Positions 1 to 49,005 of a DNA stretch of 49,005 nt are shown here, in pieces. This DNA is from Roseiflexus sp. (lineage in GTDB: Bacteria; Chloroflexota; Chloroflexia; Chloroflexales; Roseiflexaceae). Location: assembly GCA_025062325.1 (NCBI GenBank), contig JANXAL010000120.1:1-49005 (forward strand). The letters are read 5' to 3'. The notes under the pieces are model-generated. The model was not told the DNA's origin and did no database searches. It saw only the letters and a program-made list of their open reading frames with translations. The translations under genes and the position numbers were made by a program. The stretch's first letter is position 1. Each line of letters begins with the position of its first letter.

Positions 1-165
1 CGGCGTTCACGTTCCCCCCCGCGTCGGTGAACGCGCCGCCGACGTACACCTGCCCGCCGCTCACCGCGAGGGCGGAGACCGAGCCGTTCACTCCGCCGCC
101 GAGGGGGCGCCATTGCGCGCCGTCCCAGCGCGCGATGCGGCGGGGGTTGGGGACGCCCCCCGCGG
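1..165 (-). pseudogene. Inverted fragment of a beta-propeller-like surface repeat
   Basis: Read on the minus strand, this stretch encodes the same repeat unit (RIARWDGAQWRPLGGGV ... ALAVSG ... VYVGGAFT) that is encoded on the plus strand at 179-520. The two blocks therefore face each other across a degraded junction at about 165-210. It may be a real inverted duplication inside a repeat gene. A contig-end chimera or hairpin artefact is more likely, because the junction bases are G-rich and break the reading frame. Confidence 0.5.
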
Positions 166-178
166 GGGGGAACGGGCG

Positions 179-520
179 CGGCGCCACCAGGGCGCGCGGG
201 GCGGGGGCGAATGGGCGCCCCTCGGCGGCGGGCTGAACTCCACGGTCCTCGCCCTCGCGGTGAGCGGGAGCGATGTGTACGTCGGCGGCAAGTTCACCAA
301 CGCGGGGGGCGTCCCCAACACCAGCCGCATCGCGCGCTGGGACGGCGCGCAATGGCGCCCCCTCGGCGGCGGAGTGAACAGCACGGTCTACGCCCTCGCG
401 GTGAGCGGGAGCAATGTGTACGTCGGCGGCAAGTTCACCAACGCGGGGGGCAATCACCGCGCTGATCGCATCGCCGCGCATCCGCTGCCGCGCATCTACC
501 TGCCGCTCGTGGTGCGGTGA
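179..520 (+). CDS. C-terminal end of a repeat-containing secreted protein (partial)
   Basis: The product carries two and a half copies of a unit of about 45 residues. Each copy holds a WDG motif, PLGGG, ALAVSG and VYVGGKFTNAGG. Such units are typical of bacterial surface proteins predicted to fold as beta-propellers. It ends in a short hydrophobic tail, IYLPLVVR, just before the stop. From memory, tails of this type are common at the C-terminus of secreted Chloroflexota proteins, but I cannot check that here. The N-terminus lies outside the contig, and the first unit (about 179-235) is corrupted relative to the later ones, so the start is undefined. Function unknown; probably a cell-surface protein. 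Confidence 0.6.
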   Translation, partial: RRHQGARGGGEWAPLGGGLNSTVLALAVSGSDVYVGGKFTNAGGVPNTSRIARWDGAQWRPLGGGVNSTVYALAVSGSNVYVGGKFTNAGGNHRADRIAAHPLPRIYLPLVVR

Positions 521-583
521 GGGGGCAGCGAATGCGGACGCCACCGGATCGGGACGGACGCCCACGGATTGCGGGACGTTCCG

Positions 584-716
584 ATCCGCGCCCATCCATC
601 GCAGCCGTGGCGATCCGCGTCTCATACCGGCACGGTGCAATCGCCCACGGATGCGCACGGATTGATGACGTCCTCCCCCATCCGCGCCCATCTGTCGCAG
701 CCGTGGCGATCCGCGT
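584..716. repeat. Two copies of a 37-bp intergenic repeat, 96 bp apart
   Basis: A 37-base element, starting ATCCGCGCCCATC and ending GTGGCGATCCGCGT, occurs at 584-620 and again at 680-716 with only two or three mismatches. The spacer between copies contains the related words CCCACGGAT and GCACGGATTGATG. Apart from this repeat I see no gene between 521 and 917; the open frames there are low-complexity Arg/Pro-rich shadows. Confidence 0.7.
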
Positions 717-917
717 TCCATGACGACCGTCATCCGCGCCCACGTGCCGCCCTCGCGGGCGCCCGCATCGTGGCGGGGTGCATGGTGCGCGCTTGCTGCG
801 CGGCGATCGGCGCGGCGCTGGCGCCGGATCGGGGAAGAGCGACCGTTGCATGCACGGCGCTGGCGTCCGCGCGATCTGCTGCGCGATTGCCGCTGCGCCG
901 TCCCGCCCGACGCGCTG

Positions 918-1478
918 TCAAGTGCGATCCCGCACCGGCAGCTGCCGCACCACCCCCTTCTCAGTGGCGATGATCCGCCCCTCCCAGCGCGCCAGGTCGA
1001 TGCCGGGCGGCTGCGCAAACCGGCGCACCACATCGAAGACCAGCACGTATCCGCCGTCCTTTTTCTGCTGCGCCGGACGCGCATCATCCGCGTCGTCGCC
1101 CTCGTCGTCCATCGCTGCAGCGTCATCATCGTGGTCATCATCCCGCGCTGGCGCGCCATTGCGCTCGTTGCCGTTCAGCGCGCTTTGCAGCGTCCAGAGG
1201 AAGAGCGCGTTCAGGCGCGCATCTTCTTCCGGCGCGCCCGCGCCGTGGAACCCTGAGCCGGTCGAAGGTCTGTCGCGCGCCTGCGCTTCCGCCGTTCCCG
1301 GCGCCTGCGCCAACGCTGCCCGCCCGACGACTTCCCACACGTTGTCGAGGAACTCCGCCAGCGCAATCTCCCGCCCGCCGGCGGTTTTGACGCGGCGGAA
1401 GCGGCTGAAGCGTTCGAGCGCCGGACCGATGCAGGCGAAGACCAGATCGGCGCCGCGCACCCCTTCGCCCTGCGGGCG
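918..1478 (-). pseudogene. C-terminal remnant of a DUF1156-type DNA methylase
   Basis: About 185 residues match my knowledge of the C-terminal region of DUF1156-containing adenine-specific DNA methylases. Seen in order are GVRGADLVFACIGPALE, a VWEVVGR helix, the ARLNALFLWTL segment, a very acidic insert (DDDHDDDAAAMDDEGDDADD), and the closing FDVVRRFAQ, WEGRIIATEKGVVR block. The catalytic NPPY-type methylase core is missing. Upstream of about 1478 the frame runs into unrelated sequence beginning with an intergenic-repeat-like word (ACGGGGTGATGCATCG, near 1487). Full-length members belong to anti-phage gene clusters with DUF499 and helicase partners; none of these is nearby. A 17-bp interspersed repeat at 1252-1268 is read through in frame. 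Confidence 0.7.
1252..1268. repeat. Short interspersed repeat inside the methylase remnant
   Basis: CCTGAGCCGGTCGAAGG sits in frame in the DUF1156 remnant and encodes part of PSTGSG on the minus strand. The word resembles a short repeat (TGAGCC(T/G)GTCGAAGG) that I recall as widespread in environmental bacterial genomes. Its position interrupts an otherwise plausible protein alignment between the VWEVVGR and EEDARLNAL segments. Confidence 0.55.
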
Positions 1479-2114
1479 CTGGCAACGGGGTGATGCATCG
1501 AACGTCCAGCACCCGACAGACAGGGATAGCGACGTCGTCTGATAGCCGGGCAGCAGAAGAAGGCGACGGCAGACGAGGATGCCTGGAAGAGAAACGGTGC
1601 GCGCAGAGGCGAAGCACACGAAGACTGGATCGAGTTGGTTCCGAGAACTGTTCCTTCTCGGAACCGAATCGGGCGCCAGCGCCCGTGCGCGACTGGTCAG
1701 CGATGCACCGCCATACGACGCGATCAGCGCCAGCGCCGATCTCCGCGCTGCGTCGCCCCTGGGAGTCCCGTGGAGGCAGCGGGGTCGCATCCGCGCGCAC
1801 ATGCGCCGCTGATGCCCGTGCCCGCGCCCGCGCGGGATCGAATCTATCGGGTCAATCCAGCGGTTCCACCCAGATCGTCTTCGGTCCAGAGGGGCAGGGT
1901 CGCAAACGCATCGCAGCCATGCTCGCTGGAGCGTGGCGCGCTGCCATGGCAGCGCGCCCACTGCGCCGATGATAGACTATGGAGCGCCCGCGTGCAACCA
2001 GGTGCAGAGAAGAAGGGAAGAATCGGGGGGGTCCGACTCCCGCGCCGCGTGAACCTGTTGCAGTGCGGCGCGAGGTTGATCAGATCGCCGTTCGATTTCT
2101 GGTATACTGAAGCC
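1479..2114. other. Non-coding stretch with an 11-bp perfect hairpin
   Basis: No convincing gene is seen between the methylase remnant and the Uma2 gene. A perfect inverted repeat lies at 1637-1665: arms GGTTCCGAGAA and TTCTCGGAACC (11 bp each) around a 7-base loop. No T-run follows on either strand, so it looks like an interspersed palindromic repeat rather than a terminator. The open frame that runs through this stretch into the Uma2 gene is arginine- and alanine-rich and not protein-like. Confidence 0.6.
2100..2108 (+). promoter_or_regulatory. Extended -10 promoter, leaderless, for the Uma2 gene
   Basis: TGG-TATACT is an extended -10 element ending seven bases before the ATG at 2115. Transcription would start at or next to the start codon, giving a leaderless message. 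No Shine-Dalgarno sequence is visible. There is no -35 at the usual distance; TTGATC at 2076 is about 21 bases away. Confidence 0.55.
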
Positions 2115-3137
2115 ATGACGACCGCATCGACCAGACCGATTCCTGCCGCCGATGCGCCTGCCGAAGACCCGTTCCGCTACGGCTGGCGCTACGTGCCGCG
2201 CCCGACCCCTGACGACCCCCATCACTTCGACCAGGTTCCGCTCACGCTGGAGGATGTCCTGCACCCGGAAGTGGGAGATTTCATCGTGCACAGCGACCGT
2301 CACGAAACCGACCGGATGTACCTGACGGAGGTGCTCCGCGCGCGCCTGGAGGCATCCGGTGCAGCGATTGTGCTGACCGATGTGCGCATCGCCTGGGACA
2401 CGCCTGACCTGCGCCCGCACGGACCGGATGTGATGGTTATTCCCGGCATCCGTGAACGGCAGAACTGGAGCGTGTTCGACGTGGCGGTCGAGGGGGCGCG
2501 TCCGGCGCTGATCATCGAAATCACGTCGCCGGAGACGCGCGAGAACGACCTGGAGCGCAAGGTGGAGCACTACGCGCGCGCAGGGGTGGCGCAGTACGTG
2601 ATTGTGGACGATTTGAGTCGCGGCGGTTCGGCAGGCTCACCGCAGCGCGGGGAGCGCCGCCTGCGTCTGCTCGACTACCGTCTGGAGGCGGGAGTGTACC
2701 GGCTGCACCCGCCGGATGCAGCGGGGCGGGCGTATCTGGTCATCGCCAACCTGTGGCTGGACGTGGAAGGGGACCACGTCGTCTGCTTCGATGAGCGCGG
2801 CGTCGCGTTTGGCGATTATGCGACGATAGTGCGGCAGGCGACGGAGGCGGAAGAGCGAGCGCAGCGCGAGGCTCAGGCGCGCCGGGCTGCTGAAGAACAG
2901 GCGCGGCAGGAAGCGGAACGCGCGCAATGGGAAGCTCAGGCGCGCCGGGCTGCTGAAGAACAGGCGCGGCAGGAAGCGGAACGCGCGCAACGGGAAGCTC
3001 AGGCGCGCCAGGCTGCCGAAGAACAGGCGCGGCGCGAAGCCCAGGCGCGGGAAGCGGAGGCGCGTGCCCGTGCCGAAGCGGAAGCGCGATTGCGCGCCCT
3101 GGAGGAAGAACTGCGTCGGCTGCGCAACGGCGCGTAG
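2115..3137 (+). CDS. Uma2-family (DUF820) restriction endonuclease-like protein with coiled-coil tail
   Basis: This 340-residue protein belongs to the Uma2/DUF820 family with a PD-(D/E)XK nuclease fold, a family abundant in Chloroflexota and cyanobacteria. Visible catalytic elements are Asp105 in GPDVMVIPG, Glu135 in ALIIEITSPETR, and basic residues in RKVEHYARAGVAQYVIVD (about 148-165). After residue ~236 comes a long Ala/Glu/Arg/Gln coiled coil built from three 21-residue repeats. The family is usually 180-230 residues, so the tail is an addition. Residues 170-177 (GGSAGSPQ) look like an in-frame insertion of a short DNA repeat. The ATG at 2115 is chosen because the family's N-terminus fits and the -10 element lies directly before it. 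True substrate unknown. Confidence 0.85.
   Translation: MTTASTRPIPAADAPAEDPFRYGWRYVPRPTPDDPHHFDQVPLTLEDVLHPEVGDFIVHSDRHETDRMYLTEVLRARLEASGAAIVLTDVRIAWDTPDLRPHGPDVMVIPGIRERQNWSVFDVAVEGARPALIIEITSPETRENDLERKVEHYARAGVAQYVIVDDLSRGGSAGSPQRGERRLRLLDYRLEAGVYRLHPPDAAGRAYLVIANLWLDVEGDHVVCFDERGVAFGDYATIVRQATEAEERAQREAQARRAAEEQARQEAERAQWEAQARRAAEEQARQEAERAQREAQARQAAEEQARREAQAREAEARARAEAEARLRALEEELRRLRNGA
2625..2647. repeat. Short interspersed repeat read in frame in the Uma2 gene
   Basis: The 23-base segment GGTTCGGCAGGCTCACC plus CGCAGCG codes for GGSAGSPQR between the conserved YVIVDDLSR and ERRLRLL segments. Without it the protein would read smoothly, so it looks like an insertion of a repeat of the 'ggcaggctcacc' type. 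Confidence 0.45.
2868..3056 (+). repeat. Three 63-bp tandem coding repeats in the Uma2 tail
   Basis: A 63-bp unit begins at 2868, 2931 and 2994. The first two copies are almost identical and the third is diverged at its end. Each encodes 21 residues starting EAQARRAAEEQAR, three heptads of a predicted coiled coil. The near-identity of copies 1 and 2 suggests recent duplication, so copy number may vary between strains. Confidence 0.85.
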
Positions 3138-3301
3138 CCAGTATTTGAGGCTATGCCGCTTTGCGACCGGTTTCGATGCGATGACAGGAGCCGTTTTGGC
3201 TATCGATATCCGAGGTCGAAAAGGGAGACAAGTTATCATCAACAGAGTTCAGGTGCGGCATCTTTGCGCCTTTGTGCGAGCGTATTCGAGAGGTATTGAG
3301 G

Positions 3302-4396
3302 CTAGGTGCGCTTGCCACGGGCGAGTATTGGCCAGACGGTTTCCACCCGGCCGTTGCGAACGCCGATCAGCTCGTCAGAGAGGTTTACGGCGGTGCAGAC
3401 GTGGATCGGGAAAAATGCAAGCCGGTCGCCAATGGCGGGATCGACGCCCGCTCCGAGGCGCACCACGCCGCGATCCTCAGACATGCGCTCGAGATACGCC
3501 TCGCTGTCAACGGCGCGGGCGTAGCCGCGCAACCCTTCCACAGCCGGTGAAATGTCGCCGCTGAAGGTCTTTGAACCTCCATCTCCCGTTGCCAGATCAG
3601 ACGCAGGACGGCTCACCACCGTGCAGAGGATCGACAGCGCCAGCGTCTCATATGGCGTCACGCCGCGCTCCGCCATCACATAGTCGCCGAAGACGTATGT
3701 TCCCGGTCGCACTTCGGTCACGCCCGGCACCCTGGCGGCTGCACGCGCTGTCGGAGTCGATCCGATGCTGACGCTCCTGATCGGAATACCGGAGGCGCGC
3801 AACGCCTCGGCCACTGCGACCATCTCCTCTCCCTCGCGTTGCCCGGACTGCTCCGGAGCGTAGTCGCTTGCACCGAGGTAGAAGACGCTCCGGTAGGCGA
3901 AAATCCCGTCCAGGTCGAGGTTCGGCAATAACAGGATGTCTCTGCACAACTGCAACGCGCAATCAAGCGTCACCCCTGAGCGGCTCGGGCCCTGTTCAAT
4001 TTCGACGCGCACCGCAATGCGTGACCCGGCGCTCGTCGCGGCATCGCTCAGTCCGCGCGCGCCGACCAGGCTGTCTACACCGACAATCAGGCGTATCGAG
4101 CGGGCTAACTCGGCGGCGCGGCGCCACTTCTGCGCGCCGATCACCAGATAGGCGACGAAGATGTCATCGCAGCCAGCAGCGGCAAAGACCTCGGCCTCGC
4201 TCAGTTTCGCCGCCGTGATGCCGCACGCTCCGGCGTCCAGTTGTACGCGCGCGATGTCAGGGGTCTTGTGGGTCTTGACGTGTGGACGCAACGCTGCTCC
4301 GGCAGCATTGATAGTCGCCTGCCATGTGCGAATGTTTGTCTTCAGACGGTCCAGATCCACCAGAAGACAGGGAGTGTCGAGGTCGGCGATTGTCAT
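3302..4396 (-). CDS. D-serine dehydratase / D-threonine aldolase-like PLP enzyme
   Basis: A 364-residue fold-type III PLP enzyme of the alanine-racemase-like family. The N-terminus DLDTPCLLVDLD and the RPHVKTHK motif give the predicted PLP lysine (Lys41). The barrel includes GITAAKLSEAEVF and RVEIEQGPSRSGV. The C-terminal domain ends with FPIHVCTAVNL, where His332 and Cys334 match the His-x-Cys zinc site of D-serine dehydratases rather than the His-x-Asp site of D-threonine aldolases. The frequent EEHG motif before it is here SEDRG. The ATG at 4396 gives a good family start; a GTG at 4411 lies just after GAGGTGG and is an alternative. Probably degrades a D-amino acid or beta-hydroxy-D-amino acid in the cytoplasm. 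Confidence 0.8.
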   Translation of the reverse strand: MTIADLDTPCLLVDLDRLKTNIRTWQATINAAGAALRPHVKTHKTPDIARVQLDAGACGITAAKLSEAEVFAAAGCDDIFVAYLVIGAQKWRRAAELARSIRLIVGVDSLVGARGLSDAATSAGSRIAVRVEIEQGPSRSGVTLDCALQLCRDILLLPNLDLDGIFAYRSVFYLGASDYAPEQSGQREGEEMVAVAEALRASGIPIRSVSIGSTPTARAAARVPGVTEVRPGTYVFGDYVMAERGVTPYETLALSILCTVVSRPASDLATGDGGSKTFSGDISPAVEGLRGYARAVDSEAYLERMSEDRGVVRLGAGVDPAIGDRLAFFPIHVCTAVNLSDELIGVRNGRVETVWPILARGKRT

Positions 4397-4433
4397 TCCG
4401 ATTGTACTCACATCCACCTCACAACATCGGCCA

Positions 4434-5240
4434 CTAGCTGAGATCGAGCAGGCAGTCATCATCGAGGCGAACCATGCGGATGGCGTCGCGCACCTCAAGC
4501 GGCAGTCCGCCAGCCCGCGCCTGCTGGCATATCTCTTCCAGCTCTTCGATGCGACTGGCGCCGACCAGCGCCGTGGAGACGGCCGGGTGGGCGAGGACAT
4601 AGCGGTAGGCAAGCGCTGGGAATGTCAGTCGCGCCGTCGCTGCGATGTCTGCGAGGCGACCGACCGCGCGCCGCAATGCAGCCAGGGCGTCCGGCAGATA
4701 TTCTGCGCGTTGAGTCGGGGCGCCCTTGAGCAGGACGGAGCGCACAATGACGCCTACACCGTCATCGCACAGGGCTGGCAGCACGCCTTGCTCCAGTCGT
4801 CGGTCGAGCGGGCTGTACGCGACCTGGAGCGCGTCGTAGCGTCCATCATCAAGCGCCGCGCGCCGCCTCCGCCCCGTAGGTCGTCGCGCCAATCGCCCGC
4901 ACAAATCCAGCGTCGCGGAGTTTGACCAGGATCGCGGTCAGCTCGCCGCGCCTGATCGTCTCAGGGGCTGCGCTATGGATCTGAAGCAGGTCAATGCGAT
5001 CAGTTCTGAGCGCGCGCAGGCTTGCAGCGAGCGACGCCTCGACCCAGGCGCGCAGCCAATCTCCGCGCAGATCATCGGGCGGGTTGGCGATTTTGGTGGC
5101 GCTCAGATACTCGGAGCGTCGCCCGGCGAGCGCGGCGCCAATGCGTCGCTCGCTTTCGCCATAGGCTGGCGCAGTATCGATCAGATTCACACCAAGGTCT
5201 AACGCGCGGTGGAGCAGCGCCGTCGCTGGCGCCGCCGACG
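4434..5240 (-). pseudogene. Aldo/keto reductase, 5'-truncated and frameshifted
   Basis: Two minus-strand frames together encode most of an NAD(P)H-dependent aldo/keto reductase. The first frame holds NLIDTAPAYGESE (catalytic Asp and Tyr), the lysine in SATKIAN, and the histidine in DLLQIHS. It stops after GATTYGAEAARGA. The other frame continues with AALDDGRYDALQVAYSPLDRR and runs to the C-terminus (VSTALVGASRIEELEE). The shift lies in the GC-repeat tract at about 4853-4866, so slippage or a sequencing error is possible. The first ~30 residues (the TGLxVSxLGLG strand) are missing: at about 5238 the sequence switches to an amidohydrolase on the other strand. The truncation cannot be explained by a base-call error. 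Confidence 0.75.
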
Positions 5241-5984
5241 GAAGCCAGTGCATTCGTCGCTGACGAGATCGCTGCGCAGCGCGCCGTCCGACCGGTCTTT
5301 GCTCAACTGGTCGTACCGCCTGAGGCGGATCCGGAGCAGGTGCGCGATGCAGTGCGGCGCGGCGGCTTTGTCGGTCTCAAGTGCTACCACACGATGGCGC
5401 GTGTCGAGGGTCCGACGTGGCGCGCGCCCATCGAGACCTATCTGCCTGAGCCGCTCGTCAGACTGGCGCACGAGGAGCGGCTGAGCATCTCACTCCACAT
5501 CGTGCGCGACCGGGCCCTGGCTGACCCCTCAACCAGACAACCATTCGACGCTCCTGCGAGAAATACCCGGATATGCGCCTGCGGCTCGCCCACGCTGCGC
5601 GCGGCTTCAACCCACGGCATACGATTGAAGGCATCGCCAGCCTGCGTGGATTGCCGAATGTCTACTTCGATACCAGCGCCGTCACCGAAGCTTGCGCGTT
5701 TGAAGCCATCGTCGCAACGCTCGGACACGACCGCCTGCTTGTACGGCGCCGACTTCCCAACCAGCCACATGCGCGGTCGCTGCGTCGCAATTCGCGACTC
5801 GTTCCACTGGTTCTCCGCCGAAGACATGCGCCTTGAGGAGCGGCATACCGCGCTGCGGCTGGTGATGGTCGGGATCGAATCGCTCCGCAGCCTGAAGCTG
5901 GCAGCGTGGCGCCTCAAGCTCAGTGACCGCCAGATCGAAGACATATTCTGCACTAACGCCGCCCGACTGTACGGGTTCGCGTGA
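5238..5984 (+). pseudogene. Amidohydrolase (PF04909-like), 5'-truncated with two frameshifts
   Basis: The reading starts abruptly at about EASAFVADEIAAQ and continues through GGFVGLKCYHTMARVEG and LSISLHIVRDRALADP. It changes frame near 5525-5530 to TIRRSCEKYPDMRLRLAHAARGF and GLPNVYFDTSAV, then returns to the first frame near 5739 at YGADFPTSHMRGR, ending RQIEDIFCTNAARLYGF. These are features of metal-dependent amidohydrolase-2 proteins, including LAHAARGF and the YGADFP aspartate. The metal-binding HxH at the N-terminus is absent. It abuts the reductase remnant head to head, so one deletion appears to have removed both 5' ends of a divergent pair. Confidence 0.75.
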
Positions 5985-6016
5985 CGCGCCAACCAATAGG
6001 CGCAGGGAGGCAAAAC

Positions 6017-6915
6017 GTGATCATCGATGTGCACACCCACACGCCGCAGTACAAGGACCACATCCCGCCCGACGAGGTCGTGATCAACCACGCCTGGCGC
6101 CCTGATCGCCCGGTGCGGTCGAGTTTCACCTGGCACGACTTCCTCGAGCACCAGGCGCCAGCCGCTGTTTCGATCGTCTTCGCCGTCGCGTGGCGCCCTG
6201 GCATCGTTGTACCCAGGCTTAGCGGATGGGAGGTCGGCGACACGAGCTGGCAACGCGGCAACGTCAACGATGCAACCGCCACGTTTGTGGCGGCTTACCC
6301 GGATCGACTGATTGGTTTCATGGCGCTCCACCCGCATGACCCGAACTGTCTGGACGAGTTTGATCGCTGCCGGACTGAGCTCGGACTGCGCGGGGTGAAG
6401 CTCGGCGCGAACTACCAGAACTTCGACCCGCTCGAAGCGCGCGCGCTGGCGCTCTACGAGCGCGCCCAGCGGTATGGGCTGCCGATCCTGTTCCACCAGG
6501 GAACCTCACCGGTGCGCGAGGCGCCGATTCGCCTGGCGCACCCGTTGCTTATGGACGAGATTGCGATCCGTTACCCGGACCTCAAAATCATCATGGCTCA
6601 TATGGGGCACCCATGGCAGACCGACACGTGCGCCGTGATCCGCAAGCATCCCAACATCTTCGCCGACCTCTCGGGCGACTTCTATCGTCCATTCTCGTTC
6701 TGGGAGCAGTTGATCAAGGCGACTGAATGGAACGTGCTGGACAAGATTCTGCTCGGGAGCGACTACCCGATCACCACGTGCAGGAGACAATTGACGGATT
6801 GCACCGGGTGAACGCGGTGGTCGAGTGCGCGCGGCTGCCGCGGGCGCCGGAGGAAGCGATCGAGGCGATCATCAACCGCAATGCGCTGGCTCTGCTCGGA
6901 CTGCGCGCTGGCTAA
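6017..6915 (+). pseudogene. Second amidohydrolase (PF04909-like), single-base frameshift near its end
   Basis: Begins with GTG at 6017, six bases after GGGAGG, giving MIIDVHTHTPQ with the metal-binding HTH motif. The barrel continues with LIGFMALHPHDPN, LRGVKLGANYQNF, GLPILFHQGTSP, DLKIIMAHMGHPW and KILLGSDYPITT, all expected for a TIM-barrel hydrolase/decarboxylase-like protein. Immediately after ITT (about 6778) the frame breaks. The next frame continues sensibly as QETIDGLHRVNAVVE to ALALLGLRAG at 6915. One lost base in ACCACGTGCAG would explain it, either a real mutation or a base-call error. It is a paralogue of the preceding remnant, and the two may once have been one catabolic unit. 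Substrate not predictable. Confidence 0.75.
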
Positions 6916-7010
6916 CAGATCGCTAACGAGAACCCGCAGCGCCAGCACAGAGCACGTTGAAAGGCGCACCCTTCATCCGCAGCGCACTGCCAGGCGCTGT
7001 ATTGCTGCGC

Positions 7011-7385
7011 TCAGACCAGGCGCAACAACGCCCGGCGTTGCGTGGCGTGAGGTGCAACCGCATGTGCAACGGCACACTGCCAGCAGAGGGCGCAGAAAGT
7101 TAGCCTTTCTGCGCTGCGCGTGTGACGTGCGGCGCGCTGCCAGTCGCGCAGGCGTTTGCGCAGCGTCTGGTCGGGTTGATCGCGCAGCAGGGCCAGCATG
7201 GTCGCGACGCTAGCGGCTCCGCAGCGCTGCGCCAGGACGATACCAGGCGCCGGAAGGCCAGTGCCCGCCGCTGCGAGGCGCTGAAACAGGGCAGGTGCGT
7301 TGCCAAGCCGCGCCGCCATTGCGATAATCTGGTTGGGCGTGGCATCGGTCCTCCTGGTGACGATCAGCGGTGAGCGCCCTATCAT
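7011..7385 (-). CDS. Hypothetical protein, weakly supported
   Basis: I do not recognise this frame. From the ATG at 7385 it would encode about 124 residues with plausible helices (NQIIAMAARLGNAPALFQRLAAAG, then MLALLRDQPDQTLRKRLRDWQ) but a Cys/Ala-rich tail that does not look like a folded domain. No good ribosome site precedes it. It could be a decayed gene end or a chance frame in high-GC DNA. The ATG at 7385 is only a guess; the frame stays open to 7589. Confidence 0.25.
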   Translation of the reverse strand: MIGRSPLIVTRRTDATPNQIIAMAARLGNAPALFQRLAAAGTGLPAPGIVLAQRCGAASVATMLALLRDQPDQTLRKRLRDWQRAARHTRSAERLTFCALCWQCAVAHAVAPHATQRRALLRLV

Positions 7386-7585
7386 CGCAGCAGACCGCTT
7401 CGCCTTCAAAAACCCTGACACGGCTGTTAGCGCCCGGAACACTCTACCCTTGAGAGGGTGAGAGAAGGGGGGCCAGGGGGATGAGGAGCAACAGGGCGTC
7501 GGGATGCAGCAACCATCCAGCGTACCCTGAAAACCCCACATCTGTGAGGCAGCGCCCCTCCTGCGCACGCAACGACCGATGGCAA

Positions 7586-8746
7586 TCATCCGTTCCCGCC
7601 CTGCTCTCCATCTGACGCAGGCGCATCGGCAGGCGAGGTCTCAGCAGGTGTAGGAGCAGCAGGCGGTGGGGCGGCAGGCGGGGGAGCGGTGGACGCACTA
7701 CCAGGGGGCGAGGCGGCGGATGTGTCAGCAGGCGGAGGGGCAGGCGGGGTCTCTGGGGGAGATTGGGGTTGAGCGGGCTGTTCCAGCGGATCGCGCCCCA
7801 TCCAGAGGAAGGTGACATCGACCACGGCGCGGTCGCCTTTGATGCCGAAATCGTCCCACCAGATGCCGTCGGCGATGTCGATAGCGGTGGGGAAGCGCAC
7901 CTTGCCATGCTGCGCGCGACCATTGTTGTGCCCCTCAAAGAAGGCGGCATGGTCCTGGGGCCATCCCTGGCGCAGATCACTAAAGTACCGTTTTTCCTGC
8001 GGGTCCCAGTAGTTATCGCGCGTATTCCACGGACCGACATCATACACTGGCGCGACGACGCTGCGCCCATTGTAGGTGATGCGCACCATATATTCGCTGC
8101 CGCCGCGACGGGAGAGGACGCAGACGCACGGCAACGCCACAAAACGATCGCGTTTGACGATCCGATGACCATTAGCAGTGCGCCTGCCTACCAGCCCCAG
8201 GCGGGTGGCGTGGACAGTGAACGTCGGCGCGATCGGAGGCGGCGCGTTCTCAAAGGCAGAGAATGAGAGTATGGAACGAGTCGGAGTCAGCCGAAGAGAG
8301 CGGAGCGCTGGCGTTTCATCCGTTGCCAGCAGACGAACGCGGTACTGTACAAAACGCGCTGGTTGGTCGAGGTGCGCCGTTGCGCCCGATGCCAGATCGA
8401 CGACCCACGGCGTCCAGCGTATGCCATCGGCGCTGGCGCGCACGTCGAGCGCCATCTGCGCGCCGCGCGGGATGCGGCTTTCATACACGACCTGCAGCCC
8501 ATCGAACACCTCTGGATAGGCGATCGGGTCGCTGACGAAACTGCCGTAGCGTCCGGCAGCGCCAAACGCCGCTGGCGCTGGCGGCGCATCGGGCGCGAGC
8601 GCAAAACTGCCTCCAGGCACAACAATCACGCCATCAGCAATGCCAGCCGGGTGCGGCGCAGCATAGGCGGGCAACGCCACAGAGAACGCGATCAGCAGCG
8701 CAAACGCGGCAACGCCCCTGACCAGGGGATCAACTACAGGGTGCAT
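7586..8746 (-). CDS. Secreted protein with a double-psi-barrel-like domain and Pro-rich tail
   Basis: This 386-residue protein starts with a signal peptide (hydrophobic residues ~10-28, cleavage near AYAAP). Residues ~60-165 form a beta-rich region (FDGLQVVYESRIPRGAQM, DGIRWTPWVVDLASG) like those in carbohydrate-binding or discoidin-type modules. Residues ~175-320 contain VHATRLGLVGRRTANGHRI, RDRFVALPC and VAPVYDVGPWNTRDNYW, reminiscent of RlpA/3D-type double-psi beta-barrels. The last ~65 residues are Pro/Ala/Ser-rich. Probably a wall-associated protein. An extended -10 promoter precedes it (TGGTATAAT, minus strand, 8789-8797), giving a leader of about 36 bases. Enzymatic activity is not established. 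Confidence 0.7.
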   Translation of the reverse strand: MHPVVDPLVRGVAAFALLIAFSVALPAYAAPHPAGIADGVIVVPGGSFALAPDAPPAPAAFGAAGRYGSFVSDPIAYPEVFDGLQVVYESRIPRGAQMALDVRASADGIRWTPWVVDLASGATAHLDQPARFVQYRVRLLATDETPALRSLRLTPTRSILSFSAFENAPPPIAPTFTVHATRLGLVGRRTANGHRIVKRDRFVALPCVCVLSRRGGSEYMVRITYNGRSVVAPVYDVGPWNTRDNYWDPQEKRYFSDLRQGWPQDHAAFFEGHNNGRAQHGKVRFPTAIDIADGIWWDDFGIKGDRAVVDVTFLWMGRDPLEQPAQPQSPPETPPAPPPADTSAASPPGSASTAPPPAAPPPAAPTPAETSPADAPASDGEQGGNG

Positions 8747-8788
8747 GAAGCCTCGTGGCTTTCACATGTATGGACCAGACGGGGGCGG

Positions 8789-8797
8789 ATTATACCA
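8789..8797 (-). promoter_or_regulatory. Extended -10 promoter TGGTATAAT for the secreted protein
   Basis: The minus strand reads TGG-TATAAT, a perfect -10 hexamer with an upstream TGn extension. The predicted transcription start is about 36 bases before the ATG at 8746. No recognisable -35 lies 17 bases upstream. The rest of the 8747-9072 gap shows no gene. Confidence 0.55.
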
Positions 8798-9033
8798 TAT
8801 TTCCGCAAAAAGTAGTTCATGTATCCCGGCGCGCTACAGGCGGTGTGATAGCCGTGCGGCGCTATAGAAGATCATCGAGTCGACGATAGTGGAGTTACTG
8901 CCGCGTTCAGGGCTGTAATGGCGGCACAACCCGAACCCTTCGGATGGACTCACGCGAAAATAGTACATCTCCTCAGAGAATGGGTGTGTGCAAACTATAC
9001 CACATCGTGCAGTCTCGATAACGCCTTGATTCA

Positions 9034-9063
9034 TGGTACAATCCGGCTAGACAGGCTAGACAG
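9034..9063 (+). promoter_or_regulatory. Toxin-antitoxin promoter and tandem operator-like repeat
   Basis: TGG-TACAAT at 9034-9042 is an extended -10; a weak -35 (TCGATA) lies 17 bases upstream at 9014. Directly after it is a perfect tandem repeat of GGCTAGACA at 9046-9054 and 9055-9063, overlapping the expected transcription start and abutting the AGGAG ribosome site. Phd/YefM antitoxins repress their own promoters, so this tandem repeat is a good operator candidate (inference). Confidence 0.5.
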
Positions 9064-9072
9064 GAGAACGCC

Positions 9073-9327
9073 ATGTCACGCATCTGGCAGTTGCACGAGG
9101 CAAAAAACCGGTTGAGCGAGGTCGTCGAAGAGGCGCTCCGCAACGGACCTCAGATTATCACCAAACGCGGAACTGAGGTAGTGGTCGTTCTGTCGTATGC
9201 CGAATATCGGCGTATGCAACTCGCACACAAGAAACTTTCCGAATTTTTTCAAGAGTCGCCGCTTGCCGGAATTGATATCGATCTCCAGCGCGATCAGAGC
9301 GGTTTGCGTGACGACATACGCATATGA
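9073..9327 (+). CDS. Phd/YefM-family antitoxin
   Basis: An 84-residue protein with the typical antitoxin start: IWQLHEAKNRLSEVVEEAL, then GPQIITKRGTEVVVVLSYAEYRRM. This is the DNA-binding and dimerisation domain of Phd/YefM antitoxins. The C-terminal part (SEFFQESPLAGIDIDLQRDQSG) is the flexible segment that would wrap the toxin. A clear AGGAG lies six bases before the ATG. The stop codon overlaps the start of the PIN toxin by four bases (ATGA), indicating translational coupling. Likely role: neutralise the downstream nuclease and repress the operon. Confidence 0.9.
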   Translation: MSRIWQLHEAKNRLSEVVEEALRNGPQIITKRGTEVVVVLSYAEYRRMQLAHKKLSEFFQESPLAGIDIDLQRDQSGLRDDIRI

Positions 9328-9749
9328 AGTATCTGCTCGATACCAACGTCATCTCCGAATTGATTTCGCGGCGACCGGATCCAAAAGTCATCGCCTGGAT
9401 CGACGCTCTTGATCCCGACGCGGTATACCTGAGCGTCATCACTATCGGCGAAATTCAAAAAGGCGTCGAGAAACTCCCAGACACGAAGCGCAAACGGACG
9501 ATACAGGAATGGCTGCACAATGATCTCCTGCTGCGATTCCATGGGCGGATCACCCCCATTACAACCAGCGTTGCCCTCACGTGGGGAACGCTGACTGCGA
9601 CACTCGAGCGCAATGGACGGCTATTGCCCGCGATCGACTCGCTGGTTGCAGCAATCGCGCGCGATGGCGGATACGTCCTGGTCACGCGCAATTCCAGAGA
9701 CTTTGCGGGCGCTGGCATACCGGTCATCAATCCCTGGGATGAAAGTTGA
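9324..9749 (+). CDS. PIN-domain toxin (VapC family ribonuclease)
   Basis: A 141-residue PIN nuclease. The acidic active-site residues are all present: Asp6 in LLDTNVISEL, Glu43 in TIGEIQKGV, Asp105 in LPAIDSLVAA, and Asp126 in NSRDFAGAGI. The length is normal for VapC. It starts four bases inside the antitoxin gene. It faces the MurT gene tail to tail, with a hairpin (9775-9791) between them. VapC toxins typically cut specific tRNAs or rRNA; the target here cannot be read from sequence. Confidence 0.9.
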   Translation: MKYLLDTNVISELISRRPDPKVIAWIDALDPDAVYLSVITIGEIQKGVEKLPDTKRKRTIQEWLHNDLLLRFHGRITPITTSVALTWGTLTATLERNGRLLPAIDSLVAAIARDGGYVLVTRNSRDFAGAGIPVINPWDES

Positions 9750-9774
9750 AAGTCTTGCCCTGGATGCGCGGGAC

Positions 9775-9791
9775 GCCCACTCCAGGTGGGC
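9775..9791. terminator. Hairpin between convergent vapC and murT
   Basis: GCCCAC and GTGGGC (6 bp each) surround a TCCAG loop; flanking GGA/TCC-type bases can extend the stem. It lies 25 bases after the vapC stop and between convergent genes. There is no T-run on either strand, so termination activity is uncertain; it may instead be an interspersed repeat. Confidence 0.35.
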
Positions 9792-9848
9792 ATCCTGCCC
9801 GCTATCGATCTTGGGAACGAGGGTTGAACCACTGCTGGCGCGGATCGC

Positions 9849-11333
9849 CTAATCCTCCCAGAACGGCCGCGCCCATCGGCGGCGCACCAGTTCGGCGCGC
9901 AGGTCGAGCATAGCGGTGTAGGTCGGCAGGGCATAGAGCGTCGCGCCTGGCGGCAACCGCGAAAGCGCCACGTCCAGCGCCTCTGCTGGATCGTCCGCGA
10001 CGGTCATGCGCTCCGGTTCAACCCCCGCATATTTCAGGCGCACTGCCATATCCGCCGCGCGCGTCCCGCCGACCGTCGCGTGCGCCACATGCCCCGCCAG
10101 GCGCTCGAATTCCGCATCCCACAGCCACGAAACGTCCGTGCCATCGGCGTAACGGTCGTTGATCAGAATGAGAAGATGGAGAAGGGTTGAAGGTTGAATG
10201 TTGCCCGTAGAGACGTTGCCCTGCAACGTCTCCGCCGCCGCCGTGTCGCCTCGTAACGTCTTCGTTGAACGTTCGACGTTCAACGAATCGGTCAGCATAC
10301 GGATGGTTTCGGTGGCGCCAACGGGGTTTTTGATCAGGGCGATCAGCAACGGGCGCCCGCCTGCATCGACCCGCTCGATGCGTCCGAAGGCGGCGTCGAA
10401 GCGCTCGAGCGTGGCGCGAATGCGCGATGCCGGAACGCCAAGCTCCCGGCAGGCCGCAATCGCAGCGAGCGCGTTGATAGCGTTGTACAGCCCGGGGAGC
10501 GGCAGATGCACCTCCATTGCGCTCCCTGGGAACGTCAGGTAGAGGGTTGTGGTTTCTGTGCCGTGAAGGTCCAACCGCTCCAGAGCATAGTCCGGCGTCG
10601 GGCGCATTGCGCCGCACGAGTCGCACCGGTAATGCCCGATATGGGCGTAGAACAAGGCAGTGTAACGGTAGGGGGCGCCACAGCGTCGGCAAAAGCGAGC
10701 ATCGCCGATCTGCGCCGCTGCACCCGAGGCATGGCGCAGATCGTTGAGACCATAATAGCGCACCTTTGCTGACAACCCTTCGCCGAGCGCCGCCACTGCC
10801 GGATCGTCGGCGTTGAGCAGCACGGTCGTCGTGGCAGGAAGTCGTTCGAGCGCAGCCCGCCACCCCTGCGCTACGGTATCCACCTCGCCGTAGCGATCAA
10901 GCTGATCGCGGAACAGATTGTGCAGCACAACCAGACGTGGCGCAGTTTCTGCTGCTATGCCCGGAAAGGCGGCTTCATCGGTTTCAAACAGACCGATGTG
11001 CGCGTGTGTGCGTCCGCCCAGCGATGCGCCAGCCAGCGCCGTCGCCGTCACGCCGCTCATCAGATTGGCGCCAGCGCGATTGTGGAGCGGCGTTCGTCCG
11101 TCGTCCGCCAGTATCGCCGCGATCATGCGGGTGGTGGTAGTTTTGCCGTTGGTGCCGGAGACCAGCACAACCCCACGCGGCAGCGTCGCCGTCAATTTCT
11201 GCAACACCTGCGGATCGATCCGCTGGGCGACGACGCCGGGAAGCGTCGTACCGCCGCCACGCCGCAGCATGCGGCTGGCGATGCCAGCCGATTTCCCGGC
11301 GGCGACCGCCAGCAACAGTCGGAGATCAATCAT
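9849..11333 (-). CDS. murT: Lipid II isoglutaminyl synthase subunit MurT
   Basis: A 494-residue Mur-ligase family protein. It has the ATP-binding GTNGKTTT loop (60-67), the Mur-ligase middle domain with DEAAFPG and LHNLFRDQLDRYGE, and four cysteines (215, 218, 237, 240) forming the zinc ribbon diagnostic of MurT. The C-terminal DUF1727 region has DVSWLWD (Asp406 region) and ends at RPFWED. With GatD, MurT amidates D-glutamate in the peptidoglycan stem. No gatD lies next to it: the next gene downstream is the convergent vapC. Residues ~349-385 are an insertion derived from two palindromic DNA repeats, placed between KNPVGATETIRML and LLILINDRYADGTD. Gene length without it would be normal. Confidence 0.9.
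   Translation of the reverse strand: MIDLRLLLAVAAGKSAGIASRMLRRGGGTTLPGVVAQRIDPQVLQKLTATLPRGVVLVSGTNGKTTTTRMIAAILADDGRTPLHNRAGANLMSGVTATALAGASLGGRTHAHIGLFETDEAAFPGIAAETAPRLVVLHNLFRDQLDRYGEVDTVAQGWRAALERLPATTTVLLNADDPAVAALGEGLSAKVRYYGLNDLRHASGAAAQIGDARFCRRCGAPYRYTALFYAHIGHYRCDSCGAMRPTPDYALERLDLHGTETTTLYLTFPGSAMEVHLPLPGLYNAINALAAIAACRELGVPASRIRATLERFDAAFGRIERVDAGGRPLLIALIKNPVGATETIRMLTDSLNVERSTKTLRGDTAAAETLQGNVSTGNIQPSTLLHLLILINDRYADGTDVSWLWDAEFERLAGHVAHATVGGTRAADMAVRLKYAGVEPERMTVADDPAEALDVALSRLPPGATLYALPTYTAMLDLRAELVRRRWARPFWED
10179..10289. repeat. 111-bp in-frame insertion with two perfect palindromes inside murT
   Basis: Palindrome 1 at 10210-10232 has arms GAGACGTTGC/GCAACGTCTC and a 3-base loop. 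Palindrome 2 at 10263-10285 has arms CGTTGAACGT/ACGTTCAACG and a 3-base loop. The insert adds 37 codons with no frame disruption between two conserved MurT motifs. GACGTTGC-type words also start the intergenic repeats at 16563-16750 and 23924, so this appears to be the same repeat family landing inside a gene. Confidence 0.8.
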
Positions 11334-11348
11334 GGGTGCGCAAACGGG

Positions 11349-12083
11349 CTACTTTCCGGTCAATCCGTGGCGCGCCGCCACGACTTCGGCAATGATACTG
11401 ACTGCGATCTCCTCCGGAGAGTCCGACCCGATCTTCAGACCAATGGGCGCATGCAGACGCGCCAGTTGCTCTTCCGGCACCCCTTCGGCGCGCAGGCGCT
11501 CCAGGCGCCTGGCATGCGTCCGAGGGCTGCCCAATGCCCCGACGTAGCGCGCTGGCGAGGAAAGCGCCACCTTCAGCGCTGGATCGTCCAGCTTCGGGTC
11601 GTGGGTCAGCAGCACCACGAAACTGTTGCTGGTGAGGCGTCCGGGCAGCACTTCATCGGGCCAGGCGTGGATCAGTTCATCGGCATGCGCAAACCGCTCA
11701 GGAGTAGCGAACGCGCTACGCGCATCGATCACCACGGTGCGAAAACCGAGCGTCTTGGCGAATGTCACTAGCGGAATAGCAATATGCACCGCTCCGACAA
11801 TAAACATCGTCGGAGGCGGCGGATAGGTTTCGATGAAGACCTGCACCTCGCCATCGGCGACGGTATAGGTGCGAATGCCGCTTTCAGCACGCAGCAGCAT
11901 CGCCAGTGCATCACGTTCAACCGCTTCATTCAGCCCGGGATCGCCTAGCGTGCCCAGCAATGCTTCGCCGGGACGCGCCAGTAGCTTGGCGCCGATCGGA
12001 CCTGCCCCATCAATGATCGTTGCCATAGCGACTGGCTGCTCGGCGTCAAGGCATGCCTTGAGGGTGGTATAAAGCATCGTCAT
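11349..12083 (-). CDS. XdhC/CoxI-family protein (full-length, Rossmann domain)
   Basis: A 244-residue protein with a degenerate XdhC N-terminal domain (VAMATIIDGAGPIGAKLL, LGTLGDPGLNEAVE, VQVFIETYPPPP). A C-terminal Rossmann-like XdhC_C domain follows (MFIVGAVHIAIPLVTFAKTLGF, VVLLTHDPKLDDPAL, YVGALGSPRTHARRLERL, IGLKIGSDSPEEIAVSIIAE). XdhC proteins protect and sulfurate the molybdenum cofactor for xanthine/CO dehydrogenases. No molybdo-enzyme gene lies in this window. It is followed after 15 bases by murT, so they may share a transcript. GGAAAA precedes the ATG. Confidence 0.85.
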   Translation of the reverse strand: MTMLYTTLKACLDAEQPVAMATIIDGAGPIGAKLLARPGEALLGTLGDPGLNEAVERDALAMLLRAESGIRTYTVADGEVQVFIETYPPPPTMFIVGAVHIAIPLVTFAKTLGFRTVVIDARSAFATPERFAHADELIHAWPDEVLPGRLTSNSFVVLLTHDPKLDDPALKVALSSPARYVGALGSPRTHARRLERLRAEGVPEEQLARLHAPIGLKIGSDSPEEIAVSIIAEVVAARHGLTGK

Positions 12084-12562
12084 CGTATTTTCCGTTCACA
12101 TAAAGGGTTTCTCATACGACGATCGACTCAGACGTTGAACAAGTGAGATGCCGGAGCTGCTTCAGATACCGACGCGAGGATCCGTGCACGAATGGTCAGG
12201 CGGCGGCGTCCTCACGGCGATGCACTTGAAACAGCGACTGGCGAACATTATGAAATTGATCCGGTAAATCTGTGCCATCAGGCAGCGCACGATCTGAGCT
12301 GCAGGCTATTCGGTATATCTGCACTGCCAGGCTGCGCATTCTCTAAGCTGCGGGCTAAAGACCCCGCTCAGGACGCGGATGCCCCAGAGGAGCTTTCGTG
12401 ACCTCAGCAAGGGCTTCAGTCCGCCGCGTCTGGGAATACTGGACTGTTTTCTTAATCTTCATCAACCGCTCACAGTGGCGGGAACACGCACCGAGCCGCT
12501 TATGTGTTTCGCGTCAGCCCTGCCCTAAGTATGATACAGCGCAAGGCGGCTGCCCGTGGATA
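12084..12562. other. 480-base gap with an interspersed palindromic repeat
   Basis: No gene recognised. An ~80-base element starting GCTGCGGGCT at 12347 and running to about 12426 (CAGCAAGGGCTTCAGTCCGC) matches the element at 18114-18193 in its start, length and 'GAGCAAGGGC' end. It belongs to an intergenic repeat family. The rest of the gap shows nothing I can support. Confidence 0.55.
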
Positions 12563-12877
12563 TCACCAATCGAGAGGCTCGACGAATACGTCGATCATGC
12601 CGCCGCACGCCAGCCCGACGTCCCAGGCTTCATCATCGGCGACGCCGAAGTGCAGCAACTGCGCTTTGCCGGTGCGTATCGCTTCCTGGCAGGCGTCGAA
12701 GACCGCTCCCTCGATGCAGCCGCCACTGACTGAACCAGCCATGGCGCCGCTCGATGAAACTGCCATTTTTGCACCAACTCCACGCGGCGCGGAACCGAGC
12801 GTCTTCACCACCGTGGCAATCGCCACCCGCTCGCCGCGCGCACGCCATTGCTCGATTGCGGGAAGAACGTCTCTCAT
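12563..12877 (-). CDS. XdhC N-terminal domain protein (XdhC/CoxI family)
   Basis: A 104-residue stand-alone XdhC_CoxI domain: MRDVLPAIEQW, VAIATVVKTLGSAPRGVGAKM, AGSVSGGCIEGAVFDACQEAI, FGVADDEAWDVGLACGGMIDVFVEP. The ATG at 12877 is chosen because GAGGT sits six to seven bases upstream and MRDV is the usual family start; an ATG at 12883 is also in frame. It lies 22 bases after the NodB fusion gene and 480 bases before the full-length XdhC gene. Split N-domain plus full-length partners are common next to molybdenum hydroxylases, though none is present here. Confidence 0.85.
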   Translation of the reverse strand: MRDVLPAIEQWRARGERVAIATVVKTLGSAPRGVGAKMAVSSSGAMAGSVSGGCIEGAVFDACQEAIRTGKAQLLHFGVADDEAWDVGLACGGMIDVFVEPLDW

Positions 12878-12899
12878 AGACATACCTCACAAAAACGAA

Positions 12900-14999
12900 T
12901 TAGCGCAGAGTTTCACTCAACGTTGTCGGTTCCAGACCAACGGCGCGGAGGCGGTCAATGACGCCGGGCAACATCCCTGCCGTCGCCGGGCGTCCATGCA
13001 TCAGCAGAATACCTCCCGCTGCCCACGCCGGATCACGTGCTGCACGGTCAAGCCACGCCGGAATCGCTCGATCGTCGGCGCTCCAATAGTACGGAATAAA
13101 CCCTTCCGCTGTGACTGCGGCAATCGCCTGCGCGGTATAGTCGCCATATGGAAAGCGAAAGCGCGGTCGCGTACTTTGACCAGTGATCTCCTGGACAATT
13201 CGTTCGGTCTCACGCAACTCATTCGCTATGCCATCGAGACCGATCCGTGAGAAGGAGGGATGCGTGAGTGAATGATTGGCGATCTCGTGCCCTTCGGCGA
13301 CAATCGCGCGCGCAGCGTCAGGAAAGCGCTTGACCCAATTCCCCGTGACGAAGAACGTTCCTCTGACGTTGCGCTGTCGCAGCGCTTCAAGAATGGCATA
13401 GAGCGTCGCATCGTCAATTTCGATATCGAACGTCAGCGCCACCCTGCCGGACGCCGGGTTGCCGCGGCGCACCGGTTCGGTCAGCCCGAATGCCGGTTCT
13501 CCGTTGCGGAACAGCGGAATCGCCAGCGCCCGTTCAGGGCGCAACGGCGCAGCAGGGTCGATTGCGTTCAAAGCGGCGATCGCTGCAACATCACTGCCCA
13601 GGCGCGCTGCGACGCCATCCAGCGTCTCGCCAGCAGCAACGAGATGAACCGTATACCCGATGGGCGCGGGCAGCGGCGTGGGAGAGGGAGGCGGCAACGG
13701 CGTCGGCGTTGCGGTTGGTTCGCTGAATGGCAGACTGACCGGCAAAAACGCCAGACGCCCGGCGGTTGGCGCTTCCTCAATGCGCGCCGTTGGAGCTGCT
13801 CCCCGAAGCGCGTATGACTCATCAGATAACGATCGCCCTGGTGCACGGAACAGGTATTCGCCGAGGATCAGCGCAGCGCCGAGGGCAACCGCCGCAACGA
13901 AGGGCAGCGGCTGAGTCATCGAGCGCGGGCGCGCGGCGCGGCGCGGCAAGGGTCGGAACAGTACGCCGGTGTCGGGCGCAGCCCGCAGCACTGGCGCGCC
14001 CCACACGTCGCCGATCCGCGCCAGCGCCGCGCGCCCGGCTGTTACGGCGAGATCGACCGGCGCCCCCAGCGCCAGTTGATCGTAACAGAGCGCCGCAAAC
14101 CGCGCCGCTTCGTCCGCCAGCAACGGCGCACTGAACGCAATTGTGGCGGGCAGGCGCTCATCGATCAGCAACGCAGCGCAGAGCACGGAGGCGATGTCAA
14201 GTAGCCGTCCGTCTCCCTCACTGCCGGTCAACGTCACCAGCCGCAGTTCTGCCACGTCTGCCAGCAGATCGATCAGGTCGCCAGCGTCGAGCATAGCGCC
14301 AAGGTCCAGTTCGAGCCGCCGTTCAGGCGTCAGAATGACACGCGCCGCTATATGCAGCACGTGCGGCGCCTCGTCCGCCAGCGCCCGACGCAGGGTTGCA
14401 GGATTGGCGTCCAGCGCCGTCCGCAGGTCGATCCGACCGGCGCGAATGCCAGGCGCCAGTGCGCGTTCGAGTGCGTCCAGGCAGTGCCCATTGCCAGGCG
14501 AGGCGACTGCCAGCACCCGCAGCGGCTCGCGCAAGGGCAGCGGCGGTGGCGGCTGGATGCGCCTCCCAGCCCGAACCAGCGTGTAATCAGCGCGCAGCGC
14601 AGGCGTCCAGACATTCGTGCTGCCCAGCGACACGTATTCCCAGGGAAGCGCTGCAAGCTCAGGTGCGTTGATCTGCAACCGCATCTGCAGGCGCGCGCCC
14701 TCTGCGGCGGCGGAACGCGCAGCATCGAGCAGAAGCGTGCGAACCGGCAGCGTGAACAGCGCCCGCCCCAGCGCCCGACCGACAGTCGGAACGTCCTCAA
14801 TCCGCTGCATCCCCGCGTGGAGCGCCTGGCATCCCAGGTTGAGCAGCGGTTCCGCCAGATGCAACCCCGACACCACGGCGCGTCCGTTGACGCTCGCCTG
14901 CACCGGGCAATGACCGTTGTCATCGAAGGGACCGATGGCGATGTGGAAGACAACCACTGGCGTGGCTTCGATGGCCGACCGGCCCGCAACTGAGTGCAT
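12900..14999 (-). CDS. CHAT-like domain - TM helix - LysM - NodB polysaccharide deacetylase fusion
   Basis: A 699-residue multidomain protein; residue numbers here count from the ATG at 14999. Residues ~10-350 resemble a CHAT (caspase-like) region: LPWEYVSLG, PLRVLAVASP, APHVLHIAARV and LRLVTLTGSEGDGRLL. The usual catalytic HGxG-type histidine and the cysteine of 'LsaC' are replaced (HIAARV; TLTGSEG), so it looks inactive. One membrane helix follows (~365-380), then a Pro/Thr linker, a LysM domain (~447-497) and a NodB domain (~515-690). The NodB part keeps the TFD aspartate, HSLTH, RFPYG and LLMHG motifs, but the first motif is TFDIEIDD rather than TFDDG. The start at 14999 has AGAGGA just upstream; a more 5' ATG lies inside the promoter palindrome. 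The deacetylase would face outside, bound to glycan by LysM. Confidence 0.7.
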   Translation of the reverse strand: MHSVAGRSAIEATPVVVFHIAIGPFDDNGHCPVQASVNGRAVVSGLHLAEPLLNLGCQALHAGMQRIEDVPTVGRALGRALFTLPVRTLLLDAARSAAAEGARLQMRLQINAPELAALPWEYVSLGSTNVWTPALRADYTLVRAGRRIQPPPPLPLREPLRVLAVASPGNGHCLDALERALAPGIRAGRIDLRTALDANPATLRRALADEAPHVLHIAARVILTPERRLELDLGAMLDAGDLIDLLADVAELRLVTLTGSEGDGRLLDIASVLCAALLIDERLPATIAFSAPLLADEAARFAALCYDQLALGAPVDLAVTAGRAALARIGDVWGAPVLRAAPDTGVLFRPLPRRAARPRSMTQPLPFVAAVALGAALILGEYLFRAPGRSLSDESYALRGAAPTARIEEAPTAGRLAFLPVSLPFSEPTATPTPLPPPSPTPLPAPIGYTVHLVAAGETLDGVAARLGSDVAAIAALNAIDPAAPLRPERALAIPLFRNGEPAFGLTEPVRRGNPASGRVALTFDIEIDDATLYAILEALRQRNVRGTFFVTGNWVKRFPDAARAIVAEGHEIANHSLTHPSFSRIGLDGIANELRETERIVQEITGQSTRPRFRFPYGDYTAQAIAAVTAEGFIPYYWSADDRAIPAWLDRAARDPAWAAGGILLMHGRPATAGMLPGVIDRLRAVGLEPTTLSETLR

Positions 15000-15027
15000 G
15001 GTTCCTCTCATCTGGGTGCTCACTTGC

Positions 15028-15043
15028 TGGTACAATTGTACCA
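15028..15043. promoter_or_regulatory. Palindromic bidirectional promoter between divergent genes
   Basis: TGGTACAATTGTACCA is a perfect 16-bp palindrome that gives an extended -10 (TGG-TACAAT) on both strands. It lies about 35 bases from the ATG of each divergent gene (14999 minus, 15070 plus). Only one polymerase could use it at a time. No good -35 is seen on either side. It could also act as an operator for a dimeric repressor. Confidence 0.5.
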
Positions 15044-15069
15044 TGGCGCGAGGTAAGCGTTTTTGTGAT

Positions 15070-15787
15070 ATGAAATCCCTGTTCTCGATTTATGCTTCTA
15101 GTGCTGCTCACATCCTGCGGATCGGCAGCAACGCCGGACGCACGGATCGATGGCGCGCCCTCGCCGACTGCCAGCGCTCAAATGACGCCTGCTGTCACCG
15201 ACGCAAAAGCCCGCCCGACATCACCGCCGTTGTCGACTTCGCCAACCGTCGAGACCGATCGGACGGCAACGATTGTTCAGCCGGACATCACGCCAACTGC
15301 GGCGCCGACTGCGGAACAGGCAAGTCCCGCTTCGCCTGCGCCAGACACCCAGGCGATCATCTGGGAGGGATTGTCCATTCCAATTCCGCCCCGGCATCTC
15401 TGGTCAGACAAGACGCCCGGATCGGACACGATCACCAATGCGCGCGTGCTGGCTCAGGGGCGTATCGTCTTCGATCGTACGGATGCGCCTCCGGGGAGCG
15501 TCGAATTGCCGGATGGCGTCGGCTTCACGATTGTTGCGTTCAGCGGTTCTCCGAATGAATGGCTGGCACTGGTGCAACAGCCGGCGCCTGCGCAGAATCC
15601 GGTCGATCTAGACTCAATCACAACGACTGAGGTTGCAGGCCAGCCTGCGATTGTCTACAATCATCTTGTCACGGGTGTTGGCGACCGCCGGACATACATC
15701 GTGAAGCTCAGCCTGGATCGATTGTTGATCATCGATGACACCGGATATCAAAGCGTCATCGATGGTCTCGCCATCGTCTCGCAGTAG
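15070..15787 (+). CDS. Lipoprotein of unknown function, signal peptide frameshifted
   Basis: The mature part follows a lipobox LLTSC and a long Pro/Thr/Ala-rich spacer, then a ~150-residue domain (IIWEGLSIPIPPRHLW, GVGFTIVAFSG, GQPAIVYNHLV, YIVKLSLDRLLIIDD). In one frame the protein starts at ATG 15092 (231 residues) with a signal peptide lacking positive charge. In another frame ATG 15070 gives MKSLFSI, exactly the missing n-region. Removing one T at 15091 joins them into a normal lipoprotein signal. So the gene carries a +1 shift in its signal region, or the base call is wrong. It is divergent from the CHAT-NodB gene with a shared palindromic promoter. Likely an outer-face lipid-anchored protein. 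Confidence 0.65.
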
Positions 15788-15907
15788 CTGGAAGCTCACT
15801 CCGGTCGTATCGACAGTCGTTATGCTATCGTAGCGGAGTCCGGACAGCGCGCCTGAACCTTTTGCCAGACCGCTTTTCAAAACACTTTGCGTCAATCTTT
15901 TTGAGAG

Positions 15908-16309
15908 ATGCTTCAGGAAGACAGGAGGCGCGGAACCAGGAACGCCAGAACGATTGCGCGCTTTATTGGAGCATCGAGCGCCGCTGCGGCAGCGGTACAG
16001 GCGCTGATTCTGCTCACGATTGGGGGAACGGTGGTGATGCGGGCGACGACCGAGCCAGGAGCGCCGCCTGCGCCGGACGTAACGCTGCGGCAGCCAATGG
16101 TTCACGCCGCGATTCCGCTGGTCATTGCACTGTTGGCGCTTGCCGGATTTGTGCGCGACCATATGCCGTCCACGGTGCTGGGCAGTGCGGCGCTTGTCAT
16201 TGTCGGCATGATATTCCTGTTCGGCTTGGGAGCACGGATTGCCGGGTTTGGGCTGATTGCACTCCTGGCAGCAATGATGCTGTCGCACTATCAACCTGCA
16301 AAGCCCTGA
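15908..16309 (+). CDS. Small integral membrane protein, unknown function
   Basis: A 133-residue protein with an Arg-rich N-terminus (EDRRRGTRNARTIARFIG) and four hydrophobic stretches: about residues 25-45, 65-83, 88-106 and 109-126. There is a short loop TTEPGAPPAPD after the first helix. No family recognised. It lies 120 bases downstream of the lipoprotein on the same strand and could be cotranscribed. No strong ribosome site; GAGAG lies just before the ATG. Confidence 0.6.
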   Translation: MLQEDRRRGTRNARTIARFIGASSAAAAAVQALILLTIGGTVVMRATTEPGAPPAPDVTLRQPMVHAAIPLVIALLALAGFVRDHMPSTVLGSAALVIVGMIFLFGLGARIAGFGLIALLAAMMLSHYQPAKP

Positions 16310-16562
16310 CGCTCGCTGTTTGCCGTCTCCCCGAGACCTTTGAGGTGGCGGCGCGACGCCTCCAGCGGACGAGACCCTTGCCGCTCGCAACGATCCTTAT
16401 ACAACGACATTTGTGGTGCAGACCTCAAGATTCAGAGACGTTTCCGCCCCCGACGCTGCACCCGGACGCGCCCGCGGCGTGCCCCTACCGTTTACCTCCC
16501 CACATGTGCAACGACCACCTGCAACCTGCCCACATTCAACCGTTGCTCTCCCGCAATCCGGC

Positions 16563-16750
16563 GACGTTGCGGCGCAACGCCGCTCCCGGTCATCCCTCGT
16601 GCCGCACGCCTCGCGCCCCGCGCCTTAGCCATCCACAGCAGGACGTTGCGGTACAATGTCGCTACCGGTCATCCTCGTGCCGCGCGCCCCGCGCCCCGCG
16701 CCTTAGCCATCCACAGCAGGACGTTGCGGTGCAACGCCGCTACCGGTCAT
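16563..16750. repeat. 78/79-bp tandem repeat, about 2.5 copies
   Basis: Units begin with GACGTTGCGG at 16563, 16642 and 16720. Each starts with a small palindrome (CGTTGCGGCGCAACG or variant), followed by CCGGTCATCC and then GCCTTAGCCATCCACAGCAG. The third unit is cut by the 3' end of the glycosyltransferase gene. The rest of 16310-16562 shows no gene; it includes ACCTGCAACCTGCCCACATTCAACC-like words resembling the murT insertion. Confidence 0.75.
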
Positions 16751-18083
16751 CCCTCGCGCCTCTTGCTCCGCGCCTCTCACCTCTTGTCTCTTGCCTCTCG
16801 CCTCGTATCCCCACCATCGCCTCATACTCACGCTTCGTCCGGCGCGCAACCACGGGCCAGTCGAAGGTCTCGCGCACGATGCGAACGCTCTCTTCGCCCC
16901 AGGCCGCCCAGCGGTCGCGCTGATCTAGCGCCAACCGAATTTTTGCCGCCAGATCATCGGCGTCGCCGGGGCGCGCCAGATAGCCGTTGCGCCCGTCGAA
17001 CACCTTGTCGGGGATGCCGCCTGCCGCCGATGCAACGATCGGACGGCGGTGGATCATAGCTTCTAGCGTCACGAGCGATGAGCCTTCGTAGAGTGTTGGG
17101 TGAACGAACAGATCGACCTCTTCGTAGAGATTGTGCAGTTCGGCGTCGTTGAGCTGTCCTACGAATGTAACGCGGTCGAGGATGCCAGCCTGTTGCGCCT
17201 GTCGTTCCAGGGCGCAGCGCTCCTTCCCCTCGCCGACCAGCAGCCAGCGCCAGTGTAGCGGCAGGCGCGCCCGCAGTCGGGTGAGCGCGTCAATCAGGAC
17301 GTGGTACCCTTTGTTGCGCTCCAGCCGACCAACGCTGAGGAGCGTCAGATCCGTCTCATCAAGACAGAATCGCCGACGAAGCGCAGCGCGTGTAGCGTCG
17401 TTGACCGGCGCCAGACACTCATCGGCGTCGATGGCGCTGGGAATGACGACGACCTTCGCTGGATCGACTCCCAGATAGCGTGGCAGGTCGTCCTGCGTGC
17501 AGGCATCGGTAGCGATAGCCCGGTCGGCGCAGCGCGTCCCATAGGAGTAGAGCGCGCGGAAGGGCGCATACGCCAACCATTTGCGTCGGTCAGGGGTGCG
17601 GTACTCCTCCAGTCCATGCGGGTTGGCGACAAACGGCACGCGGCGCAGCAACGGATCACGGACGCGGATCCATCCGTAGCCAAATGCGCACAATCCCTGC
17701 GCATGCACCACGTCATACGCGCCACGCCGTGCTGCCGTCGCCGCCATACACCCCAATTGCCACGAATACCAGGGATAGTTGATCTGTCGTCCCAGGATGG
17801 AGTTGGGGCGCAATACCGGTGACGTGTAATCGTAACGCAGTGTGATCACGTACTCGATGCCGGGAAGAACATGAGCGTATGGATTGGCAGAGCGCATCGC
17901 ATCACTATCCGGCGCGTCACGTCGCGGAGTCTGTATATAGAGCGTTACCCGAACGCCAAGCCGCGCCAGGTGCGTTGTCAGGTGGAATACATGGCGTTCG
18001 ATGCCGCCGAAGCCGTGGAGCGGAAACACAACGCGCGCCAGCATTGCAACGCGCAGCGCATCGGGTGGAAATGAGTCGCTCAT
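16740..18083 (-). CDS. Glycosyltransferase family 4 (GT-B fold)
   Basis: A 447-residue GT4-type enzyme that would transfer a sugar from an activated donor in the cytoplasm. The N-terminal domain has the glycine-rich acceptor loop (PLHGFGGIERHVFHLTTHL) and DVVHAQGLCAFGYGW. The C-terminal domain has LLSVGRLERNKGYHVLIDAL, GEGKERCALERQ, VTFVGQLNDAELHNLYEEVDLFVHPTLYEGSSLVTLEAM (the E-x7-E region) and SAAGGIPDKVFDGRNGYLA. The last ~22 residues (RGERQETRGERRGARGARDDR) are a low-complexity basic tail encoded by intergenic repeat DNA, so the original stop was probably lost. Likely role: polysaccharide or glycolipid synthesis. Confidence 0.85.
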   Translation of the reverse strand: MSDSFPPDALRVAMLARVVFPLHGFGGIERHVFHLTTHLARLGVRVTLYIQTPRRDAPDSDAMRSANPYAHVLPGIEYVITLRYDYTSPVLRPNSILGRQINYPWYSWQLGCMAATAARRGAYDVVHAQGLCAFGYGWIRVRDPLLRRVPFVANPHGLEEYRTPDRRKWLAYAPFRALYSYGTRCADRAIATDACTQDDLPRYLGVDPAKVVVIPSAIDADECLAPVNDATRAALRRRFCLDETDLTLLSVGRLERNKGYHVLIDALTRLRARLPLHWRWLLVGEGKERCALERQAQQAGILDRVTFVGQLNDAELHNLYEEVDLFVHPTLYEGSSLVTLEAMIHRRPIVASAAGGIPDKVFDGRNGYLARPGDADDLAAKIRLALDQRDRWAAWGEESVRIVRETFDWPVVARRTKREYEAMVGIRGERQETRGERRGARGARDDR

Positions 18084-18113
18084 CGTATAGAAAATAGCCC
18101 GGCATTCCTGAAC

Positions 18114-18193
18114 GCTGCGGGCTGAACCCTGGCTCAGTTCGTGAAAGCCCCTGCGGGGCTCCTACGTCTTGAGCAAGGGCCTGAGCCCGCAGC
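18114..18193. repeat. 80-bp interspersed palindromic repeat
   Basis: The outer arms GCTGCGGGCT (18114-18123) and AGCCCGCAGC (18184-18193) are perfect complements. An inner hairpin AGCCCC-TGC-GGGGCT lies at 18146-18160. The element matches the one at 12347-12426. No gene is seen in the rest of the 18084-18643 gap, although two other inverted-repeat-like words occur. Confidence 0.75.
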
Positions 18194-18643
18194 TCGAAGG
18201 ACGCGCGGCTCGGTAGCACGAGTTTACGGATTCACTGAGTGCTCCGACTTACCCCTTGTCCACGCCAACCCACGCGCCGCCTGGTGCGACGCTCCGCTGC
18301 ATTACGCCGATCATGCCATCCACCCATCCACGCACTGTTTGTTGACTCAGATGCGGTTCCGGCAAGACGCTGCGGCGCAGTGCACTAACGAGCGATGCAA
18401 CCGACGCCAGGCGCCGCCGTAATGTTCCACCGGCATCTCTTCTGGCGACGGCGACGCTGCAGGCGGCGTCTGGCTACAGGTGGCGATTCGTCGTCTGCCG
18501 ATCCGCTGCCTTCTCTCCCCAGTCCATTTGGATCGCGGAGTCAAAGATCGGGGACATTGCAGGCGCCCTGATGCCCGAATCAGGCGATGCAACGCAGCAG
18601 CACACCGGAACACCTGCCCCAGTCAGCCTCAACCGGATCGGCT

Positions 18644-19120
18644 CTACGTCCTGTCGAAAGGCGGCGCACCTGCGCGCGCTAGGCGCTCCAGCTCTTCCAG
18701 AGCAGCGAGAGCAGCGGCATAGACCGGCGGATCACGCTGCGCCAGTTCGCGCGCCTCAAACTCCTCGACATCGAGCCGCAGCAGGTAATCGCGCCGCGCC
18801 GATACAAACAGATCGAGGTCAAGATCCTCGGAGATAATCGTCTCCGCGCCGATGATCGCCGGGCGTGTCACATTACAGTACCATCCTTTGAGATCGCCGA
18901 TTGCGCTGCGCAGTTCAAACACATTGTACCAGCGGTTGGCATAGAAGTGCTCAAAGAAGACATCCCCTGTCTCGAAAGTCACATACTCCAGGTCAAGGCG
19001 CGGGTGCTCCCATACGGCGCGCACCAGTGCATACTCTGGCGTCATCTGAACGACTTCCGCCTGGTAAATAACCGCATGGTTCTTTTCGGGCTTGAGCAGC
19101 CTGACGGTAACGACTTTCAC
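18644..19120 (-). CDS. DUF402 domain protein
   Basis: A 158-residue protein of the DUF402/FomD-like barrel family, whose members include nucleoside tri-/diphosphate phosphatases and FomD-type cytidylyl phosphonate hydrolases. The signature GWYCNVTRPA, ISEDLDLDLFVS and LLRLDVEEFEAREL supplies the acidic metal-binding residues. It starts with GTG at 19120, overlapping the stop of the methyltransferase by four bases (GTGA), with GGAG just upstream. The coupling implies a shared pathway with the methyltransferase. Substrate unknown. Confidence 0.8.
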   Translation of the reverse strand: MKVVTVRLLKPEKNHAVIYQAEVVQMTPEYALVRAVWEHPRLDLEYVTFETGDVFFEHFYANRWYNVFELRSAIGDLKGWYCNVTRPAIIGAETIISEDLDLDLFVSARRDYLLRLDVEEFEARELAQRDPPVYAAALAALEELERLARAGAPPFDRT

Positions 19121-19815
19121 AGGTAACTCCGCCGCAGCAACCGTCGGATCTGGCGGCGTACACCGGCGCTCAGCGCACGCGCAACGAGCGATGCAATGAA
19201 CAACCCGATCAACTGCAGCAGCGACATTTGCGGACGCACCAGTTCACGTAGAAACGCCGGATCGCGCAGGCGGAGCGGTGACGAATCGCGCACCTCGATT
19301 TTGAGATCATCACCGCGCCACTCACGTTCAACCCAGAAGAGATTGGGCATGCTGCGCTGGAAGAAGTAGTAAGCAGGGTTGTAGGCATAGAGATAGTCGA
19401 ACAACTCGCCGAACGGCTCATCCGGTTCGCGCGGATGGAGCACGAGCGTATCGCCTTCCCGGTTGACATACCAGCGATGGAACGACCAGTGGAACAGGCG
19501 CTCGGCAATCTCGGACGGACTCTGAATATATCCGGCTGCGCTCACCCGCCGGAGTTCGGCAGCGAACCGGATCGGGTCATCCATATGCTCCAGAATATGC
19601 GAGCAGATCGTATACGCAAACGCGCCATCCTTGAAGGGAAGATAATGCGCATCCGCCACCACAAGCGGACGATCCACAACGAGATCTCCGCCGCGCTCAC
19701 GGTTATCGGCGCCAGGGTAGCGGTCGAGCAGCACATCAGCGCGCGGGTGCGGATTGTCGCCGCTCCCGATCTCGAGTACCAGGCCAGTTGCCGGGGGATT
19801 GCACTTCTGTCTCAT
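19117..19815 (-). CDS. Class I SAM-dependent methyltransferase
   Basis: A 232-residue methyltransferase. The SAM-binding motif I is VLEIGSGDNPHPRADVLLD, and the Methyltransf_11-type motif is ADAHYLPFKDGAFAYTICSHILEHMDDP. The C-terminal half (SPSEIAERLFHWSFHRWYVNREGD, LYAYNPAYYFFQRSMPNLFWVE) resembles methyltransferases found in surface-sugar gene clusters. A basic, hydrophobic C-terminus (LIGLFIASLVARALSAGVRRQIRR) may touch the membrane. It is translationally coupled to the DUF402 gene and lies near a glycosyltransferase, which suggests glycan modification (inference). Confidence 0.85.
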   Translation of the reverse strand: MRQKCNPPATGLVLEIGSGDNPHPRADVLLDRYPGADNRERGGDLVVDRPLVVADAHYLPFKDGAFAYTICSHILEHMDDPIRFAAELRRVSAAGYIQSPSEIAERLFHWSFHRWYVNREGDTLVLHPREPDEPFGELFDYLYAYNPAYYFFQRSMPNLFWVEREWRGDDLKIEVRDSSPLRLRDPAFLRELVRPQMSLLQLIGLFIASLVARALSAGVRRQIRRLLRRSYL

Positions 19816-19825
19816 CGTTGAGTAT

Positions 19826-19925
19826 GGGTTAGGGGTTAAGGGTTAGGGGTTAAGAGTTATGTATTGTCTGCTCTGATCTCATCGCTCTCACCCCCAACCT
19901 CTAACCTCTAACCCCTCATCCTAAC
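19826..19925. repeat. Telomere-like TTAGGGG repeat with inverted CCCCTAA counterpart
   Basis: On the plus strand four G-runs (GGG, GGGG, GGG, GGGG at 19826-19849) are separated by TTA or TTAA, an ideal G-quadruplex pattern. From 19891 to 19929 the complementary C-rich repeat (CTAACCTCTAACCCCT and CCTAACCCC) follows. The two can also pair into a long imperfect stem around a ~40-base loop. It lies between mreB and the methyltransferase gene, downstream of the mreB stop on the minus strand. Confidence 0.75.
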
Positions 19926-19927
19926 CC

Positions 19928-20938
19928 CTAATTCAAATCATCCCCGCTAAGGCTATCGCGCAGGATGTCGATATACTCAAGCGCCAGACCGGTGCCGATA
20001 GCGACGCAGTTCGCCGGTTGATCGGCGACATAGCAGGGAACGCCGGTCACATCGGTGAGCAGTTCGTTGATGCGGCGCAGCATTGAACCGCCACCGGTCA
20101 TGATCATCCCCTTGTCGATAATGTCAGACGACAGTTCCGGCGGCGTTTCGGCAAGCACGCGACGCACTGCGTCGATCACCGCCTCCAGCGGCTCCTGCAG
20201 CGCATCGGTGATTTCGTTCGAGTTAACCTCGATAGTGCGCGGCAAACCGGCCACCTGATCGCGTCCGCGCACTTGCATCGACAGCGGGCGTTCGAGCGGC
20301 AGCGCAGAGCCGATTTCAATCTTGATGCTTTCAGCGGTGCGTTCACCGATCAGCATGTTATATTTGCGCTTGATATATGCAGCGATCGCTTCATCGAACT
20401 TGTTGCCGCCGACACGCACCGAGTGGCTGACCACGATGTCGTTCAGCGAAACGACTGCCACCTCAGTCGTGCCGCCGCCGATGTCGATAATCATATTCCC
20501 CGACGGCTGCGCAACCGGAATGTTGGCGCCAATCGCTGCTGCAAGCGGCTCACGGATCAGGTAGGCGCGGCGCGCTCCGGCAGCCTCAGCCGCCTGGCGC
20601 ACGGCGCGCATCTCGACCGTCGTCACGCCAGCGGGGATGCAGACCATCACATCAGGCTTGCTGAAACTGAACGGTCCCATCACCTTACGGATGAAATAGC
20701 GGAGCATCGCTTCGGTGATGTCATAATCGGCAATCACACCATCGCGCAGCGGGCGGATCACCTCGATGCTTTCCGGTTCGCGCCCAAGCATAGCCAGAGC
20801 GTCTGCGCCCACTGCCTTGATGCGATTATCCTTTGTCGAGATCGCAACAACCGAAGGTTCGGAGAGGACGATTCCGCGACCTTTGACATACACCAGCACA
20901 TTGGCGGTGCCCAGGTCGATGCCGATTTTCTTCGCCAT
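19928..20938 (-). CDS. mreB: Rod-shape-determining protein MreB
   Basis: A 336-residue bacterial actin. It has the phosphate-1 loop [16 protein letters not shown], the phosphate-2 loop [16 protein letters not shown] and the adenosine motif [20 protein letters not shown]-dependent MreB filaments guide lateral wall synthesis. The ATG at 20938 is chosen since AGGAAGG precedes it and [10 protein letters not shown] is the family start; an in-frame ATG at 20989 would add 17 residues. No mreC or mreD follows. Downstream is the TTAGGGG element. The RodZ-like gene is 20 kb away at 40609. Confidence 0.95.
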
Positions 20939-21059
20939 ACCTTCCTGCCCGGCAAATTGCGCCTTCTGCATGAAATATCGCAGGGTCAAGAGCAGCCTTC
21001 ATGATACTGCACCTGCACCCTGCGACGGCAACGACAATACGATGGGAAGCTGGGATAAA

Positions 21060-21102
21060 GACGCAAAGCATCGCGCTCAAAAAACAACCATCTCTTTGCG
21101 TC
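21060..21102. repeat. Interspersed repeat GACGCAAAG ... CTTTGCGTC
   Basis: Perfect 9-bp arms (21060-21068 and 21094-21102) enclose a 25-base loop containing an A-run. The right arm continues TTCGCGCCTTTGCG. Related words occur at 3258-3275 and at 39030-39052. The element lies after the ATP synthase operon's last stop (minus strand), where it might help end transcription, although the T-run lies in the loop and not after the stem. Confidence 0.5.
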
Positions 21103-21158
21103 TTCGCGCCTTTGCGTCAGCCTTTCCGAGAAAACCTCTCAGAGAGCGCTCTGGCTCG

Positions 21159-21578
21159 TCACTCGCGCTCACGCCGGACTTTCTTCAACTGCGCAACTTT
21201 CAACTGCACGAGCGCGCGGCGCAGCTCCGCCTCGGCGAGCGCCAGATCCTGCGCGCTCTTCCGTTCAGCAATCCGCTGCTCAGCGGCGCGTCGCGCCGCC
21301 TCGGCGCGCGCTTCATCAATCTCATCGGCGCGTTCGGCGGTATCCGCCAGAATGGTCACGCGGTGCGGCAGAACCTCCATAAAGCCGCCGGAAATTGCGA
21401 AGGGTGTGGTCACCCCATCCTTGACGATGTCGAGTTCGCCGATCTCGAGGATCGTCAAAAGCGGTGCGTGGCGCGGCAGAATACCAACGCGACCATCTTT
21501 CGTCGGCGCATTGATCATATCCACATCATCGGAGAGCACGACACGCTCTGCCGTTACGATCTCGAGATGAATGGGCAT
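21159..21578 (-). CDS. atpC: ATP synthase epsilon subunit
   Basis: A 139-residue F1 epsilon subunit: beta-sandwich (MPIHLEIVTAERVVLSDDVDMINAPTKDGRVGILPRHAPLLT, ISGGFMEVLPHRVTILADTAERADEID) followed by a C-terminal helical pair (ARAEAARRAAEQRIAERKSAQD ...). It couples F1 rotation to the c-ring and can inhibit hydrolysis. The ATG at 21578 is chosen because a perfect GGAGGTGA lies five bases upstream. That motif contains the atpD stop codon, tying translation of the two genes together. Confidence 0.93.
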   Translation of the reverse strand: MPIHLEIVTAERVVLSDDVDMINAPTKDGRVGILPRHAPLLTILEIGELDIVKDGVTTPFAISGGFMEVLPHRVTILADTAERADEIDEARAEAARRAAEQRIAERKSAQDLALAEAELRRALVQLKVAQLKKVRRERE

Positions 21579-21583
21579 ACCGG

Positions 21584-23020
<1,437 letters not shown>

Positions 23021-23025
23021 TCACG

Positions 23026-23898
23026 TCACATTTCTGCCAGGGCTGCCGCGCCCGATGCAATTTCGGCGACCTCTTTCGTGATGTTGGCCTGGCGCGTCTT
23101 GTTGTACGAGAGGGTCAAGTCGCGTTGTAGCTCTTTGGCGTTGTCAGTTGCGTTGCGCATCGCCACCATGCGCGCGCTATGCTCACTGGCAATCGCCTCA
23201 AGCACTGCTTGATAGAGTTGCACTTCGACAAAGCGCGGCAGCAATTCGCGCAATACTTCTTCCTGACTCGGCTCGTAGGTATAGTCGACCATGCGCTCCG
23301 CCGGCTCATGCGGCGGATCGATCGGCAACAATCGCTTGATCGTCGGGCGCTGTACCAGCGTATTGACGAACTGGCTGTACAGCACATACACTTCGTCGTA
23401 GCGCCCGCTCAAAAACCCATCAATGACGAGCTTTGAAATCCCAAGAATATCGGTCAGGCGCGGATAATCGCCAAGCTTGGTCACCTCGGCCACCAGATTT
23501 TGGCGCGTGCGGATCATAAAATCGCGCCCCTTTTTGCCGATCGCCAAGACTTCGACCGTATGCTTCTTTTCCTGCTCGTCCAGAATGAAGCGTGAGGCGC
23601 GCCGGAGCACATTGGCGACCAGGCTGCCAGCCAGGCCGCGATCAGGTGTCACGACGATCAGAGCGACCCCTTTGACCACCGGGCGCACTTCAAGCAGCGT
23701 GCCGCGCCGCGTCCCGACCGCGCGCCCGGTCAATTCTCCCATTACATCGAGCAGACGGTCGGCATACGGACGGGTTGCGAGCACATTTCGCTGCGCTCGG
23801 CGCATCTTCGACGCCGACACCATCTCCATTGCGCGCGTGATCTGCGCCAGGTTCTTCACCGAACGAATACGACGCCTGATTTCGCGTGTACTGGGCAT
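23026..23898 (-). CDS. atpG: ATP synthase gamma subunit
   Basis: A 290-residue rotor shaft subunit. The conserved N-terminal helix [34 protein letters not shown] and the C-terminal helix [39 protein letters not shown] are intact; [12 protein letters not shown] and VVTPDRG fall in the middle domain. GAGGGAAG precedes the ATG. It is separated from atpA by 138 bp of repeat DNA, unusual in an otherwise tight operon. Confidence 0.96.
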
Positions 23899-23914
23899 AC
23901 TTCCCTCAGATCAG

Positions 23915-24030
23915 GAGACGTTGCGGCGCCACATCTCCGCTGGCACACCTCTTGGATTCCCGCCTCGCCCGACCATCTCCGCCGGTGAACCTCGGACCTC
24001 TTGCCTCTCACCGTGCGCCTCTTGCCGCTC
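23915..24030. repeat. Intergenic repeat inside the ATP synthase operon (between atpA and atpG)
   Basis: The gap starts with GAGACGTTGCGGCGCCA, the same word that starts the 78-bp repeats at 16563 and the palindrome inside murT. It ends with CCTCTTGCCTCTCACC and CGCCTCTTGCCGCTCGCC, matching the 3' flank at 16760-16800. No gene fits. It lies within the operon transcript, so it would form RNA structure between the alpha and gamma reading frames. Confidence 0.6.
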
Positions 24031-24036
24031 GCCTTG

Positions 24037-25614
24037 TTACTCTTCCGCAAAATTGGTCATCTGCTTAAATTCTTTGATCATATTCTCAATCGCAGAACGG
24101 ATCTCCGGCGAAGGGAACTTGCGGTCGTGACGATTCTCGAAAATCATCTTTCCAACTTCAGGATGCGCCGTGCGCATATAGTTGAGCAACTCAGCCTTGA
24201 ACCGCCCGATCTGGCTGATCGGCACATCGTCAAGGTAGCCATTAACGCCAGCGAACAGGATGACGACCTGCTCTTCGAGCGGCATAGGACGGAACTGCGG
24301 TTGCTTAAGCACTTCCTGCAGGCGCTGACCGCGTTCAATCTGGGCGCGCGTCGTCGGGTCGAGATCCGACGCGAACTGTGCGAACGCCGCAAGGTCGCGG
24401 AACTGCGCCATGTCGATCTTCAGGCGATCCGACACCGAGCGCATAGCGCGCGTTTGCGCCGCGCCGCCGACGCGCGACACCGAAATGCCGACGTTGAGCG
24501 CCGGGCGAATACCGGCGTTGAACAGGTCGGTCTCAAGATAAATCTGCCCGTCGGTAATCGAAATGACGTTGGTCGGAATATACGCCGACACGTCGTTCGC
24601 CTGCGTTTCGATGATGGGCAGAGCGGTCAGGCTTCCGCCGCCGTAATTCTCATTCAGGCGCGCGGCACGCTCAAGCAGGCGCGAATGGAGATAGAACACA
24701 TCGCCGGGATACGCCTCCCGCCCGGGCGGACGGCGCAACAGCAGCGACACCTGGCGATAGGCGGTCGCGTGTTTCGAGAGGTCGTCGTAGACGATCAGCG
24801 CATCGCGCACTTCCCGGCCATCGATGATGACGCCGTTTTCCATCACCTCTTCACCCATCGCGCAACCGGCATACGGCGCGATATACTGCAACGCTGCCGG
24901 CTCCGACGCCGTCGCCGAGACAACGATGGTGTAGTCCATGGCGCCATACTTTTCGAAGATATTGATGATCTGCGCGACCTGGGCGCGTTTCTGCCCGATG
25001 GCCACGTAGATGCAGACCATTCCCTGCCCCTTCTGGTTGATGATCGTGTCGATCGCCAGCGCCGTCTTACCGGTCTGACGGTCGCCAATAATCAACTCAC
25101 GCTGACCGCGCCCGATCGGGATCATCGAGTCGATAGCGATGATCCCCGTCTGCACTGGCGTATCGACTGACTTGCGCGTGATCACACCAGGAGCAATGCG
25201 CTCGATGGGGCGATACTTCGTTGTCTGGATCGGTCCTTTACCATCGATTGGTTGACCGAGGGCGTTGACCACGCGTCCGATCAGCGCCTGACCGACCGGC
25301 ACTGAAATGACGCGCCCGGTTGAGTTAACCTGATCGCCTTCTTCAATTCCGAGGTAATCTCCAAGAATAATCGCCGAAACCGCGTCTTTTTCCAGGTTGA
25401 GCGCAATGCCATACACCGGCTCGCTACGACCGGGCTTCGGCGGAAATTCGAGCAACTCCGACGCCATCGCCTGCTCGAGGCCGCTGATCCGCGCCACGCC
25501 GTCACCTACCTGGATCACGGTGCCGACGTTCACCATCCTCGGCTGAAGATCAACGCCCTCACGAATGCTCTTCAGCAGACGCTGATACAATTCCTCAGTC
25601 GTTGCAACTGCCAT
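24037..25614 (-). CDS. atpA: ATP synthase alpha subunit
   Basis: A 525-residue regulatory F1 subunit. Walker A GDRQTGKT (177-184), Walker B region [45 protein letters not shown], and the alpha signature [15 protein letters not shown] are all present. It pairs with beta to hold the nucleotide sites. The ATG at 25614 follows AAGGGGAA. Downstream is the repeat-filled gap before atpG. No frame problems. Confidence 0.97.
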
Positions 25615-25658
25615 TGTCCATTCCCCTTATGCGTGGCGCTCCGCTCTCACTGCGGATG

Positions 25659-26135
25659 CTACCCGGTCATCATATTGCGCTGAATGGCAGCTATACGCGT
25701 CCGCAGGCTGGTATCGAGGACCTGATCGCCGACGCGAATGATCAGCCCGCCGATCAGCGACGCATCGACATGGAAGCGCAGTTCCAGATCGGGACCATAC
25801 CGCGCCTTCAGTTGCTCAGTGATGCGTTCACGTTGTTGCGGACTCAACTCGACAGCGCTGATCACCTCGCCCTTCAGCGGTTGCGCGCCACCGCGGCGGG
25901 TCATCTGCTCAAAGGCAGCCACCACCGTCGGCAAACGATCAAGGTTGCCGTCCCTGCCCAGCGCCAGGATCAGATTGCGCACCTCGCGCGGAGCGTCTTC
26001 CGGCAGCGCTGCCAGCACCCGTTCCGGCGTCATCTCGCCATTGACGCTGGCCGCCGCACGCAACGCCTGCAACGCTGCGCCAGTCAGCGAGTCGAACAAT
26101 GCCCGCGCAATGACCTGAGCCTCAGATGCACTCAC
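25659..26135 (-). CDS. atpH: ATP synthase delta subunit
   Basis: A 158-residue OSCP/delta subunit, a little shorter than the usual ~175-180. The N-terminal helical domain ([24 protein letters not shown]) binds alpha, and the C-terminal domain ([49 protein letters not shown]) binds the b stalk. The start is a GTG at 26135 preceded by GGAGGTGA nine bases upstream. It connects the F1 head to the peripheral stalk. Confidence 0.92.
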
Positions 26136-26181
26136 AACTGTTCCTCACCTCCGCGTTGAGCGAATCGCCCAGGATCGCGGT

Positions 26182-26673
26182 TTAATTATATTTGCCAAGT
26201 TCCGCCAGCGACTCTTCGATCAGGCGATCATGGTTCGATTTCAACTCCTCGCCGAGCACCCGTTCGGCCGTGAGGACGACCAGTTCCGCCATCCGATCCT
26301 TGAGTTCGCCAAGAATCCGCTGCCGCTCCTGTTCCGCCTGCGCGAGCGCATCGCTCTTGATCTTCTCCGCGTCGCGGTGCGCCTGCGCAATAATCTCCGC
26401 GGCCTGCGCCCGCGCCCGCTCCTGCGCCTGCGCTAGAATGCCAGCCGCCTCCTGGCGCGCCCTCGCCAGTTCGGCGTCATAGTCCCGCTTCGCATTCGCC
26501 AGTTGCTCCCGCACCCTTTCAGCGTCCTGCAATCCTTCCTGAATCCGATTCGTTCGCTGATTGAGCATGTTCAGGATCGGACGATACAGGAAGGTGGTCA
26601 GCAGCCAGACGACGAAGATGACATTGATCAGTTGTGCTATCAACAATCCCCAGTTGACGCCTAGTTTCTCCAC
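26182..26673 (-). CDS. atpF: ATP synthase b subunit
   Basis: A 163-residue peripheral-stalk subunit. An N-terminal membrane helix ([29 protein letters not shown]) is followed by a long charged, Ala-rich right-handed coiled coil and a C-terminal amphipathic part that contacts delta. The GTG at 26673 (MEKLGVNWG) is chosen because GGGGGAA lies about six bases upstream; a GTG at 26688 would add five residues. It is the only b-type gene here, so the stalk is likely a b homodimer. Confidence 0.92.
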
Positions 26674-26704
26674 AGCCGTTCCCCCCACCTCACGCGCAAG
26701 GTTG

Positions 26705-26980
<276 letters not shown>

Positions 26981-27035
26981 TCAGGCATATCGACATCCGT
27001 GCGTGCGCCTCAGGAAGCGCCGCAGCGGGTGTTGG

Positions 27036-28034
27036 CTAATGCGCCGCCGTCTCGCCGTGGCTGTGGCTTTCGTGCCCATGCCCGCCGTGCGCCTCGGTCG
27101 CCAGCGACATGAAGACGAGCGACAGCACCGAGAAGATCAGCGCCTGCATAAAGGCGACGAACAGCTCAAAAGCGTAGAACGGCGCTGGCAGCAGATACGG
27201 GAACAGGAACGCCATGACGACCAGAATCACCTCGCCAGCAAAGATGTTGCCAAAAAGTCGGAAGGCGAAGGCGATAATCCGCACGAACTCAGAGATCAAC
27301 TCGAGAATGCCGACAATCGCCGCCATGAAGCCTTCGCGGAAGTTGAAAAACTTCGTGAGATAGCCAAGCCCGAGCGCCTGGAAGCCAAAGTACTGGATCA
27401 GGCCCACTGAGACAAGCGCCCATGCCAGCGTCATGTTAAGATCCGCCGAAGGTGCGCGCAAATAGGGGATCAGCGTCGTCCCCTTCTCGCACGACAGAGG
27501 CCATGACGCAAAGAAATCCGGCGCACCGGCCGGCTCTTCCGCTGTGGTCACATCGGCGACCGGCGCACCAATCGCCGCCTCCTTGAGCCCCGCCGTCGGC
27601 ACGCAGACCCCGATGCTGCCGACCCCTGGAACGAGGCCGATGACGTTCGACACCAGAATAAAGAAGAACGCTGACGCGCAGAACGGAAAGAACTTCGCTA
27701 CATTCCTGCGGTCGACGCTCTGGGCGAAGTTGTAGAAGGCTTCAACCATCGCTTCGAGCGTGTTCTGGAAACCGCGCGGAACCATCTGCATGTTGCGCGT
27801 CCCGGCAAGAATGGCCACAATAAGGATAATGAGAACGATACCAGTGGTGATCAGCGAGTTGGTGACGGGAAAGCCGCTTGCGCACGTTTCGAGCGTGGCG
27901 CGCACGCCGCCAAGGCAGACAACCGGCTCAGCCGCGACAGAAATGTGCAGTTTGGTCGAGCGAACGCCAAGAATATAGAGGACGATCCCGAACACAAGCA
28001 AAATGCCGGTGACCGTCAGAATACGGTTCCGCAT
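27036..28034 (-). CDS. atpB: ATP synthase a subunit
   Basis: A 332-residue proton-channel subunit. The membrane helix with the essential arginine is IIAFAFRLFGNIFAGE. Other conserved parts are NTLEAMVEAFYNFAQ near the first channel helix and LFVAFMQALIFSVLSLVFMSLA at the end. Residues ~140-190 form a soluble loop with Cys residues and a Thr/Glu/Ala-rich segment, and the C-terminus is histidine-rich (HGGHGHESHSHGETAAH). AGGGGAGAG lies about eight bases before the ATG. It is the first gene of the operon; no atpI precedes it. Confidence 0.95.
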   Translation of the reverse strand: MRNRILTVTGILLVFGIVLYILGVRSTKLHISVAAEPVVCLGGVRATLETCASGFPVTNSLITTGIVLIILIVAILAGTRNMQMVPRGFQNTLEAMVEAFYNFAQSVDRRNVAKFFPFCASAFFFILVSNVIGLVPGVGSIGVCVPTAGLKEAAIGAPVADVTTAEEPAGAPDFFASWPLSCEKGTTLIPYLRAPSADLNMTLAWALVSVGLIQYFGFQALGLGYLTKFFNFREGFMAAIVGILELISEFVRIIAFAFRLFGNIFAGEVILVVMAFLFPYLLPAPFYAFELFVAFMQALIFSVLSLVFMSLATEAHGGHGHESHSHGETAAH

Positions 28035-28079
28035 ACGCGCGCTCTCCCCTGTTCCCTACTTTGAGAACACTTTCACAAT

Positions 28080-28108
28080 AGAATACCATATCAGGCATAA
28101 AAATTCAA
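28080..28108 (-). promoter_or_regulatory. Proximal ATP synthase promoter (P2)
   Basis: On the minus strand TTGAAT (28103-28108), a 17-base spacer and TGG-TATTCT (28080-28085, extended -10) form a strong promoter. Its -35 overlaps the 3' arm of the hairpin at 28104-28127. Transcription would start near 28073 and give atpB a leader of about 40 bases. Confidence 0.6.
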
Positions 28109-28127
28109 CCTGCGAAGCGAGGTTGAA
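28099..28127 (-). terminator. Terminator-like hairpin in the ATP synthase leader
   Basis: On the minus strand the arms TTCAACCT and AGGTTGAA (8 bp, 28104-28111 and 28120-28127) enclose an 8-base loop and are followed by five T's (28099-28103). It lies between promoters P1 and P2. It could end transcripts from the upstream operon (last stop 28206), attenuate P1, or both. Confidence 0.65.
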
Positions 28128-28170
28128 CGGGCGCCGTATCCGCAAGTACACAGACTGAAGCTCTACTGCG

Positions 28171-28199
28171 AGTATAGCACAGCTAAAAAGAACGTGCAA
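28171..28199 (-). promoter_or_regulatory. Distal promoter (P1) upstream of the ATP synthase leader hairpin
   Basis: On the minus strand TTGCAC (28194-28199), a 17-base spacer and TGC-TATACT (28171-28176) form a near-consensus extended promoter. It begins a few bases after the stop of the Roadblock protein. A transcript from it would meet the hairpin about 65 bases later. Confidence 0.6.
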
Positions 28200-28205
28200 A
28201 CGCGG

Positions 28206-29180
28206 CTAGCTGAGCAACTCCTGAATGTCACGAATGGCGCGCTTGGCATAGACCCAGACGGAGCCGATCTTTGCCGGCGTCCCGGATTTGTCGAACACAA
28301 TAACGAGCATGAAGCGCTGCGCGATATCGAAGCAGTACAGATCGTAGTGGCTCCCCTCATGAACGTACAGCGCCGATGACTCGGTTTCGCGCAGTATCTG
28401 CGTGATCTGCCCCGCCGTCGAGAAACTGGTCGACAGCAACGGCAACAATACCATCGTTGGCAACCCGGTGGTCAAGCCCGTCTCAACCAGCACCATTCCA
28501 GCCCGGTCAGCCAGAATGATGCACTTTGATCCCACATCGCGATCAAGCGCTTCCATGCGCAGACGGATCGCACGCTGGTCTTCGGGAGTCAGCACCAGGG
28601 GACCATCGCGTCGCCGGGCGGGACGCTGTGTGCTCGTTTCCGCCGGACGCGCAGGCGCCGACTCCGGCTGGCGGGATGGCTCCGTCTTTGGGCGTGCGGA
28701 GCGCGCTGGCGGTTCGGGCATCGGCGCCGCCGCCGCAGGTTCCTTTAGGCGCGCCGATGAGACGGGAGGTTGCGGTGCGCTTTCGGAGGGCGGCTCCGTC
28801 GCCTTCGTCGCGGCGGCCACCGCTTCGTTCAACTCCCGGTAGAGCAGATTGCGCAAGTCATCGAGCGCCATATCGCCGCTGACAACATGCTGTACGCCGT
28901 AGCCTGCAACCTGGCGCGCGATCTGCGGATCGGGACGTCGGCTCCATAACACCAGGCGCGTCGGCGCACCGAAGTTTGGCAAAATTTCCGCCAGATCAAT
29001 CCCGCTCATCCCTGGCAATTCTACATTTGCGATAATAACGCCGGGCGGATCATTACGCACTTCCCACAGCGCCTCGTTTACTGTTGCAAGCGTCTGCACC
29101 TCGACATCGTCTGCGAACCGGCCCTGCAGGGCGCGCAGTTCGTCGCTATCGCCTGGAACAACTACGAGTCGGTACGTCAT
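28206..29180 (-). CDS. Degenerate receiver domain fused to a Roadblock/LC7-like domain
   Basis: A 324-residue protein. Residues 1-118 have the shape of a response-regulator receiver, but the phosphoacceptor Asp is Asn52 (IIANVELPGMSGIDLAEIL). The acidic pair after strand 1 is lost (LVVVPGDSDEL), and the strand-5 lysine is missing (HVVSGDM). Residues ~119-200 are a Pro/Ala/Ser/Glu linker. Residues ~205-324 resemble Roadblock/LC7 domains (CIILADRAGMVLVETGL, ALYVHEGSHYDLYCFDIAQRFMLVIVFD), which usually bind small GTPases such as MglA. It lies 22 bases after a receiver-kinase gene. Probably a phosphorylation-independent adaptor (inference). No GTPase gene is in the window. Confidence 0.75.
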   Translation of the reverse strand: MTYRLVVVPGDSDELRALQGRFADDVEVQTLATVNEALWEVRNDPPGVIIANVELPGMSGIDLAEILPNFGAPTRLVLWSRRPDPQIARQVAGYGVQHVVSGDMALDDLRNLLYRELNEAVAAATKATEPPSESAPQPPVSSARLKEPAAAAPMPEPPARSARPKTEPSRQPESAPARPAETSTQRPARRRDGPLVLTPEDQRAIRLRMEALDRDVGSKCIILADRAGMVLVETGLTTGLPTMVLLPLLSTSFSTAGQITQILRETESSALYVHEGSHYDLYCFDIAQRFMLVIVFDKSGTPAKIGSVWVYAKRAIRDIQELLS

Positions 29181-29202
29181 GAGGCTTCACTTTCCCCCTA
29201 TA

Positions 29203-30873
29203 TTAAGTCTGACGGAACGGGAGCGCGAACGAGAAGGTGCTGCCTTCGCCTTCCCGGCTGACGACCCATACCGCCCCGCCCAGTGAGGCTATCAACTCGC
29301 GCACCAGCGCTAACCCTAGCCCGACGCCGCCACGTTCACGCGTTAGTGAATTGCCCACCTGATAGAACCGGTCGAAAATGCGGGTTTGCTCGCGAGCCGG
29401 AATGCCAATACCGGTATCCTGGACATCGACGACCACCCATGGCAGCGCACGCAGCTGCGGCGATGGTTTGATGATAGTGGCATCCTGCAGCGCTTCAAGA
29501 TCGGCATATGGCCGTATGCTGACGGTAATCGTGATACGACCCTTTGCTGGCGTAAACTTGATTGCGTTGGACAGCAGGTGATTGAGCACCAGCAACACCT
29601 TCTCACGATCGGTCAGAAACGGCGGAAGCGCTTCGGGCAAGCGGGTGACAATCGTTTGCCCGGACAGTTCGGCAGCGCCGCGCAAGTTCTCGACCGCCTG
29701 CTGAACCACGCTGATGAGATCAAGCGGCGCGAGTTGCGGTTGCGCTTCGCCGGTATCAATATGCCGCAGGTTGACCATATCATCGACGATTTCCTTGATC
29801 CGCTGCGCGCTTTCCAGAACGCGCTGCAGATAGTCGCGCTGACTCCCGTCGACCTGGTCGCGCACCATCATCGTGTACCCAAGAACGATCGACAGGGGAG
29901 TGCGCAACTCGTGTGATGCGATGGCGATGAACTCGCTTTTGAGACGATCAAGCTCCTGGCGCCGCTGGTATGCTTCATCGAGTTGGCGGTAGAGAATTGC
30001 ATTGCGCAATGCAGCGCCAGCATGATTGGCGAGCAACATCAACCCTTGCTGAACCCCCGGACGCAGCGTGGTCGGCTGTTCCTCGCACAGGACGACGACC
30101 CCGTTAATGCGCCCTTGCGCGCGCAGCGGCACCGCGAATGCCGCCCGTAATGCTCGGTCGTCGCATGTGCCGTACCGCCCGGTGTGTTCGGAGATCGCCT
30201 GGCACAGCACAAAGGCGCGTTCCGCCAGCGCGCGCCCCTCCTCGGTCAGGTGCGCATGTTTCGGTTGCGCTGCCGCCTGATGCAGTGTCTCGTGCTCGTC
30301 GCCAAGCAGCAGGAACCCAATCGGAAATCCACTGCGCTCAATCATGGCATTGAGCGCGATCTGCACCAATTCTGGCAACTCCAACGTGGCGCTGAGCGCT
30401 TCGCTCACCACGAGCAACTGTTCGAGGGTGCGCAATCGCAGGTTATCCTGCTGAATAGCGCGTTTGTGCAATGCCTGATCAACTGCCAAACGCAGTTGTT
30501 CGAGTTCGAACGGCTTGGCCAAAAAGTCGGCGACGCCGCGCCGCACCGATTGATGCAGATTTTCAAGCGACGCATACCCTGTCATGATGATAATAGCGAT
30601 CTCAGGATCTTTCTCACGGGCAATCCGCGCCAGATCGAGACCGCTCATTGTCGGCATCTTGATGTCGGTCAGCAGCAGGTCGAAGCGTTGCCCGCTGTCG
30701 AAGGCGGCAATCGCCGCGTGCGGATCACTGGTCGCCATCACCTCATACCCGGCGCGTTGCAGCGTGCGCGCACACACGTCGCACATGTGTTGCTCATCAT
30801 CGACGATTAATAATCGTGGCGGCGAGGCGCTGGTCGGCAACTTGGAAACTCCGGTATCGATTGCCTGACTCAT
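29203..30873 (-). CDS. Receiver - GAF - histidine kinase
   Basis: A 556-residue cytoplasmic signalling kinase. The N-terminal receiver is intact (VDDE at 24-27, Asp70 in LLTDIKMP, Lys120 in LAKPF). A GAF-like sensor spans ~145-295. The HisKA domain has the phosphoacceptor His321 in IASHELRTPLSIV. The ATPase domain has NAIKFTPA, DTGIGIPAREQTRIFDRFYQ and GVGLGLALVREL. There is no membrane helix. The start at 30873 is chosen because the upstream in-frame extension overlaps the previous gene. It is between an unknown barrel protein (19 bases upstream) and the pseudo-receiver/Roadblock protein (22 bases downstream), so these three are one transcription unit. Signal unknown. Confidence 0.88.
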   Translation of the reverse strand: MSQAIDTGVSKLPTSASPPRLLIVDDEQHMCDVCARTLQRAGYEVMATSDPHAAIAAFDSGQRFDLLLTDIKMPTMSGLDLARIAREKDPEIAIIIMTGYASLENLHQSVRRGVADFLAKPFELEQLRLAVDQALHKRAIQQDNLRLRTLEQLLVVSEALSATLELPELVQIALNAMIERSGFPIGFLLLGDEHETLHQAAAQPKHAHLTEEGRALAERAFVLCQAISEHTGRYGTCDDRALRAAFAVPLRAQGRINGVVVLCEEQPTTLRPGVQQGLMLLANHAGAALRNAILYRQLDEAYQRRQELDRLKSEFIAIASHELRTPLSIVLGYTMMVRDQVDGSQRDYLQRVLESAQRIKEIVDDMVNLRHIDTGEAQPQLAPLDLISVVQQAVENLRGAAELSGQTIVTRLPEALPPFLTDREKVLLVLNHLLSNAIKFTPAKGRITITVSIRPYADLEALQDATIIKPSPQLRALPWVVVDVQDTGIGIPAREQTRIFDRFYQVGNSLTRERGGVGLGLALVRELIASLGGAVWVVSREGEGSTFSFALPFRQT

Positions 30874-30892
30874 TGGCTTGACGCTACATCTC

Positions 30893-32035
30893 TTATAAAG
30901 GTTCAGCAGCAATGAGAGCCGCGCGCACGGATGCTCCGTCCTCAAGAACAACATCAGCAACAGCAGTGCGCACACGGGAGGACAACCGTTGCGGCGCAGT
31001 CGAGACCGAGCGTATCTGCCCGATCTGTCCCAGATACGGTTGGTGCAGCAACCGCACGATCGCGCCCGGTCGCACCGCCGGACGCGGCGCCTCAAGCGTC
31101 ACGCCGGTCGTGCGTGCTGGCAGCGGAATCACAACTCGCGGTCGTCGCGCTTCTCCCCATACCTGCATCGACCCTTCGACCAGCGCTTCCCTGCCTGCAT
31201 ACGAAGCAAGCAAGTCGAACAACGGGCGCGCCATCGGGCGATTGCCGAAGCCTTCGGTGACAATCACCACGAGAGCGGCGGCAAGGCGGGACGATGACGG
31301 CAAACGCCAGTCTGGCGGCCCGACGTCCCATGGCGCGTACCCTTCCGCGCCCAGAAACGCGCGCAACTCTGCCTCATCGATGCTGCCGACGATAATGCCG
31401 CGCACACCTTCCTGCACCGCTTTCTGCAACGCTGCGGCGCTGATGCCGCTGCCGCCGATGATGATTCCGTAAGCGAAGCGCGCATCGATCTTGTTCGGGG
31501 TGATCGGCTCCGCCGGATCGGTCACCATCAGTTGCAGCACTCCGTACTGACTCGCGCCGATGCCAAAGATGCCGTAGACTTGCGCCGCCGGGGTCTCGAT
31601 CTGCACCCCTTCGTAGGGGATGATCTCCGTCACAACGCCGGGGATATTCGCACGCAGTTCGTAGCGCTGCGGATCAGGCACGAGCGTGATGTAACCGGTA
31701 ATGTCATCAACATCCGCCAGCACGCCGCTGACTGGCGACAGATACTTCCTTCCGCCAAACCGACCGGTCTGGGCAAGAGGGGCGCCCTGCGCAACCGGTG
31801 AGCCGACGTCGTGAAGCAAAGCGCGCTTAACGCGCGACGGGGGGATCATCAATATGCGCGCTAGGTTCACGATCTGCGGCGCCGCCGGAACGAACGCATG
31901 GGCCACAGGTGTGTCGGGTTCGACCCGTTGCCCGACTCGAACCGTAACTTCGCCCGGATGCGGCAATCGACGCTCGACCCGTGCCAGTGCACCTGGAATC
32001 AGCGGCGAAGCGCCCGCAGGAACATAGAATGACAT
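30893..32035 (-). CDS. Conserved protein with barrel-sandwich and KOW-like segments, unknown function
   Basis: A 380-residue protein starting MSFYVPAGASPLIPGALARVE, with GAGGG four bases before the ATG at 32035. The N-terminal part (PGEVTVRVGQRVEPDTPVAHA, GSPVAQGAPLAQTG, LSPVSGVLADVDDITGYITL) resembles barrel-sandwich hybrid folds. The middle (FAYGIIIGGSGISAAALQKAVQEGVRGIIVGSI) looks like a small alpha/beta unit. The C-terminus (VRPGAIVRLLHQPYLGQIGQIRSV) resembles a KOW bead. I do not recognise a named family. First gene of the unit with the histidine kinase and the Roadblock protein. Confidence 0.6.
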   Translation of the reverse strand: MSFYVPAGASPLIPGALARVERRLPHPGEVTVRVGQRVEPDTPVAHAFVPAAPQIVNLARILMIPPSRVKRALLHDVGSPVAQGAPLAQTGRFGGRKYLSPVSGVLADVDDITGYITLVPDPQRYELRANIPGVVTEIIPYEGVQIETPAAQVYGIFGIGASQYGVLQLMVTDPAEPITPNKIDARFAYGIIIGGSGISAAALQKAVQEGVRGIIVGSIDEAELRAFLGAEGYAPWDVGPPDWRLPSSSRLAAALVVIVTEGFGNRPMARPLFDLLASYAGREALVEGSMQVWGEARRPRVVIPLPARTTGVTLEAPRPAVRPGAIVRLLHQPYLGQIGQIRSVSTAPQRLSSRVRTAVADVVLEDGASVRAALIAAEPL

Positions 32036-32196
32036 ACCACCCTCGTGCGCTGGCTCAGCAAGCCCGATCAATTATAGCACATAGCACACAGAGAAGAGGC
32101 GTCGCAACGCAACAGCCCAACCACGGACAAGAGGCGCGAACGGTTGCCGGTCGAAGGCGAGCAGGCTCAAGGCGGGCAGTTTGGCATAGTGACAGG

Positions 32197-32715
32197 TCAA
32201 ACGACTCTGCGAGCGCTGGGCGGGATGTTCACCCCTAGACCGACAGCGCATGCAGCAATTGCGTATTTGACTAGGCTATCCCCAATGATGACTGACGCAA
32301 TAAGATCGTTGCTCCAGACCCCGTAGAACGCGAGCATCGTGAAGAGCATCGTGTCGAGCGGCGCCGACAGCGCGTTACTCGACAGCACACGAATGACCCA
32401 GACCCGGTGACGCAGCGCGTGATACACCTCAGTGTCGGTCAGTTCGGAAAGCAAAAGCGCAATCGCCGAAGCGAGAATGATCCGCGCTGATGCCAGCGAT
32501 GCCGCAGCAGCGAGAATGTTGACGCCGACCGCCGCCAGAATAGTTGCATAGACGACAGCCTTGTTGTACTGCCGGTGAATCAGGTCGCGCAGAGTAAAAA
32601 TAACGCCGAAAAAGAGCGTTCCGAGCGCAAATTGCAAGACCCCAACGGTCAGGATGGCGTCGGCGGTCAGGTTAGCTGCTAGAATAGCCAGGATGTAAAG
32701 AATAATGTAGAGCAT
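32197..32715 (-). CDS. Queuosine-precursor transporter, VUT/YhhQ family
   Basis: A 172-residue membrane protein with about five or six helices. Family marks are TLRDLIHRQYNKAVVYATILAA, SELTDTEVYHALR, WVIRVLSSNALSAPLDTMLFTMLAFYG and IIGDSLVKYAIA. YhhQ/VUT members import queuosine precursors such as preQ0 or preQ1. GGGAGG lies four bases before the ATG. It is divergent from the LacI gene with a gap of about 100 bases. No preQ1 riboswitch is obvious in that gap, and no tgt or queA gene is in the window. Confidence 0.85.
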   Translation of the reverse strand: MLYIILYILAILAANLTADAILTVGVLQFALGTLFFGVIFTLRDLIHRQYNKAVVYATILAAVGVNILAAAASLASARIILASAIALLLSELTDTEVYHALRHRVWVIRVLSSNALSAPLDTMLFTMLAFYGVWSNDLIASVIIGDSLVKYAIAACAVGLGVNIPPSARRVV

Positions 32716-32772
32716 GCGCCCTCCCGATGCACGTGATTGCCTCTTAGTATACTCCCCGGATGTCGGTTCTTA

Positions 32773-32801
32773 TTGACAATATCTTGTCTCTCTTCTATAC
32801 T
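32773..32801 (+). promoter_or_regulatory. Consensus promoter of the LacI-family regulator
   Basis: TTGACA at 32773-32778, a 17-base spacer, and TATACT at 32796-32801 give an almost perfect housekeeping promoter. The ATG of the regulator follows at 32820, so the leader is only about 12 bases and has no ribosome-binding site. Confidence 0.7.
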
Positions 32802-32819
32802 CTGCTTAATCGTTTCACT

Positions 32820-33854
32820 ATGCAGGCGACTATCAAGCAGGTGGCACAACGTGCCGGCGTCTCCATTGCTACCGTCTCGTACGTTCTCAACGGCACCGGG
32901 GCGGTGACTGATGAGACGCGGCAACGGGTGCTTGACGCCGTCGCGGAGCTCAACTATCAGCCCCGCTATGCCGCCCGCAGTCTGCGCGGGCGAAGTTACA
33001 CGCTGGGAGTGACTCTTCCGTCGCATCCCGGACGCCTAGCGGAACCGGCGCTGGCAGAGGTGTTGTCCGGTCTGGCGGACGCTGCCGCATCGCGCGGATA
33101 TTTCCTGCTCCTGGCGACTGCAGACGCGGATCAGGATGAGACGGAGTTGTGTCTGAGCCTGGCGCGCACCAAACGTGTCGACGGGCTGGTTCTGCTCGAT
33201 CCGCTGGCAGACGATCCGCGAGCGCGGGCGCTCGCGGCTGCCGGTATTCCGCACGTGTGCGCCGGTCCGCCTCCGGCTGGCATCGACAGCCCCGCGGTTG
33301 TCATTGATGTGCGCGCCGCCGCAGTCGATGCCGTTCAGCACCTCCTCAGCCTGGGTCATCGCCGAATTGGTCTGATCCAGTTGCCCTCCGAGCTGGCCGT
33401 GAGCGAACCTATGGTCGAAGGGTACCGGCAGGCGCTGACCGCTGCGGGTCTGTCGTTCGACCCAACGCTGGTCGTTGAGTCGGGTCGAGCCGAAGAGGAT
33501 GGCTATCAGGCAATGACCGAGCTGCTGGCGGCTTCAAGACCGCCGACGGCCGTCCTGGCAGGGAGTGACGAACTAGCATTCGGCGCTATGCACGCGCTCA
33601 ACGATGCGCGCCTGATCGTCGGGCGCGATGTGGCGCTGGTCGGATTCGACGATCTGCCGCTTGCGGCGCATGTTAACCCGCCGCTGACGACGGTGCGCCA
33701 GCCGCGACGCGCCCAGGGTCAGCAACTGGCGGTTCTGCTCGATGACGCTATCCTGAAGCGCAACGCTGATCTGCGCACAGTAACGCTGCGAGCGCGCCTG
33801 ATCGTTCGCCAGTCGAGCGGTCCGGCGCTACGTGCAGCCCGGGAAGCCCATTGA
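32820..33854 (+). CDS. LacI-family transcriptional regulator
   Basis: A 344-residue repressor. The helix-turn-helix is MQATIKQVAQRAGVSIATVSYVLNGTGAVTDETRQRVLDAVAELNY, with the hinge RSLRGRSYTLGV. The periplasmic-binding-protein-like sensor includes VDGLVLLDPLADDPR, HLLSLGHRRIGLIQLPSE, EGYRQALTAAG and VALVGFDDLPLAAHVNPPLTTVRQP. The start at 32820 fits the family and the promoter. It lies 23 bases before a MalK-type ATPase gene, so it probably regulates sugar uptake using that ATPase. The inducer is unknown. Confidence 0.92.
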   Translation: MQATIKQVAQRAGVSIATVSYVLNGTGAVTDETRQRVLDAVAELNYQPRYAARSLRGRSYTLGVTLPSHPGRLAEPALAEVLSGLADAAASRGYFLLLATADADQDETELCLSLARTKRVDGLVLLDPLADDPRARALAAAGIPHVCAGPPPAGIDSPAVVIDVRAAAVDAVQHLLSLGHRRIGLIQLPSELAVSEPMVEGYRQALTAAGLSFDPTLVVESGRAEEDGYQAMTELLAASRPPTAVLAGSDELAFGAMHALNDARLIVGRDVALVGFDDLPLAAHVNPPLTTVRQPRRAQGQQLAVLLDDAILKRNADLRTVTLRARLIVRQSSGPALRAAREAH

Positions 33855-33877
33855 CGCAAGAAGGAGCATCCACCGCT

Positions 33878-34981
33878 ATGGCATCCATCAAATTCGATCA
33901 TGTTTGGAAACGTTTCGGCGATTTCGCTGCGCTCAAAGACTTTACCCTCGATGTTGCCGACCAGGAATTCCTCGTGCTCGTCGGACCGTCGGGGTGCGGC
34001 AAGACCACAGCGCTGCGCTGCCTCGCCGGTCTGGAGGAGGTAACCTCCGGGACGATCATGATCGGCGATCGGGTTGTTAATGATATCCCTCCGAAAGATC
34101 GTGACATCGCCATGGTCTTCCAGAGTTACGCGCTCTACCCCCATATGAGCGTTTATGACAATATGGCGTTTGGCTTGAAACTGCGGAAAATACCGAAAGC
34201 CGAGATCGACCGGCGCGTCAAGGAGGCGGCAGAGATGCTGCAAATCGGGCATCTCTTGGATCGCAAGCCCAAGGCGCTCTCCGGCGGTCAGCGGCAGCGC
34301 GTAGCGCTTGGGCGCGCGATTGTGCGTCATCCTTCGGTCTTCCTGATGGACGAGCCGCTGTCGAACCTCGATGCGAAACTGCGGGTGCAGACGCGCGCAG
34401 AAATCTCGAAATTGCATCAGCGCCTGAAGACAACGTTTATCTATGTGACTCACGACCAGACCGAAGCAATGACGATGGGAACGCGCATCGCTGTGATGCG
34501 CGACGGCGTGTTGCAGCAACTCGATACGCCGCAGAATCTGTACGATCATCCGGCGAACATGTTCGTCGCCGGTTTCATCGGGTCGCCATCGATGAATTTC
34601 TTTGAAGCGACGCTGGTGCGCGGCGACGGGCAGGTGCTGGTCGATTTCGGTCCGTTCCAACTGCCGGTTCCTCCATCGCGCATCGACGCCATCGCCGATC
34701 ATATCGGCATGCCCATCTTCTTCGGCATTCGCCCGGAGGATATTCACGACGCGCATTATGTGCCGCGCGGCGTCGATGAGTCTGCCCGCCTGATGACGAC
34801 GGTCAACGTCGTCGAGCCGCTCGGCTCAGAGGTGTACGCTTATGTGGAGAATGGCGGCAAAGAGATGGTCGCGCGCCTCGACCCGCGCACCAAAGCGCGC
34901 ACCGGCGAGGTGCTCGAGATTATTATTGACATGTCAAAGATGCATATCTTCGACCGCGATACCGAACGGGCGCTCATCTGA
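33878..34981 (+). CDS. ABC transporter ATP-binding protein, MalK/UgpC type
   Basis: A 367-residue ATPase of carbohydrate import systems. Walker A is GPSGCGKTT, Q-loop is VFQSYALYPHMSV, signature is LSGGQRQRVALGRAI, Walker B is VFLMDEPLSNLDAKLR, and the switch histidine is VTHDQTEAMTMG. The C-terminal MalK-type domain contains GFIGSPSMNFFEA and GIRPEDIHDA. The ATG at 33878 is chosen by family alignment; a TTG at 33851 with no better site is an alternative. Permease and binding-protein genes are absent nearby, so it may serve several permease pairs elsewhere. Confidence 0.92.
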   Translation: MASIKFDHVWKRFGDFAALKDFTLDVADQEFLVLVGPSGCGKTTALRCLAGLEEVTSGTIMIGDRVVNDIPPKDRDIAMVFQSYALYPHMSVYDNMAFGLKLRKIPKAEIDRRVKEAAEMLQIGHLLDRKPKALSGGQRQRVALGRAIVRHPSVFLMDEPLSNLDAKLRVQTRAEISKLHQRLKTTFIYVTHDQTEAMTMGTRIAVMRDGVLQQLDTPQNLYDHPANMFVAGFIGSPSMNFFEATLVRGDGQVLVDFGPFQLPVPPSRIDAIADHIGMPIFFGIRPEDIHDAHYVPRGVDESARLMTTVNVVEPLGSEVYAYVENGGKEMVARLDPRTKARTGEVLEIIIDMSKMHIFDRDTERALI

Positions 34982-35351
34982 GTCCGACGCTCAAGAAATT
35001 CACATACGGCCAGATCTCTGCGCGCCAGCACATCCTCTGTCGGCTATCCGACAACGACCGGTCGAGAGACGGGCAAGCCACCCACCAGCGAAATCTGGTT
35101 CGCGCAGCATGGCCGTCTGTATGCCGGCAGGTGACTATTGCGTCTGATGAAGTAGAGAATGCGCGCCGTGCGCCAGCGGTGACGATGACCATTGCTGGCT
35201 CGACATTTGCAGGTACGGCGCGCATCGTCATCCACAAGAAGAGGACGCGCCAGCGCGCCGTCTCCCGCCGCACATCAGCCTGGCCACGGTGAAGACCTCT
35301 CCAAGCGGGGCGCAGCGCACTAGCCATAGCGGTTGATCGAAACGGAACCGC
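34982..35351. other. 370-base gap without a recognised gene
   Basis: The frames here are short and without family features. I see no clear terminator or promoter. It lies between the ABC ATPase stop and the stop of the convergent secreted protein. Confidence 0.5.
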
Positions 35352-36971
35352 TTAGCAGTTCGGCGACCAGAATGCTTCCGGTTCCGTGCAACGCTGCTGA
35401 TCGCGCGGCGTCTGCTCCGGTCCTGGATTACCTGCGGCTCCGACGAGGTTCGTCGGTCCGCCAAGCGTCTGGATCGGCGCTGCCGGAGGCGCTGCAGCGC
35501 CAGGTGCGCTGCGATTCGCCACGTCGAACGTCACAATCACCAGTTGATTGCTCTCGACCCCTTGTGCACTGACGCGGTAGCGCCCGGCGGCGAGCACGAC
35601 CCCCAGATCGACATCGATGCTGAAGGCGCCGCTGCTATCCGCAGTCACTTCTGCCATGCCAAGCACCGCGCCATCTGGGAAGGTCATCCAGATTCCGACG
35701 CGCTCATCAGGCGCGTAGCCGGACCCCGTGACCCGCACAATATCAGTAGCCCGCGTGCGATCAACGAACGTGACCGAGGCGCGCGCCGCTCCCGTGGTTG
35801 TGAGGGCGCTGAATCCCGGCTGGTTGCCAACGTTCGACGTTACGACCGCCGGTACGGGGCCCGCCGGATTACTCGCTGGCGCTGGCTGGAAGCTTCCTGG
35901 CGTAACCTCGAAACTGGCGATCTGCAGTCGTCCGCTGGAGACCCCTTTGGCAGTAATGCTGTAGCGTCCCGTCGGCAAGCGCTCATCGAGGTCGATCACA
36001 ACAAAGAAGTCGCCGTTGCCGTCCGCGATCTGCGTCGGGAGGCTACGCACTGCATTATTCGGCAGCGTCATCCACAGACCGACATACTCGCCTGGAGAGA
36101 AGAGCGCTCCGGTAATGGCGACGCCGCCGTTCTGGCGCGTCGATGACTGGGCTGGAAAAGCGACGCGCAGTTGCGCCCATCCGCTCGGCGTCGAGGATCG
36201 CGCCCGCAATTCAAACGGCGCAAAGACTTGATACCCGCTGAATGTGCCCAGCGCGGTGAACGTGTATTTGCCGGTCTGATGCGCATTGGTAAAAATGAAA
36301 GACGACTGGAAGTTGCCGATGTCGCTGGCGACCTGCTGCGGATAGTCGAGGACTGTACCATCCGGTTGGGTGATCCAGATCGAAACCACCTCATTAGGGA
36401 AAAAGTTGGCGCCGTGAATATTGACCAGGTCGTCATGGAACGCGAAGGCGTTGAAGGTGCCATTGTTCCACACCGCTAGACGCGCCGGGCTTGGCGCAGG
36501 CGGCGGACCAATGCGCGGCGTCACCACCAGATAGCCGACCGCCGTCTGTCGGCTGCCCTGCCCCACAGCAGTCAACCGGTAGCACCCATAGGGCCACTTG
36601 TTCGTCACCGGAAACTCGAAGTAGAGGTCGCCAGCCACATCAGTGCGATAGGGGGGCAGCGCGAAATGCGGCGGCAGATCGACCACGCCATCGAGCAACC
36701 GGGTGTCGTCAGGACTGAAGATGCGCCCATCGGGAAACTGAAAACTGATCGTCACGCCTTCCTGGTCGAGGAACCCATGCAGCTCGGAGCCGAAGATGCT
36801 GTTCTGAAACGTAGCAGGCGCCGATTGACCGGTGATCGAACATACTGCGGTTGTTGGACCGCGCACAATGTACACCGCTGCGGCGCTTGCGCGGTAAGCA
36901 AAGAAAACCGCAATCAATCCGACTACACTGGCGAGGATCGCACCGATTCGGACAATGGAACGCGACTTCAT
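35352..36971 (-). CDS. Secreted or membrane-anchored protein with Ig-like repeats
   Basis: A 539-residue protein. An N-terminal hydrophobic helix (residues ~8-30, IGAILASVVGLIAVFFAYRASA) is a signal peptide or anchor. The ectodomain has about four beta-rich modules sharing the pattern GxxFxPxExVxxWxTxPDGxV ... GxFxxxxxL ... GxYxxTAxGxxSG; clear copies start near residues 190, 290 and 410. An Ala/Pro-rich region and a short Cys-containing tail follow. Module repeats of this kind act as spacers or adhesion units on surface proteins. No enzyme motif is visible. Confidence 0.7.
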   Translation of the reverse strand: MKSRSIVRIGAILASVVGLIAVFFAYRASAAAVYIVRGPTTAVCSITGQSAPATFQNSIFGSELHGFLDQEGVTISFQFPDGRIFSPDDTRLLDGVVDLPPHFALPPYRTDVAGDLYFEFPVTNKWPYGCYRLTAVGQGSRQTAVGYLVVTPRIGPPPAPSPARLAVWNNGTFNAFAFHDDLVNIHGANFFPNEVVSIWITQPDGTVLDYPQQVASDIGNFQSSFIFTNAHQTGKYTFTALGTFSGYQVFAPFELRARSSTPSGWAQLRVAFPAQSSTRQNGGVAITGALFSPGEYVGLWMTLPNNAVRSLPTQIADGNGDFFVVIDLDERLPTGRYSITAKGVSSGRLQIASFEVTPGSFQPAPASNPAGPVPAVVTSNVGNQPGFSALTTTGAARASVTFVDRTRATDIVRVTGSGYAPDERVGIWMTFPDGAVLGMAEVTADSSGAFSIDVDLGVVLAAGRYRVSAQGVESNQLVIVTFDVANRSAPGAAAPPAAPIQTLGGPTNLVGAAGNPGPEQTPRDQQRCTEPEAFWSPNC

Positions 36972-37394
36972 AGCAGATACTCCATCGGTTCAAATGCTGC
37001 GAATCTGCGGAATACCGTCTTCCCCACAACGGCGCTCTGTAGCCTTGGCGTCCAGTGCAAGGGCGCCCGGCGGTTCCTGGTTCCCGGTGCTAGGCGCTCA
37101 GTTCTCAGCCCTAGGTCTCGATTCGTGTTCCCCGATTCTGCCTACAAGCCTAAAGAAACCGACACGATACTACCTAGCCGCTTATATGACATCCAGATGA
37201 CAGGTTCATCTCAAAATGGTTGTGATTGCCTGATACCACGCTGAAGGTACGACCGATCATCGCACTGCATGCCTGCACTTGCTCGTTCTTCTCAATTAGG
37301 AGACGCACCGACGGCGATGCGTTGTTTTCCTTCATTCCCCTGACATTTCGGGAACAGCGCGGATGCAAAGGCGCGTTTTTCGCGGCCTGACGCC
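36972..37394. other. Intergenic region with a degraded interspersed word
   Basis: No gene recognised. From about 37050 to 37125 there is a stretch (GGTTCCTGGTTCCCGGTGC, then GGCGCTCAGTTCTCAGCC) of internally repetitive type. Beyond that I see nothing that I can support. Confidence 0.4.
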
Positions 37395-37720
37395 CTGTTT
37401 CCCCCTCATCCCCCTACCCCCTTCTCCCACCTCTCAGGTGTAGGCTTTTGAGGATGCGAAGCGGATGTGCTGCGTCCTGTCACCCTTTTCCCCCTCATCC
37501 CCCCTGCCCCCTTCTTCCACAAGGGGAGAAGGGGGAGTTTGCGTATCCTGACGCTCAAAACGGGCGATGCAACGTAAGAGCTTGCCGAAGAATCTACACT
37601 TGTGAGCCTTCTCCCACCCCCCTTTTGCCCCCTGCGTGCGCGGAGGGTTGGGGGAGAAGGGAAGTTGGCGCATCCTGGCGTTCAAAACGGGTGATGCAGC
37701 ATGAGGGCTGGCCGAAGCTT
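37395..37720. repeat. Cluster of CCCTCATCCCCC...AGGGGAGAAGGGGGA repeats
   Basis: Three degenerate units occur. Each has a C-rich arm (CCCCCTCATCCCCCxxCCCCCTTCTxCCAC) and a complementary AGGGGAGAAGGGGGAG arm. The linking module reads CTCAAAACGGGCGATGCA and then CTACACTTGTGAG. The same two-part element is found at 45135-45715, 46975-47275 and 48718-48790. Confidence 0.8.
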
Positions 37721-37868
37721 GGGAGGTCATATGGGCGCCCTGGCGCCTACTGTGTACGATGCGACGTATGGGACTGCCAGAAAAACTCCGCTTGCAAGGT
37801 GCGCTGATACGGGTGACCGTCACGACGGGGTTGCGCAGCCAGCGCCGGTGACGGTCACCCCGGGTAGA

Positions 37869-38939
37869 CTAGCGGTCGGGCCAGTAGGAGACGAGCCGCC
37901 CCTGCGGGTCATACAATCCGCCCGGATCGGTCTCCCGGTCGTTCCAGATCGACGCGCCTCCCGTGTGCGTGAAGCCGCGCGTTTCACCCGGCGCCAGCGT
38001 GCCGCCAATGCCCTGGTGGATCTGACTCCCTTTGAAACTGCACATGATCCAGCCATCCAGATTGATCGGCTCGCTGCTGACGTTGCGCAGCGTCACCGTT
38101 TCGGCGCGCTTATCGATCCGGACAATCGCAACGGGTGCATTTGGCGCACTGGCAGCGTTGCGGTCTGTTCGACACCCGTTGTACGATGGCGGCAGCGCCT
38201 GACTCCCTCCAGTAGTTGGCGCAGCGGCAAGAGGCGGCGTCGCAGTGGCGGGCATGCGTTCACCATTGCACGCTTCCGGCGCCCACAGTCCCGCCTGCGC
38301 TTCGCGTGCGGCGCGTTGCGCCGCCTTGAACTGCTCCTGATAGGCATATGGCACGCTGAAGGTGTACTCGAAGCCGTATCCCTGAGCAATGATCTCATAA
38401 TTGACCAGTCGTCCATCGGGCAGCCACACGAACCGCAACAACCGATTGTACCGATCACGGTCTCCTTGACTAGGATCGGATTCGAGGAATACTGTCTGAC
38501 CGTTCACCAGTTCGGCGAGGAAGCGCGCCGCTTCGCGCCCAAAGCACTCCACCGGACGCGAGGGATGAGTCGTTTCAGGCGTATCGACGCCGATCAACCG
38601 AACGCGTCGCGTGCGTCCTTTGAGCGCGACGTCAAGCGTGTCGCCATCAACGACGGACTTGACGACTGCACGTTCAAGACCGCTCGTCGGCATGGATGGC
38701 GCCTGGCTGGTTACAGGCGTTGCGGTTGAAACAGGGGTTGCTATGGCAAGCGTAGAGGCGCGCTGATCTGCGGCCCCGCGCGCTGGTTGCGCGCCGGTTG
38801 CGTCCGGATTGAGAGGTGTATTGAGCGCCAGTGCTAGCACGCACGCGATCATGAGTCGGTAAACGCCGGGCGGCGCGCTTCTGCGCAGTGCTGTTCCCCG
38901 CACCCCCAGAAGGCGGCATAGTCGATTAAGCGTTTTCAT
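37869..38939 (-). CDS. Secreted thermonuclease (SNase-like) with C-terminal lamin-tail-like domain
   Basis: A 356-residue protein. A hydrophobic stretch (residues ~28-42) provides a signal or anchor, followed by an Ala/Thr/Pro linker. The staphylococcal-nuclease domain (~90-225) has VVDGDTLDV, RVRLIGVDTPET (catalytic Arg and Glu), and RDRYNRLLRFVW (second Arg). Residues ~265-352 (VAIVRIDKRAETVTLRNVSSEPINLDGWIM, GGTLAPGETRGF) form a lamin-tail-like beta sandwich, a module often joined to extracellular nucleases. AGGAG lies about eight bases before the ATG. Likely degrades extracellular nucleic acid. Confidence 0.85.
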   Translation of the reverse strand: MKTLNRLCRLLGVRGTALRRSAPPGVYRLMIACVLALALNTPLNPDATGAQPARGAADQRASTLAIATPVSTATPVTSQAPSMPTSGLERAVVKSVVDGDTLDVALKGRTRRVRLIGVDTPETTHPSRPVECFGREAARFLAELVNGQTVFLESDPSQGDRDRYNRLLRFVWLPDGRLVNYEIIAQGYGFEYTFSVPYAYQEQFKAAQRAAREAQAGLWAPEACNGERMPATATPPLAAAPTTGGSQALPPSYNGCRTDRNAASAPNAPVAIVRIDKRAETVTLRNVSSEPINLDGWIMCSFKGSQIHQGIGGTLAPGETRGFTHTGGASIWNDRETDPGGLYDPQGRLVSYWPDR

Positions 38940-39122
38940 GGTTTGAACTCCTTCGGATGATATGCCCTTTCTGGAGTTCAGATAAGAAGGAGAACGTTAA
39001 CGGATTTCGTGGGTTTCTCGGAAAATTGATGCAAAAGCGCGAAGACGCAAAGTTGCACCTGAGCCGGACAACGTTCGACGCTGCCGCTTTCCCGTTCGAT
39101 ACTTCTCAATGACGAAACGCCG

Positions 39123-39131
39123 TGCTACAAT
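39123..39131 (+). promoter_or_regulatory. Extended -10 promoter TGC-TACAAT
   Basis: TGC-TACAAT lies about 75 bases before the lipoprotein start at 39213. No consensus -35 is seen. It fits the extended -10 style found elsewhere in the window. Confidence 0.4.
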
Positions 39132-39212
39132 GCGAACGCATACGGTCCGTCAGAATATGCACCGTGTGCAGTTTGTGTGTACTGTCTGTGCCACGTAGAA
39201 AGGTATGTAGCA

Positions 39213-40487
39213 ATGCACTGCTTACGCCGCTTCGCCGTAGCCGGGATCGTGGCGCTCGCGCTGGCCGGATGCGGCATCTCGATTGGCACAACCCCAACTG
39301 CCACTCCTGAACCGCGCCCAACTGCCACACCACGCCCAACCTTCACCCCCCGCCCGACCGCCACACCGTTGCCGACTGCTGCGCCGACCACCGCACCCGC
39401 AACACCGTCGGGGTCAACGGGAGCGAGCGGCGGAGCTCTCACCCCAGTAACGATTGACCGGCTCGAAACATTCAAGCATCCGGCCGGTCTGTTTCGCATT
39501 GATGTGCCAGCGGGTTGGAGCCAGCAGGAAGACTCACACGAAACGACACTGGTATATGTGTGGACGGATGCCGCCGAAAACGCGCTGATCATTCTCAGCA
39601 TCACGGAGACTCAGGAGGCGCTGACGCAAGACGATCTGACTGAGCGGGCGACGGAGTTCGTCAATATCTTCAAAGATGAGAAAGACTTCTCAATGGACCC
39701 GCCAGAAAAACTGCGCAGCGGCGGCGTGCAGATCGTCTGGGGCTACACCGCGCAGGCCAGCAATGGCGTCGAAGCTCCACTGCTGGCTAACACATTCGTC
39801 TACCGCGATGTGGATAAGGTGTCGTTCCTGACGTTTGGCATACCCAGGGAGCAATTTGATGACCTCAAGCCCTCGCTCGACGCTATCCTGCAATCGTACA
39901 TCATTGATCCTGCGGTTCCGATCTCAGGCGATCCCTCAGTCCAGCGATTCGCATTCGATTTCGTAGACGACGATAGCAAGTGGGTCACAGAAGACTCGAC
40001 GAGTCTCAAGGCGGTGATCGAAGAGGGGGTCTATCGGATTACCCTGATCGACACCGACTTGTACTATCTGACGGCGCCGGATGTCAGTGCGGCGAATGAC
40101 ATGGAAGTGAGCGCAGATGTGCTAATCCAGGGCAATTCTCGCGCTGGGGTCGCGGTGCGTTATGGCACAGGCACTCCGAGCAACACACGGAACTACTATA
40201 CTTGCTGGATCGATGGCGGCAACCAATATGGATGCTTCGTCTCGGTCAATGATCGCTGGACGACGCTGCGCGAGCCAATCAGCAATTCTGCCATCAAGCC
40301 GGGGAAGGTCAATCGCGTATCGCTGAAGGCGCAGGGAAATCAGATCATCTTCAGCGTGAACGGCGTTGCGTTGCAAACGTTCACCGACACCCGCATTGAT
40401 CGTGGTCAGGCGGCTCTCTACCTGGAGAATTTTAGCACGGAAGCGGGGGCTGAATTCGATAATGTGATCGTCACTCTCTTGAAGTAA
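39213..40487 (+). CDS. Lipoprotein with a C-terminal jelly-roll (LamG/DUF1080-like) domain
   Basis: A 424-residue protein. The signal peptide MHCLRRFAVAGIVALALAGC ends in a perfect lipobox (LAGC). A Pro/Thr repeat linker (TPRPTATP-type) follows. Residues ~75-225 form a domain beginning with FKHPAGLFRIDVPAGWSQ, like the PsbP/DUF-type domains of lipoproteins. Residues ~240-424 (FDFVDDDSKWVTED, MEVSADVLIQG, AGVAVRYGTG, GQAALYLENFS, FDNVIVTLLK) form a jelly-roll seen in glycan-binding or glycoside-cleaving proteins. GAAAGG lies nine bases before the ATG. Probably displayed on the outer face of the membrane. Confidence 0.75.
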   Translation: MHCLRRFAVAGIVALALAGCGISIGTTPTATPEPRPTATPRPTFTPRPTATPLPTAAPTTAPATPSGSTGASGGALTPVTIDRLETFKHPAGLFRIDVPAGWSQQEDSHETTLVYVWTDAAENALIILSITETQEALTQDDLTERATEFVNIFKDEKDFSMDPPEKLRSGGVQIVWGYTAQASNGVEAPLLANTFVYRDVDKVSFLTFGIPREQFDDLKPSLDAILQSYIIDPAVPISGDPSVQRFAFDFVDDDSKWVTEDSTSLKAVIEEGVYRITLIDTDLYYLTAPDVSAANDMEVSADVLIQGNSRAGVAVRYGTGTPSNTRNYYTCWIDGGNQYGCFVSVNDRWTTLREPISNSAIKPGKVNRVSLKAQGNQIIFSVNGVALQTFTDTRIDRGQAALYLENFSTEAGAEFDNVIVTLLK

Positions 40488-40518
40488 GTCCCTGCGACGA
40501 TTGCTCGTTTGCCTTCAA

Positions 40519-40558
40519 AAAGCGCGTGTTTGCCGCATCGCGCGCTTTCATTTATAAT
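40519..40558 (+). promoter_or_regulatory. Terminator hairpin carrying the rodZ-operon promoter
   Basis: Arms AAAGCGCG (40519-40526) and CGCGCTTT (40541-40548) form an 8-bp stem that could end the preceding lipoprotein transcript. The -35 TTGCCG (40530-40535) lies in the loop. After a 17-base spacer the -10 TATAAT (40553-40558) follows the stem. AGGAGA precedes the ATG at 40609. Confidence 0.6.
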
Positions 40559-40608
40559 GTGCAGCCGGTAGATGCGCCTGTGAATGCAAAGGCTCTCAGG
40601 AGAATGCT

Positions 40609-41403
40609 ATGAGCCAGCTGGGCGAGCGGCTGCGCGCAGCTCGCGAAAGCCAGGGCATCAGCCTCTCACAGGCTGCTGCTGAAACGCGCATCCTGCAGCG
40701 GTATCTTGTTGCGCTTGAGGACGGCGATTATCAGAATCTTCCCGGCGACGTTTACGCACGCGGTTTCATTCGCAACTACGCCGCGTTTCTTGGTTTACCG
40801 GCAGACGAGCTCATTGATCTGTATCGCCAGGAGCGCGGACGCACCGATCCGATCCGGATCGTCCCGGCAACATCCAATCCCCGCGTCTACGGATGCGTTG
40901 CCCCGAGTCTAGTCGGCGTTTTCTTTGTCGTGCTGGCGCTAGTCGGGGTAACGTACCTGGTGTTGAGCGCTACGAACCGGATCGGCGAGAATGCGCAATT
41001 CGCTGCTATGCCGACGGCGACCGCGCCTCCCGTTCCGAGCCCGCTGCCGACGGTTCCGCCCGAAGCGACCCCGGCGCCATTGCCTGTAACGCCAACCGTC
41101 GCTGTGGCAGGGAGAGAGGCGGAACCATCGCCAACCCCAACGCGCGAGCCGGAGGCGCCGATCGTGCTTGAGGTGCGGATTGATCCAGGAGATAATCCCG
41201 GATCATGGCTGGAAATCAAAACCGATGGCGAATCGGTCTTTCGGCGGGTGCTGGGACCGGGGCGTTCCGTGCGCTTCACTGCCCGCCGCTCGGTGTCGGT
41301 GCGCGCCGGTAACGCTGCAGTGGTGACCGTCGTGATCAATGATCAGGAGCGTCGCCTTGGCACACGCCCCGGCGAGGTGGTGACCTTTGAATGGCCGCCG
41401 TAA
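40609..41403 (+). CDS. RodZ-like helix-turn-helix membrane protein
   Basis: A 264-residue protein. Cytoplasmic residues 1-72 form the RodZ-type helix-turn-helix (GERLRAARESQGISLSQAAAETRI, YLVALEDGDYQNLPGDVYARGFIRNYAAFLG). One helix spans ~97-121. A Pro/Thr-rich spacer (~132-185) leads to a C-terminal beta domain (WLEIKTDGESVFRRVLGPG, VRAGNAAVVTVVINDQ) of DUF4115 type. RodZ links MreB filaments to the wall-synthesis machinery; mreB is at 19928. First gene of an operon with yajQ and rimO. Confidence 0.85.
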   Translation: MSQLGERLRAARESQGISLSQAAAETRILQRYLVALEDGDYQNLPGDVYARGFIRNYAAFLGLPADELIDLYRQERGRTDPIRIVPATSNPRVYGCVAPSLVGVFFVVLALVGVTYLVLSATNRIGENAQFAAMPTATAPPVPSPLPTVPPEATPAPLPVTPTVAVAGREAEPSPTPTREPEAPIVLEVRIDPGDNPGSWLEIKTDGESVFRRVLGPGRSVRFTARRSVSVRAGNAAVVTVVINDQERRLGTRPGEVVTFEWPP

Positions 41404-41417
41404 GCGGGAGGAGAGCC

Positions 41418-41915
41418 ATGCCTGCGGAAAGCACCTTCGATATCGTCTCAGATTTCGATCGCCAGGAACTGGTCAATGCGATCGATCAGGCGCGGCGTGA
41501 GGTCGCAACTCGCTACGATCTGAAAGATACAAAAACAGAAATTGTTCTGAGCGAGAAGGAACTGGTCATCATAACCGACTCGGAAATGCATCTCGCCGCA
41601 GTGCGTGATATTATTCAAACCAAGGCATTGCGGCGCAATCTGTCGATTAAGATTTTCAAGTTTGGTCCAGTACAGGAGGCGAGCGGCGGTCGAGTGCGCC
41701 AGGTCGCTGCGCTGCAGCGCGGCATTCCTGAAGATGTAGCGAAAAAACTGGCAAGACTTATTCGTGATCATTTTCCAAAAGTGCAGCCGCGCATTCAGGG
41801 GGATGCGTTGCGTGTGGCCAGCAAAAGCCGGGATGAGTTGCAGGCGGTGATTCGTCTGGTACGAGAACATCAGGATGCGTTCGATATTCCGTTTCAGTTT
41901 ACCAACTATCGCTGA
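41418..41915 (+). CDS. yajQ: YajQ-family nucleotide-binding protein
   Basis: A 165-residue YajQ protein: STFDIVSDFDRQELVNAIDQARREVATRYDLKDTKTE, SDSEMHLAAVRDII-type segment, KIFKFGPVQEASGGRVRQVAALQRGI, and the C-terminus FDIPFQFTNYR. It has two ferredoxin-like halves. Some homologues bind cyclic di-GMP. GGAGGAG lies just before the ATG at 41418. It sits 14 bases after the rodZ-like gene and 3 bases before rimO. Cytoplasmic. Family assignment is firm; role here is inferred. Confidence 0.93.
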   Translation: MPAESTFDIVSDFDRQELVNAIDQARREVATRYDLKDTKTEIVLSEKELVIITDSEMHLAAVRDIIQTKALRRNLSIKIFKFGPVQEASGGRVRQVAALQRGIPEDVAKKLARLIRDHFPKVQPRIQGDALRVASKSRDELQAVIRLVREHQDAFDIPFQFTNYR

Positions 41916-41918
41916 AGC

Positions 41919-43382
41919 ATGAAGTTTCATATTATTACGCTCGGTTGCCCTAAAAATCAGGTCGATAGCGAAGGCATGAGCAGCATTCTGGCAGCGCAGG
42001 GGCACACGCCAGTTGACAGCGCTGATGATGCTGATGTTGTGATCGTTAATACGTGCTCGTTTATTGCGGCAGCGCGCGAAGAAACGCTGGCGACGCTGCG
42101 TGACGCCGCTGCGCGCAAAATGCCTGGCCAACGTCTGATTGCCGCCGGTTGTATGGCGGAAAGCCATAGTGCACTCGTTGCAGCAACGCCAGGGGTTGAT
42201 GCGATCCTGGGCACACGCGCGTGGACGCGGATCGGCGAGGTCGTCGGCGCATTGCGGTCTGATCCTGCGTCCCCCTCGCCCGACCCGGCGCTGACGCGCG
42301 AGGTTATTCCGCTTATCGGTGCGACGGCTCCCGCTCCCTCCCCGCACGACCTGAGCGTGCCGGGCGCGTATGCTGACTGGCGTACTGCGCCGATCCGCCG
42401 CCGCGCCAGCGGTCCCTCGGCGTATCTGAAGATTTCTGACGGGTGCAACCTGCGCTGTGCGTTCTGCACCATCCCGTCGTTCAAGGGCGATATGCGATCA
42501 AAAGCGATGGGAGCGATCCTGGGCGAGGCGCAGGAACTGGCAGCGGCGGGGGTCAAGGAGATTGTGCTGGTCGCGCAGCATCTGACCGATTACGGGCGCG
42601 ATCTGGGGTTGAAGGACGGTCTGGCGATTCTGCTCGATGAACTCTGCGCCGTGCTGCCGGAGGACGTCTGGGTGCGCCTGATGTACGCCTATCCGCACGG
42701 CATCAGCGAACGCCTGATTGCAACGATGGCGCGCCATCCGCAGATCTGCCATTATCTGGATATGCCGCTGCAGCACGCTCACCCGGAAACGTTGCGCCGG
42801 ATGCGGCGTCCGCCCGATACGGATCGCACCCGGCGGATCATCGAAGACCTGCGCGCGGCTATGCCCGATATCGCGCTTCGTTCGACATTTATCGTCGGTT
42901 TTCCGGGGGAGACGAACGCCGAGTTTCGGGCGTTGCTGGCATTCCTTGAGGAGGTGCAGTTTGACCGGGTCGGCGTTTTTCGCTACTCGCGCGAGCCGGG
43001 AACGCCCGCCGCGGCGCTGCCGGATCAGGTGGCGCCGAACATTATTGAGCGCCGCTGGCACGAGATTATGCGACTCCAGCAGCGCATTTCGCGCCAGCGC
43101 AACCGGCGCTGGGTCGGGCGCGTTATGCGCGTGCTGGTGGAAGGGCAGGGGCAGACCGACGACGGGCGACCGTTGAGCGTCGGACGTTCGTTCCGCGATG
43201 CGCCCGAAGTCGATGGGCAGGTGCTGTTCTGGGGCGCGGCAAAAACCGCCACCTTCGTCGATGTGCGCATAACGCAGGCGCTCGATTACGACCTCTGGGG
43301 CGATGTCGTTCGTGCGCCTGATGCGGATGTGAGGATTGAGAATTGCGAGCAGGGCATTGAGCAGAACATCGTGCGCTCATAA
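41919..43382 (+). CDS. rimO: Ribosomal protein uS12 methylthiotransferase RimO
   Basis: A 487-residue radical-SAM enzyme that methylthiolates an aspartate of ribosomal protein S12. The N-terminal UPF0004 domain has Cys10, Cys46 and Cys78 for one iron-sulfur cluster. The radical-SAM site CNLRCAFC (Cys176, 180, 183) follows. YLDMPLQHAHPETLRRMRRP is the RimO signature, rather than MiaB's LQSGS. A TRAM domain occupies the C-terminus (~385-460). Positions 112-160 contain a Pro/Ala-rich insert. It starts three bases after yajQ. Confidence 0.92.
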   Translation: MKFHIITLGCPKNQVDSEGMSSILAAQGHTPVDSADDADVVIVNTCSFIAAAREETLATLRDAAARKMPGQRLIAAGCMAESHSALVAATPGVDAILGTRAWTRIGEVVGALRSDPASPSPDPALTREVIPLIGATAPAPSPHDLSVPGAYADWRTAPIRRRASGPSAYLKISDGCNLRCAFCTIPSFKGDMRSKAMGAILGEAQELAAAGVKEIVLVAQHLTDYGRDLGLKDGLAILLDELCAVLPEDVWVRLMYAYPHGISERLIATMARHPQICHYLDMPLQHAHPETLRRMRRPPDTDRTRRIIEDLRAAMPDIALRSTFIVGFPGETNAEFRALLAFLEEVQFDRVGVFRYSREPGTPAAALPDQVAPNIIERRWHEIMRLQQRISRQRNRRWVGRVMRVLVEGQGQTDDGRPLSVGRSFRDAPEVDGQVLFWGAAKTATFVDVRITQALDYDLWGDVVRAPDADVRIENCEQGIEQNIVRS

Positions 43383-43416
43383 CGCCCCGCTACACATCGC
43401 AATCCTCTTCTTCTCT

Positions 43417-43836
43417 TCAAGCGGCGATGCGCGCCTGGATAGTCTGCTGGATGCGCTGCAGTTCTCTGGGATTTCGCCGTGCAAGATAGTCGATCATGTA
43501 GTCGACGGCAGTCGTACTGTAATCATCGAGCAAGCCGTCGAGCACCTGCTGCACCACCATGGTGATGAAGTCTGACTCGCTGATTGCTGGCGTATACACA
43601 TATGCCAACCCTTCACGATGGCGGCGCAGAACGCCCTTCTCAGCCAGGCGACTCATCGTCGTCATCACGGTGGTGTAGGCAATCTCGCGCTGCTGCGACA
43701 GTTTGCGATGGACTTTCTTGACCGTGCTGCGCTCATCCTGCCAGATGATCTGCATGATCTCCGTCTCGAGCGGTCCGAGCACCTTGACGAGTCCATCCTT
43801 GGTTGGGCTGAAGCGAAAGCGCATATTCAGCGGCAT
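43417..43836 (-). CDS. BlaI/MecI-family winged-helix repressor
   Basis: A 139-residue repressor. The winged helix has GPLETEIMQIIWQDERSTVKKVHRKLSQQREIAYTTVMTTMSRLAEKGVLRRHREGLAYVYTP. The dimerisation helix region is SDFITMVVQQVLDGLLDDY. In classical systems a BlaR1/MecR1 protease inactivates the repressor. None is next to it; the divergent neighbour is a polyprenyl synthetase. AAGGAG lies about eight bases before the ATG at 43836. Target genes are not evident. Confidence 0.88.
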   Translation of the reverse strand: MPLNMRFRFSPTKDGLVKVLGPLETEIMQIIWQDERSTVKKVHRKLSQQREIAYTTVMTTMSRLAEKGVLRRHREGLAYVYTPAISESDFITMVVQQVLDGLLDDYSTTAVDYMIDYLARRNPRELQRIQQTIQARIAA

Positions 43837-43980
43837 CGGCGCTACTCCTTTCGATGGCGTTAGTGGCGCTACGAGCGATACCGACGAGCGCCAATTGTGA
43901 ACGATATCGGGTGCGCTCTACTCGTATGCAGTGTACTAGCGCCGCGCGCAAACCTCAAGAGTAACGGATTACCGACTGGT

Positions 43981-43996
43981 TACAATCACTGCAGGA
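43981..43996 (+). promoter_or_regulatory. -10 element close to the polyprenyl synthetase start
   Basis: TACAAT at 43981-43986 lies nine bases before the ATG at 43996. The transcript would start within a few bases of the ATG, so the message would be leaderless or nearly so. There is no clear -35. Confidence 0.45.
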
Positions 43997-45021
43997 TGAC
44001 ACCTATGAAGTATGCAGACGAGCGAATGGCAATCGAGGCAGCCATGCGCGCGGCATTTCCCCGGGCCGACGAGCGAGTGGCGCGGTTCTATGCCATGCAG
44101 GAGTATCATCTGGGATGGCGCGATGAAGAATTGCGTCCGGCATCGTTCGATCCGGGCAAACTGCTGCGTCCGCGTCTCTGCCTGTTGAGCTGTCGCGCTG
44201 TCGGCGGCGATCCGCGCCGTGCACTGCCGCTGGCAGCAGCAATTCAGTTGATCCACGACTTTTCGCTGATCCACGATGATATTCAAGACCAGAGCGAGAC
44301 TCGGCGCGGCCGCCCAACTGTGTGGAAACTGTGGGGTCTGGCGCAGGGCATCAACACGGGCGATGGCATGTTTACGATCGCTCATCTTGCGCTCCACCGC
44401 CTGGCGCTGACCGGTCTGCCAGCGACAACGATCCTCGATGTGATCCGACGATTCGATGAGACGATTCTGACCGTCTGTGAAGGGCAGTTTCTCGACCTGA
44501 GCTACGAAGGAAATCTGCAAATCGACGAGAGCGCGTACCTGGCGATGATTGAACGCAAGACAGCAGCGCTGATAGCGGCGTCGGCAGAACTCGGCGCGCT
44601 CGTCGGCGGCGCCGATGAAGAGACGATTCAGGCGTTGTTCGATTTTGGGCGCGCTCTCGGCCTGGCATTTCAGATCGAGGATGATGTGCTGGGAATCTGG
44701 GGCGATCCCGCTGTAACCGGCAAGCCCTTCGCGGCGGACTTGTACCGGCGCAAGCTTAGTCTGCCGGTCATCCACGCGCTCACGACATCGCCCGATAAGG
44801 AACGCTTAATGAGCGTGTATGCGCAGCCAGCGCTCGATGAAGACTCCGTGCGCCAAGCGTTGGCGATCCTCGAGGCCGCTGGGTCGCGGGTGTATGCCGA
44901 AACGACCGCCGCCGCCTATCATGGTGAGGCGTTTGCGGCGCTTGATCGCGTCCAGGGCGATGTGACGGCGATCGAAGAACTGCGCGCGCTTGCCACAAGT
45001 CTGCTCGGCAGGCGCGCATGA
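43996..45021 (+). CDS. Polyprenyl (isoprenyl) diphosphate synthase
   Basis: A 341-residue trans-prenyltransferase. The first Asp-rich motif is DDIQD (94-98) in FSLIHDDIQDQSETRRGRPTVW. The second is the shortened DDVLGIWGD (229-237). Phe89, five residues before the first motif, is consistent with a shorter product chain such as geranylgeranyl diphosphate. The start MTPMKYADER at 43996 has only a weak GCAGG; an upstream in-frame ATG at 43897 would add 33 non-conserved residues. Likely makes precursors for quinones, carotenoids or the bacteriochlorophyll tail. Confidence 0.9.
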   Translation: MTPMKYADERMAIEAAMRAAFPRADERVARFYAMQEYHLGWRDEELRPASFDPGKLLRPRLCLLSCRAVGGDPRRALPLAAAIQLIHDFSLIHDDIQDQSETRRGRPTVWKLWGLAQGINTGDGMFTIAHLALHRLALTGLPATTILDVIRRFDETILTVCEGQFLDLSYEGNLQIDESAYLAMIERKTAALIAASAELGALVGGADEETIQALFDFGRALGLAFQIEDDVLGIWGDPAVTGKPFAADLYRRKLSLPVIHALTTSPDKERLMSVYAQPALDEDSVRQALAILEAAGSRVYAETTAAAYHGEAFAALDRVQGDVTAIEELRALATSLLGRRA

Positions 45022-45134
45022 GTCTGGCGTGCTCCTCATGTTGTTTGTTAGCACAGGGCTGCACGGTCGCAACGCAGTCGCGGGGCCTTGCGTTTGTGCG
45101 TCTTCGGATCAGCCTGAGGTCGTGCTGACGTCTG

Positions 45135-45402
45135 TTTTCCCCCTCATCCCCCCGCCCCCCTTCTCCCACCAGGGGAGAAGGGGGAGGCTCTCAAGTGGAG
45201 GCTTTTTGGCGCGCGAGGCAGGTTTGCTGCATCCTAGCGCCCTTTTCCCCCTCATCCCCCCGCCCCCCTTCTCCCACCAGGGGAGAAGGGGGAGGCTCTC
45301 AAGTGGAGGCTTTTTGGCGCGCGAGGCAGGTTTGCCGCATCCTAGCGCCCTTTTCCCCCTCATCCCCCCGCCCCCCTTCTCCCACCAGGGGAGAAGGGGG
45401 AG
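45135..45402. repeat. 108-bp tandem repeat, about 2.5 copies
   Basis: Units start with TTTTCCCCCTCATCC at 45135, 45243 and 45351 (period exactly 108). Each has the C-rich arm and AGGGGAGAAGGGGGAG, then CTCTCAAGTGGAGGCTTTTTGG and GGCAGGTTTGC(T/C)GCATCCTAGCGCCC. Copies are nearly identical. No gene lies here. Confidence 0.9.
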
Positions 45403-45715
45403 TATGCGCATTCTGATGCTCAAAACGGGCGATGCACCATCAGGGCATGCCGAAAAAATCTACACTTGTGAGATCCCCCGGCCTCCTTCCCCCACCAGGG
45501 GAGAAGGGGGAGTATGCGCATTCTGATGCTCAAAACGGGCGATGCACCATCAGGGCGTGCCGAAAAAATCTACACTTGTGAGATCCCCCGGCCTCCTTCC
45601 CCCACCAGGGGAGAAGGGGGAGGTAGGGCGGTCGGCTGCCTGAAACGGGCGATGCCGGGTAAGGGCTTGCTGGAACAATCTACACTTGTGAGGGGGAGAA
45701 GGGGGAGTGTGCGCC
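45401..45715. repeat. 110-bp tandem repeat with the ACGGGCGATGCA/CTACACTTGTGAG module
   Basis: Units start AGTATGCGCATTCTGATGC at 45401 and 45511 (period 110, differing by about one base). Each contains CTCAAAACGGGCGATGCACC, GCCGAAAAAATCTACACTTGTGAG and CCACCAGGGGAGAAGGGGGAG. A more diverged third copy follows from 45621. It directly continues the 108-bp array. Confidence 0.9.
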
Positions 45716-45912
45716 CCTTAATGCTCACAACCGGCGATGCATCGGCACGCACGCGGAGATTTTTTGGCGAGCCCAATTATTGCATCGCTCGTTTCAGACA
45801 TCAGAATGCCCAAAACTCCCCTCTCCCGCAGCGCGGGCAAGGGTTGAAGGAAAAGGGCATCAGGACGAGCAAGACATCCATCACGCCCAATCCACACTTG
45901 TGAGCTTGTCGG

Positions 45913-45931
45913 GCCGGGTTTGAGACCCGGC
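45913..45931. repeat. Hairpin GCCGGGT/ACCCGGC
   Basis: Arms of 7 bp (45913-45919 and 45925-45931) surround TTGAG. A second short hairpin, GGG-aacga-GTCCC, follows at 45955-45966. They lie just downstream of the minus-strand DUF11 gene and may act as its terminator or be a repeat; no T-run follows. Confidence 0.4.
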
Positions 45932-45973
45932 AGCGCCCAACCCCGCATCGCAGGGGAACGAGTCCCTTCCCCG

Positions 45974-46837
45974 TCACGGACCAACGGTTGTGACCATGTC
46001 CAGCCATGATGCCGGTTGTTCGCTTCCGCTCGTCGTTGCCGGGAGCGCTGCGGCATTCAGGATCGCAGGCTGAGACGACGACGCTGGCTCGGTTGCGCCA
46101 GCCAGGGCCTCAGCGGCGCGCGCAAGCGATGGCGCCGCCGTTGGCGTTAGGAAGATAGCGATTGGCAAAGGTGCAGGAGATAGCGCAGCGCCTGTGCATG
46201 ATGCAGCGCGAGACTCTGACGCATCCTGGTGATCGTCATTCGGAATGGTTTCCGCAGGCGACGCTTCGGCGCTTGTCGACGCCGTGGCAACCGGCGCCGA
46301 CATCACAGGCGGCGGCGCGACGACCCGCACTGCGACTCGCTCCGACGCAGCAGTAAAATCGAGGTCATCCTGCGCCAACGCCTGGCTGATCAGCCACGTG
46401 TCGGGTGCAAGGGTGGCGCGGACACGCACGATGATCAGAATAGTCGCCGGTTCCTGCGCCCGCATCTGCACACGGCATACAACTATACCTGCGCCTGTGC
46501 ATGCTCCCGATGAACTCTTGATATCGACAACCTCAACCCCGGGGTCGAGTATGTCGCGCACCTCCGCCTGCGCCTGATCGCGAGCGGTGGTGACATGCAG
46601 TGTATAGGTGAACGATTGACCCGGCAGTACGGTGTTAGTTGAAGCAGTTTTGGTCACTGTCAATGGCGCTGGTCCGACCGGAATAGTCGTGCGTTCCGGT
46701 GTGGATGTGGGCATTTGCGGCGCTTCCGTCTGATTGGAGGCTCCAACGCCGTGCGCGATGAGGGCCAAGCAGATGAGCAGAGCCGTTGCGAGGATTCCGA
46801 TAAACTGTCGTCCGGTAGAACGATGTGCTGCTGACAT
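45974..46837 (-). CDS. Secreted protein with a DUF11 domain
   Basis: A 287-residue protein. A signal peptide covers ~10-35 (FIGILATALLICLALIAHGVGAS). Residues ~55-165 form a DUF11/CARDB-like beta domain beginning with APLTVTKTASTNTVLPGQSFTYTLHVT and continuing VRDILDPGVEVVDIKSSSG. The last ~115 residues are Ala/Ser/Pro/Thr-rich with a moderately hydrophobic PAPLPIAIFLTP stretch. DUF11 domains are spacer modules of surface proteins. No catalytic motif is visible. Confidence 0.75.
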   Translation of the reverse strand: MSAAHRSTGRQFIGILATALLICLALIAHGVGASNQTEAPQMPTSTPERTTIPVGPAPLTVTKTASTNTVLPGQSFTYTLHVTTARDQAQAEVRDILDPGVEVVDIKSSSGACTGAGIVVCRVQMRAQEPATILIIVRVRATLAPDTWLISQALAQDDLDFTAASERVAVRVVAPPPVMSAPVATASTSAEASPAETIPNDDHQDASESRAASCTGAALSPAPLPIAIFLTPTAAPSLARAAEALAGATEPASSSQPAILNAAALPATTSGSEQPASWLDMVTTVGP

Positions 46838-46974
46838 ACGGGAAGGCCTTTCTCTCGATAAGGTGAGTCCGGTCTATGGCGCCGCTCGCTTTATTTTTTG
46901 AGGTAGTGCCCGGTTGAGCCTGCGAGGGTGGAGTTTTTCAGGTGCGAGGGACGTTTTCGGCGTCCCGACACCTT

Positions 46975-47275
46975 TTCCCCTCATCTCCAAGCTCCCTGTT
47001 CCCACCAGGGGAGCAGGGGGCGGGAGCGCGGCCGACTGCCCTTTTGCCCCCGCATCCCCCCGACCCCCTGCTCCCACCAGGGAAGCAGGGGGCGGGAGCG
47101 CGGCCTGACGCGCACAACCGGCGATGCAACGGAAGGGCGCGCCGGACAAATCTACACGCGTGAGCCTCCCCCCGTACCCCCTTCTCCCACCAGGGGAGAA
47201 GGGGAGGCGGGGCGGTCTGACGCCTCGAACGGGCAGTCGGACGCGCGGGTTTGCCTGAAAACTCTCCACTTGTGA
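46975..47275. repeat. Third cluster of the C-rich/GGGGAGAAGGGG repeat family
   Basis: Three units occur (AGGGGAGCAGGGGGCGGGAGCGCGG twice in tandem at about 47007 and 47077, then AGGGGAGAAGGGGAGG at 47194). They are joined by ACAACCGGCGATGCAACG and CTACACGCGTGAG, variants of the modules at 45401. No gene is seen. Confidence 0.85.
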
Positions 47276-47309
47276 GGAGGGGCTTGCGCATATAGAATCG
47301 GCGCTGGCT

Positions 47310-47490
47310 TCGAGAGGATCAGCCAGTGTCTGCCGTCAGGCTTGCGTGAGCAAGAGAGACTGCTTTGCCAGAAGGCGCCATCCCTGCGCTCTTTCGACGA
47401 AGGCGCTTTGTGAGCCGAACGCGAGCTTGACAGCCTCGTGAATATCGTATCACTGATGGTGCAGTACCACATCAGCGCGTACATGACAAT
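47310..47490 (-). pseudogene. Possible remnant of a small alpha/beta protein
   Basis: On the minus strand one frame reads CHVRADVVLHHQ, a stop, then YDIHEAVKLAFGSQSAFVERAQGWRLLAKQSLLLTQA. The end resembles the last strands of SnoaL/NTF2-like proteins, where a final 'WRLLAKQ' strand is common. The internal stop and missing N-terminus, cut at the next gene, suggest a decayed fragment. This is a weak call that could be chance. Confidence 0.25.
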
Positions 47491-47513
47491 TCGCTCTCAG
47501 GAATGCCCTAGCG

Positions 47514-48683
47514 ATGAAGATTATGCTGCTCAGCGCTGAATATCCTCCTATGCCCGGCGGCGTCGGCGATTACACGCGCAACCTAGGTATGGCGCTGCTC
47601 CGGCGGGGTCACGAGGTAGCAGTGGTGACCGGTGCAGCGGATGGTATAGACCACCAACAACCGTTGCGCGTCGTCCGGTTGCCGCTGCGCCGGTGGGACT
47701 GGCGCTGCTGGCAGGCTGTTCGCCGTGCGCTGAACGGTCTGAAGCCGGATGTGCTGCATATCCAGTATCAGACGGGCGCATACGGGATGCACCCGGCGAT
47801 CAACCTGCTCCCGCAGCGGCTGCGTCTGGAGGCGAACCGCTCGCGCCTCGTCGTCACTGCGCACGATCTGTTGCCGCCATACCTGTTCCCGAAGGCGGGT
47901 CGACTCCGCGATTGGGTGACGCGGCGGTTGATGCTCGATGTCGATGCCGTGGTAGCGACGAATGATGCTGACGAGGCGCAACTGCGACGCTGGGGAGCAG
48001 GGCGGGGAGATCACACGCTGGCGATGATTCCGATAGGCGCTAACATTGCGGTTGCGCCGCCGCCTGCCTGGAGTCGCCAGGAATGGCGCGCGCGCCTGGG
48101 GATTGCGCCGGAGATGACGCTGATCGCCCATTTCGGGCTGATGTCGCGCAGCAAAGGTGTGGACGCGCTGATCCGGGCGCTGGCGCGATTGCCGGAGACG
48201 TTTCGCCTGATCGTGATTGGCGGCGAGGCGACTGCACCGCAGGACCGCATGTATGCGGATGAGGTGCGGCGACAGGTTGCCGCACTTCGTCTGGGCGAGC
48301 GGGTGCTGATCACGGGGTACTGTGATGATGCGACGGTTTCGGCGCACCTGCTGGCGGCGGATCTGGCGGCGCTGCCGTTCACGGACGGCGCTTCCTTCCG
48401 GCGCGGCAGCCTGCTAGCGACGCTAGCCCACGGTGTGCCGACGATCACCACTCCGGGAAGCGCGGCGCTTGTTGATCGAACCCATGTGCTGTTGACGCCG
48501 CCAGATGATCCCGATGCCCTCGCCCGCGCTATTGCACGGCTGGCGGACGATCCGGCGCTTCGGGAGCGCCTGAGCGCCAACGGCGCTGCGCTGGCGGCGC
48601 AGTTTTCGTGGGAAGCAATTGCTCGCCAGCATGAGGAGTTGTATGAGAAGTTGCGGGATAGGAGTATTTCTGCGCGGCTATAG
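47514..48683 (+). CDS. Glycosyltransferase family 4 (GT-B fold)
   Basis: A 389-residue enzyme. The N-terminal domain starts MKIMLLSAEYPPMPGGVGDYTRNLGMALLRRGHEVAVVT, with DVLHIQYQTGAYGMHPAINLLP. The C-terminal donor domain has LIAHFGLMSRSKGVDALIRAL, FRLIVIGGEA, ERVLITGYCDDATVSAHLLAADLAALPFTDGASFRRGSLLATLAHGVPTITT. The usual E-x7-E is replaced by SFRRGSLLATLA. No ribosome site is visible. It is surrounded by repeats, so its partners are unknown. Likely role: surface polysaccharide or glycolipid synthesis in the cytoplasm. Confidence 0.85.
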   Translation: MKIMLLSAEYPPMPGGVGDYTRNLGMALLRRGHEVAVVTGAADGIDHQQPLRVVRLPLRRWDWRCWQAVRRALNGLKPDVLHIQYQTGAYGMHPAINLLPQRLRLEANRSRLVVTAHDLLPPYLFPKAGRLRDWVTRRLMLDVDAVVATNDADEAQLRRWGAGRGDHTLAMIPIGANIAVAPPPAWSRQEWRARLGIAPEMTLIAHFGLMSRSKGVDALIRALARLPETFRLIVIGGEATAPQDRMYADEVRRQVAALRLGERVLITGYCDDATVSAHLLAADLAALPFTDGASFRRGSLLATLAHGVPTITTPGSAALVDRTHVLLTPPDDPDALARAIARLADDPALRERLSANGAALAAQFSWEAIARQHEELYEKLRDRSISARL

Positions 48684-48717
48684 AGTTCTTGAGGCGCGGT
48701 CGCGTCCTGACGACCTT

Positions 48718-48830
48718 TGTTCCCCTCATCCCCCCTGCCCCCCTTCTCCCACAAGGGGCGAAGGGGGAGGCGGGACGGCTCGGGGCCGGTGTTCCCCCTC
48801 ATCCCCCAGCCCCCCGTCTCCCACTCACGC
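48718..48830. repeat. Fourth cluster of the C-rich/GGGG repeat family
   Basis: TTCCCCTCATCCCCCCTGCCCCCCTTCTCCCAC and its AAGGGGCGAAGGGGGAGG partner form one unit; a second C-rich arm follows at 48792. The sequence then degrades into the contig end. Confidence 0.8.
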
Positions 48831-48889
48831 AAGTGCAAGCTTGTTAGCGGGCGCACCGGTAGGGCCGCCTCCGGAAGTCCAGGGTGGTG

Positions 48890-49005
48890 GCGCCGACCCC
48901 CCCCCCCCCCCGCCCCCCCCGGGGGGAAGGGGGGGGGGGGGGGATACAACGAGCGCAGAAACACAAAAAAACACAACAGAGGGGAAAAACAAAATTCGGG
49001 GGGGG
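48890..49005. other. Low-complexity, probably low-quality contig end
   Basis: Runs of 16 C, then C/G and G homopolymers, are followed by A-rich bases of quite different composition. It resembles read-end noise or a misassembled repeat. I see no feature in it. Confidence 0.7.

Follow-up and report, generated by a model that had tools for sequence, protein, structure and literature searches.

Locus and domain layout

The window, a 49,005-nucleotide stretch of a Roseiflexus sp. draft genome (contig JANXAL010000120.1), carries on its minus strand a gene whose longest open reading frame spans 12900–15044 and encodes 714 residues from an upstream ATG at 15044. Residue numbers throughout follow this 714-residue version; the start that we prefer is M16 (14999), because a Shine–Dalgarno-like AGAGGA lies directly 5′ of it and in-frame stops lie 5′ of the equivalent codon in two close orthologues (L010 and L013). 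On the same two observations we rejected a start at 15044 in favour of 14999, the start called earlier. A scan for promoters and terminators returned nothing beyond chance. The features of the gene are as follows.

12903–14999, minus strand: whole protein, 699 residues from M16 (stop codon 12900–12902)
13947–14999, minus strand: pseudo-CHAT domain, residues 16–366, cytoplasmic by prediction
14340–14342, minus strand: CHAT catalytic His site, here Arg235 (His in 20/20 aligned canonical CHATs)
14220–14222, minus strand: CHAT catalytic Cys site, here Ser275 (Cys in 20/20 aligned canonical CHATs)
13851–13907, minus strand: single membrane helix, residues about 380–398 (hydropathy and positive-inside count)
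13650–13850, minus strand: Pro/Thr-rich outer spacer (from sequence)
13515–13646, minus strand: LysM domain, residues 467–510 (Pfam PF01476, 22.2 bits)
12903–13472, minus strand: NodB/CE4 domain (PF01522, 95.7 bits; AF2 pLDDT 94.9; Z of 26 to BA3943)
13410–13433, minus strand: altered NodB motif 1, TFDIEIDD (D540 presumed base, E542 at +2)

Searched with the whole protein, Pfam reports only LysM (22.2 bits against a cut-off of 20.9) and Polysacc_deac_1 (residues 529–646, 95.7 bits against 23.1). The original prediction, made from the letters of this DNA, had quoted three CHAT-like strands (LPWEYVSLG, PHVLHIAARV and LRLVTLTGSEGDG), a single membrane helix, a Pro/Thr spacer, and LysM and NodB domains with the motifs HSLTH, RFPYG and TFDIEIDD. 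The strands are all present in the translation and the motifs agree letter for letter; the helix (~380–398, by hydrophobicity), the spacer and, through Pfam, the two outer domains were likewise found. Its placement of the N terminus in the cytoplasm and the C terminus outside holds as a prediction: Lys and Arg are more numerous on the CHAT side of the helix (five on the N side and three on the C side in the window protein, with an N-side excess in every aligned protein that has a clear helix), so the CHAT domain is predicted to lie inside and the LysM–NodB half outside.

The inner domain is predicted to adopt a CHAT fold

CHAT proteins are proteases of defence and cell-death pathways. An AlphaFold2 model of the N-terminal domain, built with 30 relatives as input, reached a mean pLDDT of 89.5 and a pTM of 0.86, and its best structural matches (Foldseek and VIA-align) are SAVED-CHAT, TPR-CHAT/Csx29, separase and DdvA, with VIA Z scores of 19–22 to TPR-CHAT/Csx29 over ~280 residues. 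A profile of the 30 relatives matches a SAVED-CHAT chain at E = 4.4e-9. The Pfam CHAT profile (PF12770) is more reticent: the N-terminal piece alone scores 16.2 bits (E = 0.0072) against a gathering score of 24, CHAT is unlisted for the full-length protein, and 14 of the 30 family members match it with E values no higher than 1 (1.3e-8 for the strongest). The structure matches and the family profile together identify the modelled domain as CHAT by fold, as had been proposed. A canonical CHAT from the same genome matches residues 85–366 at E = 4.7e-13, and this match and the inner-domain tree described below argue for common descent of the pseudo-CHATs with canonical CHATs.

Loss of the catalytic dyad under purifying selection

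We aligned 41 relatives, including the window protein, with an outgroup of 20 canonical Chloroflexota CHATs, the nearest found, whose catalytic sites read approximately HFxGHG and LxAC. The claim that both catalytic residues are replaced proved correct (R235 and S275), and the loss extends across the clade, with the complete His–Cys pair present in 0 of 41. At the His column stand R, P, A, T, D, E or G, with a single H (L011), and no protein has Cys at the Cys column. Ser stands there in the window protein and in five other fused proteins, as might be expected if a Ser or relocated nucleophile kept the protease active; elsewhere the residue is G, N, D, A, V, T, R, Q or K. Because the Cys column is not conserved, we reject a Ser-type protease and consider activity of this kind very improbable; the His column is just as variable, and the canonical glycines that flank the sites are gone too.

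In place of the dyad, the pseudo-CHATs share invariant residues of their own, namely G93, Q120, W146 (a gap in canonical CHATs) and C320, and they have lost residues characteristic of the canonical set (R120, GHG 234–236, C275 and Q305). This exchange of invariants, read from the alignment, points to altered constraint and not to decay. Among close orthologues, dN/dS is 0.14–0.35 for the pseudo-CHAT and 0.06–0.14 for NodB; purifying selection thus acts on inner and outer halves alike.

Compared with L010, the window gene shows less synonymous divergence across its pseudo-CHAT half (pS 0.30) than across its NodB half (0.50), which could reflect recombination or selection acting at the DNA level.

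Distribution and history of the fusion

The fused form occurs in all six Roseiflexus-type genomes searched, including a single-contig genome of 5.8 Mb (G003); two of the six copies have in-frame stops 5′ of the M16 equivalent, and one of these is also cut by a contig end. Outside this genus it is found elsewhere in the family and in Chloroflexaceae- and Oscillochloris-type genomes, and the CHAT–LysM–NodB join recurs in other genera and families at 40–90% identity. An artefact of assembly, or a recent accidental fusion, might be suspected in a 143-contig draft such as the window genome. Its probability is close to nil: orthologues with the same join, from several genera and from complete as well as draft genomes, rule out a chimera and establish the domain join as real, as first proposed.

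Across 158 genomes of the class, strong inner-domain matches (E < 1e-50) are confined to two Chloroflexales families, and 301 genomes of the phylum yielded only two further, distant matches at ~1e-41, both canonical CHATs. In the inner-domain tree all pseudo-CHATs form one clade (100/100), within which fused and solo forms are interspersed and imply at least four changes between the two states. Pseudo-CHATs without the outer half occur in Chloroflexus-type g16, g3/g7/g8, g21, g34 and part of g12. The outer-half tree, by comparison, places all fused copies in one clade set apart from 21 solo LysM–NodB proteins, which rules out these solo genes as split-off outer halves. Because the fused LysM–NodB halves form one clade, the two parts were most probably joined once, long ago, in an ancestor shared by these families, and the outer half was then lost repeatedly; an alternative to this scheme would be transfer between families.

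Retention of the inner half alone in several lineages, together with purifying selection, indicates that the pseudo-CHAT has a function of its own, and the deacetylase cannot by itself account for the inner domain, since the pseudo-CHAT stayed where the outer half is absent. These observations also bear on whether the pseudo-CHAT might be an inert scaffold, a folded cytoplasmic anchor for the wall enzyme. Free drift at the dyad positions and the higher conservation of the outer half would fit such a role, but an anchor would hardly persist alone in several lineages, acquire clade-specific invariant residues or hold dN/dS well below 1, and solo LysM–NodB paralogues do without a CHAT domain, having a hydrophobic segment at the N terminus instead. 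We regard the scaffold as distinctly unlikely.

The outer half retains most CE4 motif residues

The LysM–NodB portion was modelled at a pLDDT of 94.9. Among solved structures it is closest to BA3943 and BA0150 of Bacillus anthracis (Z about 26, 25–29% identity), of which BA3943 is labelled a CE4 pseudoenzyme in its structure entries and BA0150 (4M1B) is termed one in the literature (PMC10967932), where the tandem Asp of MT1 is described as base and metal ligand of CE4. The window protein has Ile541 at the second Asp position and Glu542 at +2 (TFDIEIDD), so the first NodB motif is altered as originally noted, a change whose effect on activity could go either way. Other CE4 residues are present: MT2 HSLTH (H591, H595), MT3 RFPYG (R630, P632), MT4 D657 and MT5 LMH (H683). 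In HP0310 of Helicobacter the metal is bound via an Asp at the +2 position and, because of this precedent, E542 may serve as a metal ligand in a similar way.

TFDIEID is retained across the fused proteins with one decayed exception (L104), and Glu occupies the +2 position in every intact fused protein; in intact fused copies the Arg, Pro, MT4 Asp and MT5 His are conserved and the MT2 His pair and its context nearly always are. We lean towards an active enzyme for this putative deacetylase.

L104 (G077:C222) is a decaying copy: a stop codon interrupts the reading frame between the two parts of its CHAT region, and its NodB has jointly lost the Glu of motif 1 and the first His of MT2. In L016/L047 (CALLZL010000657.1), the contig end inside the NodB reading frame looks adapter-derived.

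Gene neighbourhood and genome context

Around the window gene lie genes for a GT4 glycosyltransferase (16743–18083), MurT and MreB, and in Roseiflexus loci two XdhC-family open reading frames and the MurT ligase (9852–12883 in the window) follow on the same strand. PGA_cap, LCP and NAGPA occur near the fused gene in genus g17, and the neighbours of fused forms lean towards the envelope. The GT4 gene adjoins the pseudo-CHAT gene, fused or solo, in nearly all Roseiflexaceae loci read. This link is weak because the GT4 gene is single-copy across the order, including Herpetosiphon-type genomes that lack a pseudo-CHAT, and is unlinked to the pseudo-CHAT gene in the Chloroflexaceae-type family; we therefore set aside a conserved operon as a clue to function. 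SelA and kynureninase, which neighbour solo forms, do not point to the envelope and gave no functional lead.

In three genera (L058, L059, L060, L062 and L064), a conserved gene run comprises the GT4 gene, a solo pseudo-CHAT and SelA (selenocysteine synthase). Between the pseudo-CHAT gene and the GT4 gene, the window carries a lipoprotein-like open reading frame (LLTSCGS, 15092–15787) on the opposite strand; it also occurs near the gene in L040 and is uncalled in other orthologous loci.

Elsewhere in the window genome, several CHAT-family loci score above the Pfam cut-off (G000:C119, C111, C75, C65 and C22) and are possible partners of the pseudo-CHAT. No canonical CHAT gene was seen linked to a pseudo-CHAT at the loci examined.

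A candidate membrane-tethered wall deacetylase with a docking domain

The explanation that we prefer, with a probability of about 0.5, is that the fused gene encodes a Chloroflexales-specific single-pass protein, a wall deacetylase tethered to the membrane, with a pseudoprotease in the cytoplasm as its docking domain. The dead CHAT domain would face the cytoplasm and the LysM-anchored CE4 domain the wall. Because its fold and new invariants are kept while the dyad drifts freely, the pseudo-CHAT would most likely be a protein-docking domain; by binding a cytoplasmic partner it would place, or switch, the wall-glycan deacetylase at that membrane site. We infer this coupling across the membrane, and with it the direction of signalling. 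The original prediction had read the protein as an inside-out signalling device: the CHAT fold, the loss of the dyad, the predicted N-in/C-out orientation and the join all stand, whereas the apparent repeated loss of the outer half speaks against strict inside-out control of the deacetylase.

Signalling might instead run from the outside in, with LysM–NodB (possibly itself a pseudoenzyme) sensing wall glycan and the pseudo-CHAT serving as output, for example by regulating the active CHAT proteins of the genome as a caspase-like decoy or adaptor. Because the pseudo-CHAT has persisted where the outer half is missing, such a receptor stays in consideration at a lower probability, as a tentative alternative. 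It would agree with the pseudoenzyme status of the closest NodB structures, with the CHAT-family loci of the genome itself and with the CHAT-like fold in the transmembrane regulator DdvA (Z of 18.4). It fits less well with NodB being the domain under strongest constraint, with the strict retention of its metal His pair and other motif residues wherever a fused copy is intact, and with the lack of canonical CHAT linkage at the loci examined. In a more specific and unlikely form, both halves would be pseudoenzymes, LysM–NodB reading wall glycan and the dead CHAT relaying to active CHATs or to an envelope-synthesis machine; if true, this receptor would link the state of the wall to caspase-like signalling in filamentous phototrophs.

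The fused protein suggests a way, open to experiment, in which filamentous Chloroflexales could link the state of the cytoplasm to their wall. The pseudo-CHAT clade, restricted to one order, is also a clear example of a protease fold made into a non-catalytic part.

Comparison with known systems

Fusions of caspase-clan domains with PF01522 (PMC3501461) and dead caspase homologues (PMC6426788) are already known. New is that a CHAT-family pseudoprotease is combined with a membrane helix and a LysM-anchored CE4 domain, an arrangement conserved within one order; no paper in the literature searched mentions both a CHAT domain and a polysaccharide deacetylase.

TPR-CHAT/Csx29 (Craspase) and SAVED-CHAT have their fold in common with the Roseiflexus protein over ~280 residues (Z of 19–22), and sequence similarity to SAVED-CHAT is detectable. 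Unlike them, the Roseiflexus protein is without the His–Cys dyad and without a TPR or SAVED part, and it has in addition a membrane helix and, outside, a wall domain. DdvA, a transmembrane anti-sigma factor of Myxococcus xanthus (8rot, 8rw5; doi 10.1126/sciadv.adp1053, as cited in PMC12288465), also has a CHAT-like fold (Z of 18.4 over 254 residues); the matched part comprises residues 706–991 of its chain, whereas the CHAT-like domain of the Roseiflexus protein is N-terminal and has a wall-enzyme half attached.

The dead caspase homologues, termed pseudo-orthocaspases, are caspase-fold proteins, found in phototrophs, that lost the His–Cys dyad, and the survey that described them found three in Chloroflexi (Ktedonobacteria and Anaerolineae) and none in phototrophic Chloroflexi (PMC6426788). 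They belong to the p20/C14 family with Tyr/Ser, and the Roseiflexus protein belongs to the CHAT family, so a tie between the two is ruled out.

For the outer half, BA3943 resembles the Roseiflexus NodB in being without the second MT1 Asp; its structures read TIDVAWG, with Ala at +2, whereas every intact fused protein has Glu there. Solo LysM–NodB proteins of Chloroflexales contain the same LysM–NodB unit, in many cases behind an N-terminal hydrophobic segment and a Pro/Thr spacer, but they form a separate clade, mostly have a TLDAG-type motif 1 and are without a CHAT domain. Xanthomonas-type metacaspases join a caspase-clan domain and PF01522 in one protein, as the Roseiflexus protein does. 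In these the deacetylase comes first, followed by a p20/C14 domain with an intact dyad and then TPRs (PMC3501461), whereas in the Roseiflexus protein, which has no Pfam match to a C14 domain, the CHAT domain comes first and is dead, and a membrane helix and LysM lie between the two parts.
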